Part shown: positions 1 to 64,000 of the stretch, piece by piece
Layout: the number at the start of each line of letters is the position of its first letter
Position numbering within the stretch: position 1 is the first letter of the stretch
NCBI RefSeq assembly: GCF_900240285.1
Contig: NZ_OESS01000003.1
Location: 186,001-250,000 of the forward strand
DNA length: 64,000 bases
From: Halobacillus sp. Marseille-P3879
GTDB lineage: Bacteria > Bacillota > Bacilli > Bacillales > Halobacillaceae
Direction of reading: 5' to 3'
The notes under the pieces: model-generated
Seen by the model: the letters and a program-made list of their open reading frames with translations, nothing else
Databases searched by the model: none
What the model was told of the DNA's origin: nothing
Program-made: the position numbers and the translations under genes

Positions 1-1
1 C

Positions 2-244
2 ACGAATGAATCCCCATTTGCCAATGGAGCCTGCATTTTTACTAGAGATGGGGGCAGTGTCCGGCAGTTCCGTGAAACGATTGATGCAGGTATGCTTGGG
101 GTCAATATTGGAGTTCCGGCACCTATGGCATTCTTCCCGTTCTCTGGTTGGAAAAACTCTTTCTATGGAGACTTGCATGCCAATGGCAAGGACGGCGTAG
201 AATTCTTTACTCGTAAGAAAGTCATGACCACACGCTGGGTATAA
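2..244 (+). CDS. iolA: methylmalonate-semialdehyde dehydrogenase, C-terminal part (gene cut by window edge)
   Basis: Frame 2 is open from the window edge to the TAA at 242-244 (80 residues). The residues match the end of CoA-acylating (methyl)malonate-semialdehyde dehydrogenase (IolA/MmsA): [10 protein letters not shown], then [18 protein letters not shown], then the closing [13 protein letters not shown]. The enzyme converts malonic or methylmalonic semialdehyde plus CoA and NAD+ to acetyl-CoA or propionyl-CoA and ends inositol and valine catabolism. The catalytic Cys lies upstream of the window. The neighbour iolE supports the inositol role, and a hairpin follows the stop. Confidence in the family is high because this C-terminus is distinctive among aldehyde dehydrogenases. 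Confidence 0.93.
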
Positions 245-289
245 GTCAGCGGAAAAAAGCTGGGACATAAGTTAAGCAGTAATGTCGAA

Positions 290-415
290 CAACGAACATT
301 CGTATAAACGCAGATCATTAGCGTAGTCAAATAGGAAGAATCCTGTGGGAACAGCGCGAGCCGACCCGCAGGAAAGCGAAGTATTTTGACGGAGCGATGT
401 TGTGGGTTCTCTTTA
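290..415. repeat. possible interspersed intergenic repeat
   Basis: Between iolA and iolE lies a GC-richer block with no open frame, containing GTGGGAACAGCGCGAG and CCGCAGGAAAGCGAAG. It resembles the short dispersed intergenic repeats common in Bacillaceae genomes. No second copy was recognised in this window, so the repeat call is inference from style only. The rest of the 300-base gap (245-545) holds the hairpin at 417-466 and a cre-like site. Confidence 0.3.
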
Positions 416-416
416 C

Positions 417-466
417 CATAAAATAATCCGAACCGATTTCTACAGAATCATTCGGATTATTTTATG
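417..466 (+). terminator. long perfect hairpin after iolA
   Basis: A 16-bp perfect inverted repeat (arms CATAAAATAATCCGAA at 417-432 and its complement at 451-466) encloses an 18-nt loop. The 3' arm is T-rich, so it probably acts as a terminator, possibly in both directions, separating iolA from iolE. Confidence 0.6.
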
Positions 467-508
467 ATTTATTCATTTTTGTCCCAGTCTGTTTTTTCTG
501 TATAAATT

Positions 509-522
509 TGTAAGCGTTTATA
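509..522 (+). promoter_or_regulatory. cre-like site upstream of iolE
   Basis: TGTAAGCGTTTATA resembles the CcpA consensus TGWAARCGYTWNCW with one mismatch near the 3' end. It sits 24 nt before the iolE start, a plausible roadblock position for carbon catabolite repression of inositol use. Confidence 0.45.
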
Positions 523-545
523 AAAGGGTAGGAGGCTGATGGAAG

Positions 546-1439
546 ATGTTTAAAGATCAGACGGTTCAACTGGGGATTTGCCCAATCGGCTGGACTAATG
601 ATGATATGCCTGAATTAGGGAGCGGGAATACTTTTGAACAGTGTGTCAGTGAAATGGCACTAGCAGGATTTGAGGGAACAGAAGTAGGTAATAAATATCC
701 AAAGGATCCACAGCAGTTAAGGAAAGCACTTGAATTACGGCATCTGCAAATTGCCAGTGCATGGTTTAGTTCCTTCCTCACTACCCGTCCTTTTCAGGAG
801 ACAGAGGAAGCTTTCATAAAACATCGTGATTTTCTTCATGAAATGGGTGCTGAAGTTATAGTAGTATCTGAACAGGGGCGCAGTATTCAAAAAGAGGATG
901 TTCCTTTATTTGAAGCTAAGCCTCATTTCAATGAAGAAGAATGGGAACGTTTAGCTGAAGGTTTAAACCTTCTCGGTGAGCATGCTCATGAGAAAGGGAT
1001 GAATATTGTATTTCATCATCACATGGGTACAGGTGTACAGACAAAAGATGAAATCGATAAGCTGATGAATATCACAGATGAAGACAAGGTCTCTCTTCTA
1101 TTTGACACGGGACACCTTTATTTATCTGGTGAGGATCCACTGGATGTGTTAAAACTGCATTTGCCCCGGATCAAACATGTTCATTTAAAAGATGTTAGAG
1201 ATAATGTTGCAGCACAGGTCCGGCAGAAAAAGACGCCATTTCTTGAAGGCGTAAAAGAAGGGATGTTTACAGTGCCGGGAAACGGAGACATTGACTTTGG
1301 TCCGATTTTTGAAACGTTAGCCCACCGGGATTATAGAGGATGGATGCTGGTTGAAGCTGAACAGGATCCGGCAAAAGCCAACCCCCTGGAACAAGCTATT
1401 ATTGCCCGGAATTATATAAGAGAAAAAGCGAAGATTTAG
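546..1439 (+). CDS. iolE: myo-inosose-2 dehydratase
   Basis: This 297-residue protein begins with the family N-terminus ([18 protein letters not shown]) and has the xylose-isomerase-like TIM-barrel metal-site segments ([41 protein letters not shown]). It dehydrates 2-keto-myo-inositol to 3D-trihydroxycyclohexane-1,2-dione, the second step of inositol catabolism. The length is normal for IolE. The start is supported by GTAGGAGG about 10 nt upstream. It follows iolA but is flanked by hairpins on both sides, so it may be transcribed alone; the usual iolB, C, D and G genes are not on this side. A cre-like site lies just upstream. Confidence 0.93.
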
Positions 1440-1460
1440 TATTGAATTTATTGAGTGTTA

Positions 1461-1499
1461 ACAAAAAAAGTTTCTCCCTAGATAGAGAAGCTTTTTTGT
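1461..1499 (+). terminator. intrinsic terminator after iolE
   Basis: An imperfect inverted repeat (ACAAAAAAAG-TTTCTC with GAGAAGCTTTTTTGT) ends in a T-run 22-60 nt after the iolE stop. Confidence 0.7.
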
Positions 1500-1675
1500 A
1501 TTTGTATAGATCATTTATCTTGGATAAAAAGTGTTGAATGAAGGTTAGTAAATATCAACAAGGACCTGAACGAGGTGGGGACTGCTTTATTCTGCACTAC
1601 ACATGCTTTTTTGTAAACGTTACTAACACTACGCTTAGTGGTTGGAATAGTCCCTTCTGCTCCTCTGCCAATAAA

Positions 1676-1706
1676 AGAGAGGAAAGCCCAATGGGCTTTC
1701 CTCTCT
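1676..1706 (-). terminator. intrinsic terminator of dus
   Basis: AGAGAGGAAAGCCCA pairs perfectly with TGGGCTTTCCTCTCT. On the minus strand the hairpin is followed by TTTTAT and lies just after the dus stop. Confidence 0.8.
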
Positions 1707-1714
1707 AAAAAGAC

Positions 1715-2719
1715 TTACCTCGAAACAGAAAAACTTTTTTCTTCCGTTACTCCACCATATTCTTCTTTAAACTCATCAAGCAGTGCACGTACTTCCTCGG
1801 TGGATTTCGTGCTCATCAGCTGATTCCTTAACTCACTTGCTCCCCGGAAACCGCGGACATATATCTTGAAGAAGCGGAGAAGCGGCTTGAAAAGACGCGG
1901 CTCAAGTTCTTCGGAATATTTATCATGCAGATCGAGCTGCAGGCGAAGGAGGTCAAGTAGTTCTTCGCTTGTGTGCTCTTTCTTTTCTTTTTCAAAAGCA
2001 AACGGGTTGTGGAAGATGCCGCGGCCGATCATTACTCCGTCCACACCGTATTTTTCCACGAGTTCAAGTCCTTTCTGTCGATCAGGAATGTCTCCGTTAA
2101 TCGTCAGAAGCGTATGAGGCGCAACTTCATCACGGAGCTTCTTGATCTCGGGAATCAGTTCCCAGTGAGCCGGGACTTTACTCATTTCTTTTTTCGTACG
2201 GAGGTGAATGGAAAGGTTTGCGATATCCTGTTCCAGGAGATGCTTCAGCCAGTCATGCCACTCGTCTACTTTCGAATAACCGAGACGGGTTTTCACACTG
2301 ACGGGCAGGCCACCCGCTTTGGCCGCCTGGATGATGTCGGCTGCAACATCCGGTCGACGGATAAGTCCGCACCCTTTTCCTTTCGTTGCGACATTAGGTG
2401 CAGGACAGCCCATGTTGATATCAATGCCTCGATACCCCATCTCTGCCATACCGATACTCATTTGGCTAAAGTATTCGGGCTTATCTCCCCATATGTGCGC
2501 GACGATCGGCTGTTCATCTTCTGTGAACGTCAGCCGTCCCCGCAGGCTGTCTTTTCCTTTTGGGTGGCAGTAGCTCTCCGTATTCGCAAACTCTGTAAAA
2601 AACACGTCGGGTCTTGCGGCTTCACTTACGACATGACGAAAAACAACATCAGTTACGGCTTCCATCGGAGCCAGCACAAAAAACGGTCGCGGCAGCTCAT
2701 GCCAAAAGTGATCTTTCAT
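1715..2719 (-). CDS. dus: tRNA-dihydrouridine synthase
   Basis: This 334-residue flavoenzyme reduces uridine to dihydrouridine in the D-loop of tRNAs. The N-terminus has the FMN-barrel signature ([15 protein letters not shown]). The segment [12 protein letters not shown] followed by GKGCGLI holds the family active-site Cys. [18 protein letters not shown] and LLTINGDI are further FMN/tRNA-site motifs, and [16 protein letters not shown] binds phosphate. The start has AAAGG upstream. The gene stands alone on the minus strand between terminators. A long open frame exists on the opposite strand but is a shadow. Which U position is modified cannot be told from sequence alone. Confidence 0.9.
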
Positions 2720-3051
2720 AATATATCTAAACCTTTCTTAAGGAACGCTGTTGTTCCAAAATTTAAAAGTGAAATGTTCCTGCTTTCTTATCTATAACCA
2801 GTTAGGATGGGTTTCAACCAGTATATACTTTAATAGTATCGACCGAAAAGTGCAAGGGGAATATGGGATGTTGTAAGCGCAGGAAAAGAGCTGGAAGGTT
2901 CTTATTCTTCTCTCCCATTAAGGGGTATCATAACTTATACCAAATTTAGCGTGTGAAAGCGACGTCGGGATATTTCTAAAAATCCCAATAATTATTTACC
3001 GGGAAAGAATTTTAACGAAAAAAATCTAACAATGAATGAGGGTTGGGAAAA
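2720..3051. other. non-coding gap between dus and the stress gene
   Basis: This stretch of about 330 bases should hold the minus-strand dus promoter and leader. I see no convincing gene. A small inverted repeat GGGAT...ATCCC lies near 2968-2988. The sigma-B-type promoter of the next gene begins at 3052. Confidence 0.4.
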
Positions 3052-3077
3052 GTGTAATTTTGTGGCTTTCCGGGAAA
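3052..3077 (+). promoter_or_regulatory. sigma-B-type promoter of the stress gene
   Basis: GTGTAA (3052-3057), a 14-nt spacer, then GGGAAA (3072-3077) fits the sigma-B consensus GTTTWW-N12-15-GGGWAW with one -35 mismatch. It lies about 60 nt before the start codon of a homologue of a sigma-B-dependent general stress protein, which supports the call. Confidence 0.7.
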
Positions 3078-3136
3078 AGAAAAAAGAAGATATGATAGAT
3101 GGCCAACTGCTTAAGACGAGAAGGAGGGAACCATAA

Positions 3137-3652
3137 ATGGCTGATCAACCAACCGAAAACCAGGAAACCATTAAAAAAATCAAAGATTTGATTAAAGATG
3201 AGAAGGTGGCAATGCTGACTACGGTATCCCCGGAAGGCAAGCTGATGTCCCGGCCCATGCACACGCAAGAAGTAGAAATGGATAAGGAAGCGATTTGGTT
3301 CATTACAGAAAAAGACACAGAGAAATATAGGGATATCGACCATAACCCTGCGGTTAACTTAGCATACGCCGGCAAATCCTATGTATCGATCAGCGGCACT
3401 GCTGAATTTGTCCAAGATGACAATAAGAAGAAAGAGTATTGGAATAAGATTCTCGGTAAACTGCTGAACACTTCTGCCGACGACCCAAATGTTGTACTTG
3501 TCAAAGTGACACCTGAAATCGCTGAATACTGGGAATCCGGCATAAGCGTTAAGACCGTTAAGGAATTTGTGAAAAAGATGGCCAGCAGTAATTCATTAGA
3601 AGAGGACAATGATTTAAAAGATACTGTTCACTTTAATGAAAACAGGAAATAA
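3137..3652 (+). CDS. general stress protein 26-like, pyridoxamine-phosphate-oxidase fold
   Basis: A 171-residue protein of the split-barrel flavin-binding family, close in pattern to Bacillus YdaG (general stress protein 26). Recognisable parts are VAMLTTVSPEGKLMSRPMHT, IWFITEKDTEKYRDIDHNPAVNLAY and YVSISGTAEFV. The acidic C-terminal tail (from about residue 150) is typical of halophile proteins. GAGAAGGAGGG precedes the ATG at good spacing. The sigma-B-type promoter upstream agrees with a general stress role. The substrate or cofactor (flavin or haem) is unknown for this family. It is a single-gene unit followed by a hairpin. Confidence 0.85.
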   Translation: MADQPTENQETIKKIKDLIKDEKVAMLTTVSPEGKLMSRPMHTQEVEMDKEAIWFITEKDTEKYRDIDHNPAVNLAYAGKSYVSISGTAEFVQDDNKKKEYWNKILGKLLNTSADDPNVVLVKVTPEIAEYWESGISVKTVKEFVKKMASSNSLEEDNDLKDTVHFNENRK

Positions 3653-3744
3653 CATTTGTTAGGTATATTTAGAGAAAATCCGAGTGATATTAGAAGAAAT
3701 AGTGGAAACAAATTAAAAAAAGTCTTCACATAATTTGATCCGAA

Positions 3745-3787
3745 CCCCGAATAAAGTCACTTTTTTAAAAGTGTCTAATATTCGGGG
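3745..3787 (+). terminator. stem-loop after the stress gene
   Basis: CCCCGAATA pairs with TATTCGGGG, and an inner CACTTTT/AAAAGTG stem continues it. There is no clear T-run after it, so it may be a bidirectional terminator or an RNA structure in the leader of the next gene. Confidence 0.5.
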
Positions 3788-3907
3788 TATAGTTCATAAG
3801 AGGCATTTATACATATAGTTGATTCTTCAAAAGAAGGCTGATCTCAAGCAGCGATAATGAAGGTAGAAATGAATACGGATTAAATGAAAAGCGCGGAGGA
3901 ATTTACG

Positions 3908-5569
3908 ATGTTCAAGCGTATGAACATAATTATTATCATTTCCCTCATCGTTCTTGGGGCAGCTTTCATTTTTATTACCTTTTCGGACGGTGATGAAAAG
4001 GACAAACAAGCAGGCGAACAACCACCCCCGGGTAATGGGGATGGAGAAGGCTCAGAACCATCTTTGGACACTATATTTGATCTGGCCGAACAAGGAAAAA
4101 TCCCGGACAGCCCGATCGTGATTGGTGAAACGACTGCCAATGATGTCCAGGAAGCTTGGGGAAAACCAGAGGAGACCGATGACACGGATGCTGGTCTTTT
4201 TTTAAACTATTCATCACGTGACATTGATGTTGGTATTGCGGAAAATATTGTGTCCGATGTGCGTTCGTCAGAGGAAAAAGTGACCTCGTTCAATCTGGAT
4301 ACGATAAAATCATATAAGAAACCTGATGATACGCGATACTATCAGGACGAGGATTACGATCAGATCATTCTTGTTTATGATATTTCTGATGATTATGTTT
4401 TGAAGTGGGTGCTGCCGAAACCTGACGATGATGCTGATAATCCAGAGGTGAACCATATTTCGTTATCTAAAGAAATAAACGAAGGCGACAATTCTGATGA
4501 TATGAGCCTTGATGAAAAGATCGGACAAATGATTTTTGGCGGAGTTAACGGAACTGGAATGAACGCCGACACAAGGAAGCTCATTGAGGAGTATCACATT
4601 GGAGGCCTCATTTTATTTGGCCATAACATCGAAAGTGCCACGCAAACCATCGACTTTTTAAATGATATGAAAACGGCTAATGCTGACAACCCTAACCCAT
4701 TATTGCTGGGGGTCGATGAAGAAGGCGGCAGTGTAACACGCATGCCTGACCAAATAAAAAGCCTGCCGACGAGCCGTTCGATTGGGAAACTGAGCGATCC
4801 GGAGGTGGCCTTTAATGCCGGCACCATTCTCGGAGAACAGATGCAGGCACTCGGTTTCAATTTAGATTTCGCGCCGGTTCTTGATGTGAACAGCAATCCA
4901 AATAATCCTGTTATCGGGGACCGTTCGTTTGGAGACAACCCGGAGATTGTCACCCGGCTTGGCATCCAGACAATGAAAGGGATCCAGAGTGAAGGAGTTA
5001 TTTCTGTTATAAAACATTTTCCAGGGCACGGGGATACCGGTGTGGATTCGCACTTGGAACTCCCACAGGTCGATAAAAGTTACGAGGAGTTAACCAAACT
5101 GGAACTTTTACCGTTCAAGAAAGCACTCTCAGAGGGTGCCGATGTAAGCATGATTGCTCATATCCTGCTGCCGCAAATTGACAAGGTTTACCCTGCATCT
5201 ATGTCGAAAGAGGTAATTACGGGTATGTTGCGAGAAGATTATAATTTTGATGGTGTGGTCATCACCGACGACTTGACGATGGGTGCCATTACTGATCACT
5301 ATAATGTCGCTGATGCTGCTGTAGAGACCGTTAAAGCTGGTGGAGATTTACTGCTTGTTGCCCATGATCCAGATTTGGTTGTTACTGTTTTTGAGGAATT
5401 AAAAGCGGCTGTGGAAAATGGAGAAATAAGTGAGGACAGGATTGACGAAAGCGTGGAACGCATTACCCATTTGAAAGAAAAATACCAGCTATCTAATGAA
5501 AAGACACCAGCCCCTGATTTCCAACCAATCAATGAGAAGGTAGAAGAGATTTTGCAGAAGGTCTCTTGA
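3908..5569 (+). CDS. membrane-anchored glycoside hydrolase family 3 (NagZ-type) with N-terminal DUF4309-like domain
   Basis: About 553 residues. Residues 4-25 form an uncleaved-looking hydrophobic anchor (MNIIIIISLIVLGAAFIFIT). An acidic linker follows, then a 120-residue segment resembling DUF4309/YjgB (GKIPDSPIVIGETTANDVQEAWGKP). From about residue 200 comes the GH3 catalytic domain: DEEGGSVTRM, LDFAPVLDV, KHFPGHGDTGVDSH (the NagZ His/Asp dyad region) and GVVITDDLTMGA with the nucleophile Asp. It probably cleaves N-acetylglucosamine from muropeptides outside the membrane. I chose the ATG at 3908 because GCGGAGGAA lies 7 nt upstream; an ATG at 3884 has no such site. Secretion plus the extra domain differs from cytosolic NagZ. 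Substrate is inferred. Confidence 0.85.
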   Translation: MFKRMNIIIIISLIVLGAAFIFITFSDGDEKDKQAGEQPPPGNGDGEGSEPSLDTIFDLAEQGKIPDSPIVIGETTANDVQEAWGKPEETDDTDAGLFLNYSSRDIDVGIAENIVSDVRSSEEKVTSFNLDTIKSYKKPDDTRYYQDEDYDQIILVYDISDDYVLKWVLPKPDDDADNPEVNHISLSKEINEGDNSDDMSLDEKIGQMIFGGVNGTGMNADTRKLIEEYHIGGLILFGHNIESATQTIDFLNDMKTANADNPNPLLLGVDEEGGSVTRMPDQIKSLPTSRSIGKLSDPEVAFNAGTILGEQMQALGFNLDFAPVLDVNSNPNNPVIGDRSFGDNPEIVTRLGIQTMKGIQSEGVISVIKHFPGHGDTGVDSHLELPQVDKSYEELTKLELLPFKKALSEGADVSMIAHILLPQIDKVYPASMSKEVITGMLREDYNFDGVVITDDLTMGAITDHYNVADAAVETVKAGGDLLLVAHDPDLVVTVFEELKAAVENGEISEDRIDESVERITHLKEKYQLSNEKTPAPDFQPINEKVEEILQKVS

Positions 5570-5577
5570 GCCGGGGG

Positions 5578-5618
5578 AAGCTGAAGATCATTACATTCAA
5601 TGGTCTTCAGCTTTTTAA
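5578..5618 (+). terminator. intrinsic terminator after the GH3 gene
   Basis: AAGCTGAAGATCA and TGGTCTTCAGCTT pair with one G-U and are followed by TTTTT. Confidence 0.85.
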
Positions 5619-5720
5619 GTTGAGCTGTTTTGGAGATCCTTAATTGTCATCGTGCTTTAGTTATTTGATCCTGATCTTTTAAATTCATTAGTTCATTCAC
5701 ACTATTTATTTGACTTGCTA

Positions 5721-5749
5721 TTTACATAAGCCCCCTCCAGCTCTATAAT
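5721..5749 (+). promoter_or_regulatory. sigma-A promoter of the aminotransferase operon
   Basis: TTTACA (5721-5726), a 17-nt spacer and a perfect TATAAT (5744-5749) lie 63 nt before the start codon. A TTGACT at 5710 is 28 nt from the -10 and is not the likely -35. Confidence 0.75.
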
Positions 5750-5766
5750 GAAACAAAAATTTCATT
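5747..5766 (+). promoter_or_regulatory. candidate RpiR-type operator
   Basis: Inverted repeat AATGAAA-N6-TTTCATT overlaps the -10 and the expected transcription start of the aminotransferase-rpiR operon. RpiR-family proteins often bind TGAAA/TTTCA-type palindromes, so the downstream regulator is the likely ligand-responsive repressor. That link is inference. Confidence 0.55.
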
Positions 5767-5811
5767 AATAATTATATTATGAATTATTTATTTCACAAGG
5801 AGCGGTTGATT

Positions 5812-7197
5812 ATGGATAAAGAGGATGGATTAAACCGGGCTATAAAAAAGTACGTGGAGAAAACCCCTGGTTCTAAGGAATTTTTAAGTCAGACTAATGA
5901 AGTAATGCCTGGTGGAGTAACGGCAAATATTAAATCATTTGATCCCCATCCTGTTATTATGAAGAAAGGGATGGGTGCTTATTTATATGATGTTGATGGA
6001 AACGAATATATTGACTATCTTCTTTCTTATGGTGCGTTAATGCATGGACACGGACATCCGGAGATTAACAAGGCAATCCATACTCAAATTGAAGAAGATG
6101 GTACTAGTTTATTTGGCACCCCGCACGCACTTGAAGTAAAAATGGGAAAGAAAATTCAAGCATTATACCCGAGTTTGGAATTGCTCCGCTATACGAACTC
6201 AGGTACAGAAGCTACGCTTCTGGCCACTCGTATGGCTTATGCCTACACAGGGAAAAACAAAATAGCTAAGTTTGAAGGGCATTATCATGGTGGGTTTGAT
6301 CAGGTTCTCCTCAGCGTGAATCCACCGATCGATGAAGTCGGGCTGCAGCATGAACCGAATGCTGTTATTGAATCAAGGGGCGTAGATTCATACCATGAGG
6401 AACATACAGTAATTTTGCCATTTAACGATCTGGAGGCAGCAGCTAATATTTTGTCAAAAAGAAGGGATGAAATCGCTGCTGTTGTCCTTGAACCTGTGCA
6501 AGGTGGTTTTATCCCTGCTGAACAATCGTTTATGGATGGACTGCGCAAAGTGACCGAAGAATTAGATATCCTGCTTATCTTTGATGAAGTGAAAACGGGG
6601 TTTCGGCTGGGGCTTGGCGGGGCTCAGGCCTTCTATAAGATCAATCCGGATATTACGGCGCTTGGTAAAGTGGTTGGCGGCGGGTTCCCGGTAGGAATGG
6701 TCGGCGGCAAAAAAGAAATCATGATGGTAAGTTCACCTAAAGCTTCTTCCGATGTGTTCGACTCGAGTCAAAGTTTAAAATCGAGTGCGAAAGATGTACT
6801 GTTTCATAGTGGAACTTATAATGGGCATCCAACTATCCTTGCTGCTGGACTGGCAACAATCAACCTTTTAGAAAAGGAGCTCCATAATGTATTCGCGGTA
6901 ACTAATCAATTAAAAGAAGGGATTAACAAGCTGTTTGCAAAGCGGGGAGTTGCGATGCAGACAATTGGTTTGGGTTCCATCTTTAATGTAGTTATAACTG
7001 AGCAAGACAAAATTTTGAACTACCGTCAGCTGCAGCAATCGAATTTTAAAATCAGGAAAGAGATCGATTTTCGGTTGTTGTGTGAGGGAATTTATACCAA
7101 ACCATTAAACCGTTATAGTCTGTCTACCGTTCATGGTGAAAAGGAAATCAACCGCACCCTGGATGCTTATGATCGGGTATTAATGCAGTTATTTTAA
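5812..7197 (+). CDS. class-III (glutamate-1-semialdehyde aminomutase-like) aminotransferase
   Basis: A 461-residue PLP enzyme of the HemL-like group. It shows MPGGVTANIKSFDP, GAYLYDVDGNEYIDYLLSYG, the PLP phosphate-site RYTNSGTEATL, the LIFDEVKTGFR Asp that contacts the pyridine nitrogen, and ALGKVVGGGFPVG with the Schiff-base Lys. FHSGTYNGHP is also typical. The start at 5812 is preceded by AAGGAGCGG; an in-frame ATG at 5779 overlaps the promoter region and is unlikely. It is co-transcribed with a MurR/RpiR regulator 19 nt downstream, so it probably serves catabolism of an amino sugar or amino acid rather than haem synthesis. Substrate unknown. Confidence 0.82.
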   Translation: MDKEDGLNRAIKKYVEKTPGSKEFLSQTNEVMPGGVTANIKSFDPHPVIMKKGMGAYLYDVDGNEYIDYLLSYGALMHGHGHPEINKAIHTQIEEDGTSLFGTPHALEVKMGKKIQALYPSLELLRYTNSGTEATLLATRMAYAYTGKNKIAKFEGHYHGGFDQVLLSVNPPIDEVGLQHEPNAVIESRGVDSYHEEHTVILPFNDLEAAANILSKRRDEIAAVVLEPVQGGFIPAEQSFMDGLRKVTEELDILLIFDEVKTGFRLGLGGAQAFYKINPDITALGKVVGGGFPVGMVGGKKEIMMVSSPKASSDVFDSSQSLKSSAKDVLFHSGTYNGHPTILAAGLATINLLEKELHNVFAVTNQLKEGINKLFAKRGVAMQTIGLGSIFNVVITEQDKILNYRQLQQSNFKIRKEIDFRLLCEGIYTKPLNRYSLSTVHGEKEINRTLDAYDRVLMQLF

Positions 7198-7216
7198 CTT
7201 AGGAAGGGTTTGAAGG

Positions 7217-8077
7217 ATGGGAAACGTCTACCAAAATATTGCCGGTAAAAAGGCAGCAATGAGCAAGTCCCAGTTAAAGATAGCAGAATATATATTAGAA
7301 AACCCAAATGCAGTGTCATTTTTAACAGTTGGTAAACTGGCGAAAGTTACGGGGGTAAGTGAAGCAACGGTTGTAAGGTTTGCAACGTTTCTTGGATATA
7401 CCGGCTACACTGAATTACAGCAGGAAGTTCAAGCTTCTCTTCAACATCAATTAACCACTTCCGAAAGGCTGAAGATATCTAAGCAGGTCTATGACGAGAA
7501 AGAAAAGGGCGTAGACGAAGTTTTTCGTGATGATATGGCAAACATCAAAGCAACAATGGAAGAACTGGACGTAGAGGACTTTCATAAAGCAGTAAATTAT
7601 ATCTTGAACGCTGAAACGATCTATATTTTTGCAAATCGAAGCGCAATGTCGTTAGGTGTATTTCTCCATTATTATTTATCTATGATATTAGATGACGTGA
7701 AGCTGCTTCATTCTGTAGAGACTGCCTCTGACTCCCTTTACCATATAAATAAAGACGATGTTTCTATAGGTATCAGCTTTGCCCGTTATACGAAAAGTAC
7801 AACTGAACTATTTTCCTTTGCACAAGAAAAAGGGGCAAAAACGATTGCCATTACAGACAATTTAGTATCTCCTCTTATTCCGTATGCTGACGTTCCGCTC
7901 AAGGCGAGCAGTCAAATGCCAACATTCATTGACTCATTTGCAGCACCCTTGAGTTTGATTAACGCATTAATAACATTTGTCAGCAGGGAAAAGCAAGAAG
8001 ATATTCACGAGAGGTTAGAGGAATTGGAAGATATTTGGAGGCATTTTGATATTTTCCATTTAAATAAATCGGAATGA
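7217..8077 (+). CDS. MurR/RpiR family transcriptional regulator
   Basis: 286 residues. The N-terminal HTH_6 domain (about 1-80) includes LTVGKLAKVTGVSEATVVRFATFLGYTGYTELQ. A C-terminal SIS sugar-phosphate-binding domain (about 125-265) includes AETIYIFANRSAMSLG and VSIGISFARYTKST, the usual phosphate-binding loop region. A ribosome site (AGGAAGGGTTTG) precedes the ATG. It follows the aminotransferase in one operon and likely binds the inverted repeat at 5747-5766 for autoregulation. The effector is expected to be a phosphorylated sugar or related compound but is unknown. Confidence 0.88.
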   Translation: MGNVYQNIAGKKAAMSKSQLKIAEYILENPNAVSFLTVGKLAKVTGVSEATVVRFATFLGYTGYTELQQEVQASLQHQLTTSERLKISKQVYDEKEKGVDEVFRDDMANIKATMEELDVEDFHKAVNYILNAETIYIFANRSAMSLGVFLHYYLSMILDDVKLLHSVETASDSLYHINKDDVSIGISFARYTKSTTELFSFAQEKGAKTIAITDNLVSPLIPYADVPLKASSQMPTFIDSFAAPLSLINALITFVSREKQEDIHERLEELEDIWRHFDIFHLNKSE

Positions 8078-8211
8078 CCGTGTGCTGAACCATGAAGCCT
8101 GTACCCTTCAACCTTGCTGTCCAGGTGTGCAATAAGCTTAAATGAAAACAATCTTCTTTTTTGAATAAGATTAGGGGGATTGATATGAACTAGTAACCCT
8201 ATAAACGCTCG

Positions 8212-8257
8212 AATGAACCCTATTGTGATGTCGGCATTACAACAGGGTTCATTTTTT
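8212..8257 (+). terminator. intrinsic terminator after rpiR
   Basis: AATGAACCCTATTGT and ACAACAGGGTTCATT pair with one mismatch around a 12-nt loop and run into TTTTT. Confidence 0.85.
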
Positions 8258-8317
8258 ATACACAGTGAACTCTATTCCACAAGTTAAAAATATAGATTCA
8301 GTGGAAGACAATTCAAC

Positions 8318-8337
8318 ATTCAAGTAATTGTTTGAAT
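8318..8337 (+). promoter_or_regulatory. upstream ATTCAA-N8-TTGAAT inverted repeat
   Basis: ATTCAA (8318-8323) and TTGAAT (8332-8337) repeat the half sites of the main cad operator just upstream of the -35. It may be an auxiliary CadC site. Confidence 0.4.
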
Positions 8338-8343
8338 AAAAAA

Positions 8344-8372
8344 TTGACATACTTGTAACAGAAGCATACACT
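8344..8372 (+). promoter_or_regulatory. cad operon sigma-A promoter
   Basis: A perfect TTGACA (8344-8349), 17-nt spacer and TACACT (8367-8372) lie directly upstream of the operator and cadC. Confidence 0.75.
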
Positions 8373-8384
8373 ATAAACAAATAA

Positions 8385-8400
8385 TCAAATTAATATTTGA
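8385..8400 (+). promoter_or_regulatory. CadC operator
   Basis: TCAAAT-N4-ATTTGA lies between the -10 and the ribosome site of cadC. It resembles the TCAAATA/TATTTGA operator known for CadC of staphylococcal plasmid pI258. Confidence 0.75.
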
Positions 8401-8413
8401 ATGAGGTGTGATT

Positions 8414-8782
8414 ATGAGCGAAACTTTGAAGAAAACTTCACCTGATACCTGTGATACATTTTGTTACGACGAAGAAATCGTTAATCGAGTGCAGCCGGAA
8501 ATTGAGAAAGTGGAAGGCGTGGAATTGATTTTTAAAGCTTTATCGGATGCAACACGGATGAAAATTGCATATGCCTTAACGCTTGAGAAAGAACTTTGTG
8601 TCTGTGATGTGGCCAATATTATCGGTTCAACAACTGCCACAGCTTCTCATCATTTAAGGTTATTGCGTAACATGAAGTTAGCCAAATACCGCAAAGAAGG
8701 AAAACTTGTATTTTATTCTTTGGCTGATGATCATGTTCATCAGTTAGTATCGATTGCTTTACTACACTCAAAAGAGGGTTGA
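8414..8782 (+). CDS. cadC: ArsR/SmtB-family metal-responsive repressor CadC
   Basis: 122 residues with a winged helix (CDVANIIGSTTATASHHLRLLRNMKLAKYRKEGKLVFYSL). The alpha-3N metal site of CadC is present: two N-terminal Cys in DTCDTFCYDEE and the ELCVCD pair in the recognition domain. It should release DNA when Cd(II), Pb(II) or Zn(II) binds. The ATG at 8414 is chosen because GAGGTG lies 5 nt upstream; a GTG two codons earlier overlaps that site. The promoter and operator lie directly upstream and cadA follows 24 nt downstream, the classical cadCA arrangement. Confidence 0.92.
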   Translation: MSETLKKTSPDTCDTFCYDEEIVNRVQPEIEKVEGVELIFKALSDATRMKIAYALTLEKELCVCDVANIIGSTTATASHHLRLLRNMKLAKYRKEGKLVFYSLADDHVHQLVSIALLHSKEG

Positions 8783-8806
8783 TGGGAATAGATAGGAGGG
8801 ACACCG

Positions 8807-11392
8807 ATGAGTCGCATAGAAAAAGAAGTACAATCAAGTTGTTGTTCAAGTCATGCGGAGCAGGAAGCCGCACAAGGTAATTCCTGCTGCTCTGAAGAAG
8901 GGACGAAAGAAGCAACTGTCACTTCAACATGCTGTGAAAGTGATACGAGCGCGAAAGAAGCTTCATCCACTTCAAGGTGCTGCGGTAATGATACAAATAC
9001 GAAAGAAGAAGAAACCATTTCATCTTGTTGTAGTACGGGAGAAAGTAAAAACGAACAAGTGGATCCAGTGAAGCGTCAGCCAGAAGGGCAAAAAAACATG
9101 GAATACAAAATTAATGGAATGGACTGTCCTTCCTGTGCCGCAACCATTGAAAAAGGCCTTCAAAAGACTAAAGGCATTCAGTCGGTGCACGTTAATTATG
9201 GTACCGGGAAAATGGCTGTGGGTGCCGATGAGCGATCTGTATATGATGAAATTCCTAAACAGGTTCGCAAATTAGGCTTTGAAGCAGAGCCTTTAGGCAA
9301 AAACATGCAGACGTATAAAATCGAAGGCATGGATTGTGGCTCCTGTGCGATGACGATTGAAAAGCATTTAAGTAAAAATCCGAATGTACAAGAGGTTCAG
9401 GTGAATTTTTCTACAGGAAAAATGCAAGTGGATCATACGACGAATCAAAACGAAATTATAAAAGAGGTTCAAAGAGCTGGTTTTGACGCTTCCTTAGACT
9501 CAATAAATAACCAGAAAGAAGAAACCTCTGATAAAAAGAATAAAGGAATCTCAACCACCACCATATCCGGGATATTTCTGGCTCTTGGTTTCATGGGTTC
9601 TTTTACGAACGTAACCCCTGAGTTAATTACGGCCTTATATGCAGCATCGATTCTTATCGGTGGATTTAAACCAGCGAAGAGCGCCTTTTATGCCATTAAA
9701 AGCGGTTCCTTAGACATGAATGTGCTTATGGCCTCGGCAGCTATTGGAGCAGCTCTCATTGGAGAATGGTTTGAAGGAGCGATGGTTGTATGGCTTTTCG
9801 CCTTAGGGAACACCTTACAAAACAGGTCGATTGAGCGTACCAGAGACTCGATACGAAATTTAATGAACCTGACTCCTTCCGAAGCTACCGTTAAATCGGG
9901 GGATCAACTTATCCGGAAACCAGTCGAAGAAGTCGAAATTAATGATATTATTGTTATCAAACCCGGAGAGAAAATGCCGCTTGATGGAGAGGTTTTAGCT
10001 GGTGCATCAAGCATTAACCAGGCTCCCATCACCGGAGAATCCTTGCCCGTAGATAAACAGCAGGGAGATACGGTTTATGCAGGTACGGTCAATGAAAGTG
10101 GATCTTTAGAAGTTAAGGTTACGAAGTTAGTGGAAGATACAACGATTGCAAAAATCATTCATCTTGTCGAAGAGGCTCAAGGGAAAAGAGCCCCGACCCA
10201 GGCATTTGTGGATCGCTTTGCAAGTGTCTACACCCCTATTGTTTTTATTCTTGCTCTTCTTGTCATGGTCGTACCTCCAGTGTTTGGATTCGGATCATGG
10301 GGAGAGTGGCTCTATAAAGGTCTTGCATTATTAGTGGTTGCCTGCCCTTGTGCATTGGTTATTTCTACACCAGTGGCGATTGTGTCTGCGATTGGAAATG
10401 CAGCTAAAAATGGAGTCCTCATCAAAGGAGGAACTTTCTTAGAGAAGGCTGGGGCCATTCAGGCGATTGCTTTTGATAAGACAGGGACGCTTACAGAAGG
10501 TAAACCAAAAGTTGCCGAAGTCATTTCTCTTCAAAACAATAGAGATGAGTTAATTGGAATTACCCGAACCATTGAAGAACATTCAACTCACCCGATCGCT
10601 CAAGCCATCACCACTTATGCTGTCGAGCGAAACATCGGTGCCAGGAAAGGTGAAGACTTCAAAGCCATAGCGGGTAAAGGAGCCCAGGCTACAATTAACG
10701 GTACGACCTATTTTGCAGGAAATCCTAAATTGTTTAAAGACATGGAAGTTCCTCTTCATGAAGTTGAAGAACGTATTGATTCATTACAAAAAAACGGAAA
10801 CACGCTTGTAGTGATAGGTACTCGAACCGAGGTTCTAGGTCTTATAGCTGTTGCGGATACCATCCGTGACATCACGGTCCAATCCATTCAAAAGCTCAAG
10901 CAAGTTGGAATGGATGAAATGGTCATGTTGACGGGGGATAATGAAGGAACAGCGAAAAAAATTGCAAATGAAACAGGTGTCGACCGCTACTTTGCTGAAT
11001 TGTTACCTGAAGACAAAGTGACTGCTGTGAAGAAATTACAGGATGAAGGTAAGCGTGTGGCTATGGTAGGGGATGGAATTAATGATGCCCCGGCTCTTGC
11101 GACAGCGGATCTTGGAATCGCCATGGGTGGTGCGGGAACGGATACAGCCATGGAAACCGCCGATATTGTACTCATGGCGGATAATTTGGAAAAACTTCCG
11201 CATACGATCCGTTTGAGCCGAAGAGCCTTAAACGTTATTAAACAGAATGTCTGGTTTTCTCTGCTTACGAAACTGGCAGCGTTGATTTTGATTTTCCCAG
11301 GATTTTTAACCTTATGGATGGCTGTGTTAAGTGACACGGGTGCTGCTCTGTTGGTCATTCTTAACAGTATGAGATTGCTAAGACAGAAATAA
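8807..11392 (+). CDS. cadA: P1B-type heavy-metal ATPase (Cd/Zn/Pb exporter)
   Basis: 861 residues, longer than typical CadA (about 730). Residues 1-78 are a low-complexity segment with five Cys-Cys pairs at 12-13, 27-28, 42-43, 58-59 and 74-75, spaced 15-16 residues apart. Two HMA metal-binding domains follow (GMDCPSC at 104-110 and GMDCGSC at 174-180). Then come membrane helices, the actuator TGES loop (APITGESLPVDK), the CPC transport motif (VACPCALVIST), the phosphorylated Asp in FDKTGTLTEGK, the HP motif (EEHSTHPIAQA) and MVGDGINDAPALA. It pumps divalent soft metals out of the cytoplasm. AGGAGGG precedes the ATG. The Cys-Cys prefix is unusual and may buffer or sense metal. Confidence 0.93.
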   Translation: MSRIEKEVQSSCCSSHAEQEAAQGNSCCSEEGTKEATVTSTCCESDTSAKEASSTSRCCGNDTNTKEEETISSCCSTGESKNEQVDPVKRQPEGQKNMEYKINGMDCPSCAATIEKGLQKTKGIQSVHVNYGTGKMAVGADERSVYDEIPKQVRKLGFEAEPLGKNMQTYKIEGMDCGSCAMTIEKHLSKNPNVQEVQVNFSTGKMQVDHTTNQNEIIKEVQRAGFDASLDSINNQKEETSDKKNKGISTTTISGIFLALGFMGSFTNVTPELITALYAASILIGGFKPAKSAFYAIKSGSLDMNVLMASAAIGAALIGEWFEGAMVVWLFALGNTLQNRSIERTRDSIRNLMNLTPSEATVKSGDQLIRKPVEEVEINDIIVIKPGEKMPLDGEVLAGASSINQAPITGESLPVDKQQGDTVYAGTVNESGSLEVKVTKLVEDTTIAKIIHLVEEAQGKRAPTQAFVDRFASVYTPIVFILALLVMVVPPVFGFGSWGEWLYKGLALLVVACPCALVISTPVAIVSAIGNAAKNGVLIKGGTFLEKAGAIQAIAFDKTGTLTEGKPKVAEVISLQNNRDELIGITRTIEEHSTHPIAQAITTYAVERNIGARKGEDFKAIAGKGAQATINGTTYFAGNPKLFKDMEVPLHEVEERIDSLQKNGNTLVVIGTRTEVLGLIAVADTIRDITVQSIQKLKQVGMDEMVMLTGDNEGTAKKIANETGVDRYFAELLPEDKVTAVKKLQDEGKRVAMVGDGINDAPALATADLGIAMGGAGTDTAMETADIVLMADNLEKLPHTIRLSRRALNVIKQNVWFSLLTKLAALILIFPGFLTLWMAVLSDTGAALLVILNSMRLLRQK

Positions 11393-11401
11393 TCAACACA
11401 G

Positions 11402-11436
11402 AAAGATACCCCTCTTTTAAGAGGTGGTATCTTTTA
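11402..11436 (+). terminator. intrinsic terminator of the cad operon
   Basis: AAAGATACC and CCTCTT pair across a small loop with AAGAGG and GGTATCTTT, followed by TTTTA. Confidence 0.85.
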
Positions 11437-11492
11437 TTAAATTTGTATATAAAAGCAAAGTAATCATAATTCTAATCGTTGGGAGAGAGAAT

Positions 11493-12305
11493 ATGAGTGG
11501 ACAAAAAGAAAACAATCGGTCAGCTATTATCTCGTTATATGAAAGCCAACATAACGAAAAAGATATGGTGAATTCTCACTTTCATCATACCCATCAGATT
11601 TTATACACCTTGGAAGGAGAAGGGACATGTATACTCAGTGAGCAGCAGCACGAAATAGCGAGGGATAATTATATTATTATTCCACCTTTAACTGAGCACT
11701 CGATTATGGCTAAGTCGAAAATGACTATTTTAGTGCTTGAATTTGATACCGGAGTATTAAGTGATGATGTCCAGCGGCAATTGATACCGACCGTTTTCCA
11801 AAAAGCACGTGTACAGAAATTAAGTACATTTGACAGCAGTGAACTTCGTCAGCTTCTTCGGAAAATGTTATATGAACAATCACATGGCGACCGTTTCTGG
11901 GAAATGGCATTAAAAGTGTATATGACAGAACTACTTTTTACAATTGCCCGTTCCTATCAAGAAACACCGCAGGCAGATACCAATACTCTCCGAGTAGAAC
12001 GGCTGCGGCATTATATTGACACACGTTATTTTGATATCAAAAATGCAGAAGATATTGCCAACCGCATGGGGATGAGCAAGAGGTATATGCAAAGTATCTT
12101 CAAAGAGTATAACGATATCACCCCAATGCAGTATTTAACGGAAGTGCGTTTGGGTTTAGTCAAACAGCTGCTAGTTGAAACTGAGAAGGATATTGTGTCG
12201 ATTTGCTTTGAAGTTGGCTTTGAATCCCTTTCTACTTTTTATCGTTTATTTAAGAAACATATCGGCGTCCCACCTAACATGTATCGAAAAACCCAAAGAG
12301 GGTGA
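11493..12305 (+). CDS. AraC-family regulator with cupin sensor domain
   Basis: 270 residues. The N-terminal half is a cupin-like ligand domain (SHFHHTHQILYTLEGEGTCIL, then DNYIIIPPLTEHSI). The C-terminal about 100 residues hold two HTH motifs (NAEDIANRMGMSKRYMQSIFKEYNDITPMQYLTEVRL and IVSICFEVGFESLSTFYRLFKKHIGVPP). I chose the ATG at 11493 after GGGAGAGAG; the longer frame would begin inside the upstream terminator. It sits upstream of, and in the same direction as, the oxidoreductase operon and probably activates it in response to its sugar. The inducer is unknown. Confidence 0.88.
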   Translation: MSGQKENNRSAIISLYESQHNEKDMVNSHFHHTHQILYTLEGEGTCILSEQQHEIARDNYIIIPPLTEHSIMAKSKMTILVLEFDTGVLSDDVQRQLIPTVFQKARVQKLSTFDSSELRQLLRKMLYEQSHGDRFWEMALKVYMTELLFTIARSYQETPQADTNTLRVERLRHYIDTRYFDIKNAEDIANRMGMSKRYMQSIFKEYNDITPMQYLTEVRLGLVKQLLVETEKDIVSICFEVGFESLSTFYRLFKKHIGVPPNMYRKTQRG

Positions 12306-12367
12306 GGGTACATTATTGATTTCCGAAACTGAGAATATGGTTCCTCTTTTAATAAGACAGCGCTTGT

Positions 12368-12381
12368 TGACAGCGTTTACA
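12368..12381 (+). promoter_or_regulatory. cre site of the sugar-oxidation operon
   Basis: TGACAGCGTTTACA matches TGWNANCGNTNWCA at every position. It overlaps a possible -35 (TTGACA at 12367) and lies 30 nt before the first oxidoreductase gene, so CcpA repression is likely. Confidence 0.7.
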
Positions 12382-12410
12382 CTGTTGGTAATCAATAGAG
12401 GAGGGATCAA

Positions 12411-13562
12411 ATGGGTACACGTACGATTGGAATAATTATGAATGGTGTGACTGGACGTATGGGGACCAGGCAGCACTTAATTCGATCTATAGTTGCTATT
12501 CGAGAACAGGGAGGGGTTGACCTTGGAAATGGAGAATTTCTCATGCCGGACCCTATCCTTGTAGGACGTAATGAAGATAAATTAAAGTCACTTTCGGAGA
12601 AATATTCTATTGAACGCTGGACTACGAATCTATCAGAAGCTTTATCCGATGGGAACAATGTGATTTACTTTGATTCTCAAACCACCTCAAGACGAGAAAA
12701 AGCAATTAAACAGGCTATTGAGGCAGGCAAACATATTTATTGTGAAAAACCAACTTCGACATCTTTAGAAGGCGCTCTTGAACTTGCGAAGCTAGCTAAG
12801 GAAGCTGGAGTGAAAAATGGTGTGGTACAAGATAAATTATTTTTGCCGGGCGTTATGAAGTTGAAAAGATTATTGGATGCCGGTTTCTTTGGAGATATTT
12901 TGTCGGTACGGATGGAGTTTGGTTATTGGGTATTTGAGGGAGATTGGCAAGAGGGCCAGCGTCCTTCTTGGAATTACAAGAAAGAAGAAGGAGGGGGGAT
13001 TATTGTAGATATGTTCCCTCACTGGCGGTATGTTTTAGATTATCTTTTTGGTTCTGTACAAGCGTTATCGGCCGTAGCGGCTACTCATATTCCAGAACGT
13101 GTAGATGAAGAAGGACAGACCTATAAGGCGACAGCCGATGATGCAGCTTATGCAATTCTTGAACTAGAAAATGGAGTAATCGCCAGTGTGAATTCTTCCT
13201 GGACTGTTCGTGTTAATCGTGATGATCTATTAACCATTCAGGTAGATGGGACAGAAGGAAGTGCCGTCGCTGGACTTAGAGACTGCAAGACTCAGCATAA
13301 GGTCAACACACCTAAACCTGTTTGGAATCCTGACTTAGAAAATACAATTGATTTTGAAGACCAGTGGGAGAAAGTCCCTGATAATCAAGTATTTGAAAAT
13401 GCTTTTAAAATTCAATGGGAAATGTTCTTAAAGCACATCGACCAAGGGGAGAATTTTCCGTGGGATTTACTAGAAGGAGCTAAGGGGATGCAGTTAGCTG
13501 AGCTTGGATTGAAATCTTCTGAAAAACGCTGCTGGCTTGAAGTGCCGAGCTTGGAAGTGTAA
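12411..13562 (+). CDS. Gfo/Idh/MocA-family dehydrogenase (first of the operon)
   Basis: 383 residues with a Rossmann N-terminus that is unusual for the family (GIIMNGVTGRMGTRQHL rather than a plain GxGxxG). The EKP motif is present (HIYCEKPTSTSLEGAL) with its catalytic-site Lys. The C-terminal beta-sheet domain includes GGGIIVDMFPHWRYVLDYLFG, whose His is a usual active-site residue. It should oxidise or reduce a sugar or polyol using NAD(P). GAGGAGGG precedes the ATG. It is followed 14 nt later by the DUF993 gene, a pairing that suggests the product is cleaved or rearranged by that aldolase-like protein. Substrate unknown. Confidence 0.85.
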   Translation: MGTRTIGIIMNGVTGRMGTRQHLIRSIVAIREQGGVDLGNGEFLMPDPILVGRNEDKLKSLSEKYSIERWTTNLSEALSDGNNVIYFDSQTTSRREKAIKQAIEAGKHIYCEKPTSTSLEGALELAKLAKEAGVKNGVVQDKLFLPGVMKLKRLLDAGFFGDILSVRMEFGYWVFEGDWQEGQRPSWNYKKEEGGGIIVDMFPHWRYVLDYLFGSVQALSAVAATHIPERVDEEGQTYKATADDAAYAILELENGVIASVNSSWTVRVNRDDLLTIQVDGTEGSAVAGLRDCKTQHKVNTPKPVWNPDLENTIDFEDQWEKVPDNQVFENAFKIQWEMFLKHIDQGENFPWDLLEGAKGMQLAELGLKSSEKRCWLEVPSLEV

Positions 13563-13576
13563 AGGAGACTATGGAT

Positions 13577-14761
13577 ATGAATCATTCTATTTATCTACCC
13601 AAACAAGATGGAACGACTTATCACTATCAACTAACTCAAACAGAGGCATTGCCCCAACCTTCTAAAAGTACTTTCAAGTCAAGAGTAGCCTATTCTGCAG
13701 CTCATGTAGTGACAAATCCATTTGGCAGCAGCGATCCTGTTAAAGAACCAGCCATTGATTGGGAACAAACAATGAAATATCGTCATTATCTTTGGTCACT
13801 AGGCATGTCGGTAGCTGAAGCCATGGATACAGCGCAGCGGGGGATGGGGTTACAATGGTCTCATGCTAAGGAGCTCATTACCCGTTCAGTGCAAGAAGCA
13901 AAAAGCGTCGGGGGAAATATTGCCAGCGGTGCTGGGACAGACCATCTGACTCCGGATCCACAAATGACGATAGAGGAAGTTGTTAATGCTTATGAGGAAC
14001 AAGTGTCCTACATAGAGGCAGCCGGAAGTAAAGTCATATTAATGGCTAGCCGGGCATTGGCTTCCTGCGCCCGGTCAGCAGAAGATTATGAATACGTATA
14101 CGGCAGAATTTTAGATCAAGTTTCTCAGCCTGTAATTCTCCATTGGTTAGGCGAAATGTTCGATCCTAATCTATCAGGCTATTGGGGAAATGAGGATATA
14201 GACGAAGCGATGGAGGTTTTACTTCGTATTATTGAAAGACATGCAGATAAAATTGAAGGAATTAAAATCTCATTATTAGACGATCAAAAGGAAATAAAAA
14301 TGCGAAGACGCCTCCCGCAAAGTGTAAAGATGTACACGGGGGACGACTTCAATTACCCATCTTTAATCGAAGGAGATGAGCAAGGGTATAGTCATGCCTT
14401 GTTAGGCATTTTTGATCCGATCGCACCGGCTGCAGCCTCTGCTATGCAGGACTTGGATCATGGTGACATTCAAAAATTCAGAGACAAACTTGATCGCACG
14501 GTTCCGCTCGCCCGCCACATCTTTCAAAAGCCTACGTACGCCTACAAAACGGGTGTTGTGTTTTTAGCTTATTTAAATGGTCATCAGCCCCATTTTCGAA
14601 TGATAGCTGGTGCAGAAAGCGCCCGTTCGATTTTACACTTCGCAAAGCTTTTTGAGCTTGCAGATCAGGCTCAAGTTTTGAAAGACCCTGCACGGGCAGT
14701 CGAAAAGATGAAACCAGTTCTTCAATTAGCCGGGGTTCATCAGAGCGAGGTGATTAAATGA
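13577..14761 (+). CDS. DUF993 dihydrodipicolinate-synthase-like (aldolase-fold) protein
   Basis: About 394 residues that I recognise as the DUF993 group within the class-I aldolase/DHDPS-like proteins. Features: AYSAAHVVTNPFG near residue 40, SGAGTDHLTPD, VILMASRALASCARS, PVILHWLGEMFDPNLSGYWG, and IEGIKISLLDDQKEIKMRRRLP, where a Lys sits where DHDPS-type enzymes form a Schiff base. The reaction is unknown; a retro-aldol or related C-C cleavage of an oxidised sugar is plausible. I prefer the ATG at 13577 (AAAGGAG 9 nt upstream) to the one at 13571. The stop overlaps the next start (ATGA), so the genes are translationally coupled. Confidence 0.75.
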   Translation: MNHSIYLPKQDGTTYHYQLTQTEALPQPSKSTFKSRVAYSAAHVVTNPFGSSDPVKEPAIDWEQTMKYRHYLWSLGMSVAEAMDTAQRGMGLQWSHAKELITRSVQEAKSVGGNIASGAGTDHLTPDPQMTIEEVVNAYEEQVSYIEAAGSKVILMASRALASCARSAEDYEYVYGRILDQVSQPVILHWLGEMFDPNLSGYWGNEDIDEAMEVLLRIIERHADKIEGIKISLLDDQKEIKMRRRLPQSVKMYTGDDFNYPSLIEGDEQGYSHALLGIFDPIAPAAASAMQDLDHGDIQKFRDKLDRTVPLARHIFQKPTYAYKTGVVFLAYLNGHQPHFRMIAGAESARSILHFAKLFELADQAQVLKDPARAVEKMKPVLQLAGVHQSEVIK

Positions 14762-15579
14762 GCGAGAAGGTAGATCTTAACCGGTTAAGCTTGAATCAAA
14801 TAACAACCGAAAACTGGTCATTAAAAGAATCCATTGATGGCTGTGTTCGCAACGAAATTCCAACGATATCTGTATGGCGTCATAAACTTGCTGAAGCTGG
14901 TTTAAAGGAAAGTAAAAGAATGATCCAGTCTGCAGGCCTTAGCGTTTCAAGTCTCTGCCGCGGTGGAATGTTTCCAGCTCCAACAGAATTAGAGCGCAGG
15001 AAACGGATTGATGATAATAAAAAAGCGATCGAGGAAGCTGCTGAATTAGGCACGGATGTACTTGTTTTAGTATGTGGTCCAGCTCCCAATAAAAATTTAT
15101 CTGAAAGCCGTAAATGGGTCCAAGCTGGAATTGAGTCTATTATTCCTTTTGCTAAGCAGCACAGTGTGAAACTGGGTATTGAACCGTTACACCCTATGTA
15201 TGCGGCTGACAGGTCAGTCATTACGACACTTGGAGAAGCCAATGTGATGCAAAAGTCGTTGGGCTCCTCTCAGGTTGGGGTCATCGTCGATGTTTTTCAC
15301 GTATGGTGGGACTCGTTTTTATATGAAGAAATTGAACGTGCAAACGGGGCAATATTAGGATTTCATGTGTCTGACTGGAAGGTGCCGCTCCCTGATATCT
15401 TTAAAGGCCGCTCGATGATGGGAGAGGGAGTAATTGATATTCCCCGTATTCGACAGGCTGTAGAAGAAAACGGGTATCACGGTCCGATTGAAGTGGAAAT
15501 TATTAATCAAGACATATGGGACATGCCTGGGGACGAGACATTGCAATGGATGAAAAAGAGTTTTGTTGAACACGTGTAA
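14758..15579 (+). CDS. sugar phosphate isomerase/epimerase-like TIM-barrel protein
   Basis: 273 residues of the xylose-isomerase-like/AP-endonuclease-2 superfamily. Metal-site segments are visible: LGIEPLHPMYAADRS (Glu), VGVIVDVFHVWWD (Asp, His), LGFHVSDWKVP (His) and GPIEVEIINQD (Glu). Members isomerise, epimerise, dehydrate or beta-eliminate sugars, including 3-keto-glycosides. It overlaps the DUF993 gene by 4 nt, and a weak terminator-like hairpin follows it. Together with the Gfo/Idh enzymes it fits an oxidation-then-rearrangement pathway. Exact reaction unknown. Confidence 0.8.
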   Translation: MSEKVDLNRLSLNQITTENWSLKESIDGCVRNEIPTISVWRHKLAEAGLKESKRMIQSAGLSVSSLCRGGMFPAPTELERRKRIDDNKKAIEEAAELGTDVLVLVCGPAPNKNLSESRKWVQAGIESIIPFAKQHSVKLGIEPLHPMYAADRSVITTLGEANVMQKSLGSSQVGVIVDVFHVWWDSFLYEEIERANGAILGFHVSDWKVPLPDIFKGRSMMGEGVIDIPRIRQAVEENGYHGPIEVEIINQDIWDMPGDETLQWMKKSFVEHV

Positions 15580-15587
15580 ATTGTCTT

Positions 15588-15618
15588 AGAACGGGGCGTC
15601 ATTTGCTCCGTTCTCTTT
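15588..15618 (+). terminator. internal hairpin within the sugar operon
   Basis: AGAACGGGGC pairs with GCTCCGTTCT (one G-U), followed by CTTTC. The T-run is weak, so partial termination or transcript processing between operon halves is more likely than a full stop. Confidence 0.5.
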
Positions 15619-15666
15619 CATTATAAAGAGTGAGTGAATTAAAGGAGAAGGAGGGAGTCCATCGTC

Positions 15667-16761
15667 ATGAGTTTCGTTAAATCTACGCAGCATACAAATT
15701 TTGAACCGGAACATCACCAGGAAGTCCCCGTAAAAGAAGGGGAGGTTTATATTGCAGTTTCTTGTTTAGAACACGGCCATATTTACAGTATGTGCCAGGG
15801 GATGAAGGAGGCGGGGGCTCTGATTCGCTGGGTATGGGACAAAGACCCCGAGAAGATAAGAGATTTTCAAAATGTCTTTCCAGAGGCAAAACGAGCTACC
15901 TCTTTTCAGCAAATTTTAGAAGATGAAACCGTCCATATGGTTGCTTGTGCAGCGATTCCTTCCGAACGGTGCGATACAGGGTTACAAGTGCTTGATGCTG
16001 GAAAACATTTTTTTTCAGCTAAAGCCCCTTTTACAACGATTGATCAATTAAGAGCAGCTGAACACAAAGTTAAACAAACAGGTCTTCGCTGGGCTGTATT
16101 TTACAGTGAGAGACTTCAAGTAGAATGTGCCGGTTTTGCGGAACAATTAATCCAAAAGGGAGCAATTGGAGAGGTGGTTCAAGTCATGGGATTAGGTCCA
16201 CACCGGTTGAAAATTAATAATCGTCCTGAATGGTTTTTCTGGAAAGACACGTATGGCGGTATTATATGTGACATCGGAAGCCATCAAATCGAGCAGTTTC
16301 TATGGTTTGCAGGAGCTGAGGACGCTGAAGTATTAAGCAGTACGACTCGAAATCATGATCACTCTGAGTACCCTGAATTTGAAAGTTACGGGGACGCCCA
16401 CTTAAGAGCAGATAATGGAGTTACCCATTACTTTCGAGTCGATTGGTTTACCCCTGATGGGCTGAGCAACTGGGGAGAGGGACGGACCATTATTCTTGGT
16501 ACGGAGGGATACATTGAACTACGAAAGTACGTTGATATTCCTGATTCAGAAGGTGAGCGCTTATACCTGGTCAACCACGGAGGGGAAAGAAAATACAATG
16601 TAAGTGGAAAGGTTGGGTATCCATATTTTTATCGCTTAGCACACGATATTATTGAAGGTACAGATACTGCTATGCCACAAGAACATGTGTTCAAAGCAGC
16701 TGAGCTTTGTTTATTAGCCCAGCAAGAAGCCGATCAATTAATGGCGAGGAGAGTGGATTGA
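15667..16761 (+). CDS. Gfo/Idh/MocA-family oxidoreductase (second copy, divergent motif)
   Basis: 364 residues. About 25 residues precede the Rossmann start (VYIAVSCLEHGHIYSMCQGM). The normal EKP motif is replaced by HFFSAKAPFTT, which keeps a Lys but not Glu before it. The C-terminal domain has YGGIICDIGSHQIEQFLWFAG with the conserved His. The sheet continues with NWGEGRTIILGTEGYIELRK. The start follows AAAGGAGAAGGAGGG. It directly abuts the third oxidoreductase gene (stop 16761, start 16762). It may act on a different intermediate from its partner, for example as the reductase of an oxidation-elimination-reduction route. Substrate unknown. Confidence 0.82.
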   Translation: MSFVKSTQHTNFEPEHHQEVPVKEGEVYIAVSCLEHGHIYSMCQGMKEAGALIRWVWDKDPEKIRDFQNVFPEAKRATSFQQILEDETVHMVACAAIPSERCDTGLQVLDAGKHFFSAKAPFTTIDQLRAAEHKVKQTGLRWAVFYSERLQVECAGFAEQLIQKGAIGEVVQVMGLGPHRLKINNRPEWFFWKDTYGGIICDIGSHQIEQFLWFAGAEDAEVLSSTTRNHDHSEYPEFESYGDAHLRADNGVTHYFRVDWFTPDGLSNWGEGRTIILGTEGYIELRKYVDIPDSEGERLYLVNHGGERKYNVSGKVGYPYFYRLAHDIIEGTDTAMPQEHVFKAAELCLLAQQEADQLMARRVD

Positions 16762-17952
16762 ATGAAAACCACATGCAGCATTGTCCTAATTGGAATAGCG
16801 GGGTATGGTGAAAAATATCTAGAAGCTCTTCAAGACCAAGGTAGACTTTCCTGGGTAAAAGGCGTGGTTGATATTCGCCCAGAACAAAGTAGTTACTTTA
16901 AAACAATTATGGAAAAAGATATCCCTGTCTATTCGTCACTCGAAGATTTTTATCGAGCAGAAACGGCAGACCTGGCCGTTATTTCTACACCGATTCATTT
17001 ACATGCACAACAGGCGGTTATAGCGATGGAAAATGGAAGCCACGTTCTCTGCGAGAAGCCAATGGCCGGCTCTTTGGAGGAAGCAGAACAAATGCGTAAA
17101 GTCCGGGATCGTACGAAACGGTTTTTAGCCGTGGGCTTCAACTGGTCATTTAGCAGATCGGTACAAAAGTTGAAGAAAGATGTCCAGGAAGGTTTATTTG
17201 GTCAGCCTATTTGTGCTCGGACACTTGTTCTATGGCCGAGGGGAGAGGATTATTATCAACGTTCAAGCTGGGCGGGTAAATTACGTGGCCCCAATGGGGA
17301 GCCAATTTTTGATAGCATTGCCAATAATGCAGCTTCTCACTTTCTTCACCATTTATTTTATGTATTAGGAGAAAAGGAAGAGCAAAGTGCTAAAATACAA
17401 TCATTAAACGTAGAGCTGTATTGTGCAAATTCTATCGAAACATTTGACACCTGTGCAGTAATGGCCAGAACTGAAGCAGATGTTGAACTTTTATATTTGG
17501 CCTCTCACGCTATTAATCAGGAAAGTGGACCTGAATTTGAGCTGGAATTTGAAAAAGCCATCATTCGCTACAGTAATGGAGGGAACATAAAAGCTACCTG
17601 GGAGGATGGGAAAGAAAAGAGTTACGGGGACCCGGAGTTTGAACATATGCATAAGCTGGAGGTTTGCATACAGGCAGTATTAGATGGTTCAAGAAATATT
17701 CCCTGTGGAATAGAGGCCTCCTTTTCTCACTTGATAGCCATTAAAAGTATCCATAAAGCAGTGCCGGAAGTACCTGCTTTTCCAATAGAATATGTAAAGA
17801 GAAGTATTGAACCAACGATTACATACGTACCTGGTTTATCCGAGACGCTGAGAAAATGTTACAAAGAGAAAAAAATGCCAAGCGAAATAGACCCGCCCTG
17901 GGCCCAACCAGGAAAAAACGTTAATATTTCTGCTGACACCTATCCCTATTAG
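16762..17952 (+). CDS. Gfo/Idh/MocA-family oxidoreductase (third copy)
   Basis: 396 residues. The N-terminus is a Rossmann fold (IVLIGIAGYGEKYLEAL), and the EKP motif is intact (HVLCEKPMAGSLEEA). Further on, NWSFSRSVQKLKKDVQEGLFGQP and NAASHFLHHLFYVLG match the catalytic domain with its His. The gene starts at the base after the previous stop, with GAGGAGAG just upstream, so it is coupled to it. A strong terminator follows, ending the catabolic operon before the TRAP genes. It probably works on the same sugar or its derivative. Confidence 0.83.
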   Translation: MKTTCSIVLIGIAGYGEKYLEALQDQGRLSWVKGVVDIRPEQSSYFKTIMEKDIPVYSSLEDFYRAETADLAVISTPIHLHAQQAVIAMENGSHVLCEKPMAGSLEEAEQMRKVRDRTKRFLAVGFNWSFSRSVQKLKKDVQEGLFGQPICARTLVLWPRGEDYYQRSSWAGKLRGPNGEPIFDSIANNAASHFLHHLFYVLGEKEEQSAKIQSLNVELYCANSIETFDTCAVMARTEADVELLYLASHAINQESGPEFELEFEKAIIRYSNGGNIKATWEDGKEKSYGDPEFEHMHKLEVCIQAVLDGSRNIPCGIEASFSHLIAIKSIHKAVPEVPAFPIEYVKRSIEPTITYVPGLSETLRKCYKEKKMPSEIDPPWAQPGKNVNISADTYPY

Positions 17953-17961
17953 TGTGATAAA

Positions 17962-17989
17962 TGCCCCTTATTCTCGAAAGGGGTTTTTT
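17962..17989 (+). terminator. intrinsic terminator of the oxidoreductase operon
   Basis: CCCCTT-loop-AAGGGG followed by TTTTTT, 12 nt after the last oxidoreductase stop. Confidence 0.85.
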
Positions 17990-18136
17990 ATTTGTTGTAA
18001 ATCCCTCAATCAAATAGCGGCATTGGTCGGAAATGAATTCTCATGCCTGTTTATAACTATTGAAAAACGAACGATTCCGCTTTATTAAAATGTAAAGCAC
18101 GCAAGTAAGGAGCAAAGCGTCTCTCTTATTTCTGAA

Positions 18137-18157
18137 AATGAGAAAAATTTTCTCATT
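18137..18157 (+). promoter_or_regulatory. perfect palindromic operator before the TRAP genes
   Basis: Arms AATGAGAAAA (18137-18146) and TTTTCTCATT (18148-18157) surround a single A: a perfect 10-1-10 palindrome. It lies about 120 nt before dctP. AraC proteins usually bind direct repeats, so a dimeric repressor of another family (RpiR, GntR or LacI type) is more likely. A cre-like TGAAAGCGCTTAAC lies at 18176-18189. The rest of the 300-base gap shows no gene. Confidence 0.6.
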
Positions 18158-18279
18158 CTAATAAGACATTAAAATTGAAAGCGCTTAACATAGTTAGTGA
18201 AGACAAGCTATGTAAAGCTTTAAGAATAAGAAGGGTTTCAATGCAACTATTAATGAATTCATTTGAAAGGGGTTACATG

Positions 18280-19314
18280 ATGGGGAGAAGGCAGTTATTA
18301 AAAAGTAATTCAGCTGTGTGGGCTTTAATCGTTCTAGTACTGTTGGGGGCGTGCAGTGCAGAAAACGTTTCCTCTACAAGTAGTGAAGTATCCGCTAATG
18401 AAACACAGACTCTGACACTGGCCCATATTCACAATGATGCGAGTCCTGTTTATCAGAGTCTGGAGGAATTTGCAGATAAGGTAGAGGAAAAAACGGATGG
18501 AAGTGTAAAAATCAAAATCTATGGTGAAGGTGTCCTGGGGGGTGAAACCAAAGTCATGGAGCTGGTACAAAACGGAGTGATTGATATGACAAAGGTAAAT
18601 GGTGGAGTAGTGTCAAATTTTGATGAAAAATTCTCTGTATTTACGCTTCCTTACGTTTTTCAAAACAGTGCCCATTTCCGGGAGTTTATGAACACTGATA
18701 CCGTTAGAGATATGTATAAAGGGCTTGAAGAAGCTCAACTGCGAGGAATTACGTATTATGATGCAGGGGCACGCAGTTTTTACACGGCAGATAAAAAAAT
18801 AGAAACGCCTGAAGATCTAAAAGGACTTAAGATTCGGGTGATGAACGATGTTACGTCGATTGAAACAATGGAAAAGCTTGGGGCCACACCAACTCCTATG
18901 GCAGCAACAGAAGTGTATACGAGTTTACAGCAAGGGATCATTGATGGGGCTGAAAGTAGCCCGATTGCTTTAACCGATGCCAATCACGGGGAGGTTGCTA
19001 AACAATTTTCAATTGATGAGCATACAAGAATCCCGGACTTTTTGATTATGAGCGATGATTCTTGGGACAAGTTAAGCGAGCCCGAACAACAGGCGTTGAT
19101 AGAAGCGGGGCAGGAAACCACGAAAGATCATAACGAGCGGTGGGATGAGATGATTGCAGAAAGTAAAGAACAAGCTAAAGAAGAAATGGGAGTAGAGTTT
19201 CATGAACTAGATCAAACCCCATTTCGCAAAAAAGTAGAGCCGTTGATTGAAGAACGTCGAGAAAGCAATCCTGAATTAGATCGGATTCTTGAAGACATTG
19301 AGTTAAAAGAATAG
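18280..19314 (+). CDS. dctP: TRAP transporter solute-binding lipoprotein
   Basis: About 344 residues. A lipoprotein signal ends in LVLLGACS, so the mature protein starts at that Cys and is tethered outside the membrane. The mature part matches DctP-type TRAP receptors: LTLAHIHNDASPVYQSLEEFADKVEEKTDG, VKIKIYGEGVLGGE, and LKGLKIRVMNDVTSIETMEKLGATPTPMAATEVYTSLQQGIIDGAE, in which Arg of IRVM is the usual carboxylate-binding residue. I chose ATG 18280 after GAAAGGGG; ATG 18277 is equally possible. It is followed by dctQ and dctM. The ligand is probably a sugar acid or another carboxylate related to the catabolic genes upstream. Confidence 0.88.
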   Translation: MGRRQLLKSNSAVWALIVLVLLGACSAENVSSTSSEVSANETQTLTLAHIHNDASPVYQSLEEFADKVEEKTDGSVKIKIYGEGVLGGETKVMELVQNGVIDMTKVNGGVVSNFDEKFSVFTLPYVFQNSAHFREFMNTDTVRDMYKGLEEAQLRGITYYDAGARSFYTADKKIETPEDLKGLKIRVMNDVTSIETMEKLGATPTPMAATEVYTSLQQGIIDGAESSPIALTDANHGEVAKQFSIDEHTRIPDFLIMSDDSWDKLSEPEQQALIEAGQETTKDHNERWDEMIAESKEQAKEEMGVEFHELDQTPFRKKVEPLIEERRESNPELDRILEDIELKE

Positions 19315-19326
19315 GAGGTTTCTGTC

Positions 19327-19836
19327 TTGTATAAATTTAAGCGTTGGGTGGATTTAGTTCTCTTAACTGTAGCCAGTCTTCTAATATTGTTTTTGTTTAC
19401 AGGAGCTATTTGGCAGGTATTCACACGTTTTGTACTTAAGGATCCAAGTATTATGACTCAGGAAGTGCTGAGGTTTTCTTTAATATGGATCGCTTTAATT
19501 GGAGCTACTTATGCTTTTGGTCAGAATGAGCATTTAGCTCTCACTTTTCTTAAGGATAAGCTGAAAGGGTCAGTCCATAAAGGTTTGCAGTGGTTCATTA
19601 ATTTTTTAGTTATAGCATTTGCTTTATTTGTTTTAGTTATTGGAGGATTCAAAATTGCTGCCGCTACTATGGCGGAACTGTCTCCTATAATGGGTGTGCC
19701 CATGGGGTTGATCTACGGTATTCTGCCTGTATGCGGAGTAATTGTGGTTTATTATCAAATTGTGAATATGACTCTACGTAATGGAATAGAGCATCAAGAT
19801 CTTCCAAATGAAGGAGGAGAACACGAATGGATTTAA
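19327..19836 (+). CDS. dctQ: TRAP transporter small permease subunit
   Basis: 169 residues with four predicted membrane helices, typical of DctQ. LRFSLIWIALIGATYAFGQNEHLALTFL is the family signature. The start is TTG with TAGGAGG 8 nt upstream, and the 3' end overlaps dctM by 10 nt. It forms the membrane complex with DctM and uses a sodium or proton gradient. Confidence 0.88.
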   Translation: MYKFKRWVDLVLLTVASLLILFLFTGAIWQVFTRFVLKDPSIMTQEVLRFSLIWIALIGATYAFGQNEHLALTFLKDKLKGSVHKGLQWFINFLVIAFALFVLVIGGFKIAAATMAELSPIMGVPMGLIYGILPVCGVIVVYYQIVNMTLRNGIEHQDLPNEGGEHEWI

Positions 19837-21134
19837 CCGTTTGGACAGGCATAGTGCTATTTGGATTGTTTTTCTTATTTCTTTTTATAGGAGTACCCAT
19901 TTCTGTAAGCATTGCTATTGCCGCTTTTGCAGCCGTGTTAATTGTTCTGCCAATGACACCTTCTCTTTTAGTTATCTCCCAGCAATTGATTACAGGAGTG
20001 GATAGTACGGTTTTACTTGCACTTGTCTTTTTTATGCTTGCTGGCAGTATTATGAACAACGGAGGTATTGCAGAGCGACTGATTAATTTAGCGAAGCTGA
20101 TTGGCGGGCGCATGGCTGGTTCATTAGCCCATACGAACATTATCGGTAATACCCTGTTTGGGGCGATCTCTGGTTCAGCGATTGCCGCATCGGCTACAAT
20201 GGGACGTATAATGCATCCACAGGAAACTAAAGAAGGTTATGCACCTTCATATTCTGCAGCGGTTAATATTGCTTCGGCTCCTACGGGACTGATTATCCCC
20301 CCTAGTGGAATTCCGATCATTTTTTCGTTGCTAAGTGGAGGAACATCCATCGGCGCTCTATTTATTGCGGGGTATTTGCCAGGTATTTTAATGATCATTT
20401 TGTTAATGGTAGTAGCTTATATTCTCGCCAAACGTGCGAATTACCCTGTATCAGGTAAAACAAGTGGATCGGAAGCAGTCAGAGTAGTATTACAGTCGAT
20501 CCCAAGTTTATTATTAATCGTTGTTGTTATCGGAGGGATTGCCAGCGGAATTTTTACAGCAACGGAGGGAGCGGCAGTAGCCGTTTTGTATGCAGGTATC
20601 CTAAGTTTGTTCTACCGCCAGTTAAAGCTGCCCGATGTTCCGAAGATTCTCAAAGAAACAGTTATTTATTCAGGGATTATCTTACTGTTAATCGGCACCT
20701 CCACAGCTATGTCATGGGTACTCGCCTATGCAGGCATACCTCAAGCGATCTCAGAAGCGATGCTTTCCATCACCGATAATGTACCTATGCTTCTATTAAT
20801 AATGCTCTTTATACTATTAATTGTAGGTACTTTTATGGATGTGGCCCCGGCCTTGTTAATCTTTACGCCTATTCTATTTCCAGTTGCGATGCAAATGGGG
20901 ATGGACCCTGTTCATTTTGGGACAATTATGGCTATGGCCCTTGCCATTGGTGTCACCACGCCGCCAATCGGAACCGTCCTATTCATTGGAAGCAGTGTCA
21001 GCGGTGTCAGTATTGAAAAAGTGATTCCAAAGCTGCTAATCTTTTACGTTCCGTTAGTCATAGCTTTAGTATTGGTGACATTTATCCCGGAGATCAGTTT
21101 GTTTCTCCCGAGGCTATTTGGTTTGGTAGAGTAA
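19827..21134 (+). CDS. dctM: TRAP transporter large permease subunit
   Basis: 435 residues with about 12 membrane segments and DctM signatures: FMLAGSIMNNGGIAERLINLAKLIGGRMAGSLAHTNI, SGSAIAASATMGRIM, SAPTGLIIPPSGIPIIFSLLSGG, and near the end FGTIMAMALAIGVTTPPIGTVLFI. It is the transport channel of the TRAP system. AAGGAGGAG precedes the ATG, which lies inside dctQ. A terminator follows. Confidence 0.9.
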   Translation: MDLTVWTGIVLFGLFFLFLFIGVPISVSIAIAAFAAVLIVLPMTPSLLVISQQLITGVDSTVLLALVFFMLAGSIMNNGGIAERLINLAKLIGGRMAGSLAHTNIIGNTLFGAISGSAIAASATMGRIMHPQETKEGYAPSYSAAVNIASAPTGLIIPPSGIPIIFSLLSGGTSIGALFIAGYLPGILMIILLMVVAYILAKRANYPVSGKTSGSEAVRVVLQSIPSLLLIVVVIGGIASGIFTATEGAAVAVLYAGILSLFYRQLKLPDVPKILKETVIYSGIILLLIGTSTAMSWVLAYAGIPQAISEAMLSITDNVPMLLLIMLFILLIVGTFMDVAPALLIFTPILFPVAMQMGMDPVHFGTIMAMALAIGVTTPPIGTVLFIGSSVSGVSIEKVIPKLLIFYVPLVIALVLVTFIPEISLFLPRLFGLVE

Positions 21135-21160
21135 ACTGAAATAGTACTGAACTTAGTAAA

Positions 21161-21190
21161 AACAGGACCCGCTGGTGGTCCTGTTTTTTT
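21161..21190 (+). terminator. intrinsic terminator of the TRAP operon
   Basis: AACAGGACC and GGTCCTGTT form a perfect stem followed by TTTTTTT. Confidence 0.9.
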
Positions 21191-21474
21191 GCCTGTACTT
21201 GTCAGCCAAAAAATTCAGGGATCAAGCCATTCGGAGGTTGTCAGCCTTTAATCAAATGACCCTGGAGAGTAATTTTACAGCAATATTTTTCCTTGAAGAC
21301 ATAGGCAGCTTTCTGATAAGGGCCTAGTGTTAACCATCTCTCCCTTGATCGACTGCCATTTGAAAGAAATTCTTTCCTAAAATGAGAATGCAAGTGAAGG
21401 ATTAGGAAGATATGTAGCTGAAAATTTTTTAACATAGTCTACAAGTCTTAAAACTTATATAGGAGAGAATTAAT
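21191..21474. other. non-coding gap before the MFS gene
   Basis: About 280 bases without a credible gene. A TTCCTAA...TTAGGAA inverted repeat with a 21-nt loop lies at 21374-21408. No clear promoter or riboswitch was recognised. Confidence 0.35.
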
Positions 21475-22689
21475 ATGGAGCATGTTAAAAAGCGTCAAGC
21501 TTTGAGTGAAATTCCGATCCACTATAAACAAACTTTATTATTTGCAGGCATTGTTATTGTTGCAGCAAACCTTAGACCCGCTCTTACTTCAGTCGGCCCA
21601 CTGATCCCTCTTATTCAAGGAGATATTGGTTTAAGCCAACTGGCAGCCGGTTCTTTAACAACACTCTCTTTACTTACTTTTGCTTTTATCTCTCCATTGG
21701 TACCTAATATAGCGGGGAGGAACGGGCAGCAGTACACTCTGCTGATTGGTCTGGGTGTTCTGTTTACCGGTATAGTGATTCGTTATTTCCCCCATGTGAC
21801 CTTCTTATTGACCGGCAGTCTATTCATTGGGGCAGGAATAGCTATTTTAAATGTCATGTTGCCTGGAATCATTAAGGAGTCCTTTCCGTATAAAATTGGA
21901 CGGATGACTAGTATCTATACAACGAGTATGGTATTGACTGCTTCTTTAGGTTCAGGTATTTCTATTCCTTTAGCTCAAGGAGCAAGTTGGGGATGGCAAA
22001 TGGCTCTGTTTATTTGGGTTATCCCTGTAATCCTAGCTGCTTATTGCTGGTTTTTAATCGCTGGTCATCAAGAGGCTCGACTCAATAGGCAAACGAAGAC
22101 TGTAAATAAAGGAAGCTGCGTCTATCGTTCACCTCTTGCCTGGCAGGTAACCATGTTCATGGGCTTACAATCGATCGGATACTATGTAACCATTACTTGG
22201 CTGCCGGAAATATTAAATCAATTAGGAAACCTTTCTTTATCCTATGCGGGATGGATGGTAGGACTTATGCAGGCAGCTAGTTTACCGGCAGCTTTTGCTG
22301 TACCCATAATGGCTGGGAAATTTAGAAACCAACGTGGGATAATTCTTATCATCGGTGCAATCGCTGTTAGTGGATTAATCCTATTATTACTAAGTTCGTC
22401 AAAATGGTTCTTAATAGTAGCTGTGGTTTTGATTGGTCTTGGTCAAGGAGGGAGTATCAGCCTGTCTTTAGCCTTGCTTAGCATGCGTGCCTCTACCTCA
22501 CAACAGGCGGCAAATCTGTCAGGAATGGCTCAGTTTGTTGGATATTTCTTTGCAGCAATCGGACCTTTTCTGGGAGGAGTATTATACGATGTTACAGGCG
22601 GATGGTTACTAACAATTTGTATGTTGGTGGTCGTTTCCCTGGCCCAGGTTGCTGTAGGAATGGGGGCTGGAAGGGACCAGAGGGTATAA
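21475..22689 (+). CDS. MFS transporter of the CynX/NimT type
   Basis: 404 residues with about 12 membrane helices. The N-terminal helix motif NLRPALTSVGPLIPLIQGDIGLS is characteristic of the cyanate/nitroimidazole (CynX/NimT) family of the major facilitator superfamily. Later motifs include GRMTSIYTTSMVLTASLGSGIS and GLGQGGSISLSLALLSMR. Substrates in this family vary and cannot be assigned here. The start follows AGGAGAGAATTAAT. The gene stands alone after the TRAP operon. Confidence 0.85.
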   Translation: MEHVKKRQALSEIPIHYKQTLLFAGIVIVAANLRPALTSVGPLIPLIQGDIGLSQLAAGSLTTLSLLTFAFISPLVPNIAGRNGQQYTLLIGLGVLFTGIVIRYFPHVTFLLTGSLFIGAGIAILNVMLPGIIKESFPYKIGRMTSIYTTSMVLTASLGSGISIPLAQGASWGWQMALFIWVIPVILAAYCWFLIAGHQEARLNRQTKTVNKGSCVYRSPLAWQVTMFMGLQSIGYYVTITWLPEILNQLGNLSLSYAGWMVGLMQAASLPAAFAVPIMAGKFRNQRGIILIIGAIAVSGLILLLLSSSKWFLIVAVVLIGLGQGGSISLSLALLSMRASTSQQAANLSGMAQFVGYFFAAIGPFLGGVLYDVTGGWLLTICMLVVVSLAQVAVGMGAGRDQRV

Positions 22690-22900
22690 TTGGAGACAAT
22701 CTTTTGTTTCTCATGCATTTTTTAATTCTTAAATTCGTGGGGGACATTAAATGGGTATTGTATACACAATAATTCTCCACCTGAGACGGCCTCGATTAAT
22801 AAAGTAATAGTAGAAAACTAGGTGACTTGCTAAACAAATCTAGTAATAAAGAATATATATAGGTATAAGGTTTTTAAGGATAAAGGACGGGAGGAAAAAG

Positions 22901-24349
22901 ATGAATACATTTGAACGAAATATCTGGTCCTTGTACTATGAGTTTTTAGAGACTTTCAAAGTTTTAAAGTATAAAGGTTTTTCTATTCCCTACTTGTGCC
23001 ATTTTCGTAGCCTTATTAGGAATAATAATAATGTTTACAATAACCTGTCATCAGAAGATTTTATAAAATCTTTAACTCATGAAGTAAAAGATAAACAGTC
23101 TTTTCAAGAGCTCTTTAATGCGTATAAACGCACGCATGTAAATAAAAGTAAAAGCAAATTACCTAAAAAATCAAACCATCCTGAAAAAAAGGTTGTTTTG
23201 TATGATGCAGCGAAGTTGCTCCGATTTCCAAAAGATACTATAAACAAATACTTTAAACCATCCGAAACCATTGCATTGTATGATTTCAAGCCGAAAAACA
23301 AAAAACGTAAAGTGATGAAAGGTATTCCAATAGAAGGGGTTCCTAAGCATTATTTAAATCAGTATAGGGCGAAGGTAAATTCAAATATCCAAATATTAAA
23401 GAGAAAAGCAGCAGAAATTATATCCACCTTCAGTAATCACCCGATGTTCAACCATAAAAAATTTAAGCCATATTTTGATAAGCAGATAGAGGGGATTGTT
23501 CATCGTATAGAGGAAGCTGGTAGATATTTTAGCAGAAACCCGGTTTCTTGTATTGTTTTTTCTTCTACCCACTATTATCAAAGCCGAACAATCGCGATGG
23601 TAGCAGCAGAAGTAGGAATTCCCACCATCTGTATGCAGCATGGAATTATTGCTAATGAGATTGGATATATTCCTCAAATAGCAGACGTAGAGGCGGTGTA
23701 TGGTGACTTTGAAGCTGAGTGGTTTAAGCAACTAGGTATCTCTAAAAAATCTATAGAAGTTATCGGCCACCCTAGATTCGATACCATTCATAAAAAGCCT
23801 GCTGTATCAAAAAGGGCGTTAGAAAAACAGTTAGGCTTAAAACCCGGTAAGAAAATGATAGTAATGATAGTCAGGAACGATCAACAAATTAAAAAATGGC
23901 GCGAATTTATTAAAGCTCTTGGTAATAAGAGAGATTATAATATTGTGGTGAGAGATTATCCACGCTTGACTCCGCACCCGTTGACTACAAAGTACCCTTA
24001 TCTTTACCCATCAAAAGATATCCAATTATATGATTTGATTCATCACAGTGATTTAGTGGTTACTTATTTATCCACTGTAGGACTGGAGGCCATGATAGCT
24101 GGAAAACCAGTATTTATCTTATCGACTCCTTTTCCAAATTACACCGGTTACTACGATTATCTGGGTGAATTGACGCAAACAGACCCTGTAAAAGTCTCTA
24201 AATTAATCAATAAATATTTCAGCGACACTAATATGAAAAAACTAGTTAATAAGAGAAGAAAGCGATTTTTAGCACGAGCATATCCAGCTGTTAAACCTTC
24301 TGGTCAAAGACTCGTAAATTTAATTAAGCGGTTGTCTAATAGGAAATAG
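22901..24349 (+). CDS. putative surface-polysaccharide GT-B-like protein A
   Basis: 482 residues, not confidently assigned. The central and C-terminal parts (from about residue 220) resemble GT-B-fold capsule/polysaccharide enzymes: SCIVFSSTHYYQSRTIAMVAAEVGIPTICMQHGI, IEVIGHPRFDTI, VVRDYPRLTPH and LVVTYLSTVGLEAMIAGKPVFI. The last matches the nucleotide-binding end of epimerase/glycosyltransferase-like folds. The N-terminal 150 residues are basic and unrecognised. The gene is visibly AT-rich compared with its neighbours. It has a paralogue 47 nt downstream with the same order of motifs, so the pair arose by duplication. There is no signal peptide. GACGGGAGG precedes the ATG. Confidence 0.6.
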   Translation: MNTFERNIWSLYYEFLETFKVLKYKGFSIPYLCHFRSLIRNNNNVYNNLSSEDFIKSLTHEVKDKQSFQELFNAYKRTHVNKSKSKLPKKSNHPEKKVVLYDAAKLLRFPKDTINKYFKPSETIALYDFKPKNKKRKVMKGIPIEGVPKHYLNQYRAKVNSNIQILKRKAAEIISTFSNHPMFNHKKFKPYFDKQIEGIVHRIEEAGRYFSRNPVSCIVFSSTHYYQSRTIAMVAAEVGIPTICMQHGIIANEIGYIPQIADVEAVYGDFEAEWFKQLGISKKSIEVIGHPRFDTIHKKPAVSKRALEKQLGLKPGKKMIVMIVRNDQQIKKWREFIKALGNKRDYNIVVRDYPRLTPHPLTTKYPYLYPSKDIQLYDLIHHSDLVVTYLSTVGLEAMIAGKPVFILSTPFPNYTGYYDYLGELTQTDPVKVSKLINKYFSDTNMKKLVNKRRKRFLARAYPAVKPSGQRLVNLIKRLSNRK

Positions 24350-24396
24350 GTGTTTAGTGGTGATAAGTATGAATTCACTGGAGGTAATAAATAGTA

Positions 24397-25800
24397 ATGA
24401 ATAATTTTGAACGTAATTACTGGGCCTCATACTGTGATTTTATTGATAAGTTTGGCTCATTATCGTATTTAGGTATTTCGATTCCTATAGTAAGTCCCTA
24501 TTATGTGCTTATTCATGAAAATGCTATTAATAAACTGACCAGCAAATCTTTTAACAAATTTATAAGCACAAATATAAAACAGGAGAAAGGTATTCAATCC
24601 CACTTAGAGCAACGCCTTTCTCCTTATAAGAAGAAAATAAATAAGCGAAAAGGAAAAATAGTATTGTATGATACCGCTCTAAGAATCCCTGACCACATGC
24701 TGCAGGAGAATTTTTCACCATCGGAAACTATGATCCTTTTACAAAACACAACTCCAGCTGAGAATGCTCATTCAATCCCAGCTGCCCCTTTATTACAATT
24801 CTCAAATGTTGAGACGAAAGCGATTGATGCATTGCAGGAAAAAACAATTAAATGTTTAAATAAAGCAAAGTTTCATCCGATATATCGTGACGAAAAGTTT
24901 AGGAAAAGACTGATTAATCTTATTCCCAAAATTATGAGACAAATCTCTGCAGCTGTAAATTTTTTTGAAGTGACACCTGTTTCCTGCTTAGTATTAGGTA
25001 CTACAAACAGTAGTGATACAAGAATTCTGGCCTTAGCAGCAGCTTTAAAAGGAATACCGACGATCTGTTTGCAGCATGGGGTTCCAATGCTTGAATTTGG
25101 ATACCTTCCTAAGGTGGCAACATACTTATCTGTATATGGGAAGTATGATATAGAATGGTATGCTAAAAAAGGTGTACCCTTAGCCATGTTAAAAGACATA
25201 GGGCACCCCAGGTTTGACGAACTTTCCAGTAAGAATTTAATGGATAAAAAAACATTTCATTCCCATTTCAAATTAGATCCTAAAAGAAAAACGGTACTAG
25301 TGGTTATTCACTATGAAGAAACAGAAGTACCCCATGCCATAATTGCTCAGCTGAGGAAACAAGGAACAGTCAATATCATTGTCAAACCACGAAACGGCAA
25401 ACAAAGAAGATCGGAAAAAACCGTTTTACTTCAAAAGGCGTTCCCTGATATAAGTTTTGCAGAGGACATGGATTTATACGATTTACTTCATAATGTAGAC
25501 GCAGTCGTAAGCTATGAATCAACCATTGTGTTAGAAGCCTTGTTAGCGAATAAACCTGTTTTTATTTGGAAGTTAAAAAGTTTGATCCCAAGTTCAACGA
25601 ATTATTATGGGCGACTAAATGACTATATCTTTAATAATCCCAATAGACTAGTCAAACATTTAACAACAACTTTAGAAGGTAATGGGGACATGGATAAATG
25701 GGAAAAGAATAAAAATGACTTTCTGGCTTATAAGTATTCTCCTCCATTGGGGACGTCTATTAATAAACTGAAAGCTTTAATACAATCCCTTACAATCTGA
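24397..25800 (+). CDS. putative surface-polysaccharide GT-B-like protein B (paralogue of A)
   Basis: 467 residues with the same layout as its upstream neighbour: an N-terminal NNFERNYWASYCDF (A has NTFERNIWSLYYEF), then SCLVLGTTNSSDTRILALAAALKGIPTICLQHGV, LKDIGHPRFDEL, NIIVKPRNGKQ and AVVSYESTIVLEALLANKPVFI. It probably belongs to the same GT-B-like family and may work with A on a shared surface glycan. It is also AT-rich. CTGGAGGTAATAAATAGTA precedes the ATG. No sugar transferase, flippase or polymerase genes are near, so the pair is isolated from any capsule locus. Confidence 0.6.
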   Translation: MNNFERNYWASYCDFIDKFGSLSYLGISIPIVSPYYVLIHENAINKLTSKSFNKFISTNIKQEKGIQSHLEQRLSPYKKKINKRKGKIVLYDTALRIPDHMLQENFSPSETMILLQNTTPAENAHSIPAAPLLQFSNVETKAIDALQEKTIKCLNKAKFHPIYRDEKFRKRLINLIPKIMRQISAAVNFFEVTPVSCLVLGTTNSSDTRILALAAALKGIPTICLQHGVPMLEFGYLPKVATYLSVYGKYDIEWYAKKGVPLAMLKDIGHPRFDELSSKNLMDKKTFHSHFKLDPKRKTVLVVIHYEETEVPHAIIAQLRKQGTVNIIVKPRNGKQRRSEKTVLLQKAFPDISFAEDMDLYDLLHNVDAVVSYESTIVLEALLANKPVFIWKLKSLIPSSTNYYGRLNDYIFNNPNRLVKHLTTTLEGNGDMDKWEKNKNDFLAYKYSPPLGTSINKLKALIQSLTI

Positions 25801-25837
25801 AGACTTGTCCCTTCATTTATCATAAAGCTGCCAAACC

Positions 25838-25877
25838 AGAGAGGCGATTTTCTATACAGAGAAATCGTCTCTTTTTG
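25838..25877 (+). terminator. intrinsic terminator after the GT-B-like pair
   Basis: AGAGGCGATTT and AAATCGTCTCT pair with one G-U and run into TTTTTG. Confidence 0.85.
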
Positions 25878-26013
25878 TTCATTCATTAGATAAGACGGCA
25901 GGGGAAGCATTTTTTGAAATTATTTTGACAGCATTATAAAGACATGTTAGTGTTAAAATTGTTAAATAAATTCTTAACAAACTTAACTTACTTCAAAATT
26001 GGAGTTGATCAAA

Positions 26014-27492
26014 TTGGACCTGAACCTAAAACTAAAACAATATATTAATGGCAAATGGGTGGACGCAAACTCAGAGAATACACGTAATATTATTAATCCA
26101 TTTAACCAGGAGATTATCGCCGTTGTTCCAGAAGGGGACGAATCAGATACAAAAGAAGCAATCGCTGCAGCAAGAGAAGCATTTGATTACGGAGAATGGC
26201 CTTCTACCCCGGCAACTGAGCGAGGGGCTGTCGTAAGGAAAATTACTGAATTTATTGAAAGAGATAAAGAAGAACTTGCTCATTTAGAGTCATTGGATAC
26301 TGGTAAGACAGTCGAAGAGAGCCGTGGAGATATGGATGACATCGCTGGAGTGTTTCGTTATTATGCAGAAATTGCAGATAAAGATGGCGGCGAGCTCATC
26401 GATTCTCCAGTGCCGAATTCGATTAGTAAAGTAGTTCATGAACCAGTTGGGGTTTGCGGGCAAATTACTCCTTGGAATTATCCTTTACTGCAAGCGTCAT
26501 GGAAACTGGCTCCAGCACTTGCAACTGGAAACACTTTAATTATGAAGCCGAGTGAAATCACACCGCTTACTCATATAAAAGTATTTGAACTAATGGAAGA
26601 GGCGGGAGTGCCTGCTGGTGTTGCCAACTTAGTTCTTGGCGCAGGCGATAAAGTTGGCGCAGAGCTTTCTAGTAACACGGATGTAGACCTTATTTCTTTT
26701 ACAGGCGGCATTGTGACAGGTAAGAAAATTATGCAAGCAGCAAGCTCGAATGTGAAGAAGCTTGCCCTTGAGCTTGGCGGGAAAAACCCGAATGTAATCT
26801 TTGCGGATGCTGATTTTGATATTGCTGTTGATCAAGCATTGAACGGAGTATTTTTCCACGCCGGACAAATCTGTTCAGCTGGTACAAGACTGATTGTTGA
26901 AGAAAGCATTCACGATGAGTTTGTGAACGCGCTTGTTGAACGGGTGAAAAAATTCAAACTCGGAAGCGGATTTGATGAGGATACTCAAATGGGGCCGCTC
27001 ATTTCAGCTGAACATCTTGCGAAAGTAGAAAAGTATGTAGAAGCAGGGGTTAAAGAAGGCGCGACTTTAGCTGTTGGGGGCAAACGCCCGGAAGATCCGG
27101 AATTGCAAAATGGCTTTTTCTACCTTCCTACGATTTTAACCGATTGCACAACCGACATGACGGTTGTTCAAGAGGAAGGGTTTGGGCCGGTTATTACGGT
27201 TGAGAAATTCAGTTCAGAAAAAGAAGCTGTAAAACTTGCAAATGATTCTATCTACGGACTTGCTGGCGGCGTTTTTACCAACGATATTGCCAAAGCTGAA
27301 CGTTGTGCGGCGAAGATGCGCATGGGAACCGTTTGGATCAATGAATTCAACCTGTATTTCCCACACGCCCCTTGGGGTGGATTTAAGCAGTCTGGTATTG
27401 GACGTGAACTAGGCAGACTGGGCATTGAAGAATATACAGAAACAAAGCATATCTTCCAAAACCTTAACCCTGAAACGTTCAATTGGTTCTAA
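26014..27492 (+). CDS. gbsA: betaine-aldehyde dehydrogenase
   Basis: About 492 residues, very close in pattern to Bacillus GbsA. Motifs: KQYINGKWVDA, VGVCGQITPWNYPLLQASWKLAPALATGN, the catalytic Glu in LALELGGKNPNVIFADADFD, the catalytic Cys in FFHAGQICSAGTRL, and APWGGFKQSGIGRELG. It oxidises glycine betaine aldehyde to the osmoprotectant glycine betaine. The TTG at 26014 (GGAG 9 nt upstream) is preferred to the in-frame TTG at 25999, which overlaps that site. The choline-oxidising partner lies downstream. No gbsR-type regulator is adjacent. Confidence 0.9.
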   Translation: MDLNLKLKQYINGKWVDANSENTRNIINPFNQEIIAVVPEGDESDTKEAIAAAREAFDYGEWPSTPATERGAVVRKITEFIERDKEELAHLESLDTGKTVEESRGDMDDIAGVFRYYAEIADKDGGELIDSPVPNSISKVVHEPVGVCGQITPWNYPLLQASWKLAPALATGNTLIMKPSEITPLTHIKVFELMEEAGVPAGVANLVLGAGDKVGAELSSNTDVDLISFTGGIVTGKKIMQAASSNVKKLALELGGKNPNVIFADADFDIAVDQALNGVFFHAGQICSAGTRLIVEESIHDEFVNALVERVKKFKLGSGFDEDTQMGPLISAEHLAKVEKYVEAGVKEGATLAVGGKRPEDPELQNGFFYLPTILTDCTTDMTVVQEEGFGPVITVEKFSSEKEAVKLANDSIYGLAGGVFTNDIAKAERCAAKMRMGTVWINEFNLYFPHAPWGGFKQSGIGRELGRLGIEEYTETKHIFQNLNPETFNWF

Positions 27493-27577
27493 GCTGATAC
27501 TCTACCTTTTTTAATAAAATGAGCTTCTGTTTAAGTAAATAGTAAAAATCGCGAACGATAGACTGAATTCGATAAAT

Positions 27578-27616
27578 AAAGAAGGGATGATGTGTAATCC
27601 TTTTTAACCCTTCTTT
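27578..27616 (+). terminator. hairpin between gbsA and betA
   Basis: AAAGAAGGG (27578-27586) pairs perfectly with CCCTTCTTT (27608-27616) around a 21-nt loop. The T-content after it is low, so it may be an attenuator or RNA stabiliser rather than a full terminator. Confidence 0.5.
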
Positions 27617-27645
27617 CCAAATTTAACATCAAGGAGGAACAGAAT

Positions 27646-29328
27646 ATGAGTGAATTTTACGATATTGTAATCATTGGCGGCGGTAGTGCGGGTTCTGTAC
27701 TCGGCAATCGTCTAAGTGAAGATGGGAAAAAAAGTGTTCTTGTTTTAGAAGCAGGACGCAGTGATTATTCATGGGATCTGTTGATCCAAATGCCGGCGGC
27801 TTTGCCGTTTCCGGCCGGCAAAAGCCTCTACGATTGGAAATATGAATCTGACCCAGAGCCTTATATGAATGGACGACGGATCAAGCATGCCCGAGGGAAG
27901 GTGCTCGGAGGTTCCAGTTCAATTAACGGTATGATTTATCAACGTGGAAATCCAATGGACTATGAACGCTGGGGATCTGACGAAGGTATGGAAACATGGA
28001 ATTGGGCTCATTGCCTTCCATATTTCAAACGTCTGGAAAATGCTTTAGCCTCACCAGATGATGATCTTCGCGGCCATGATGGTCCTATTAAGCTGGAACG
28101 CGGCCCAGCTAAAAATCCTTTATTCCAGGCCTTCTTTAATGCAGGGGTGGAGGCTGGTTACTCACGCACTCCTGATGTGAACGGTTTTCGCCAGGAAGGG
28201 TTTGGACCGTTTGATAAGCATGTGTACAAAGGCCAGCGCATGTCTGCTTCACGTGCTTATCTGCATCCAGTAATGGACCGCGAGAATCTAACAGTGAAGA
28301 CGCGTGCATTTGTTTCAAGTATTGACTTCGATGGTACTCGTGCGAAAGGGCTGACCTATCAGCGAAACGGGAAAACACACCAAGTTGAAGCAGGTGAAGT
28401 CGTCCTTGCCGGTGGTGCCATTAACACGCCGCAGCTGCTTCAATTGTCAGGTGTAGGAGATGCCGAACACCTCCGCTCACTTGGCATTAAACCGGTTGTC
28501 GACCTTCCAGGTGTAGGAGAAAACCTTCAGGACCACCTTGAAGTCTATGTACAGCATGCTTGTCCGCTTCCTGTTTCCGAACAGCCGAACTTGAGTAAAG
28601 CGCGTATGCCCTGGATCGGTTTGCAGTGGATGCTCGGACGTACAGGTCCAGCAGCGACGAACCACTTTGAAGGTGGAGGTTTCGTCCGTTCAAACGAGGA
28701 GGTTGACTATCCGAACTTGATGTTCCACTTCCTTCCTGTAGCGGTGCGATATGATGGTCAAAAAGCTCCAACTGATCATGGGTTCCAGGTACACATCGGA
28801 CCTATGTACTCTGACGCCCGCGGATCATTAAAGATTCGCTCGAAGGATCCGAAAGAGCATCCGAGCATGGTTTACAACTATCTTTCCACTGAACAGGACA
28901 GACGCGAGTGGGTGGAAGCGATCAGAATTACTCGTGAAATTATGTCGCAGCCAGCTATGAAAACTTACAATGCAGGAGAAATTTCCCCTGGTCCTACCGT
29001 TCAAACGGACGAGGAAATTCTGGAGTGGGTGAAAGAAGATGCTGAGACTGCTCTTCACCCTTCTTGTACAGCTAAGATGGGACCTGCATCAGATCCGATG
29101 TCTGTCGTAGATCCTAACACGATGAAGGTTCACGGCCTCGATAATGTACGCGTGGTTGATGCATCTGCCATGCCTTACGTAACGAACGGCAATATCCATG
29201 CACCTGTATTGATGTTGGCGGAAAAAGCAGCAGATCTTATCCTTGGACGTAAACCACTGGATCCAATTGATGCTGATTTCTATCGTCACGGAGTACATTC
29301 GGCCGATGCTGGCACCGTAACTAAATAG
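27646..29328 (+). CDS. betA: choline dehydrogenase (GMC flavoprotein)
   Basis: 560 residues of the glucose-methanol-choline oxidoreductase family. The FAD-binding start is [25 protein letters not shown] signature 1 is [24 protein letters not shown] signature 2 is [16 protein letters not shown]. The C-terminal HPSCTAKMG and [19 protein letters not shown] contain the catalytic His-Asn/His region. The length suits BetA. It oxidises choline to betaine aldehyde, which gbsA completes. AAGGAGGAACAGAAT precedes the ATG. Bacillus subtilis uses the alcohol dehydrogenase GbsB for this step, so this locus pairs a GbsA-type enzyme with a BetA-type flavoprotein. Confidence 0.9.
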
Positions 29329-29338
29329 CCCTGTTTAT

Positions 29339-29409
29339 GAGAAGGTCTCTTTCTAAAATGTATTTGCTCCTAAAGCATGCATTTATGAACGAGTGCCTTC
29401 TCTTTTTTT
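29339..29409 (+). terminator. large imperfect hairpin after betA
   Basis: GAGAAGG (29339-29345) pairs with CCTTCTC (29396-29402), an inner AAATG/CATTT and GCT/AGC continue the stem, and TTTTTTT follows. It is a probable terminator. Confidence 0.6.
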
Positions 29410-29710
29410 GTCGGTGACTTAATAAAGGTAATATAGAATTGGCGAGCATTTGCTCGTCATCTATTTTCAGGAGAAGATTTTGACTTATGCTTTATATTAT
29501 ATACTGGGGCTTTGCTCTTCTCATGTTGAGCGAATCATTCGAGTATCCTTTGGTCACACTGGTGAAGGAGTATTTCTAAACTGTCTAAACATTTGAGAGT
29601 CGGACGTTTAGCTCACTATATGGAGCCATGGCTTATTATAATCGTTCGTTTTACCGTCAGCTTTGGGTAGTTTATAATGAGGGGCAAATAAGCAAAGACA
29701 GGAAGTGCCT
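29410..29710. other. non-coding gap before the rRNA methyltransferase gene
   Basis: About 300 bases. A 30-codon frame at 29487-29579 could encode a short hydrophobic peptide, but its ribosome site is too far away (13 nt) to support it. A promoter was not pinned down. Confidence 0.3.
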
Positions 29711-31189
29711 ATGAGTAAAAGAAAAAACCAAGGACACATGAAATCCAAAAATAAAACTAACAGTTCCGAGAAACACCGTGGGAAACAGAACACATCTCGA
29801 CGTAAAAAATCAAAAGAAAATCATAAGGAAATCCATGGGCCTCCACGTGGACAGAAATCCATATCCTTAGTGGAAACTTGCACAGGCTTGAGCAAGGAAG
29901 GCAAAGGTGTTATTCAATGGCAAGGGAAGCAGTTGGAAGTGCCTTTTCTGCTGCCTGGTGAAAAGGCTGAGGTAAACGTGTTCCCAAAAGGACGAACCGT
30001 GGAGGCGGAGTTAAAGCGTGTAATCACTTCAGCAGAGGAACGGGTCGAACCTCCTTGTCTGTATTATTACGAATGCGGGGGATGTCAGCTCCAGCATATG
30101 AGCAATCAGGCACAGTCGCATTTCAAGCAGGAAAGAATAGATGCTTTGATGAAGCCGTTCGGAAAGCCGGAGCCTATTTTGACGATGGATCACCCGTATG
30201 ACTACCGGAACAAGAGCCATACGACAGTCGGTCTCAATCACAAGGGTCAGGTCATTGGCGGGCTGTATGCTCAAAACACTCATGAAATCATCCCGATGGA
30301 TAAGTGTCTCATTCATGATCCAAAAGCGGACGAAATCGTTCAGACTATTAAGGACTACTTGAAAAACTCGAAAATGGAGCCGTATAACGAAGACACCGGA
30401 CGAGGATTCTTACGGCACGTGTTGGTTAAAGTGGGCAAGGTCAGCGGGGAAATCATGGTGGTGTTAGTTGCAGCATCCTCTGAGTTTAAAGGGAAAAAGA
30501 ATTTTGTAAAAGCAATACGCAAAGCTCACCCGGAAATTACGACGATGCTGCTAAATGTTAATAGACGATCCACCAGCATAATTCTTGGAGATCAAGAACA
30601 AATCCTGTTCGGCAAGGGAACGATTACAGACACTTTGTGCGGATTGGAGTTCGAGATCTCAGCAAAATCCTTTTATCAGATCAATCCGGTTCAGACGGAA
30701 AAATTGTATGGAACAGCCATAGAAATGGCTGAATTGAATGGCAAGGAAACTGTGATCGATGCTTACTGTGGAATTGGTACAATTGGCCTGGTTGCCAGCC
30801 AAAAAGCAGGAAAGGTTATTGGTGTAGAAATGAATAAGGGTGCAGTCCGAAACGCTGTTCAAAATTCGAAACGTAACGGAGTACAAAATGCACGGTTTTA
30901 CCAGGGTGATGCCGGAGAATTTATGGTAGAAATGGCAGCGCGTGGTGAAAAAGCCGATGTGGTGATTATGGATCCACCCAGAAGCGGGAGTGACGAAGCG
31001 TTCTTATCAAGCGTCGTGAAGCTTCAGCCGAAGAGGATCGTATATGTGTCCTGTAATCCGGAAACGCAAGCCCGGGATTTGAAGTACTTGGTGAAGAATG
31101 GGTATGAAGTTGAAGGAATTCAGCCGGTCGATATGTTTCCGCAGACTTATCATGTAGAATCAGTTGTAAAGTTAGTACAAAAGGTGTAA
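29711..31189 (+). CDS. 23S rRNA (uracil-C5)-methyltransferase, RlmCD/RumA type
   Basis: 492 residues. Residues 1-48 are a strongly basic tail rich in Lys, Arg and Asn. A TRAM domain follows (about 50-110, VPFLLPGEKAEVNVFPKG). The iron-sulfur cluster Cys are in PPCLYYYECGGCQLQHM with a further Cys in DKCLIHDP. The SAM-binding domain shows VIDAYCGIGTIGLVASQKAGKVIGVEMN, VIMDPPRSG, and the catalytic YVSCNPETQARDL. It methylates a uridine in 23S rRNA (U747 and/or U1939 in Bacillus). ATG 29711 after AGGAAG is preferred. The basic tail probably aids rRNA binding. Confidence 0.9.
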   Translation: MSKRKNQGHMKSKNKTNSSEKHRGKQNTSRRKKSKENHKEIHGPPRGQKSISLVETCTGLSKEGKGVIQWQGKQLEVPFLLPGEKAEVNVFPKGRTVEAELKRVITSAEERVEPPCLYYYECGGCQLQHMSNQAQSHFKQERIDALMKPFGKPEPILTMDHPYDYRNKSHTTVGLNHKGQVIGGLYAQNTHEIIPMDKCLIHDPKADEIVQTIKDYLKNSKMEPYNEDTGRGFLRHVLVKVGKVSGEIMVVLVAASSEFKGKKNFVKAIRKAHPEITTMLLNVNRRSTSIILGDQEQILFGKGTITDTLCGLEFEISAKSFYQINPVQTEKLYGTAIEMAELNGKETVIDAYCGIGTIGLVASQKAGKVIGVEMNKGAVRNAVQNSKRNGVQNARFYQGDAGEFMVEMAARGEKADVVIMDPPRSGSDEAFLSSVVKLQPKRIVYVSCNPETQARDLKYLVKNGYEVEGIQPVDMFPQTYHVESVVKLVQKV

Positions 31190-31364
31190 CGGAATAAACA
31201 CCCTCTTAAATAAAACACAACTGAATCCCGAGATGGATGTATAAGAACAGGACCAAAACACTCATCAATGTGTCAGTAACAATGCTTGACGCGAGAAATC
31301 ATCTTTTACTTCGTTGAAGATGGAAATCGTATGAAATTTTTAAAAAATTCAGTTTGATTTTACA
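31190..31364. other. non-coding gap before the proB leader
   Basis: About 175 AT-rich bases after the methyltransferase gene. No gene or clear terminator is seen; the proB promoter begins at 31365. Confidence 0.35.
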
Positions 31365-31393
31365 TTGACTCCTAATTAAATTTAATTCATAAT
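31365..31393 (+). promoter_or_regulatory. sigma-A promoter of the T-box/proB unit
   Basis: TTGACT (31365-31370), 17-nt spacer, CATAAT (31388-31393), placed about 45 nt upstream of the first T-box helix. Confidence 0.65.
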
Positions 31394-31439
31394 AATTTAT
31401 TAATATAAAAGATGAACAAGTAAATATAAAATTGAAAGT

Positions 31440-31681
31440 AATGATAGGGAACTATTAGATAGTCCTCAGGTGAAAGAGAGTAAGATCCATCGGCTGAAAG
31501 ATTTTACAACCTGCAATGCTGTTGAACCTCTCCCTTGAACTGTTAGGCAGCCTCCTAACCGATTTTCCTGCGTTAAAGGATACCCGAAAGTGGATATTAG
31601 CTGGATCTAATATCAATGAAGGTGGTACCGCGGAGACAATGCTCTTCCGTCCTTTGCAGAAGGATGGAAGGGCATTTTTTA
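31440..31681 (+). ncRNA. T-box riboswitch, probably proline-tRNA responsive
   Basis: The leader carries the canonical T-box sequence GGTGGTACCGCGG at 31621-31633. The stem I region includes AGGTGAAAGAGAGTA (31469-31483) and ends near 31540. A rho-independent terminator spans 31638-31681 (17-bp arms beginning AATGCTCTTCC, followed by TTTTTT). Uncharged tRNA should stabilise an antiterminator that uses the T-box sequence. The downstream gene is proB. CCC/CCT triplets (proline codons) at 31532-31535 lie where a specifier would be expected, but I could not fold the RNA to prove the register. Confidence 0.92.
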
Positions 31682-31707
31682 CATAAAAATTGGATGGTGA
31701 ATGAGTA

Positions 31708-32829
31708 ATGAACAAGAAAAGGATCGTTGTCAAAATAGGTAGCAGCTCCTTAACAAATGCAAATGGAGGACTAAGTAGTGAAAAGCTGCGTGAACACGTA
31801 GAGGCGCTTGCACGCTTAAAGCAGCTTGGGCATGAGGTGATTTTAATATCATCCGGAGCTGTAGCAGCTGGATTTACCGATCTTGGCTATTCTTCCCGTC
31901 CTGTAACCATTGCCGGTAAACAAGCAGCCGCAGCAGTAGGTCAGGGGCAATTATTAAGAGGTTATACGGAAGAGTTTAAAAAACATGGCGTTGTAGCAGC
32001 ACAGTTACTACTAACGAGACAAAATTTCTTGTATAAAGACCAATATCAAAACGCACATGCCACCTTATCTGAACTTTTAAAGCGTAATGTAACCCCCATT
32101 ATTAATGAAAATGATTCAGTCTCTGTTGATGAATTAACCTTTGGCGATAATGACATGTTATCAGCCCTGGTAAGCGGTCTTGTTCATGCGGATTTATTAA
32201 TGATACTAACAGATATCAATGGAATATATGACCAAAACCCACGAACTCATCCAAATGCAAAAAAGTACAACTTCCTTCATGAGATTGAGGACCATTTAGT
32301 CAATGGCGCTTCTGAAGCCGGTTCAAAAGTAGGTACCGGCGGGATGAAATCAAAAATAGAGGCAGCCCGTACAGCACTGCTTTTAGGAGTGAAAGTATTT
32401 ATTGGATCTGGTGCCGGGAATGAAAAACTTGTTGATATTCTAGCTGGAAAAGGGGATGGAACTTATATTGGTGGCAGTTCACATTCCAGTATGAATAATT
32501 CTAAACAGTGGCTGGCGCTCCATTCCATTCCTAGTGGGAAAATTGAAGTGGACCCAGGTGCAGAAGCTGCTATATTAAGACATGGTAAAAGTCTATTGCC
32601 TGCTGGTGTAACAAACATTATTGGCAACTTCAGGGTCAATGATGTTGTTGAGGTAGTTAATGTAAAAGGGGAACTCATTGGAAGAGGCAGCGTAAACTTT
32701 TCTTCTCATCAATTGTTAGAAATTAAGGGATTATCAAGCGCGGAGGCTATGATAAAGGCTAATAGCGATCAAAAGGTTGTTATTCATAGGGATTATTGGG
32801 TAAGTGATAATAAAAAGAAAATGAAGTAA
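31708..32829 (+). CDS. proB: glutamate 5-kinase
   Basis: 373 residues. The amino-acid kinase domain (1-260) shows [67 protein letters not shown] and [18 protein letters not shown] domain occupies about 275-365 ([24 protein letters not shown]). It phosphorylates glutamate in the first step of proline synthesis. Proline is both an amino acid and a compatible solute in halophilic Bacillaceae. Expression should depend on the T-box leader. proA, its usual partner, is absent; a terminator ends the unit after proB. Confidence 0.94.
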
Positions 32830-32846
32830 GAGTGATTACAGAGACG

Positions 32847-32888
32847 AAATGTCCAGGCAAGGAAAATGTTCTTGCCTGGACATTTTTT
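32847..32888 (+). terminator. intrinsic terminator after proB
   Basis: A 15-bp perfect stem (AAATGTCCAGGCAAG and its complement) is followed by TTTAT. Confidence 0.9.
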
Positions 32889-33151
32889 ATGTGGACATAA
32901 CATATCCAAATAAACATTATTCAATTTTGAGTCAGTTTTCTCAAGGGGGAATTACGGCACAGAGATCACTAGCCTTTAAGTAAAAAAATGTTGTTTCTGT
33001 ATCTTATCAAACCTAGTTATCGGAAAATTCATAATCATTTGTTGACTTACTGATATATACATAATAAACTAGCTAAAAGTTTTATGGATGAAAAAATATA
33101 TTTACAGAGACAGGGGAGCCATTTAGATTTTAGCGGAGGGTGATTAAAGAA
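32889..33151. other. non-coding gap before the sulfatase remnant
   Basis: About 260 AT-rich bases. A TTGACT at 33042-33047 with TAAACT 17 nt downstream may be the old sulfatase promoter. No gene is seen. Confidence 0.35.
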
Positions 33152-33452
33152 ATGGATCAAGACAAACCGAACATTGTACTTATTATGGCAGACCAGATGG
33201 CGTCAGATGTAATCGGGGCTATAGGCCACGCGGCGGTGCAGACACCGAATATCGATCGGATGGTGAATGATGATTGTAATTCACCAATATGTGTCCCCGT
33301 CCCGGGCTTCGTTTGTTAGTGGAAAACATGTAAGTAAAATCGACGTATTTGATAATGCTTCAGATAGCCCTATAAAGGCTAACGCTGCAGGAGCAGTAAG
33401 GGTCAGTGTCGGGTATATCCTGTGTTTTGACTTGTTTATCTATAATTTCTAA
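33152..33452 (+). pseudogene. sulfatase remnant, frameshifted at the catalytic motif and truncated
   Basis: An ATG with GCGGAGGG upstream opens a frame starting MDQDKPNIVLIMADQMASD and reading TPNIDRM, the normal start of a type I sulfatase. At CNSPICVP the frame breaks. Removing one C from the CCCC run at about 33296-33299 restores CVPSRASFVSGKHVSKIDVFDNASD, which includes the C-x-P-S-R formylglycine motif. The first frame stops at 33319. After FDNASD the sequence no longer resembles a sulfatase, so several hundred residues are missing. The two oxidoreductases downstream may once have shared a sulfated-sugar pathway with it. Confidence 0.8.
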
Positions 33453-33530
33453 GAGAATCAGGAGACATTGCGGTTGTTATTATACATTCTTGCAGAAAAA
33501 GCTAAAGTTTAAGCAAGGAAAGGTGAGTGC

Positions 33531-34688
33531 ATGAAAAAAGAACTCAGAATTGGCATGATTGGCTATCAATTTATGGGAAAAGCTCACAGTCATGCCTACA
33601 GGGATTTGCCTTTTTACTTTGATTTAGAGTTCCAGCCAGTGTTGAAAGTGATATCTGGAAGAAACGATCATGCGGTAAAAGAAGCTGCAGAAAGAATGGG
33701 ATTTGAAGAATATGTAACGGATTGGAAGAAGCTGATAGAGCGAACTGATATTGATATCGTGGACATCGTAACACCGAACCATACCCATGCAGAAATTGCT
33801 ATAGCAGCCGCAAAAGCTGGCAAACATATTATTACGGAAAAACCCCTCGCCTTGACACTGGAAGAGGCCAAGGAAATGCATGAAGCTGTAAAAGAAAATA
33901 AAGTAAAGCACCTGATTTGTCACAACTACCGCTTCGCTCCTGCTGTGCAATTTGCAAAAAAACTGATAGTAGAAGGAAGGTTGGGACGTCTTTATCACTT
34001 CAGGGCTAATTATTTGCAGGATTTCATTATGGATCCTAACTTTCCTTTGATATGGCGTCTTAAAAAAGAAATATCAGGGTCGGGTGCCCTGGGAGATATC
34101 GGTGCTCACAGTATCGATTTATCACGTTTTCTGGTAGGGGAAATAAAGGAAGTTGTAGGGATGACTGAAACTTTTATTAAAGAAAGGCCGTCCGGAGAGA
34201 TGGCTGGCGGTCTGAAAGCGACTGCGGATCAAAGCTCTTTAGGTGAAGTGACAGTAGACGATGCCGTTGCCTTTATCAGTCGTTTTGAAAATGGTGTGTT
34301 AGGAACCTTTGAAGCCACAAGGTTTGCGGCAGGGAACAAAAATAAAAACAAGTTTGAGATCAATGGAGAAAAAGGTTCGATCCGGTGGGATATGGAGGAC
34401 ATGAACAGGCTGGACGTTTACTTTAGAGATGACGAAGCAGGACTACAGGGTTTCCGTACCATTAATTGCACGGAAGAGGAACATCCATATGCAGGGGCTT
34501 TCTGGCCTGCTGGTCATATCATTGGCTATGAGCATACCTTTATTAACTTATTCCATGCTTTTCTTCAAGGGCTGGATAAAGAGGAGACAGCATACCCTGA
34601 TTTTGAGGATGGTGTGAGAAACCAGGCTGTTTTGGCTGCAGTAGAAAAATCAGCGGAGACAAAACAATGGATCGAGATCAAAGTATAA
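33531..34688 (+). CDS. Gfo/Idh/MocA-family oxidoreductase (fourth copy)
   Basis: 385 residues. The NAD-binding start is LRIGMIGYQFMGKAHSHAYRDLP and the EKP motif is HIITEKPLALTLEEAKEM. NYRFAPAVQFAKKLI and SGSGALGDIGAHSIDLSRFLVGE form the catalytic region with Lys and the conserved Asp-x3-His. It probably interconverts a sugar or inositol with its keto form using NAD(P). GCAAGGAAAGGTG precedes the ATG. It forms an operon with another family member 40 nt downstream and follows a dead sulfatase gene. Substrate unknown. Confidence 0.85.
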   Translation: MKKELRIGMIGYQFMGKAHSHAYRDLPFYFDLEFQPVLKVISGRNDHAVKEAAERMGFEEYVTDWKKLIERTDIDIVDIVTPNHTHAEIAIAAAKAGKHIITEKPLALTLEEAKEMHEAVKENKVKHLICHNYRFAPAVQFAKKLIVEGRLGRLYHFRANYLQDFIMDPNFPLIWRLKKEISGSGALGDIGAHSIDLSRFLVGEIKEVVGMTETFIKERPSGEMAGGLKATADQSSLGEVTVDDAVAFISRFENGVLGTFEATRFAAGNKNKNKFEINGEKGSIRWDMEDMNRLDVYFRDDEAGLQGFRTINCTEEEHPYAGAFWPAGHIIGYEHTFINLFHAFLQGLDKEETAYPDFEDGVRNQAVLAAVEKSAETKQWIEIKV

Positions 34689-34728
34689 ATTGAAGTGGTG
34701 AGTAACACCCGAAATAAGGAGTGAATAA

Positions 34729-35799
34729 ATGAATAAGAAATTGAAAGTAGGAATTGTCGGTGGAGGAGGTATTGCAAGAGGAGTCCATATTCCGAATTAT
34801 TTAAAGCATTCAGATAAAGTAGAAGTAATAGCTGTGACAGACATTGTTAAGGAAACGGCTGAAGATTGCGCTGAAATGTTTTCCATTCCGCACGCTTTTA
34901 CCGATTATAAAGAAATGTTCCGTAAATGTGATTTGGACGCAGTAAGTGTATGTACTCCAAATAAATTCCATGCAGAAGCTGCTATTACGGCTCTGGAAGA
35001 AGGCTGCCATGTTCTTTGTGAAAAACCTCCGGCAATAAATGTAGCAGAAGCGACAGCTATGGCAAATGCAGCAAAAGAAAATAATAAAATTTTGACATAC
35101 GGATTTCATTTTCGCTTTTCACCCGAAGTTCGGACATTAAAACGGTTTACAGATGCAGGGGACCTCGGTGAAATATATGCTGCCAGTATTCAGGCCGTAA
35201 GAAGACGGGGAATACCCGGGTGGGGAGTCTTTACTAATAAGGAACTTCAAGGCGGAGGTCCTTTAATTGATATTGGAGTACATATGCTGGATGCAGCTCT
35301 TTATTTGATGGACTACCCAGAGCCTGAATCTGTTTTTGGCGCGACTTATCAAAAAATTGGAAACCGTAAAGGTGTAGGGTTGATGGGAGACTGGGATTGG
35401 CAAAACTTTTCAATAGAAGATATGGCAAGAGGGATGATCCGATTTAAAAATGGAGCGACTATTATGCTGGAGACGGCTTTTGCCGCAAATGTAGAAAAAG
35501 ATGATGTGATGAATGTTTCATTAATGGGCGATGAAGGCGGAGCGGATGTATTTCCGTTAAAAATATATAAAGAAATACATGAGTCTCTGATTGATATCTC
35601 TCCCGCCTATTTGCCTAAGAAGGGGTATCACGAACTTGAATTAGAAAGTTTTATAAATGAATGCCTGACTGGTGAAGAATCGCTCAGCTCACCTGAACAA
35701 GGAATCATTATTCAAAAAATAATTAATGGTTTTTATGAATCTGCAAGAATAGGGGAAGCGGTCAAGATAGAAGATTCCGAAAAAGCTTCTAAGCTGTAG
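34729..35799 (+). CDS. Gfo/Idh/MocA-family oxidoreductase (fifth copy)
   Basis: 356 residues. It has LKVGIVGGGGIARGVHIPNYLKH, HVLCEKPPAINVAEATAMA, FHFRFSPEVRTLKRF and GGGPLIDIGVHMLDAALYLMD, all typical of the family. The C-terminal domain continues with NGATIMLETAFAANVEKDD. ATAAGGAGTG precedes the ATG. It is co-transcribed with the previous oxidoreductase; together they may carry out an oxidation followed by a reduction on one substrate. Substrate unknown. Confidence 0.86.
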   Translation: MNKKLKVGIVGGGGIARGVHIPNYLKHSDKVEVIAVTDIVKETAEDCAEMFSIPHAFTDYKEMFRKCDLDAVSVCTPNKFHAEAAITALEEGCHVLCEKPPAINVAEATAMANAAKENNKILTYGFHFRFSPEVRTLKRFTDAGDLGEIYAASIQAVRRRGIPGWGVFTNKELQGGGPLIDIGVHMLDAALYLMDYPEPESVFGATYQKIGNRKGVGLMGDWDWQNFSIEDMARGMIRFKNGATIMLETAFAANVEKDDVMNVSLMGDEGGADVFPLKIYKEIHESLIDISPAYLPKKGYHELELESFINECLTGEESLSSPEQGIIIQKIINGFYESARIGEAVKIEDSEKASKL

Positions 35800-36265
35800 G
35801 ATAACCTATCTTTTACCCAATTGTTTATCTTAGAGGGTATGAGGTTATCACGAATATAGAAAATTTCTTAAGGTGCTGTTGTTTGTATTCTCCCGTAGTA
35901 AGCCATGAATTCGAATGTTATTACAAGGAGTGAGCATAAACAAATAAGGCCAAGTCCAACTCTGCATGCATATTGTATTGAATGCTTCTCCATAAATAAT
36001 TTCCTGGTAAGATGACTACTCACATAATTAGAATGGGTGGTCTTTTTTTGACATTTGGAATGAATTCTTTACTGTAATGTTGGGGAAGGACCCACTTTGA
36101 AATAAAAAGGGTCGCATTATTTGTGAACAAATTTGTAAATTTTAAGAAAATTAAAGGAAATATAGTAAAAAGGTGTTAAAATATATTTCATATCCTATAG
36201 TTTTTCGAGGATGTCCGCGTCTCTTTGTAAGCGTTTTATCAAATTTAGAAGAGGTTGATGAAAAA
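35800..36265. other. non-coding gap with terminator and palindrome
   Basis: About 465 bases. The terminator at 36014-36050 closes the upstream operon. ATTTGT-GA-ACAAAT at 36119-36132 is a short palindrome that may be an operator for the hydroxylase gene. A cre-like TGTAAGCG lies at about 36226 but fits poorly. No gene is seen. Confidence 0.4.
36014..36050 (+). terminator. intrinsic terminator upstream of the hydroxylase
   Basis: GACTACTCA and TGGGTGGTC pair with G-U steps, followed by TTTTTTT. Confidence 0.75.
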
Positions 36266-36901
36266 GTGACAATGCAAGTGAAAGAAGCTTCAATATTTGA
36301 TCACACGGGAAACAAGATTATGACCGAAGACCGGGAGATAGCGATTATCGCCAAAATGGAAGACCCTAAAATCGTTATCCTGGGAAACGTGGTAAGTGAG
36401 GCAGAGTGTGAAGAGATCATTAGTCTTTCGAAAGATCGAATGAACCGATCAAAAATCGGTTCGAGACATGACGTGAGTGACATTCGGACGAGCAGCAGTA
36501 CCTTTCTGACGGAGGATGATGTCACGAGCAGAATCGAAAATCGAATCGCGCAGATTATGAACGTACCCGTTGAACATGGAGAAGGACTTCACATACTGAA
36601 TTATAAACAAGGTCAGGAATATAAAGCACATTACGATTATTTTAAATCAAAGGTCAGAGCAGTGAACAATCCTAGGATCAGTACGCTTGTTCTTTACTTA
36701 AACGATGTAGAAGAGGGAGGAGAAACCTACTTTCCTCAAATGAATCTATCGGTCTCTCCTCATAAAGGAATGGGTGTCTATTTTGAATATTTTTATTCAG
36801 ATCCAGTGGTCAACGAACGTACCCTCCACGGCGGATCCCCGGTTACAGCTGGTGAGAAATGGGCAGCTACGATGTGGGTACGGAGAAAACAATACCGATA
36901 A
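36266..36901 (+). CDS. prolyl 4-hydroxylase-like 2-oxoglutarate/Fe(II) dioxygenase
   Basis: About 211 residues, similar in length and pattern to the soluble P4H of Bacillus anthracis. The iron ligands are His and Asp of YKAHYDYF and the distal His of TLHGGSPV; the 2-oxoglutarate Lys is in GEKWAATMW. IRTSSSTFL, GEGLHILNY, RISTLVLYLNDVEEGGETYFP are family landmarks. It hydroxylates proline in peptides; Bacillus targets include collagen-like and elongation-factor-like proteins, not established here. The reading frame is open from 36173. I prefer GTG 36266 (GAGG 11 nt upstream); ATG 36272 is possible. Confidence 0.87.
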   Translation: MTMQVKEASIFDHTGNKIMTEDREIAIIAKMEDPKIVILGNVVSEAECEEIISLSKDRMNRSKIGSRHDVSDIRTSSSTFLTEDDVTSRIENRIAQIMNVPVEHGEGLHILNYKQGQEYKAHYDYFKSKVRAVNNPRISTLVLYLNDVEEGGETYFPQMNLSVSPHKGMGVYFEYFYSDPVVNERTLHGGSPVTAGEKWAATMWVRRKQYR

Positions 36902-36965
36902 AATTGCTGTGGTAGAGAGGGTATGACTGTACTACAGGCAGTGTTCAATTGTATTTAAATTATTT

Positions 36966-37002
36966 AAGAGATCAATTCAGACGAGGAATTGATCTCTTTT
37001 TG
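36966..37002 (+). terminator. intrinsic terminator after the hydroxylase
   Basis: AAGAGATCAATTC and GAATTGATCTCTT form a perfect 13-bp stem followed by TTTG. Confidence 0.88.
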
Positions 37003-37090
37003 TGTTTTTAAGTAACCATCCCCTCACACCCCTTGCTTTCCTATTCTTCCCATAGTAATCTAAAAGTTCATTGAAGGGAGTGGAGAGACC

Positions 37091-39226
37091 GTGACACGAG
37101 TGGTCATCTTAGCCGAAAAACCCTCTCAAGCAAAAGCTTATGCAGAGGCTTTTACGATACAGGCAAAAACGAAAACATATATTCAATTAAAGCCGGATAA
37201 GACCTTTCCGGACGGCGCCACCATCACGTGGGGAGTCGGTCACCTGGTTGAATTAAAAGAGCCACATGACTATAAAACGGAGTGGAAGCGATGGAAGCTT
37301 GAGCAGCTGCCGATTGTTCCTGATCGTTTCTTAGAAAAAGTGTCTAAGGGAAAATGGGAGCAGTTTCAGGCCGTTAAGCAGCTGTTCCAGCAGGCGGACA
37401 TCATCGTGAATGCAGCCGATGTCGACCGGGAAGGCTCGAATATTTTTTACAGCATTCTCCGCTTAACCGGTGTAAAGGGAAAGCCGATTCAGCGGTTGTG
37501 GATCAATTCCCTTGAAAAGGAAGAAGTTCGTAAAGGGTTTAAGAACTTACAAAATAATGAGAAGGACTTGCGTTTATTTGACGAAGCGAAAGCCCGGCAA
37601 ATCAGTGATTGGCTCGTTGGGATCAATGCCAGCAGGTTGTTTACTTTGCTTTTGCAGAAGAAAGGGTATTCCAGCTATCTGTCGATTGGACGCGTCCAGT
37701 CACCCACCGTTTATTTAATCTATCAACGGCATAAGGAAATCGAAAACTTTGTCTCCGAGCCTTTCTATCAGATTGAGGGGCTTTTTCAAGCGAAAACAGG
37801 TTCTTATAAAGGGCTGGCTGAAATTAAGGAAAAGGATAAGGCGAAGGTGCAGGAACTTATGGACAAGCATGGGTTGAAAGAAAAGGAAGACTTAACGGGA
37901 ATTGTCCAAAAGATTGATCAAAAGACCAAACATCAAAAATCACCGAAGCTGCATTCACTGTCTACCTTACAAAGTGTTGGGAACCGCCGGTGGAAATATA
38001 CGCCGTCACAGGTATTAAAGACGATGCAGAAGCTCTATGAGAAGCGGCTGGTTTCCTATCCGCGGACAGACTGCAATTTTATAACAGAAAGTGAATTTGC
38101 TTACGTAGTGAACAACTTGAATGCCTATCAGGAATTGTTGAATGTCGCTTTTACCCCTGTGTCTTTAAAACCAAACAAACGGTTCGTCAACTCAAGTAAA
38201 GTTCAGGAACACTATGCGATTATTCCGACAAAATCCGTACCAACAGAGAAGAAACTGAATGGGCTAAGCCAGGAGGAGCGCAATATTTACAATGAAGTGC
38301 TGGCAACGACTCTTGCGATGTTTCACTCGGACTACGTATATGAAGAGACGGTGATTTTCACCCATGTTCACGATTTGCCTTTTAAATCTACGGGCCGAAG
38401 AGAAGTGAAAAGGGGATGGAAAGAGCTGTTTCCAAAGCTTTCTCAATCAAAACAGGAGAAGGAAGCTTTTCTTCCAAATGTTGAAAAAGGGGAAGAAACA
38501 GGGGCGCGTCTTCATATAAAAGAGAGTATGACACAGCCGCCAAAGCCTTATACTGAAGGTCAGTTGATCAATATGATGAAAACGTGCGGGAAACTCGTGA
38601 ATGATGAAGAAGACGTGGAGATTTTAAAAGAAGTTGAAGGCCTGGGAACAGAAGCCACCCGCTCCAGCATTATTGAAACGATTAAGGCGCAGAAGTATAT
38701 CGAAGTGAAAAAGAACAACGTATATGTTACAGATAAAGGAATTATGCTTTGTGAAGCGATTGAAGGGACGCTGTTATCAAGTCCTTCCCTTACAGCGAAG
38801 TGGGAATCGTATTTAAAGAAAATCGGAAGCGGCGAAGGTTCAAAGCAGGTTTTTCTTAAGCAGACAGGGCAATTTATTGAGAAATTAATTCAAGAAACCC
38901 CCGACTCGATTCAGCAGGTGTACGTTCGAGCGACTGAAGGGAAAAAGAAATGGAATGAACCGATCGCTAAATGTCCTGCCTGCGCTTCTGGCTCGATCAT
39001 GGATCGATACAAATTCTACGCTTGCTCCAACTACAAAGAAGGATGTAAAGTGACATTTCCTAAGAGGTTAGCGGGAAAAACGTTAACGAACCATATGATT
39101 AAAACGTTATGCGAGCAGAAGCGTACCCGGGTGCTCAAAGGGTTTAAAGGAAAGAAAACGTTTAGTACTGCTTTAACACTTGATGAAGATTACAAGATTA
39201 AATTTGATTTTAAAAAGAAAGCTTGA
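37091..39226 (+). CDS. topB: DNA topoisomerase III
   Basis: 711 residues, a type IA topoisomerase. The Toprim domain shows VVILAEKPSQAKAYAEAF, WGVGHLVEL and the metal-binding NAADVDREGSNI. The active-site Tyr is at about residue 323 in SYPRTDCNFI. A C-terminal zinc-ribbon-like module (CPACASG...YACSNYKEGCKVTFP) follows, as in Bacillus TopB. It decatenates replication and recombination intermediates. The GTG start has GGGAGTGGAGAG upstream. It is a single gene between hairpins. Confidence 0.94.
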   Translation: MTRVVILAEKPSQAKAYAEAFTIQAKTKTYIQLKPDKTFPDGATITWGVGHLVELKEPHDYKTEWKRWKLEQLPIVPDRFLEKVSKGKWEQFQAVKQLFQQADIIVNAADVDREGSNIFYSILRLTGVKGKPIQRLWINSLEKEEVRKGFKNLQNNEKDLRLFDEAKARQISDWLVGINASRLFTLLLQKKGYSSYLSIGRVQSPTVYLIYQRHKEIENFVSEPFYQIEGLFQAKTGSYKGLAEIKEKDKAKVQELMDKHGLKEKEDLTGIVQKIDQKTKHQKSPKLHSLSTLQSVGNRRWKYTPSQVLKTMQKLYEKRLVSYPRTDCNFITESEFAYVVNNLNAYQELLNVAFTPVSLKPNKRFVNSSKVQEHYAIIPTKSVPTEKKLNGLSQEERNIYNEVLATTLAMFHSDYVYEETVIFTHVHDLPFKSTGRREVKRGWKELFPKLSQSKQEKEAFLPNVEKGEETGARLHIKESMTQPPKPYTEGQLINMMKTCGKLVNDEEDVEILKEVEGLGTEATRSSIIETIKAQKYIEVKKNNVYVTDKGIMLCEAIEGTLLSSPSLTAKWESYLKKIGSGEGSKQVFLKQTGQFIEKLIQETPDSIQQVYVRATEGKKKWNEPIAKCPACASGSIMDRYKFYACSNYKEGCKVTFPKRLAGKTLTNHMIKTLCEQKRTRVLKGFKGKKTFSTALTLDEDYKIKFDFKKKA

Positions 39227-39234
39227 ATGTTGAG

Positions 39235-39268
39235 GCCTGGCTCCTGACGAATTTAGTTGGGATCAGGC
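39235..39268 (+). terminator. hairpin after topB
   Basis: CCTG-CTCC pairs with GGGA-CAGG. The following tract (ATCTTCT) is only moderately T-rich, so termination may be partial. Confidence 0.45.
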
Positions 39269-39319
39269 ATCTTCTATATATGTTACGATACCTCAAGGAA
39301 AACATAGGAGGAAATTACA

Positions 39320-40504
39320 ATGACGAGAAAGCTCTACTACATAGATCCATATCAAATGGATTTTGAATCAAAGGTAATCAAAATAGATGAAGATGAGCGT
39401 GGTTTTTACGTCGTGCTCGAAGAAACAGCATTTTACCCAACGGGAGGCGGGCAGCCTCACGATATAGGAACGTTGAATGGAGTCAAAGTGTTCGATGTCG
39501 AAGAAGCAGAAGACGGGGTGCGTCATTATACAAAAGAAAAGCTTCCGTACGGTGTAGTAAATGTACATGGAAGCATCGATCAGGAGCGTCGAGTCGACCA
39601 TATGCAGCAGCATTCCGGCCAGCATATCATTTCAGCGGTCTTCCATGACCAGTTCGGTATCCCGACAACGAGCTTCCATCTAGGAAAAGACACGGCGACG
39701 ATCGATTTGGATACAGAGCATCTTAACGACGATCTTTTAAAGAAGGCAGAAGAGCAGGTGAACAAAATCATTCGTGATAACATGCCGGTAGAAACGAAAT
39801 GGATGTCCGTTAAAGAGGCGGCGGGGTATCCACTTCGCAAACCGCTTGCCGTCGATGGGGAAGTTCGGCTTGTAGTGATTCCCGGCATTGATTACAACGG
39901 CTGTGGAGGCACACACCCGAACTTCACGGGGGAAGTCATGGCGGTTAAGTTCTTGGGATGGACCAAGAACAAGAAGCAGGTGCGTCTGGAGTTTGTCTGC
40001 GGCCAGCGTGTGCTGGATAAGCTCGGACAGAAGCATCAGGTAGTAACTGGAATGAAACGGATCGTGCCAAAACCGGAACATCAGCTTGTGGAGGAAGTCT
40101 ACGAGATGATAAAGGTGAGCAAGGAGAAAGACAAGCGAATCGCCGAGCTTGAAGAGCAGCTGCTTCAGCATGAGGCCCGTGAAATTCTTTCAGCTTCACA
40201 GGGGGAAAGAGTAATCCAGCGTTTTTTCAAAGCTCGTTCGATCAAAGTGCTTCAGTCTTTGGGAAAAGCGATCATTGAAGAAGCCTCTAATGCCTATCTT
40301 ATTCTTGTTAGTGAACAGGACCATCAGCTTCAGTTTGTGCTGGCTCATGGAGCAGACGTTAACCGAAATATGAATGAGGTTGCCCAACAAATCCTGCCCC
40401 TTATAGAAGGAAAAGGCGGAGGCAAACCGAATTTCGTACAAGGAGGTGGAAAAAAAGTTATAGACGGGGAGACTTTTGCTGAACGAGTTAAAGCCCTTTT
40501 ATAA
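39320..40504 (+). CDS. alanyl-tRNA editing protein (AlaX, long form with DHHA1)
   Basis: 394 residues resembling the editing and C-terminal domains of alanyl-tRNA synthetase. TAFYPTGGGQPHDIG, the zinc-binding HMQQHSGQHI, and CGGTHPNFTGEV give the zinc ligands His, His, Cys and His. A coiled coil (about 255-285, KEKDKRIAELEEQLLQHEA) leads to a DHHA1-type end (GGGKPNFVQGGGK). It hydrolyses Ser-tRNA(Ala) or Gly-tRNA(Ala) that escapes synthetase proofreading. TAGGAGG precedes the ATG. It is monocistronic. Confidence 0.9.
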   Translation: MTRKLYYIDPYQMDFESKVIKIDEDERGFYVVLEETAFYPTGGGQPHDIGTLNGVKVFDVEEAEDGVRHYTKEKLPYGVVNVHGSIDQERRVDHMQQHSGQHIISAVFHDQFGIPTTSFHLGKDTATIDLDTEHLNDDLLKKAEEQVNKIIRDNMPVETKWMSVKEAAGYPLRKPLAVDGEVRLVVIPGIDYNGCGGTHPNFTGEVMAVKFLGWTKNKKQVRLEFVCGQRVLDKLGQKHQVVTGMKRIVPKPEHQLVEEVYEMIKVSKEKDKRIAELEEQLLQHEAREILSASQGERVIQRFFKARSIKVLQSLGKAIIEEASNAYLILVSEQDHQLQFVLAHGADVNRNMNEVAQQILPLIEGKGGGKPNFVQGGGKKVIDGETFAERVKALL

Positions 40505-40507
40505 TAC

Positions 40508-40542
40508 AGTGCCTGATTCGCAGCAGAATCAGGCACTTTTTA
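40508..40542 (+). terminator. intrinsic terminator after alaX
   Basis: A perfect 12-bp stem (AGTGCCTGATTC and complement) is followed by TTTTTA. Confidence 0.88.
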
Positions 40543-40567
40543 TATGTAACAGTATAATTAAGTTTTA

Positions 40568-40765
40568 CTAAAACTTTCTTACGTGAACAGGATCTACTGT
40601 ACTGGATAGAGGATATTTAACCCGGAACTTACGATTGATGGCATGAATTAACTCATGCTTTGCTTCCTCAGAGGCAATTTCTCCTTCTTTAATATCCTGA
40701 TGGTTCATTCTTACTTCAAAGTCAATCTGGTGATGCTTGTAATGGATCTTCCCTGAAACAATCAT
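40568..40765 (-). CDS. small conserved-looking protein, function unknown
   Basis: 65 residues. A very good ribosome site (AAAAGGAGGAAAACA) precedes the ATG on the minus strand, which is the main reason to accept it. The sequence (IHYKHHQIDFEVRMNHQDIKEG, then HELIHAINRKFRVKYP) is charged, with no membrane segment. It reads as a beta hairpin followed by a helix. No family is recognised. It converges on alaX. Confidence 0.65.
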   Translation of the reverse strand: MIVSGKIHYKHHQIDFEVRMNHQDIKEGEIASEEAKHELIHAINRKFRVKYPLSSTVDPVHVRKF

Positions 40766-40968
40766 TGTTTTCCTCCTTTTGAATCTACTAGGCTAGCTGA
40801 ATTCCCTGCAGCAAGATAATACCCGAAGGTCTTTTTACTCAAACTCGCACCTGCCAATCCATGGACAAGGGCTGCTTAGAACTATTCAAATTAGGATAGA
40901 CTAATTTGTGCTTTCACGTGTTATGATTAGGATCTTAATATTTTTCGAAGCGAATTGGAGGTTTATCT

Positions 40969-41490
40969 ATGGATAATAATGATCTATTAATTAGAATAAG
41001 GTATGCTCTTGATATAAAAGATCGAGATATGCTTGAAATATTTAAACTTGGCGGCGTTGATTTAACAAAAGAAGATGTGTTAAAAGTACTTACAAAATCA
41101 GATGACAGCTATGAAGATGAGGACGATGATGAGGCAGAAGAGAATGAAGATCATATGAAGTGTACGAATAGTATGTTCGAATCCTTTTTAAATGGCTTTA
41201 TTACGTTCAAAAGGGGACCGCAGGAGCCAAAACCTGGACAGCCGCACAAGCCCGATCGGTCAATAAAGAACGCAGCAAATGTAAATAACGTCATGCTAAA
41301 AAAAGTGAAAATTGCACTCAAGTTAACGAGTGAGGATATCATTGACATTTTAGATAAAGCAGGAGTCACCATCACAAAAGGGGAATTAAGCGCGTTATTA
41401 AGAAAAGAAGGTCACAAAAATTATAAGGTGTTCGGTGATCAATATGCGAGAAATTTTCTGAAAGGGTTAGCAATAAAATATAGAGGCTGA
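40969..41490 (+). CDS. DUF1456 (YehS-like) protein
   Basis: 173 residues made of two related halves, each starting with N-x3-L-x-I/K-x-R/K: DNNDLLIRIRYALDIKDRDMLEIFKLGGVDLTKEDVLKVL and NNVMLKKVKIALKLTSEDIIDILDKAGVTITKGELSALL. An acidic linker (SYEDEDDDEAEENED) separates them. This two-repeat layout is that of DUF1456 proteins. The function is unknown; a nucleic-acid or protein-binding helical role is suggested for such repeats. GGAGGT lies 10 nt before the ATG. Confidence 0.8.
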   Translation: MDNNDLLIRIRYALDIKDRDMLEIFKLGGVDLTKEDVLKVLTKSDDSYEDEDDDEAEENEDHMKCTNSMFESFLNGFITFKRGPQEPKPGQPHKPDRSIKNAANVNNVMLKKVKIALKLTSEDIIDILDKAGVTITKGELSALLRKEGHKNYKVFGDQYARNFLKGLAIKYRG

Positions 41491-41508
41491 GAAGGCTGTT
41501 TAAGAAAA

Positions 41509-41558
41509 AATGCCTGGCCACCCTGGGATAACTATTTGACAAAGGGATGCCAGGCATT
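41509..41558 (-). terminator. hairpin oriented towards the minus strand
   Basis: AATGCCTGGC (41509-41518) pairs perfectly with GCCAGGCATT (41549-41558). The T-run (TTTTTTCTTA) is on the minus-strand side; the plus-strand side has none. There is no minus-strand gene in the segment it would terminate. Confidence 0.6.
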
Positions 41559-41694
41559 ATGTCTGCAAAGGTGTTAACCGGCCATTAAAAGTTTGTTTAC
41601 AAGATGTAATTTTTAAAGTGAGTTGTTTATGCTATCTTTAGAATGGTAATAAATTCTATAATTACTAATGATTTTTTCGTGGAGGCATGATGGA

Positions 41695-43302
41695 ATGAAG
41701 CGACCCGCACCTTTGTTTTTCTTCCTTACGCTTTTATTTTTCTTATTTATACCGGGTGTATCTGAAGCTGAGGAAGTAGATGCTGCGGCTGATCTTGCCC
41801 TGGATTTGGTCGGTGAAAATGATCAAGGATATATTACATCTGAGCTTGTCCAGTATGTGTATAAAGAATCAAAGTCGATTTATCTCCCCAGGAGTGCCGC
41901 TGATCAGTGGGTGGAAGGAGAAGAGGTTGAAAGTCTTCAAGCTGGTGATGTGGTATTTTTTCAGGGGAGTCATTTAATGTCAGGGATTTACATAAACGAC
42001 GGCCGCTTCGTAATCGTTACGAGCGAAGGGATTTCCGAGAGAAATTTGGAGACCAGCGAATATTGGTCCAATGCATATCAAGGGGCCAAGCGGCATTCGG
42101 AGGATAGTTCTCCCCCTTCCTCAGACAATGAGATTGTAGAGAAGGCGAAAAGCTTAATTGGGACTCCTTACAAACGAAATGGGTCCAGCCCAGACGAAGG
42201 GTTTAATTCAGGCGGTTTTGTTTACTATGTGTTTAAAGAGGTGACAGGAAGCTGGCTGTCGAAACGCCCCTCTTCACTACTTGAAGCGGGCATGGATGTG
42301 GAAAAAGATAATCTGAAGATAGGGGACCTTGTCTTTTTTGAAAATGACGAGCAGGAACAGATCTCAGGCATTTATTCAGGGGATAACCAGTTTATCATCG
42401 CCACTTCATCCGGGGTCCAGGAAAGGAATTTGAGATACCACAGTTATTATGCAGACCGTTATATAGGTGCTTCTCGTTTTACTAAAGAGATCCTGGAAAA
42501 ATCTAATCCCGACATGTATTCGGACCATGGACACCCAGCCGTAAAAGAAGCGATGAATTATTTAGGAACGCCTTATTTATTGACAGGCAGCACTTTGGAA
42601 GCATTTGATTGTTCTTTCCTCGTACAAATGGTATTCCGTGACTCAATGGACATATATTTGCCCCGGATCACTTACAAACAGTGGAAAGTAGGCGAAGATC
42701 TCAATATTGATGAATATGAGCTTGGTAACGATCAGCTTACCCCTGGAGATGTGCTGTTTTTCTCAGGCACATGGCAGGAAGGGATTTCACACTCGGCGAT
42801 CTATTTAGGTAACGATTACATTGTACATGCTACCGGTGAAGAAGGGCAGACGACCATTTCTTATATGAGCGAGTATTGGCGTGATCACTATACCGGTGCT
42901 AAAAGCTTTGATGATATTGCCATTCAATATGAAAGTGAAGCGGTTTATGAAGCGCTCCAGCTGGTAGGGACAAAGTATACTCAAGGAGGCGAATCGTCTG
43001 AAGAAGGCTTTGACACGGGCGGATTCGTTCAATATGTGTATAACGAAGCCTGGCAGTATGAATTGCCTCGGTATGGCAGGCAGCAATGGGAGGAAGGAAC
43101 TAAAGTATCCAGAGACGATGCGGAGCCCGGTGATATTTTCTTTTTCCAGGGCGCAAGTATAATCCCGGCCATTTACGTTGGAAACAATCAAATGATAGTC
43201 GCGACTAATTCCTATGGAGTTGCCCTCATAGATTTAACAACGAGTGATTATTGGCCATCACGTTATATCGGTGCAAGAACGTATGATACGGAAAGTGAAT
43301 AG
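41695..43302 (+). CDS. secreted protein with four NlpC/P60-like units, one catalytically intact
   Basis: 535 residues. A signal peptide (KRPAPLFFFLTLLFFLFIPGVSEA) precedes four similar units at about 28-135, 145-265, 280-400 and 414-535. Unit 3 has the full NlpC/P60 triad: Cys306 (AFDCSFLV), His366 (ISHSAIYLG) and His378 (YIVHATG). In units 1, 2 and 4 the Cys position is Thr48, Ser172 and Thr441, and both His are lost (SGIY, SGIY, PAIY). Unit 3 probably cleaves a gamma-D-Glu-diamino acid bond in cell-wall peptide while the others bind. ATG 41695 follows GGAGG at 9 nt. There is no LysM or SH3 wall-binding domain, so the degenerate units may fill that role. Confidence 0.88.
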   Translation: MKRPAPLFFFLTLLFFLFIPGVSEAEEVDAAADLALDLVGENDQGYITSELVQYVYKESKSIYLPRSAADQWVEGEEVESLQAGDVVFFQGSHLMSGIYINDGRFVIVTSEGISERNLETSEYWSNAYQGAKRHSEDSSPPSSDNEIVEKAKSLIGTPYKRNGSSPDEGFNSGGFVYYVFKEVTGSWLSKRPSSLLEAGMDVEKDNLKIGDLVFFENDEQEQISGIYSGDNQFIIATSSGVQERNLRYHSYYADRYIGASRFTKEILEKSNPDMYSDHGHPAVKEAMNYLGTPYLLTGSTLEAFDCSFLVQMVFRDSMDIYLPRITYKQWKVGEDLNIDEYELGNDQLTPGDVLFFSGTWQEGISHSAIYLGNDYIVHATGEEGQTTISYMSEYWRDHYTGAKSFDDIAIQYESEAVYEALQLVGTKYTQGGESSEEGFDTGGFVQYVYNEAWQYELPRYGRQQWEEGTKVSRDDAEPGDIFFFQGASIIPAIYVGNNQMIVATNSYGVALIDLTTSDYWPSRYIGARTYDTESE

Positions 43303-43669
43303 AACTCTGTATAGGACCCAGCTTTACTAGTGAGATGATCCTCTTTTGATGATTTCTAAAAGACAAGACAGAACAAACCACCACCTCATGTGAAATTTTT
43401 TATGAGGTGGTGGTTTTTTTATGAAGAAGGGAATTTCTTATTCAGGAGAAGTGAGTGTTGTATGGGGGTGACTTCTTATCTATCATTAATTCACCTTGGA
43501 ATTGAGTACAATTTTTTCTCTTTCTAAAGCTAAAGGTGTTTTATATTAAATGAGAAATTAACTTCAGTAGATTAAAGGGATGAACTGGTTTTTGTTTAAT
43601 ATGTAGGTAAGAGGGTTAAAGTGATCTTTCCTTTTCTAAATAGAGTGATAATATTCGGAGGGATAATCA
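43303..43669. other. non-coding gap
   Basis: It holds the terminator at 43376-43420. The remainder is AT-rich with no recognised gene, and leads to the regulator remnant at 43670. Confidence 0.4.
43376..43420 (+). terminator. intrinsic terminator after the NlpC/P60 gene
   Basis: A perfect 14-bp stem (AACCACCACCTCAT and complement) is followed by a run of T. Confidence 0.9.
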
Positions 43670-43850
43670 ATGATTAACGTGCTAATAGTTGAGGAAGTTC
43701 AACTAGTAAGAAAAGGGTTGTTGTTTGCTTTACCGTGGAGTGATTTCAATATTCAAGTTGTAGGTGAAGCAAACAATGGAAACAAGGAGCTATCGAGGAA
43801 GTGAAAGAGGAAACCTCACAAAAAAGGATGAACAGTAGATCTAATAACTT
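43670..43850 (+). pseudogene. response-regulator remnant
   Basis: An ATG with CGGAGGG upstream opens 44 codons: MINVLIVEEVQLVRKGLLFA then LPWSDFNIQVVGEANNG. This is the first 40 residues of a receiver domain of the YesN/AraC-type response regulators. The frame stops at 43804. In the next frame AIEEVKEETSQKRMNS continues, so a frameshift occurred near 43792. The phosphoacceptor Asp and the DNA-binding domain are absent, so it cannot work as a regulator. Confidence 0.7.
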
Positions 43851-43882
43851 AATTGTGTTTTGTTTGCTTAGAGATAAGGGTA

Positions 43883-43919
43883 CAAAAAACCATTTAGATA
43901 AGGAATATCTAAATGGTTT
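43883..43919 (-). terminator. intrinsic terminator of the lnr-type operon
   Basis: A 14-bp perfect stem (AAACCATTTAGATA and complement) is followed by TTTTTTGTA on the minus strand, after the last permease stop. Confidence 0.85.
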
Positions 43920-43954
43920 TAACTAATCTTATGTGAGGAAACCATTATTAAAGG

Positions 43955-45058
43955 TCAATTCGATCTGCGTTCCACGAGATTAATCCCGATTCCCATAGCA
44001 ATAACTCCGATAAGAATCATTAATATAAGAGGCTGGGTGATGTCGCTCCAGGTTCCATCATGCATGACAACGCTTAAGATCGCATCCATTGCATGGGAAA
44101 GTGGAAACAGGTCACCAATAAATATCAGAACACGGTTGTTAATTGTTCCCGGCATCATATAAGCTCCGCTAATTAATGGAATAATCGGAATAACCGATGG
44201 ATAAACGGCGTAAAATTGTTCAGGTTTCTTAATGATCCCTGTCAATAATGTGGCGACACTTACCATACTAAAGGTAAAGAAGGCAATAATGATAATTAAC
44301 AGGTCTAGTCGTTCACCAATGTCATAGTTTAAAACATATTTAAAAATGAGAATCACACTCAGCGTTTGAACAAAACCGATAAAGCAAGCGTAAGCAATGT
44401 ATGCTGCATACATACCCGTTTTTGAAACAGGTGATAAAATCATCCGATCCCATAAGCCATACACTTTATCTTTCATAATATTGTTCACTCGAAAGCCGAT
44501 GATAAACATGGCAACTAACAGGGTAAAGGCAAACATTAATTGGGTTGCCATATCATAACTGGAAAGTTCGTCACCTGTTGTAGATACAACTTCCATTTTT
44601 AACGGGGGGTCATCGAGCTTTGTCGTAATATCGGTTCTTAAACCATCAGGATCTTCCGCCTGTTCAACAGCTGCTTGGATGTATGCTTCTTTTTCAAAGA
44701 CTTTTCTTACATGTTGCTCAACGTAGGGAACTGTTGGTAAATTAGATGTTTTAATAAGTTGATAATCATCTTCAAATAGCTTCACGGCCGCGTCCGAGCG
44801 TCCTTCTTGGACATCCTCTCTTGCTTCTGCTGGATCTGTTGTGATGAATTTCAGATTATTTTCTTCATTTAAAAGGGGCTCCCATTTTTCCTCAATAGCT
44901 TGTGCATTATCTTCTTCACTAAATATTGAGATCGAAGTAGGCGCCTGCGTTCCATCTGTGAAAATGAGCGTTACTCCAATACTAGCTGCCATAAATATAA
45001 TGATCAGAAGCGGGTTGCGGCGTTCCTTCACCAGTTGTGCTAAAAACACTGAAATCAT
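43955..45058 (-). CDS. lnrN: ABC-2 type permease, LnrN-like
   Basis: 367 residues: one N-terminal helix, a large extracellular segment (about 35-165), then five to six helices. VYGLWDRMILSPVSKTGMYAAYIAY and YPSVIPIIPLISGAYMMPG are typical of ABC-2 drug-export permeases. It overlaps the preceding permease by 4 nt. In Bacillus LnrLMN this class of subunit exports linearmycin and related polyenes from the membrane. The symbol follows synteny; substrate is inferred. Confidence 0.8.
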   Translation of the reverse strand: MISVFLAQLVKERRNPLLIIIFMAASIGVTLIFTDGTQAPTSISIFSEEDNAQAIEEKWEPLLNEENNLKFITTDPAEAREDVQEGRSDAAVKLFEDDYQLIKTSNLPTVPYVEQHVRKVFEKEAYIQAAVEQAEDPDGLRTDITTKLDDPPLKMEVVSTTGDELSSYDMATQLMFAFTLLVAMFIIGFRVNNIMKDKVYGLWDRMILSPVSKTGMYAAYIAYACFIGFVQTLSVILIFKYVLNYDIGERLDLLIIIIAFFTFSMVSVATLLTGIIKKPEQFYAVYPSVIPIIPLISGAYMMPGTINNRVLIFIGDLFPLSHAMDAILSVVMHDGTWSDITQPLILMILIGVIAMGIGINLVERRSN

Positions 45059-46332
45059 GAGGTTTCCCCCCTTTTAGGGTATAACATTATACTCACTAGT
45101 ATGGAGATCAGGGTAATGCTGAGTAAACTAATGGCGGGCATCCAGAGGATTGATAAATCTTCGAATTGGAACCACTCCATTAACACGGACAGCGTCAGAC
45201 CATTCGGCGTCCATTCGCCGATTTCCTGAAGCCAGTTAGGCAGCACATAGACAGGAATGAAATTTCCTCCTATGGTCCCGAAAAACATAATAATCGCCAT
45301 AAAAATCCCGTTCGCTGTATCCGGGTTTTTTAACCGTAAGGAGATCGATGTCAAAATAGATGATAAACCTGCAATTGCAAAAGAATAAACGGATGCCATA
45401 AGGATTAATCCCATCCAAAACATAAAAGAACGCCCTGAGAACACCCCTAAGATCGCATGTGAACCAATAAAGATCAATAGGATTTGAAGCCAGGAAAGGA
45501 TAAAGGTCGCGAACGTTTTACCAAATAAAAAGTGGAAGCCTGGTGCATTTGTTAAAGCAATTCGATTAAACGTATGCTCGCGTTTTTCAACCCCTGTACG
45601 GGTAGCAACCGTACTAGCCATAAATAAAACAAACAATGCTCCCATAGATAAAGTGAAATATTGATCGATTGAAAGCGTGAAGGATTGATCGTCTTCCATC
45701 ATTTCCGTTCCGCCTTCAGGCCGTTGGATTTCACTGATATTAATATCACTGCCTGATGCAGATATGGCATACTGCAGGTTCATTTGCTCCAGGAAACCCT
45801 CAATAACATCATGAACCATATCCACTTCAAATGATGATTTTTCTGCTGAAAAGCTTAACGCATGTTCACTTCCTTCATTAAGGTAGAGGGTTTTTAATAA
45901 TTGTGCGGTGTAATTCTCTGGAATGATGAGACTTGCATCCAGATCCCCATTTTCAACCCCATTCTCAGCCTCGTTTCTTGACATGGTTTGAACAGTCATC
46001 CAATCTTCTAATTCAGGACCGGTTAAAAATTCCGTTAATAATTCCACTGGTGGGGCTTCTTGAGCGCTGCGTATCAGCTCTTGCTTCCTTTCATCCGGAA
46101 TTTGTTCTGATTGAGTGACAGAAACTTCAAATTCTTCTATCGCTTCCTCTTGATTCTCTTCTATCACTAAGCCTAAAGATAAATCGAAATTCATGCTTTG
46201 ATCTTCCTCAAATATCCCAGACATTGAGACACTGAGCACCACTACTAATACGAGTGGTAAGATGATGACGGTTAGGACTTCTTTGCGATCGCGCCAAAAT
46301 AATAGTAAATCTTTAATTAAAAATGTCAGCAT
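45055..46332 (-). CDS. lnrM: ABC-2 type permease, LnrM-like
   Basis: 425 residues with the same topology: helix at 18-38, a very acidic extracellular domain (about 40-220), then helices containing FFGTIGGNFIPVYVLPNWLQEIGEWTPNGLTLS, a typical ABC-2 membrane signature. GGGGGTGTCTGA precedes the ATG. It pairs with the LnrN-like subunit and the ATPase encoded 11 nt upstream. Confidence 0.82.
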   Translation of the reverse strand: MLTFLIKDLLLFWRDRKEVLTVIILPLVLVVVLSVSMSGIFEEDQSMNFDLSLGLVIEENQEEAIEEFEVSVTQSEQIPDERKQELIRSAQEAPPVELLTEFLTGPELEDWMTVQTMSRNEAENGVENGDLDASLIIPENYTAQLLKTLYLNEGSEHALSFSAEKSSFEVDMVHDVIEGFLEQMNLQYAISASGSDINISEIQRPEGGTEMMEDDQSFTLSIDQYFTLSMGALFVLFMASTVATRTGVEKREHTFNRIALTNAPGFHFLFGKTFATFILSWLQILLIFIGSHAILGVFSGRSFMFWMGLILMASVYSFAIAGLSSILTSISLRLKNPDTANGIFMAIIMFFGTIGGNFIPVYVLPNWLQEIGEWTPNGLTLSVLMEWFQFEDLSILWMPAISLLSITLISILVSIMLYPKRGETS

Positions 46333-46343
46333 TCAGACACCCC

Positions 46344-47276
46344 CTAATCCCTCAATGTCCTGCCGGTTAAATGGAGAAAAACATCTTCAAGGCTTGGATT
46401 TTCCATTTGGAAATTCAGGATCTTAATGTTTTCCTGATCCGCGATTCTCACAAGAGTGCTTATGATATTCGCTGATTTTTGGGCAATAATTTTGATCCCG
46501 TCTCCTGATTCTTCAACTTGCCGGACCACATCTATGTTTTGTATTGCATTTATGAAATTATCATGTATTTGGTTTAGTTGAACCCTCATTGTATCTTCAT
46601 TGGAAAGAATGCTTAATAATTCTGAGTGGGTTCCAGAAGCAATCACTTTTCCGTGATCCATAATGTAGACACGGTTACAAAGCTGTTCAACTTCTTCCAT
46701 ATAATGACTCGTGTAAAGGACCGTGGTTTGGCTGTTTTCATTTAATTGGCGGATCATTTCTAATATATAATTGCGTGACTGTGGGTCGATTCCCACTGTT
46801 GGTTCATCGAGTATCAAAATACTTGGATTATGCAGCAAGGCTGAAGCAATATTGATGCGGCGTTTCATCCCGCCTGAGAAGGTCTTAATAATGTCTTTCT
46901 GACGGTCTTTAAGTCCTACGAGTTCAAGCGTTTCTTGAATGCGTAATTCTAATTGATCTTTTGGTACTCGGTAAATACGTCCGAAAAATTTCAAATTTTC
47001 ATAAGCAGTAAGCTCTTGATATAAGGCAATTTCTTGTGGGACGACACCGAGCACTTTTCTTAAATCACTGGGGTTACTGATCATACTTTTCCCGTGTAAT
47101 TTCACGTCACCGGATGTGGGCTTCAATAAAGAGGAAATCATGGATATTGTCGTTGATTTTCCTGCTCCGTTCGGACCGAGCAAACCAACAGATTCCCCCT
47201 TATCTAAATAAAGGTCTACATCTTCGACGACCGTTTTTCCCTTGAAAGCTTTACTCAGCTGTATCGTTTCAATCAT
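46344..47276 (-). CDS. lnrL: ABC transporter ATP-binding protein, LnrL-like
   Basis: 310 residues. Walker A is [15 protein letters not shown], the Q-loop [10 protein letters not shown], the signature [16 protein letters not shown], Walker [13 protein letters not shown] and the H-loop [11 protein letters not shown]-terminal extension of about 90 residues is common in drug-resistance ABC ATPases. ATG 47276 follows AGGGAGG; the longer frame starts 7 codons upstream without a good site. It drives the two ABC-2 permeases downstream. Confidence 0.9.
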
Positions 47277-47325
47277 AGCCGGACCCTCCCTGGTCATTAT
47301 GGTTATTTATAAAATAAATGAAAAA

Positions 47326-47351
47326 GACTAGAGCCGCTACTGACTCTAGTC
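47326..47351 (-). terminator. terminator between the two-component and ABC genes
   Basis: On the minus strand GACTAGAG-N10-CTCTAGTC is followed by TTTTTC. It should separate the regulator transcript from the exporter transcript, implying a dedicated exporter promoter. Confidence 0.65.
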
Positions 47352-47352
47352 A
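47341..47352 (-). promoter_or_regulatory. candidate LnrK-type binding site 1 (TGAC-N4-GTCA)
   Basis: TGAC-TCTA-GTCA overlaps the hairpin. Its centre is exactly 30 bp from a second TGAC-N4-GTCA site, about three helical turns. Confidence 0.45.
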
Positions 47353-47370
47353 TTTCATCACTGATACCCG

Positions 47371-47382
47371 TGACTTCCGTCA
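47371..47382 (-). promoter_or_regulatory. candidate LnrK-type binding site 2 (TGAC-N4-GTCA)
   Basis: TGAC-TTCC-GTCA lies 8 bp beyond the regulator's stop codon, upstream of the exporter genes. Paired inverted repeats suit NarL-family response regulators. Confidence 0.45.
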
Positions 47383-47390
47383 TTATTTAG

Positions 47391-48026
47391 TTACACAAGG
47401 TGGTGGCGGATTGCATAGATGGCCAACTGCGTGCGATCACGTAAGTCAAGTTTATCAAGAATGTGACTCGTATTATTTTTAACCGTTCCGACCGATAGCC
47501 CGAGACGAGTAGATATTTCTTGATTATTCAGTCCTTCGCCGATGCATTTTAAGATGGATCTTTCCCGCGGTGTCAGGCTTTCATCTGCTTTTTGGGGAGA
47601 GGATTGTTGGTTTAATAATGCTGGCATAACTTTAGCGGCAACGTGATCTTCTATGGATAATCCGCCTGATAAGGCACTTTTGATTGAGCGTATGAGAGAT
47701 TCTGTATCTCCGTTTTTTAACATGTAGCCGTTCACACCAATTTTGAGGGAATCCATGACATATTGATCATCATCAAAGGTAGTCAGCATCAATATTTTTA
47801 AAGAGGGCCATCGTTCCCGCATAATTCTTGCTGCTTCAATTCCGTCCATGACAGGCATGCGAATATCCAGGATGACCAGGTCAAATGCCTGTTGTTCGCA
47901 AAGCTTAATCGCAGATTTTCCATCATCCGCTTCACCGGTTATTTTAATACCTGGCTCCGATTCAATCATCACTTTCAACCCTTGTCGCACCATAATCTGG
48001 TCTTCAGCTAAGAGTACTCGAATCAT
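47391..48026 (-). CDS. lnrK: NarL/LuxR-type response regulator, LnrK-like
   Basis: 211 residues. The receiver domain has the acidic pair in VLLAEDQIMVRQG, the phosphoacceptor Asp in LVILDIRMPVMDG and the Lys in GYMLKNGD. The C-terminal LuxR HTH reads LTPRERSILKCIGEGLNNQEISTRLGLSVGTVKNNTSHIL. Its start lies 23 nt inside the kinase gene, so the two are coupled. It should switch on the exporter genes when membrane-active antibiotic is sensed. Confidence 0.92.
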   Translation of the reverse strand: MIRVLLAEDQIMVRQGLKVMIESEPGIKITGEADDGKSAIKLCEQQAFDLVILDIRMPVMDGIEAARIMRERWPSLKILMLTTFDDDQYVMDSLKIGVNGYMLKNGDTESLIRSIKSALSGGLSIEDHVAAKVMPALLNQQSSPQKADESLTPRERSILKCIGEGLNNQEISTRLGLSVGTVKNNTSHILDKLDLRDRTQLAIYAIRHHLV

Positions 48027-49164
48027 GAAGATTTCCCCGTCCTTTCAATTTTACCCAGCCGCGTAAAATAAATTGTTTTTCACTACGCTGAACCTCCAGG
48101 CCCCCGCCGAGCTTTTCCAACCGTTCCCGCATGGATATAAGACCATAGTCTTCTTTAAAAGTGTAGGCTTCTTTAATTGGATTGATGATTTCAAATCTAA
48201 AAATGCTCCCCCCGGGTGCCTCGAATGTAATTTGAGCTTCTCTTGCATGGCTATGCTTCATAATATTCGTCAGTCCTTCCTGAACAGCACGATAAATGGC
48301 AAAGGATTGTTCACCAGTCAAAGGAGCAGCAAAAGCCCCATGGTGCACAGAAAAATGAATGCGGATAAAGCTTTCCAGCTCCAGCTTCCGAATCAGACGC
48401 ATAACCCCGTGTAAGCCTCCAATTTCCTCCTGCTTAAACGTTTTTACTGCGCGGCGTGTTTCTTCCAGGCTTTCATTAGCTAATTCTTTCAAACGTTCTA
48501 TATGCGGAAGTTCCTTCGTTTCTGATTGGATTCTGTAGGCTTCTAACTGCATGATAAGGGAAGTTAATTTATGTCCCACGGAATCATGAATTTCTCTTCC
48601 GATCATCTGCCGTTCTTCCTGTCTGGCGCTTGCTTCGTCCTGGGCCACGCGCTTTTTGAGAATTCGGTATTCACTGTGCAGGTGGTCATATTGCGAGGAA
48701 AGCTTCTGATGATGAATATCTTTTATTTTATAATAAATGATTCCGGATACGACCAGCATGACAAACAATATTATAAATAATGTGGTCATGGTCGAAACTT
48801 TTCCGAATACTACGAAACTCATGATGGATAGCAGGCTGAGAAGGGAGGGGAATATCAGGTATCTGCCGGGTAACCGTTCAGCTGCTTCAGCTATAAGAAG
48901 CATGTAAGTTAGTAAAACCAGTATATTAAAGTCGTAAGCTTCATTTGGGAAAAATACGAAACAAACGATGACAGCATTTACACAAAACAAGAGTGTTAAA
49001 TATCCTGTATTCTTTTTGAAAAGCGGAGTTATAAAAAAGAAGCAGAAATAAACCGCGACTCCTGCCAACCGCCATAAATACTGGTCTGTATCCTTAAATA
49101 AAGGGTACGTCAAGGCGGCCCAGACTACCAAGTGTAAAGCTAACCATATTAAAAATGATTTCAT
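48004..49164 (-). CDS. lnrJ: sensor histidine kinase, LnrJ-like
   Basis: About 386 residues with six N-terminal membrane helices and no large sensor domain, then a coiled coil and a HisKA_3 dimerisation motif with the phospho-His (ERQMIGREIHDSVGHKLTSLIMQLEAY). The HATPase part has EGLTNIMKHSHAREAQI and YGLISMRERLEKLGGGLEV. Intramembrane sensing suits detection of lipid-targeting antibiotics. I prefer the ATG at 49164 (GGGTGAT upstream) to the GTG at 49200. Gene order kinase, regulator, ATPase, permease, permease matches Bacillus lnrJKLMN. Confidence 0.88.
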   Translation of the reverse strand: MKSFLIWLALHLVVWAALTYPLFKDTDQYLWRLAGVAVYFCFFFITPLFKKNTGYLTLLFCVNAVIVCFVFFPNEAYDFNILVLLTYMLLIAEAAERLPGRYLIFPSLLSLLSIMSFVVFGKVSTMTTLFIILFVMLVVSGIIYYKIKDIHHQKLSSQYDHLHSEYRILKKRVAQDEASARQEERQMIGREIHDSVGHKLTSLIMQLEAYRIQSETKELPHIERLKELANESLEETRRAVKTFKQEEIGGLHGVMRLIRKLELESFIRIHFSVHHGAFAAPLTGEQSFAIYRAVQEGLTNIMKHSHAREAQITFEAPGGSIFRFEIINPIKEAYTFKEDYGLISMRERLEKLGGGLEVQRSEKQFILRGWVKLKGRGNLHDSSTLS

Positions 49165-49549
49165 TAGTATCACCCGTTTCCCACCTAAAGACTCTTTCAC
49201 AATATGAATCCTTTACATCCAATTAACTTGCCTGAGGAAAGACCCTGTGTCATAAAATTACGTCAACCCCTTGTGTGAATTCACAATTCAGTGGCTTTAT
49301 TATCTTATTTCATATAATCAACCATATGAGTGACTTTCCAGACTTACACGCTAGTCGTATCTTAACACAATTCATCTAGCCACAAGTATCATTTCTGTAT
49401 ATGTTTATAAGCCTTAAACAGCTGAAAAAATAAATCAGACTCCGAGGAGCTGCAGAAGACTTATTATCTTTAATGAATATTTTTTCCTTTAGTTAATAAT
49501 CTTTCTCTTGAATTTTAAGGAATTAAGTGATAAATTAATTCTCAAACAT
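49165..49549. other. divergent intergenic region
   Basis: About 385 AT-rich bases between the minus-strand kinase and the zinc island. A perfect 12-bp palindrome TGTGAATTCACA lies at 49274-49285, about 110 bp upstream of the kinase start, and may be an operator. No gene is seen. Confidence 0.45.
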
Positions 49550-49570
49550 AAATAGTAATGATTACTATTT
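49550..49570 (+). promoter_or_regulatory. Zur box, perfect palindrome
   Basis: AAATAGTAAT, one G, then ATTACTATTT: a perfect 10-1-10 palindrome that differs from the Bacillus Zur consensus (AAATCGTAAT-N-ATTACGATTT) at one position in each arm. It lies upstream of seven or eight co-directional genes of zinc homeostasis, which supports the assignment. Confidence 0.88.
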
Positions 49571-49700
49571 AAGGTTAGGGGGAAATGTAGGAGCGTTAAG
49601 AAATGGAATGACTAACTATAAGTATTCAAGCCAAAAAACGAAACTTTATTTCAGTATTTTCAAGATGTGTGAAGTCCATAGATTCTCAGAGGTGAAAAAA

Positions 49701-50057
49701 TTGAGTGATTATTTAATTAAGTTGCTAACGGACAAGATTGTTGGAACCCTGACGAAAGACCAAAAAGAAATATATAATTACGTGACACAAATGGAGGAGG
49801 ACGTGGCTGAGGAAGTTACTACTGAACAAGATTTTTTGGTCCGACTCAAAAGTGACTCCCCCCATGAACGTGCTGCCAGGCACTTTGATATGACATTTCT
49901 TGAATTAATAAACAAGATTAATCGCATCGATGAAGAAATTGCCAGACAGCTGGAAACGAAATTAGATTTAGTTAGGTGGATAGACTGTACGGAGTTAGTT
50001 CGTTCTAAGGTAAATATAAATAAGAATCAAAAAGTATTCTTTTTGTCACTTCCTTGA
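49701..50057 (+). CDS. unknown protein, first gene of the Zur-controlled island
   Basis: 118 residues from a TTG that has AGAGGTG exactly 6 nt upstream; an in-frame ATG at 49608 has only a distant ribosome site. The sequence is mostly helical and charged (TKDQKEIYNYVTQMEEDVAEEV, SDSPHERAARHFDMTFLELINKINRIDEEIARQLE) and may hold a helix-turn-helix-like core, but I cannot name a family. It has one Cys and no obvious metal motif. Its place 130 nt behind a perfect Zur box suggests it is made under zinc starvation. Confidence 0.6.
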   Translation: MSDYLIKLLTDKIVGTLTKDQKEIYNYVTQMEEDVAEEVTTEQDFLVRLKSDSPHERAARHFDMTFLELINKINRIDEEIARQLETKLDLVRWIDCTELVRSKVNINKNQKVFFLSLP

Positions 50058-50111
50058 TAAATCATTTTATACTCACAAGAAATACCGAATCCTTTTTAAG
50101 GAGGTTGTATC

Positions 50112-50546
50112 ATGTTGGATGATTTGTATCGTCAGGTTGTCATGGACCATTCCAAATACAAACGTAATTATGGAACATTATGTGGTGAAAATAATATAAA
50201 TAAAGTTCACTATAAAAACCCAACTTGCGGAGACATAATGGTTTTATATATACGGGTGGGACCAAAAGGTATCGAGGATTTATCATTCGAAGGAGAAGGA
50301 TGCAGCATTAGTATGGCATCATGCTCAATGATGACAGACCTATTGAAAAATCAAACAGTGGAAGCCTCTCGTAAAAAAAGAGATGCCTTCGAGCGATTGA
50401 TAAGGGAAGGAAAAATAGAGGAGAATATTGATTTAGGGGATGCAGAGTCTCTCCAAGGAGTACACAACCTACGAGCTAGACATAATTGTGCCCTTATGCC
50501 TTGGCAAGCCTTTGACAAATGGTTAAAGGAGCAAGAATATGAATGA
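50112..50546 (+). CDS. SufU-type Fe-S cluster/zinc sulfurtransferase paralogue
   Basis: 144 residues, the normal length for SufU. The zinc ligands are all present: Cys and Asp of NPTCGD, Cys of GEGCSISMASCS, and Cys of RHNCALMPW. In Bacillus SufU is a zinc-dependent partner that accepts sulfur from SufS. The last motif differs from the usual RIKCA, so this is probably a second copy rather than the housekeeping gene, and no sufS, sufB, sufC or sufD is adjacent. AAGGAGGTT precedes the ATG. It overlaps the next GTPase gene by 8 nt, which suggests the GTPase may serve it with metal. Confidence 0.82.
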   Translation: MLDDLYRQVVMDHSKYKRNYGTLCGENNINKVHYKNPTCGDIMVLYIRVGPKGIEDLSFEGEGCSISMASCSMMTDLLKNQTVEASRKKRDAFERLIREGKIEENIDLGDAESLQGVHNLRARHNCALMPWQAFDKWLKEQEYE

Positions 50547-51516
50547 AAATGAGCCAAGAATTCCTGTAACGATTGTAACGGGGTATTTGGGGTCAGGAAA
50601 GACGACGTTTATTAACCATATTCTCAAGCATACGGAAGAGAAAGTTGCAGTCATCGTTAATGAATATGGAGATATAGGAATTGATGATCAGCTGATTGAA
50701 CAAACAGAAGAAGAGATTATTGAAATTAATAGTGGATGTATTTGCTGTAATGTTCGTAAAGACTTAATAGATACGTTATCGATGCTTGCCATCTCAAGAA
50801 AAGAAAAAATGATAGAGTTTGACCGAGTGGTAATAGAGACGACAGGACTCGCTGATCCTGCCCCGGTTATCCAAACGTTCTTGATGGATAAGGAGATGGT
50901 TAATGATTTTCTCATAGATAGTGTGTGCTCCTTGTTGGATGCTAAACATATTTCCAGGCACTTAGAACAAAGGGGTGAGGCACTAAGCCAAATAGCTTTT
51001 GCAGATATAATCCTTATCAACAAAACGGACTTAGTGACAAACGCCCATCTAACCAACTTAATCAAACGATTAGAAAAAATTAACCCTGCAGCTTCCATGT
51101 GTTTATGTGAAGACAGCCAGGTTGATTTGGATAAAGTCTTAGGTATCTACTCTTTTGACTTGCAGGAAAAAGTAGAATTAAACCCTGAATTTTTAAATAA
51201 TAACCATCATTATCATGACGACGAGATCTCATCCTTATCCCTGCAAGAAAAAAGGCCGCTTGATTTACGAAAACTTAATCTCTGGATTTCTTTCCTTGTT
51301 CAAATGCAGGGAGAAAGCTTATACCGTTATAAAGGTGTGCTGAATATAGAGGGCATAGATAAGCGGTTTGTTTTTCAAGGGGTGCATATGCTCTTTGCAG
51401 GAGAGGAAAAAAGCGTCTGGGGAAGCTGTTCACGGGTAAGTGAACTAGTATTTATCGGGAAGAATTTGAATAAAAAAGAACTGGAGCAACAGTTTAGAAG
51501 ATGTGTGTCGGACTAA
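50539..51516 (+). CDS. COG0523 (CobW/ZigA) metallochaperone GTPase 1
   Basis: 325 residues. Walker A is GYLGSGKTT (15-23), the metal-binding CxCC motif is GCICC (66-70), the Walker B region is VVIETTGLADPAP, and NKTD gives guanine specificity. A His-rich loop (NNHHYHDDE, His 223, 224 and 226) lies before the CobW C-terminal domain (YRYKGVLNIEG, FQGVHMLF). It should use GTP to hand zinc to a client, perhaps the SufU paralogue with which it overlaps. It is shorter than the two other COG0523 proteins of this island and belongs to another subgroup. Confidence 0.88.
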   Translation: MNENEPRIPVTIVTGYLGSGKTTFINHILKHTEEKVAVIVNEYGDIGIDDQLIEQTEEEIIEINSGCICCNVRKDLIDTLSMLAISRKEKMIEFDRVVIETTGLADPAPVIQTFLMDKEMVNDFLIDSVCSLLDAKHISRHLEQRGEALSQIAFADIILINKTDLVTNAHLTNLIKRLEKINPAASMCLCEDSQVDLDKVLGIYSFDLQEKVELNPEFLNNNHHYHDDEISSLSLQEKRPLDLRKLNLWISFLVQMQGESLYRYKGVLNIEGIDKRFVFQGVHMLFAGEEKSVWGSCSRVSELVFIGKNLNKKELEQQFRRCVSD

Positions 51517-51535
51517 AAAATTTTTGCTTGATTTT

Positions 51536-51556
51536 AAATAGTAATGATTACGCTTA
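51536..51556 (+). promoter_or_regulatory. second Zur box, imperfect right arm
   Basis: AAATAGTAAT-G-ATTACGCTTA: the left arm equals that of the first box, and the right arm matches the core ATTACG. It lies 18 nt before the flavoprotein start, giving the second half of the island its own control point. Confidence 0.78.
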
Positions 51557-51573
51557 ATATCAGGAGGAGTTCC

Positions 51574-52689
51574 GTGAATAAACATTACGACGTACTCATT
51601 GTTGGAGCAGGAGCTTCTGGAATTGGAGTAGGAATACTGATGAAGCAGATGGGCTGTGATAGTTTTTGGCTTATAGATCGTGGTGAGATAGGAGCCACAT
51701 TTCGTAAATGGCCGAAAGAAATGAGGTTTATAACTCCATCCTTTCCTTCACAAGGATTTGGTCAGACAGACCTTAATGCAGTTGTTCCAAAAACGTCTCC
51801 AGGTTATACGCTGAACGAAGAACATCCAACAGGAGAAGATTATGCAGAGTATTTAGAGCTGCTGGTCAATCACTATGAATTACCTGTGAGGACCGGCGTA
51901 GAAGTGAAAGAAGTAAGAAAACTGGACCGACAATTATTTAAAGTGAACACGGCACAGGAAACCATCACCAGCAGGTTCGTAGTTTGGGCAGCTGGCGAGT
52001 ATCAGTATCCAGACTTAGGGGTTTTCCCGGGTGCAGAACTATGCATTCATAACAGCCAAATTCATTCCTTTGAAAAAATGAAAGAAGATGATTATCTAGT
52101 CATAGGGGGTTATGAAAGCGGGCTTGATGCTGTGTACCAGCTGAATAAAATTCAAAAAAAGTCTCGTCTTATAGCTAAAACACCTACCTGGAAGATAGAT
52201 AGCAGTGATCCAAGTGTTATTTTATCACCCTATACCTTTAGTCGAATGAAGGAAGCGATACCTGAAGGGAGGATTAAAGTTTATGAGCAGCAAATAGTAA
52301 ACTCTGTGAGAAAGGAAAAGGCTCATTACTATGTGAATACATTAGAAGGTCATCAATTTATCTCTCATACACCGCCTATATTAGCGACGGGCTTCAAGGG
52401 CAGTACATCTATCATTTCAAATCTTTTCGAATTTGGGGAGCATGGAAAACCTTTAGTAAATGATAAGGATGAATCTACGAAATGTGAAGGTTTGTTCCTG
52501 TGTGGTCCTGAATTGCGGCATGACAGTCATGTTTTTTGTTATATATACAAGTTTAGACAGCGGTTTCCTGTTCTTGCTAAGGAGATTGGGTCTCGTCTTA
52601 ATTTGAATTTAGAGATCCTTGACCTATACAGGAAGGAAAACTTCTATTTAGATGATCTTTCAGAGTGTGGAGAGCGCTGTGAATGTTGA
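51574..52689 (+). CDS. CzcO-like FAD/NAD(P)-dependent oxidoreductase with Cys-rich tail
   Basis: 371 residues. An FAD-binding Rossmann motif opens the protein (YDVLIVGAGASGIGVGILM) and a second dinucleotide site is DYLVIGGYESGLDAVYQL. IDRGEIGATFRKWPKEMRF resembles flavoproteins grouped as CzcO, noted near cation transporters. The last residues, SECGERCEC, form an unusual three-Cys tail that could bind zinc. GTG 51574 follows CAGGAGGAGTTCC; a longer frame would overlap the Zur box. It lies directly before a FeoB-like transporter gene. The substrate is unknown; reduction of a metal complex or disulfide is possible. Confidence 0.75.
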   Translation: MNKHYDVLIVGAGASGIGVGILMKQMGCDSFWLIDRGEIGATFRKWPKEMRFITPSFPSQGFGQTDLNAVVPKTSPGYTLNEEHPTGEDYAEYLELLVNHYELPVRTGVEVKEVRKLDRQLFKVNTAQETITSRFVVWAAGEYQYPDLGVFPGAELCIHNSQIHSFEKMKEDDYLVIGGYESGLDAVYQLNKIQKKSRLIAKTPTWKIDSSDPSVILSPYTFSRMKEAIPEGRIKVYEQQIVNSVRKEKAHYYVNTLEGHQFISHTPPILATGFKGSTSIISNLFEFGEHGKPLVNDKDESTKCEGLFLCGPELRHDSHVFCYIYKFRQRFPVLAKEIGSRLNLNLEILDLYRKENFYLDDLSECGERCEC

Positions 52690-52699
52690 GGGAAGCAGT

Positions 52700-54352
52700 G
52701 TGAAAACTGTAATTAGCTTAGCGGGACTTGAGTCTGTAGGTAAGTCTGCTCTCTTCCGGCATTTGACGGGTCATCAAACAGGAATAGAAACCAATGTTAA
52801 AGGATCAACTGTCGTTCTCTCACGTGGAGAATGGCAAAGAGATTCCAGCGTAAAAGTAGTTGATACGCCAGGGATGCGTTCTAAAGATGATAGCCTTACT
52901 ACCCAAATGGCCCTGGATGAAACTAAGTCCTTGGAAGAGATCATTTTAGTTGTAAAAGCGCCTCATTTAAAAAATGAACTTCTCCTATTAGAAGATCAGC
53001 TGGATTTAAGAGGGAAGAAAGTTATCGTCGTGGCGACTCATAAAGATAGATATGACCCCTGTGACGAAGAGAAACTTTTTATTAAAGAATTGTTAAACGT
53101 TCCAGTCATTTGGTGTAATACTCGTTCAATGAACCAGGCGGAGCAGGAGGACCTGGGGGAAGCTATTCGGGGGCCCTCCTCACGTTGGGAACTTAATCGT
53201 CATATACTTAGTTTTCTTCCAGACCTAAACGAAGAAAGAAGCACAAAATGGCTGGAACAAATACTTTTCAAAAACATTGCTGGGCCTTTGCTAGCTTTGT
53301 TTCTGGTTATATGTATGTTTGGGGTTCCAGTATTTATCTCCTATTCGTTTTCTAATTACCTTCAGTCTGTATCTGAAAAGTTATTTGTAGAACCATTAAA
53401 TCAAAACCTTATGAATCTGCCGGAATTTATCCAGGAGTTATTAATCGGTAATTATGGAGCATTAACCTTGGGATTGTATTCATTCATATGGGCGTTTCCT
53501 GTAGTTTTTCTTGTCGGATTTAGTGTAGCAATCACAGAAGAAACGGGTCTCCAGGAGCATATAACACATGCCCTAAACCCATGGCTTATGAAAATCGGTT
53601 TAACGGGAAGAGACTTGATCCCTGTTATAACTGGATTTGGCTGTAATGTTATAGCGGTTATGCAAAGCCGAAGCTGCAGCAGCTGTACAAGAAGTAATTG
53701 TATTTCTATGATTTCATTCGGTTCTGCTTGCAGTTATCAGATCGGCGCGTCCTTATCATTATTTGGGTCAGCTGGACAGCCATTATTGTTTCTGCCCTAC
53801 ATTTTCGTTTTGTTCATCGTAGGGGCCATCCATACAAGGGTGTGGGAGAAGAGTTCTTTGCCACTGAATACGGTATCTTCTCTTCCTTACTTGCAACCTG
53901 TTACATGGAGAGGGACAGTATTTCGTCTAAAAGGTATTCTTAAACAATTTATAGCCCAGGCTATGCCGATTTTCATAACGATTTGTTTGACCGCTTCAGT
54001 TCTTAACTACTTGGAAATAATGAAAGGACTGGCCTATCTTATTTCCCCTTTATTAACACTGTTATCATTACCTGCTGATGTTGCACCCGGTGTGATTTTC
54101 TCCATCTTCAGGAAAGATGGAATGATGGTATTGAATGAGGGGGAAGGATCTCTTCTTCAAAACTTGGAAATTTGGCAGTTGTTTATAACGGTATATCTGG
54201 CTTCCACCTTGTCTTCTTGTCTAGTAACTTTATTTTCAATCTATAAAGAAATGGGAGGAACTCACGCCTTCAAAGTATTAGGGAAACAAATGATTACTTC
54301 TATCATAAGCACATTCCTTTTAACAATGATTTTAACTGCTTTTTTTAAGTAG
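52700..54352 (+). CDS. FeoB-like GTPase-permease, candidate zinc transporter
   Basis: 551 residues. The N-terminal G domain has G1 GLESVGKSAL, G3 VDTPGM and a G4-like ATHKD, shorter than FeoB and without the usual long GDI region. From about residue 190 come eight or more membrane helices with two gate (nucleoside-recognition) repeats. The FeoB-type GFGCNV Cys is kept (about 315), followed by an unusual cluster SRSCSSCTRSNC (Cys 326, 329, 334) and SAC (344). GTG 52700 has GAGGGA 6 nt upstream. No feoA is present, and the gene lies in a Zur-controlled operon, so zinc rather than ferrous iron may be the cargo. That is inference. Confidence 0.8.
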   Translation: MKTVISLAGLESVGKSALFRHLTGHQTGIETNVKGSTVVLSRGEWQRDSSVKVVDTPGMRSKDDSLTTQMALDETKSLEEIILVVKAPHLKNELLLLEDQLDLRGKKVIVVATHKDRYDPCDEEKLFIKELLNVPVIWCNTRSMNQAEQEDLGEAIRGPSSRWELNRHILSFLPDLNEERSTKWLEQILFKNIAGPLLALFLVICMFGVPVFISYSFSNYLQSVSEKLFVEPLNQNLMNLPEFIQELLIGNYGALTLGLYSFIWAFPVVFLVGFSVAITEETGLQEHITHALNPWLMKIGLTGRDLIPVITGFGCNVIAVMQSRSCSSCTRSNCISMISFGSACSYQIGASLSLFGSAGQPLLFLPYIFVLFIVGAIHTRVWEKSSLPLNTVSSLPYLQPVTWRGTVFRLKGILKQFIAQAMPIFITICLTASVLNYLEIMKGLAYLISPLLTLLSLPADVAPGVIFSIFRKDGMMVLNEGEGSLLQNLEIWQLFITVYLASTLSSCLVTLFSIYKEMGGTHAFKVLGKQMITSIISTFLLTMILTAFFK

Positions 54353-54408
54353 CTATGTTTAACGTAGACCTAATGTTTCCTAAGTATACAAATTGAGGAG
54401 GATAAACC

Positions 54409-55608
54409 ATGAGCGATAAAATACCTGTCACAGTATTAAGCGGTTATTTAGGTTCAGGGAAAACTACTCTGCTCAATCACATACTAAACAATCGTGATGG
54501 GCAAAGAGTCGCTGTTATTGTTAATGATATGAGTGAGATTAACATCGATGTAGATTTAATAGAGAAGGGAGGGCATTTTTCAAGAACGGAAGAGAATTTA
54601 GTGGAGATGTCCAACGGCTGCATTTGCTGTACATTGAGAGAAGACTTACTGGTTGAAGTCGAAAGAATTGCAAAGGCTGGTAACATTGACTGCATTGTCA
54701 TCGAGTCTACGGGGATTAGTGAGCCTGTACCAGTCGCCCAGACATTCTCTTACATCGATGAAGAGCTGGGTATTGACCTTACTCAATATTGTCGGCTCGA
54801 TACGATGGTTACTGTCGTTGATGCCTTTCGGTTTTGGCATGATTACGAATCTGGAGATCGACTACTTGATCGAAAGCAAGCCATTGGGGAGGAGGATGAC
54901 CGGAACCTTGCCGATTTACTTATCGATCAAATAGAATTTTGTAATGTTCTCTTACTAAATAAATGTGACTTGGTAACGGCAGAGCAGTTGGATTCATTAA
55001 CGAATGTGATTCAAAGCTTGCAGCCTGAAGCCGAAATTATTCGTACAACATTCGGGGTGGTTGAGCCAGAAAAAATCTTGAACAGTTACTCCTTTAACTT
55101 TGAGACGGCTAGTCAATCGGCTGGATGGCTTAAAGAACTAATGGCAGGTCCCAGCGATCACACACCGGAAACCGAGGAGTATGATATTCACTCTTTTGTA
55201 TATAGACGAAGACTTCCCTTTCACTCTCAACGTTTCTACAATTGGATCAGCCAGATGCCTGCTTCAATCGTACGTGCTAAAGGCATTGCATGGTGTGCGA
55301 CAAGAAATCAATTAGCACTTCTACTATCCCAAGCAGGACCCTCAGTCTCCATTGAACCTGTCTCATATTGGGTAGCTTCACTTCCAAAAGTACAAAAAGA
55401 TCGTACGATTAAGCAAAATCCTGAACTATTAAACGATTGGGATGTAGAATTCGGGGACCGAATGATTAATCTTGTATTTATAGGGGTTCATCTTGAGAAG
55501 GAAACCATAATTAAAGAACTCGATCAATGTTTATTAACACCTGAGGAAATGGACAACGAATGGTCGGAGATGCAAGATCCGTTCACCTGGGAGGTCGCTG
55601 TTCAATAA
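54409..55608 (+). CDS. COG0523 metallochaperone GTPase 2 (YciC/ZigA type)
   Basis: 399 residues, the length of Bacillus YciC. It has [48 protein letters not shown] and LLNKCDLV. The C-terminal domain contains [19 protein letters not shown] and [15 protein letters not shown]. It is a zinc-starvation GTPase expected to deliver zinc to essential enzymes. AGGAGGATAAACC precedes the ATG. It closely resembles the third COG0523 protein two genes downstream, so they are recent or conserved duplicates around the dCTP deaminase gene. Confidence 0.9.
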
Positions 55609-55628
55609 GAGAAAAGAAGGTGTAGGAA

Positions 55629-56180
55629 ATGATAATGTCAAGTCAAACCATTCTTAATAATTTGGAGAAAAAAGAGCTGATTATTGATCCATTAACCCGT
55701 TCTCATATCCAGCCGGCTTCTGTAGATCTAACGCTTGGAAATCATTTTATATCATTGGAAGAACATAGCACACGCACACTTTCAATGAGGGAAAAAGCTT
55801 ACTATCGCGACATTTATATAGGAAATCGAGAAACTATTATTATTCCACCTCACTCCTTTTTGCTTGCCACAACAAAAGAGTGGATAAAACTGCCCAATTA
55901 TCTTACAGCTTTCGTAGAAGGCAGAAGTTCTATCGGTAGAATGGGGATGTTTGTTCAAAATGCAGGATGGGTGGACCCGGGATTTGAAGGATGCCTTACT
56001 CTTGAATTATATAATTCAAACCGTTCCCCTATTGAATTGGTGGAGGGATGGAGAATCTGTCAATTGGTTATCGCTGAAATGGATCTGCCCACAAAGCGAT
56101 ATAACGGTAAATATTCAGGACAATCGAGTACAACTGCCAGTGCTGCTCATAAGGATACGGAGAATCAGGGTCCTACATAG
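55629..56180 (+). CDS. dcd: dCTP deaminase
   Basis: 183 residues. The trimeric dUTPase-like fold shows HIQPASVDLTLGNHF, FVEGRSSIGRMGMFVQNAGWVDPGFEGCLTLELYN with the catalytic Glu, and GWRICQLVIAEM. It deaminates dCTP to dUTP without zinc. Bacillus normally makes dUMP partly through the zinc enzyme dCMP deaminase, so a dcd gene between two COG0523 genes in a Zur-linked operon fits a zinc-sparing bypass. It starts 20 nt after the GTPase gene. The Ser-rich tail (GQSSTTASAAHKD) is not conserved in the family as far as I know. Confidence 0.9.
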   Translation: MIMSSQTILNNLEKKELIIDPLTRSHIQPASVDLTLGNHFISLEEHSTRTLSMREKAYYRDIYIGNRETIIIPPHSFLLATTKEWIKLPNYLTAFVEGRSSIGRMGMFVQNAGWVDPGFEGCLTLELYNSNRSPIELVEGWRICQLVIAEMDLPTKRYNGKYSGQSSTTASAAHKDTENQGPT

Positions 56181-56234
56181 AAAGGAAAGGTGATAGGAGT
56201 AACGAAAACATTGTGAAAAAAGGAGGAATTAAAA

Positions 56235-57416
56235 TTGCCAAGTAAAGTCCCGGTCACCGTACTGAGTGGGTATTTAGGAGCGGGAAAAACTACGTTATTG
56301 AATCATTTGCTCCATAATAAAGAGGATCGTAAAATAGCTGTGATCGTCAATGATATGAGTGAAGTAAACATTGATGCTGATATGGTCAAAAAAGGCGGCT
56401 TCAGCCGGACCGAAGAAAAGTTAGTCGAATTACAAAATGGGTGTATTTGCTGTACCCTTAGAGATGACTTAATTAAAGAGGTAGAGAAGCTCTCGATGCT
56501 CGATATTGATTATATTGTGGTTGAATCGACGGGGATATCCGAACCGATTCCAGTAGCACAAAGCTTCACCTATGAAGATGAAGAGCTAGGAATCAACCTT
56601 GGTGAGCACTGTATATTGGATACGATGGTTACAGTTGTAGACGCAAGTCGTTTTTGGGAAGATTATGGATCAGGAGAGACTTTACTAGATCGATATCAAG
56701 GAGCCGACGAAAAGGATAATAGAGATGTTATTGACCTTTTAATTGACCAGGTGGAATTCTCTAATGTAATTCTTTTAAATAAAGTTGATATGATTGGCAC
56801 TATAGAGAAACAACAATTAATAGCTGTACTTGAGCAACTAAATCCTGGGGCCCAAATAATCGAAACAATCTATTGCGAAGTTCCGCTCGGAGCTGTAATG
56901 AATACAGGGTTATTTGATTTTGAAAAAGCAAGCCAGGGGGCTGGATGGATTAAAGAATTAAATGAAGAACACGTTCCTGAAAGTGAGGAGTACGGCATAG
57001 GTTCCTTTGTTTATCGTAGGAAAAGGCCGTTCCATCCTGAGCGTTGGATGGAATGGTTAGAAGGTTGGCCGGTCGGTATTGTTCGAGCCAAAGGTTTCTT
57101 TTGGCTGGCTTCAAGAAATGAGATGTGTGGTTTACTATCCCAGGCTGGGACATCTCTTGCCATTCAAGGTGCAGGAAAATGGATGGCAGCTTATCCAAAA
57201 CAGGAGCGAATGGAATATTTGAGAGAAGATCCAGATTTAGCAAAGCGCTGGGACGATGAGTTCGGAGATCGTATGACTGAATTAGTGTTTATCGGAATGG
57301 AGCTGAATAAAGAGAACGTTATCAGGGGATTGGATCAATGCTTGTTAAAAGATGACGAAATGGAAATGGACTGGAGTAAATTCGTTGATCCATTGCCAGC
57401 ATTTACTGAATTTTAA
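56235..57416 (+). CDS. COG0523 metallochaperone GTPase 3 (YciC/ZigA type)
   Basis: 393 residues with [48 protein letters not shown] and LLNKVDM. The C-terminal half mirrors GTPase 2 ([42 protein letters not shown]). The start is TTG with AAAGGAGG 9 nt upstream. It ends the zinc island. Two near-identical layouts in one operon suggest different clients, one possibly linked to the nucleotide pathway. Confidence 0.9.
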
Positions 57417-57458
57417 TTTTTTAATACTATTTTTCGAATGTTTTTCTTAGCTACTATA

Positions 57459-57491
57459 AAAGAGCCGGGGCCAAGCAGTTGACCCTGGCTC
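57459..57491 (-). terminator. terminator between convergent genes
   Basis: GAGCCGGGG and CCCTGGCTC form a stem with one G-U. The minus-strand side runs into TTTTAT, so it mainly serves the phosphodiesterase gene, but it can also stop the zinc operon. Confidence 0.7.
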
Positions 57492-57516
57492 GATTACAGG
57501 CTGATAGAGCTAAACT

Positions 57517-59079
57517 TTATGATGAAAGTAATTGAATAAACCACTTTTTTAAATCAACGATCCTCATATATACAGGTCGGGTATCGGTTCCGGTTACAAT
57601 CATGGGAATCAACGAATCTGCTTCATGCAAGGAACCGTGAGAGGCACCTCCTTTATGTGTTGGACTTCCCTCTACTGCAAACTCATATCCCGGCTTTGCA
57701 TCTACAATCAGAAAGTCCCCGTCATGTGAATAGAAGGCTGCCATCAACCTTGAGAAAGGGTCGGGGTATTTTCCATATTCCAACTGCTGTTTGTCATTAA
57801 TGGTTACGTCTAACACTCCAGGTTCTCCTTCCATGTCCCACATTTGCTCATATGTGTCTTTGTATTTTTGTCCTTTTCTAAAGGACAAGGTCTTTGGTTG
57901 TTCTGAGGATGCTGCTTTGATCTCTTCTCCTTCACGCCAGGCGACAAAACCGATCCTTTCATCTTTCTTAAGTTTATCGACGACAGAGGCTGATTGGATG
58001 CTTGGATCGAGTACATACACATAAGCCATACGCTCATTAAGCCCAAGTACGATTTGAGCGTCTTTTTTCACATGTGAAGCCAATTTGGGAATACGATATT
58101 CTTGCAGTAAAGAAGGTAAATCAATTAAATTCTCGGGTTGATTCCCGATAGGGGCATGTCCGCTATCTCCCATAATCACCCATTTGCTGCTCCTTAAAGC
58201 TTCCTCCCATAATTCAAAAGTATCTAGAATTCTTTGAAGTTCATGATCGGCTTTCTTGATGCCGTTGATGTTCCCCGGCCCTTTTTTATGAACGCTTTTG
58301 TCATTGTTCGGTAAATAAGCGATTGTAAACTTTGGTAAAGAGTGCTGCTTCATTAAATAGATTAGTTCGTCTACACTAAATTTATCGTTAAAACCAAAAG
58401 ACTGCCAAAAGTGGCTGAAGCGATTATGTGGATTCAATTGCGATAATGCACCAAAAGAAAAAAGCGACGTTCCTTTGGTATGGATTACAGGTGGTGTAAA
58501 GTTGAAGGTTGTCAGCAATTTGGGAGGTATGAGCTGCCTGCTTTCGCTTCCTCTATACACGAGAGCGTTAATGGATGCTGACTTGTAATTCTCCCGGTCC
58601 AATTCTTCATGTATCGTTGCAACCTCTGAGCTGATGTGTTTATTGTTTAACTCATCCAACGCATTATTTAATACGTTCTTAACCCCCAGCATCATGATTT
58701 CTTTCCTGGCGCTTCCGTAGCTGATCAGGCGGTTGCTTTTGGTATCATACCAGACGAGCCCGGGAATCCTATGCTGATCGGGATACGTTCCTGTAAGCAA
58801 AGTGGTATCGATGGTCATCGACATAGTTGGATACGCACTAACTACATTCGGAAAGTATTGGCCTTTTTCCATTAAAAACTTTAAAGCAGGGGCATTCCCG
58901 TCTTTTATCGCTTTTTGTAAGGGCTGGTCCATTAAGGAATCAATTACGATTGTAATTAATCGATCTGAACCCTGGGCTAATGAAGGCAGGTCAGCCTGTT
59001 CTTTCTTTCGTTTCCGTGTAATGTACCAGCAAATGCTGGCTAATAGTAAAGCAAACAATATAAACAACAAAAGTTCCAT
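57517..59079 (-). CDS. membrane-anchored alkaline phosphatase-family phosphodiesterase
   Basis: 520 residues. Residues 2-20 form a membrane anchor (ELLLFILFALLLASICWYIT). The catalytic domain is of the type I phosphodiesterase/nucleotide pyrophosphatase group: LITIVIDSLMDQPLQKA carries the first metal Asp, SAYPTMSMTIDTTLLTG the nucleophile Thr/Ser, VIMGDSGHAP the Asp-His metal site, and PTHKGGASHGSLHEADSLIPMIV the last His. It probably hydrolyses phosphodiesters or phosphonates outside the cell. ATG 59079 is preferred to a TTG at 59112. Such enzymes use zinc, but no Zur box is seen here. Confidence 0.82.
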   Translation of the reverse strand: MELLLFILFALLLASICWYITRKRKKEQADLPSLAQGSDRLITIVIDSLMDQPLQKAIKDGNAPALKFLMEKGQYFPNVVSAYPTMSMTIDTTLLTGTYPDQHRIPGLVWYDTKSNRLISYGSARKEIMMLGVKNVLNNALDELNNKHISSEVATIHEELDRENYKSASINALVYRGSESRQLIPPKLLTTFNFTPPVIHTKGTSLFSFGALSQLNPHNRFSHFWQSFGFNDKFSVDELIYLMKQHSLPKFTIAYLPNNDKSVHKKGPGNINGIKKADHELQRILDTFELWEEALRSSKWVIMGDSGHAPIGNQPENLIDLPSLLQEYRIPKLASHVKKDAQIVLGLNERMAYVYVLDPSIQSASVVDKLKKDERIGFVAWREGEEIKAASSEQPKTLSFRKGQKYKDTYEQMWDMEGEPGVLDVTINDKQQLEYGKYPDPFSRLMAAFYSHDGDFLIVDAKPGYEFAVEGSPTHKGGASHGSLHEADSLIPMIVTGTDTRPVYMRIVDLKKWFIQLLSS

Positions 59080-59261
59080 GACATCCCTTATTCCTTTCTT
59101 TCCTCTAATCAAATTCTAATCGGCATTAGTGGTATTATTATCAATTACGAGGGACATATATTCGAACTATATTAAAAAAAGAGGGAAGTTTGTAAAAGGG
59201 CAGGAGGGAGCGGTAGGATTTCGAAGCAAGCGGAACGCATCGATAAGAAGCCTGCATGACA

Positions 59262-59296
59262 ATAAAAAAGAGAGAGGAGACTAACTCCTTCTCTCT
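59262..59296 (-). terminator. intrinsic terminator of the methylcitrate operon
   Basis: AGAGAGGAG pairs with the CTCC-TCTCTCT arm, and TTTTTTATTG follows on the minus strand. Confidence 0.85.
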
Positions 59297-59301
59297 GTTT
59301 A

Positions 59302-60222
59302 TCACTTATTTTCTTTTCCTATCTCCGGGAGGACGGTCTTCGCTACTTTTTCGTCTAATGCTTCATAATCATAATACTTAATGGTTTCATACAGTTCCTC
59401 ACGCGACTGCATATCTTCGAGTTTGTCCTTCTGCGTATCGTTTTTCATTATTTCGGTAAATATCCGCTCATAGGCTTTAGCTGCTGCACGAAGGGAAGTA
59501 ACAGGGTAGATCACCATCTCCATTCCAAATGAGCGGAAGTCCTCTCCAGTAAAATAGGGTGTCTTCCCGAATTCTGTCATATTTGCGAGCAGAGGAGCTT
59601 TGATCGCCTCTGAAGCTTGCCGAAAGTCTTCTTCACTTGTGAGGGCTTCTGGAAATATAGCATCAGCACCAGCTTCAGTATACTGGTTGGCCCGCTCGAT
59701 GGCTTTCTTCATACCTTCAACTGATTTTGCGTCTGTTCGCGCTACAATAACCAGCGTAGGGGCAACCTCTTTAATGGTACGGATCTTCTGCATCATTTCT
59801 TCGGGATCAATTAGTCTTTTTCCGTTTAAATGGCCGCATTTTTTCGGCAATAGCTGATCTTCAATCTGAACTGCAGCCACTCCGGCTTCCACCATTTCGC
59901 GCGCAGCACGTGCTACGTTGATCACCCCGCCATAGCCGGTATCAATATCAACGAGTAAAGGGAGGTCTGAAGCTCGTATAAGCTCTTGTGCTTTTTCGGC
60001 CATTTCGTTCGAGTAGATGAGACCAAGATCTGGGAGTGCCCGGCTGGCTGTATAGGCGGCTCCGGATAAATAAATGGCTTTAAAGCCGATATCTCTTGCG
60101 ATTTTCGCCGACATGCCATCGTGGGCGCCGGGGATTTTTAATAATTCTTGGTGTTCAATTAACCGTTTAAAGACTTCTGCTCGCTCTGGCTGAGTTGATT
60201 TTGGTTCAACAATCCATGACAT
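59302..60222 (-). CDS. prpB: methylisocitrate lyase
   Basis: 306 residues of the isocitrate-lyase/PEP-mutase family. KIPGAHDGMSAKIARDIGFKAIYLSG, LPLLVDIDTGYGG (magnesium-site Asp) and the catalytic KKCGHLNGKRL are diagnostic of PrpB/MmgF. It splits 2-methylisocitrate into succinate and pyruvate, the last step of the methylcitrate cycle. AAGGAGGACTATCG precedes the ATG. It is the last gene of the operon, 25 nt after prpD. Confidence 0.94.
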   Translation of the reverse strand: MSWIVEPKSTQPERAEVFKRLIEHQELLKIPGAHDGMSAKIARDIGFKAIYLSGAAYTASRALPDLGLIYSNEMAEKAQELIRASDLPLLVDIDTGYGGVINVARAAREMVEAGVAAVQIEDQLLPKKCGHLNGKRLIDPEEMMQKIRTIKEVAPTLVIVARTDAKSVEGMKKAIERANQYTEAGADAIFPEALTSEEDFRQASEAIKAPLLANMTEFGKTPYFTGEDFRSFGMEMVIYPVTSLRAAAKAYERIFTEIMKNDTQKDKLEDMQSREELYETIKYYDYEALDEKVAKTVLPEIGKENK

Positions 60223-60247
60223 CGATAGTCCTCCTTACACAACTGAG

Positions 60248-61690
60248 TTAAATACGGAACTGCTCCATGAATTGATTGACAGGTGTGTCTGTCAGTTCAT
60301 CATAATCCTCACACAGATTAAGAATGCGGTTCACTTGGCGGAAAGGGAAGCGTGTTTTCAAATTAGCCTGGAATTTGTTCAAAAGCAGCGGCAGCCCCTC
60401 TTCGCGACGACGCCGGTGGCCGATTGGATATTCTATCGTTACTTGTTCGGTATGGGAACCGTCATTGAAGAATACCTGGACGGCGTTTGCAATAGAGCGT
60501 TTATGAGGATCAAGGTAATCTTTACTGAATTGCTCACTTTCTATTGTTTCCATTACATTTCTTAAACGGTCGATTTCTGGGTTGCGGGCTACTTCATCTT
60601 CATAATGATCCGCATTCAATGATCCGTATAGGAGTCCGATTGCGGTAATGTATTGTAAACAGTGATCTCGGTCGGCCGGGTTATGAAGAGGTCCTTCTTT
60701 ATCGATAATCCGGATAGCCGATTCATGAGTCGTAATCGTGACTCGTTGGATGTCCTGGATTCTTCCTTTAATCTGTCCATGTAGTTCGATTGCCGCTTCA
60801 GCTGCTGTTTGCGCATGAAACTCAGCGGGGAAAGATATTTTGAACAAAATGTTTTCCATCACATATGAATTAAAAGGGCGTGCCAGGGTCAATTCTTTTC
60901 CGCCGAAAAGTACATCCTGAAATCCCCATTCTGGTGCAGACAAAGCTGTCTTATATCCCATTTCTCCGTCCATCGTCATTAAGGCCAGGCGTACGCCGCG
61001 GCTTGTCGCATCACCTGCTGCCCACGACTTACGAGAGCCGGTGTTTGGGGCGTGACGGTATGTCCGAAGGCTGGAATTATCGATCCACGCTTGAGAAACA
61101 GCATTGGCGACGTCTTCTTTGCTGCCGCCTAACATGGCCGTTACTACCGCAGTAGTTGCAACCTTTACGAAGAGAACATGGTCAAGTCCCTCGCGATTAA
61201 GACTGTTTTCAAGGGCTAATACTCCCTGGATTTCGTGTGCTTTAACGATATTCTCCAGAACGGCATCCATCTTCAGCGGTTGTTTTCCTTCGGCAATCCG
61301 GGTCCTGCTGATGTAATCAGATATCGCTAGAATTCCTCCCAGGTTGTCAGAAGGGTGCCCCCATTCTGCCGCCAGCCATGTATCATTGTAATCCAGCCAG
61401 CGGATCATGCATCCAATATTGAAGGCTGCGTGCACAGGGTCAAGTTCGTAGGATGTACCTGGTACGCGGGCACCATTTGGTACGATGGTTCCAGGTACAA
61501 TAGGTCCTAAATGCTTGGTACATTCAGGATATCGCAATGCCAGGAATCCACAGCCTAGTGTATCCATCAAGACATATTGGGCGGTTTCTAAAGCTTCCTC
61601 GCTGGTGATTTCTCCATAAACAGCGTATTCAGCAATACGCTCTAGTACCTGATCTGCCGTCTGTGACGTATTTAGTTTTACTTCTGGCAT
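60248..61690 (-). CDS. prpD: 2-methylcitrate dehydratase
   Basis: 480 residues of the MmgE/PrpD family: [70 protein letters not shown] and [15 protein letters not shown]. It removes water from 2-methylcitrate. The ATG at 61690 is preferred (AAGGTGG 8 nt upstream); a GTG four codons earlier overlaps that site. It lies between prpC and prpB. Confidence 0.93.
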
Positions 61691-61744
61691 TTTCTTCTCC
61701 ACCTTTCTATGATATGTAAAGTTTCTTAAATCCGGTGATAACTT

Positions 61745-62860
61745 CTAAGGATGCAGACCGCGTGGACCGGTATAAAGAACTCTCGGTCTGAACAATTTGT
61801 TGTTGGCGTATTGTTCGGACACGTGGGCGCACAACCCCAGAGTACGGGCTGCGAAGAAAACCGGTGTATACAAATCAATCGGTATACCTAACAAGTAGTA
61901 GACGGGGGCTGCGTAGTAATCCAGGTTCGGGTACAGTCCTTTTTCTTCTTTTATCAATTGTTCTCCTGCTTCGCACATTTCAAAAAGATCTTCGCGTTTT
62001 TTAGATGCAGCCAGTTCACGTAATGCTTCTTTCATGAGCGCGGCCCTGGGGTCCATCTTCTTCATATAAACACGGTGTCCAAAACCCATCACTTTTTCTT
62101 TATTTTTTAGCTTTTCATAGAGAAGATGACGGAATCCGTCCGTCGTTCGGCCTTCTAACAGCATGTGCATGACGGCCTCATTTGCTCCTCCGTGGAGATT
62201 TCCTTTTAAAGAAGCAACCGCTCCGGTAAGAGCTCCATAAAGGTCAGCGTTGGTTGAAGCTATAACTCGGGCGGTAAAGGTTGAATTTGGCATTTCATGT
62301 TCACTGTATACCATTAAGGACTGATCGAAATAGCGGGCTTCTGATGGGCTCGGCTCTTTTCCTGTAATCATGTATAAGAAATTCGAACTGTAAGGCAGCT
62401 CATGTTTCGGTTGAATAACCGTTTCATCGTGAAGGATATGGTAACTATTTGCCACAATGTTGGGGATCTTCGCTAATAGCCTGAGAGAGGTCTGGATTAT
62501 CTTTTCTTCCCCGCGTTCATTTAAATTTTTTTCATAGCCTGCCAGTGCAGAAATTCCTGTCCGAAAGGCATCCATGGGATGGGTTTCTTTCGGAAGTTTG
62601 CTGAACAGCGAGAAAAAACGATTCGGGAGGTCATATTCATTTTTTAATTCCTGTTCAAGAGAGGAGCGTTGTGCCTCATCAGGCAGCTCTCCTCTGAGCA
62701 ATAGCTGAACTATATCCAGATATTTCCTGGTTTGGGCAAGTTCTATCAGGTCATATCCCCGAATAACAATTTCTTCCGCATCTACATCCAAATAAGAAAG
62801 CTTTGTTTCTGTGGCAATCACTCCGTCTAAACCCGGTTTATAGGACTTTTGCTTTGGCAT
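61745..62860 (-). CDS. prpC: 2-methylcitrate synthase/citrate synthase II
   Basis: 371 residues, the short-form citrate synthase length. GLDGVIATETKLSYLDVD begins as in PrpC/MmgD. The active-site His are in LKGNLHGGANEAVMHML and MGFGHRVYMKKMDPRA, and the catalytic Asp region is GIPIDLYTPVFFAARTLG. It condenses propionyl-CoA with oxaloacetate. The context with prpD and prpB supports methylcitrate rather than citrate as the main product. TAGGAGGATTCTT precedes the ATG and a cre site lies 25 nt further upstream. Confidence 0.92.
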   Translation of the reverse strand: MPKQKSYKPGLDGVIATETKLSYLDVDAEEIVIRGYDLIELAQTRKYLDIVQLLLRGELPDEAQRSSLEQELKNEYDLPNRFFSLFSKLPKETHPMDAFRTGISALAGYEKNLNERGEEKIIQTSLRLLAKIPNIVANSYHILHDETVIQPKHELPYSSNFLYMITGKEPSPSEARYFDQSLMVYSEHEMPNSTFTARVIASTNADLYGALTGAVASLKGNLHGGANEAVMHMLLEGRTTDGFRHLLYEKLKNKEKVMGFGHRVYMKKMDPRAALMKEALRELAASKKREDLFEMCEAGEQLIKEEKGLYPNLDYYAAPVYYLLGIPIDLYTPVFFAARTLGLCAHVSEQYANNKLFRPRVLYTGPRGLHP

Positions 62861-62884
62861 AAGAATCCTCCTAATTGCTTAAAT

Positions 62885-62898
62885 AGTAAACGCTTTCA
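62885..62898 (-). promoter_or_regulatory. cre site upstream of prpC
   Basis: On the minus strand TGAAAGCGTTTACT matches TGWAARCGYTWNCW at every position. CcpA bound here would block transcription into prpC. Confidence 0.75.
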
Positions 62899-62916
62899 AA
62901 AAAAGAAGAAAAGGCA

Positions 62917-63138
62917 TCACTCTTTTAAAGACACTAACTGCTTACCCGAGATTTCCTCATGGACACGTTTATACGCTAGCTCAAGGTTTTCAAGTTCCTG
63001 GTTACGGCCGTCCTGGCTGATAATATCCTCTTTTATTTGTGAGTAAGTCGTTTCAAGTGAATGGGGAATAAAAGAAAATAAGTGGTTCATGACACAAGAT
63101 TTGAACTGATTTACGTAATCCTCAATTGAAATGGTCAA
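62917..63138 (-). CDS. small protein of unknown function at the head of the methylcitrate operon
   Basis: 73 residues from a TTG with AGAGGTG 7 nt upstream. The protein is charged and helical (HSLETTYSQIKEDIISQDGRNQELENLELAYKRVHEEISG) with no membrane segment or metal motif. No family is recognised. It sits between the riboswitch terminator and prpC, so it would be co-expressed with the pathway. It could be a regulator or assembly partner, or simply a leader protein. Confidence 0.55.
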   Translation of the reverse strand: MTISIEDYVNQFKSCVMNHLFSFIPHSLETTYSQIKEDIISQDGRNQELENLELAYKRVHEEISGKQLVSLKE

Positions 63139-63173
63139 ATATATACACCTCTAGTCAAATAGAAATGAAGACA

Positions 63174-63203
63174 ATAAAAAAACAACTTCGTAGAGAAGTT
63201 GTT
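63174..63203 (-). terminator. riboswitch-controlled terminator
   Basis: On the minus strand AACAACTTC-TCTAC-GAAGTTGTT is followed by TTTTTTTATTG. It lies between the cobalamin aptamer and the first open frame, the normal expression platform for transcription control. Confidence 0.88.
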
Positions 63204-63311
63204 AAGTTGAGATCACAGCTATCCAGAGAGAGCAGGACTCATAATACACACTTGTCCATACTCTTTCTACTCGCACTTAACACCCCCTATCCTCGTAGGT
63301 ATTGATGTTCG

Positions 63312-63490
63312 TTGAGACAGGCAGGTCTCCTGGCTTATGATCAACGCTCCCTGGATCCTTCCCACTCTCACTACTGGCGAGAACAGTGGCATTCCAGTTC
63401 GCTCCCAAATACAGTTGCGGGACAGCATCGGATTATCACCGATTTCCCTTTTAAGCAGATAAACGCGAATACCGTTTATCTGTACCTGAA
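63312..63490 (-). ncRNA. cobalamin riboswitch
   Basis: On the minus strand the conserved boxes appear in order: GGTAC, a 10-bp hairpin (CAGATAAACG...CGTTTATCTG), TTAAAAGGGAA, GGTG-ATAATCC, GCTGTCCCGCAACTGT, GCCACTG, GTGGGAAGG, and the B12 box region AAGCCAGGAGACCTGCC (63320-63336). It is an AdoCbl-class-like aptamer. With the terminator at 63174-63203 it should turn off the downstream genes when cobalamin is plentiful. The downstream genes are a small unknown protein and prpC-prpD-prpB. Confidence 0.95.
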
Positions 63491-63518
63491 TCAAAAACGT
63501 ATTCAGTTTGACTTTTTC

Positions 63519-63547
63519 AATATAACAAAAATTTTGAAAATAAACAA
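63519..63547 (-). promoter_or_regulatory. sigma-A promoter of the riboswitch/methylcitrate unit
   Basis: On the minus strand TTGTTT, a 17-nt spacer, and TATATT precede the aptamer by about 25 nt. Confidence 0.65.
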
Positions 63548-63668
63548 ATATTTCTATTATTGAACCTTTGAGAGGTTAAAAGTTGTTTGTAAATAAATTT
63601 TTTGAAATTTATTAATATTTTATATTTACACGGTCGATTATCATGTTGTATATTTATCATACAAATTA

Positions 63669-63682
63669 TGATAGCGCTTTCT
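63669..63682 (+). promoter_or_regulatory. cre site before the symporter gene
   Basis: TGATAGCGCTTTCT matches the CcpA consensus except for the last base and lies 25 nt before the start. Confidence 0.55.
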
Positions 63683-63707
63683 TTTTTAGCGTTAAGGAGG
63701 TAAGAAA

Positions 63708-64000
63708 TTGTCCATATGGGATTTGGCCATTGATGTAGGATTGATTTCAGTTTTATTGTTAGTTGGAGTGATATTACGGGCAAAAATTAAAATCGTACAA
63801 AAGTTGTTTATTCCAGCTAGTATCATAGCTGGAGTGGCGGGGTTGACTTTTGGACCTAATGGATTTGATCTGCTGCCTTTTTCGAGTCTTGTGAGTGATT
63901 ATCCAACCGTATTGATTGCTGTTATTTTTGGTGCGATTCCAATTGGAGCGGCTAAAGTAAATTGGAAGAAAACGTTTGGACGAGTAAGAAATATGTGGAT
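63708..64000 (+). CDS. sodium:glutamate symporter (GltS)-like, N-terminal part cut by window edge
   Basis: A TTG start with AAGGAGG 7 nt upstream opens a frame that runs off the window (97 codons seen). It begins with membrane helices: WDLAIDVGLISVLLLVGVILRAKI, then LFIPASIIAGVAGLTFGPNGFDLLPF, then YPTVLIAVIFGAIPIGAAKVNW. The IPASIIAG and GPNG elements suit the GltS family of sodium-coupled dicarboxylate carriers. A cre site lies upstream. The substrate cannot be fixed from this part. Confidence 0.7.
   Translation, partial: MSIWDLAIDVGLISVLLLVGVILRAKIKIVQKLFIPASIIAGVAGLTFGPNGFDLLPFSSLVSDYPTVLIAVIFGAIPIGAAKVNWKKTFGRVRNMW

Follow-up and report, generated by a model that had tools for sequence, protein, structure and literature searches.

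Eight co-directional open reading frames lie at 49701-57416 in DNA of Halobacillus sp. Marseille-P3879, as given by the open reading frame list of the window, by which we mean the whole 64,000-nucleotide stretch that was analyzed. A preliminary description had placed eight co-directional genes behind a perfect Zur palindrome with a second box inside the cluster, and each of these elements was found. Its family assignments were likewise confirmed for a SufU-type protein, three COG0523 proteins, a Pyr_redox_3 flavoprotein, a permease with FeoB_N and Gate domains, and a dCTP deaminase. The features are as follows.

49550-49570, no strand: putative Zur box 1, exact palindrome AAATAGTAATGATTACTATTT
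49701-50057, + strand: g1, 118 amino acids, probably starting at TTG; no Pfam family; belongs to the S14-linked Zur family
50112-50546, + strand: g2, SufU paralogue (SufU2), zinc ligands retained
50539-51516, + strand: g3, COG0523 GTPase a, 325 amino acids
51536-51556, no strand: putative Zur box 2, imperfect palindrome heading the likely second unit
51574-52689, + strand: g4, Pyr_redox_3 flavoprotein, 371 amino acids
52666-52686, + strand: codons of the g4 C-terminal tail CGERCEC (C-x3-C-x-C)
52700-54352, + strand: g5, FeoB-like GTPase-permease, 550 amino acids when counted from GTG; translation may begin further upstream
53642-53731, + strand: cysteine region of the g5 permease (C315-C344); the added CSSCTRSNC lies at 53675-53701
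54409-55608, + strand: g6, ZagA/ZigA-type COG0523 GTPase b
55629-56180, + strand: g7, dCTP deaminase (DCD), probably dUMP forming
56235-57416, + strand: g8, ZagA/ZigA-type COG0523 GTPase c

The start of g1 had earlier been set at ATG 49608; because homologues begin at TTG 49701, the latter is most likely the true start. The G+C content of the island is 39.6%, compared with 41.3 and 42.9% in the flanks, a difference that was not telling, and a foreign origin judged by composition was rejected.

Box 1 has no unmatched half-site positions, whereas box 2 has three. A search of the 4.17-Mb genome with AAATNGTAATNATTACNATTT returned 10 sites at up to two mismatches, 3 of them at up to one, for which a first-order Markov simulation with the composition of the window gave chance expectations of about 0.9 and 0, respectively. 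Two of the 10 sites are the island boxes, seven lie at zinc genes (one at znuCB-zur and two each at znuA, a znuA-zinT fusion gene, and an S14 gene), and one looks PerR-like and is near a P-type ATPase. At up to three mismatches, the pattern was not separated from its control (20 sites versus 14 for the reversed pattern), nor was the bare core AGTAATNATTAC (9 matches versus 10). A looser rule found no Zur-type boxes in 24 control loci covering 86 kb. No promoter-like sites were listed near box 1 or box 2, and the region held 15 such sites compared with 22.4 in shuffles. The likely regulator is one of three Fur-family proteins encoded in the genome, assigned as Zur from its context inside the znuC-znuB operon. 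Because the island motif is common to znuCB-zur, znuA, znuA-zinT, and the S14 genes, we conclude that the island boxes are very probably Zur operators, at which Zur would bind and from which its departure would derepress the genes.

Four relatives from the same family were fetched, two of which carried all eight genes (L049 and L050) and two of which carried seven (L047 and L048, lacking g8). Gene order was kept in all four, and boxes preceded both g1 and g4 in 4/4. The second box sits between g3 and g4, and therefore two transcription units are likely: unit 1, comprising g1, SufU2, and COG0523 GTPase a, and unit 2, comprising the flavoprotein, the FeoB-like permease, a ZagA-type GTPase, DCD, and another ZagA-type GTPase. 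The units also occur separately. The genes g1, SufU2, and g3 were found without the flavoprotein-permease pair in four genomes (G010, G013, G025, and G031), and g4 to g8 were found without g1 to g3 in the fetched flanks of two loci (L051 and L052). We conclude that the single integrated operon proposed earlier was not borne out and that the set is modular, dividing at box 2, and that the conservation data agree with Zur control, a zinc starvation theme, and a zinc-free nucleotide enzyme.

Within unit 1, g1 belongs to a family with no Pfam name that was present in 97/397 genomes examined. At the 30 best loci of that family, a Zur-type box was found at 29 and an S14 gene at 21; a further relative that visual inspection had suggested in L060 was not recovered by tblastn, and that locus was left out of the counts. 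Because the family sits with zinc-free S14, g1 is probably a ribosome-side factor. The product of g2 scored 142.8 bits against the SufU profile TIGR01994 (cutoff, 92.5), and a canonical SufU is also encoded in the genome. A zinc-free SufU2 was considered, but the columns that we take to be the SufU zinc ligands were intact in 19/19 island-type rows; because the ligands are retained, SufU2 is not a zinc-free substitute. An extra cysteine was discarded as a mark of SufU2, being present in only 11/19 rows. Similarly, a zinc-free CysRS was ruled out in L049, where the boxed CysRS has what are presumably the usual ligand motifs. Zinc sparing therefore fails to explain either SufU2 or that CysRS, as both retain zinc ligands.

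The gene for GTPase a overlaps g2 by 8 bases. Like g6 and g8, g3 encodes cobW and CobW_C domains and a GCICC motif. Against the ZigA profile NF038288 (cutoff, 600 bits), g6 and g8 aligned over the full length and scored 517.1 and 517.6 bits, while g3 scored 172.8, all below the cutoff. Unlike the ZagA/ZigA zinc metallochaperones of that reference, the island has two copies at 517 to 518 bits and a third, shorter type.

The product of g7 scored 175.3 bits against the dCTP deaminase profile TIGR02274 (cutoff, 92.8). Its closest PDB chain was 4xjc, with a full-length match (E = 1e-59), followed by 1ogh, and g7 is probably dUMP forming. We take 4xjc to be the Bacillus halodurans dCTP deaminase, the study of which reportedly describes DCD:DUT beside dCMP deaminase; the present genome also encodes a protein with dCMP deaminase zinc motifs. 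At other loci, DCD was linked to Zur in 20/29, counting a box or a zinc-guild gene within 1.5 kb, the latter criterion lacking a separate control. The remaining 9/29 had no zinc link, and one of these (L150) ends at a contig end. Full-text searches of the literature library found no paper on a zinc rationale for having both dUMP routes, and we propose one here.

The FeoB-like permease gene was the next open reading frame after the flavoprotein gene at 51/51 distinct loci, the union of 30/30 distinct loci and 24/24 class loci in which it lies directly downstream on the same strand. By a stricter HMM-envelope rule, adjacency was 45/51, and all six misses are adjacent by open reading frame coordinates: five are caused by a divergent permease N terminus (L241, L242, L245, L247, and L248), and in the sixth (L252) the flavoprotein is split across two frames. 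The permease is split across two frames at L237. The flavoprotein, and the FeoB-like protein at an identity of at least 70%, were present in the same 5/44 family genomes. A Zur-type box lay within 400 bp upstream at 39/51 flavoprotein loci, compared with 884/10200 random windows within the same loci and 0/4800 in control loci. Eight of the 12 loci without a box in that range had one at a greater upstream distance within the stretch or cluster; at the other four (L235, L237, L240, and L243), no box was found in the fetched 1.5-kb flank.

Both partners carry cysteine motifs. The flavoprotein ends in C-x3-C-x-C at 49/51 loci; g4 matches PDB 3d1c, a flavin-containing putative monooxygenase, over its full length (E = 2e-75), including the same kind of cysteine tail, and we know of no zinc link for 3d1c. 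An assignment of g4 as YpdA was rejected, with 83 bits against TIGR04018 (cutoff, 339.9). In g5, the PF02421 (GTPase) and PF07670 (Gate) domains scored above their cutoffs, and the protein resembles the ferrous iron permease FeoB in these domains and in the GCNV motif. Unlike FeoB, it has a flavoprotein partner and scored 103.2 bits against TIGR00437 (cutoff, 315.65), and three added cysteines in a CxxC....C cluster replace the motif VEQPKERLM...SARLP after GCNV, as compared with one canonical FeoB (L063), in which only the first and last of the permease cysteine positions are present. The CxxC....C cluster was present in 29/30 permeases checked, and cysteines occurred at offsets 3, 14, 22, and 32 from GxGC in 30/30 and at offset 17 in 29/30; the GTPase part was missing in 7/30. 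The preliminary description mentioned neither the pairing nor the two cysteine motifs, nor did it mention the S14-linked family to which g1 belongs.

How the island is read depends on what the boxes and the pair do. Fur, PerR, and Zur boxes resemble each other and the genome encodes three Fur-family proteins, but seven of the eight close matches (up to two mismatches) outside the island sit at zinc genes, and it is extremely improbable that the boxes belong to Fur or PerR and the island to an iron or peroxide regulon. Zur-controlled genes might also have drifted together, sharing regulation and no joint mechanism. The appearance and loss of modules among genomes and the nine unlinked DCD loci are consistent with such drift, which we nonetheless consider quite unlikely given that the pair is intact at 51 distinct loci, that g2 and g3 overlap, and that four relatives keep gene order.

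Just as FeoB imports iron, the pair could bring in Fe(II) or Mn(II) and thereby feed enzymes that substitute for zinc enzymes in starvation. FolE2-type substitutes employ metals other than zinc, and sister clusters include FolE2 genes; the FeoB_N and Gate domains and FeoB similarity point the same way, and g5 as a plain iron FeoB was retained solely as this rival. Against it, the FeoB score is far under the cutoff (103 versus 316), the canonical motif has been swapped for a cysteine cluster retained in 29 to 30 of 30 loci, and thiolates favor zinc, such that iron or manganese import seems unlikely. Alternatively, the pair might be a thiol-redox or zinc-mobilizing system and no importer, in which the flavoprotein would mend disulfides left by zinc loss and the permease would move a small thiol or other solute. 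The distant relationship of the flavoprotein to the bacillithiol disulfide reductase YpdA (83 bits) and the seven permeases without a GTPase part would suit such a system, but the YpdA cutoff of 339.9 bits was missed and Gate/FeoB-like permeases are known to transport metal or nucleosides, making it decidedly unlikely.

The boxes, gene set, conservation, pairing, and motifs are read directly from the sequences, and with moderate confidence we take the island to be a Zur-repressed zinc starvation cluster in two units that would work as follows. When zinc falls, Zur would leave boxes 1 and 2. Unit 1 would supply g1, putatively acting at the ribosome, and the second SufU, into which the overlapping GTPase would probably load zinc, though the client identities are predictions. 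Unit 2 would supply the flavoprotein and permease as a pair, together with two metallochaperones of the ZagA type. Its dCTP deaminase would provide a zinc-free route to dUMP, bypassing the zinc-dependent dCMP deaminase. The most likely reading of the permease is a FeoB fold re-tooled by its cysteine cluster to move Zn(II), presumably inward. The FAD protein may keep the permease thiols reduced, may bind zinc through its C-x3-C-x-C tail and deliver it to the GTPases, or may do both. The pair would not be the sole importer: the reported absence of ZnuABC holds for the island but not for the genome, where znuC-znuB-zur-znuA and the znuA-zinT fusion are located elsewhere.

The Zur regulon described for Bacillus subtilis includes zinT, rpmEB, yciC, znuACB, folE2, and rpsNB and has in common with the island Zur control, a COG0523 chaperone, zinc-free substitutes, and uptake (PMC5007448). 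The gene set and two-box layout of the island are unlike that regulon, and a term search of the text of a Zur regulon review found no mention of FeoB, SufU, deaminase, or flavoprotein (PMC6103462). The regulon predicted for Bacillus anthracis resembles the island in having Zur boxes ahead of a COG0523 gene and of a permease gene, with further boxes at znu-zur and yciC; a term search of the text of that paper found no mention of NifU, SufU, dCTP, or FeoB (PMC6336718).

Tentatively, and as a reading that is plausible rather than probable, the pair may be an unrecognized zinc acquisition system of Bacilli and the g1 family an unrecognized Zur-controlled ribosome factor. Jointly with this, a FeoB-derived permease with selectivity altered by its cysteine cluster would be obligately paired with a thiol-reducing FAD protein, the C-x3-C-x-C tail of which would pass zinc to the COG0523 chaperones. 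If so, the bacterial zinc starvation response would include metal permeases of a second class, one that has a redox partner, and the FeoB fold would have been adapted to another metal. The presence in some bacilli of two dUMP routes, one zinc requiring and the other zinc free, would also be explained. The g1 family would be a candidate partner of zinc-free ribosomes, and a SufU paralogue coupled to its own COG0523 GTPase would offer a direct test case for the question of COG0523 clients.

The eight genes of the zinc island lie on the plus strand, bearing out the preliminary description of them as codirectional, in a source genome of 4.17 Mb on nine contigs.

49550-49570: box 1, Zur-type box upstream of g1
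49701-57416, plus strand: island genes g1 to g8
51536-51556: box 2, Zur-type box between g3 and g4
63303-63504, minus strand: cobalamin riboswitch, the sole Rfam match in the window at the gathering threshold

Domain searches assigned g2 to NifU_N/SufU (SufU2), g3, g6, and g8 each to cobW plus CobW_C (COG0523 GTPases), g4 to Pyr_redox_3 (flavoprotein), g5 to FeoB_N plus Gate (FeoB-like permease), and g7 to DCD (dCTP deaminase) and returned no Pfam family for g1. The start of g1 is most likely the TTG at 49701, g2 shares its last 8 bases with g3, and g5, the start position of which is uncertain, may overlap g4.

Box 1, claimed earlier to be a perfect palindrome, is indeed an exact one, and three half-site positions are unmatched in box 2. 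When up to two mismatches were allowed, AAATNGTAATNATTACNATTT occurred at 10 sites in the genome versus about 0.9 predicted by Markov simulation at the window composition: two in the island, one PerR-like, and seven at the zinc genes znuC-znuB-zur, znuA, a znuA-zinT fusion gene, and a gene for an 89-aa S14. The operon of znuC and znuB encodes a Fur-family protein, which we regard as Zur from this context. In the same genome, the signal faded into the control at three mismatches (20 sites versus 14), and the bare core AGTAATNATTAC showed no excess (9 versus 10). For other genomes, a box was defined as GTAATNATTAC with at most one mismatch and A/T at six or more of eight flank positions, a rule that gave no match in the 86 kb spanned by 24 control loci from family genomes and four in the 64-kb window, two of them the island boxes. 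The predicted regulation and several members of the island match known Zur regulons. Elsewhere in the genome, a PerR-like box lies at a P-type ATPase gene adjoining znu-zur (L043:3472-5445), an ArsP_1-type permease and DUF1980 pair diverges from znuC across Zur-type boxes (L043:7225-9134), and a ZnuA-ZinT fusion gene lies downstream of Zur-type boxes (L046:9779-11362), as does one in a family relative (L047:5891-7534).

Gene order was compared in four family relatives with a FeoB-like locus (L047 to L050). All eight genes were present in order in L049 and L050, seven in order but without a g8 orthologue in L047 and L048, and boxes preceded both g1 and g4 in all four. An S14 gene follows dcd in L048, L049, and L050, and a CysRS gene is inserted between g1 and g2 in L049. 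Two Oceanobacillus loci (L051 and L052) carry g4 to g8, with g1 to g3 absent from the flank. Conversely, four genomes (G010, G013, G025, and G031) share g1-SufU2-g3, a box, and g6, and genome searches found neither the FeoB-like gene nor the flavoprotein there. As each part occurs without the other, box 2 marks a real seam. The CysRS gene (L049:13589-15118) has a Zur-type box and retains zinc-ligand motifs. Also in L049 (15725-19184), a box divergent from g1 is followed by a weak thioredoxin-like [2Fe-2S] protein, a metallo-beta-lactamase-fold protein, and an apparent siderophore-type ABC transporter, possibly for zinc metallophore uptake. Histidine-rich proteins of 113 to 118 aa occur at Zur cluster edges (L050:818-1159, without a Pfam match, L056:3202-3558, and L061:22-363), and in Gottfriedia a weak carbonic-anhydrase-like protein (L058:8099-8722) and a porphobilinogen synthase gene (L058:17802-18785) lie near Zur-type boxes.

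The FeoB-like profile matched 18/397 order genomes in 12/135 genera (E ≤1e-60), the flavoprotein profile matched 24/398 class genomes in 11/146 genera, and among 44 family genomes the same five carried both. The FeoB-like gene lay directly downstream of the flavoprotein gene on the same strand in 30/30 distinct loci (L126, a duplicate of L056, being left out) and in 24/24 class loci, three of which repeated earlier ones, giving 51 distinct loci. A stricter envelope rule retained 45/51. The flavoprotein ended in a C-x3-C-x-C tail in 49/51, the exceptions being L061 (early stop) and L252 (split), and a similar tail closes the chain of PDB 3d1c, the best match of g4. A box lay within 400 bp upstream of the flavoprotein in 39/51 loci; random windows contained one in 884/10200 cases in the same zinc-rich loci and in 0/4800 in control loci. 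Permease cysteines at offsets 3, 14, 22, and 32 from GxGC were present in 30/30 and at offset 17 in 29/30, whereas canonical FeoB (L063, the sole one compared) kept only the first and last positions. The motif was also recovered in 20/23 class loci besides our own; in the three exceptions, L233, L237, and L252, the permease was truncated or interrupted in the sequence retrieved or escaped the search pattern. Seven of the 30 permeases, of 378 to 404 aa, lack the GTPase part.

SufU2 occurred in 9/44 family genomes, and each of these 9 loci had at least two boxes no more than 1.5 kb away; no box was seen at the single canonical SufU locus scanned. All 19 island-type rows and all 7 canonical ones, a set that includes close relatives, retained the zinc-ligand columns, and therefore SufU2 is a zinc protein, which the neighboring GTPase may metallate. 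Island-type rows read R[HY].CALM versus RIKCATL in canonical rows. The g1 profile matched 97/397 genomes in 31/135 genera (E ≤1e-4), and four further family members gave no Pfam match. Among the best 30 g1 loci, our own included, a box was found at 29 and an S14 gene at 21, at distances of up to about 1.5 kb, and in L222 one box precedes S14, type-B L31, and g1. In B. subtilis, S14* and L31* serve as zinc-free substitutes under Zur control (PMC5007448). We infer a role for g1 on the ribosome side. A Zur-boxed S14 gene elsewhere in the genome is followed by a second, different flavoprotein (L045:9645-11109), and L197 and L208 have proteins similar to it close to g1 or S14.

DCD relatives were found in 57/397 order genomes and 33/135 genera (E ≤1e-10). 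Among the best 30 loci, the only neighborhoods examined, 15 had a box within 1.5 kb; our own, with the island boxes 4 to 6 kb upstream, was not one of them. Of the other 29, 20 had a box or a zinc-guild gene (ZagA, FolE2, S14, Zur, SufU2, or COG0523) and 9 had neither. The source genome also encodes a PF00383 protein that shares its HAE and PCxxC motifs with dCMP deaminase. We conclude that DCD is plausibly a zinc-free bypass and is not a Zur gene at every locus.

No description of this gene set turned up among the matches listed in searches of open-access full texts, and one may exist elsewhere. The texts of three papers do not mention FeoB, SufU, deaminase, or flavoprotein (the Zur regulon review PMC6103462), FeoB, NifU, deaminase, or flavoprotein (PMC2770081), and NifU, SufU, dCTP, or FeoB (PMC6336718). 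Each step of the following probable mechanism is a proposal built on the sequence facts above. Zinc shortage would release Zur from both boxes, the flavoprotein and permease would acquire or mobilize zinc, and the GTPases would pass it to chosen clients. SufU2 would keep Fe-S assembly going, DCD would maintain the dUMP supply, and g1 would work with zinc-free ribosomes.
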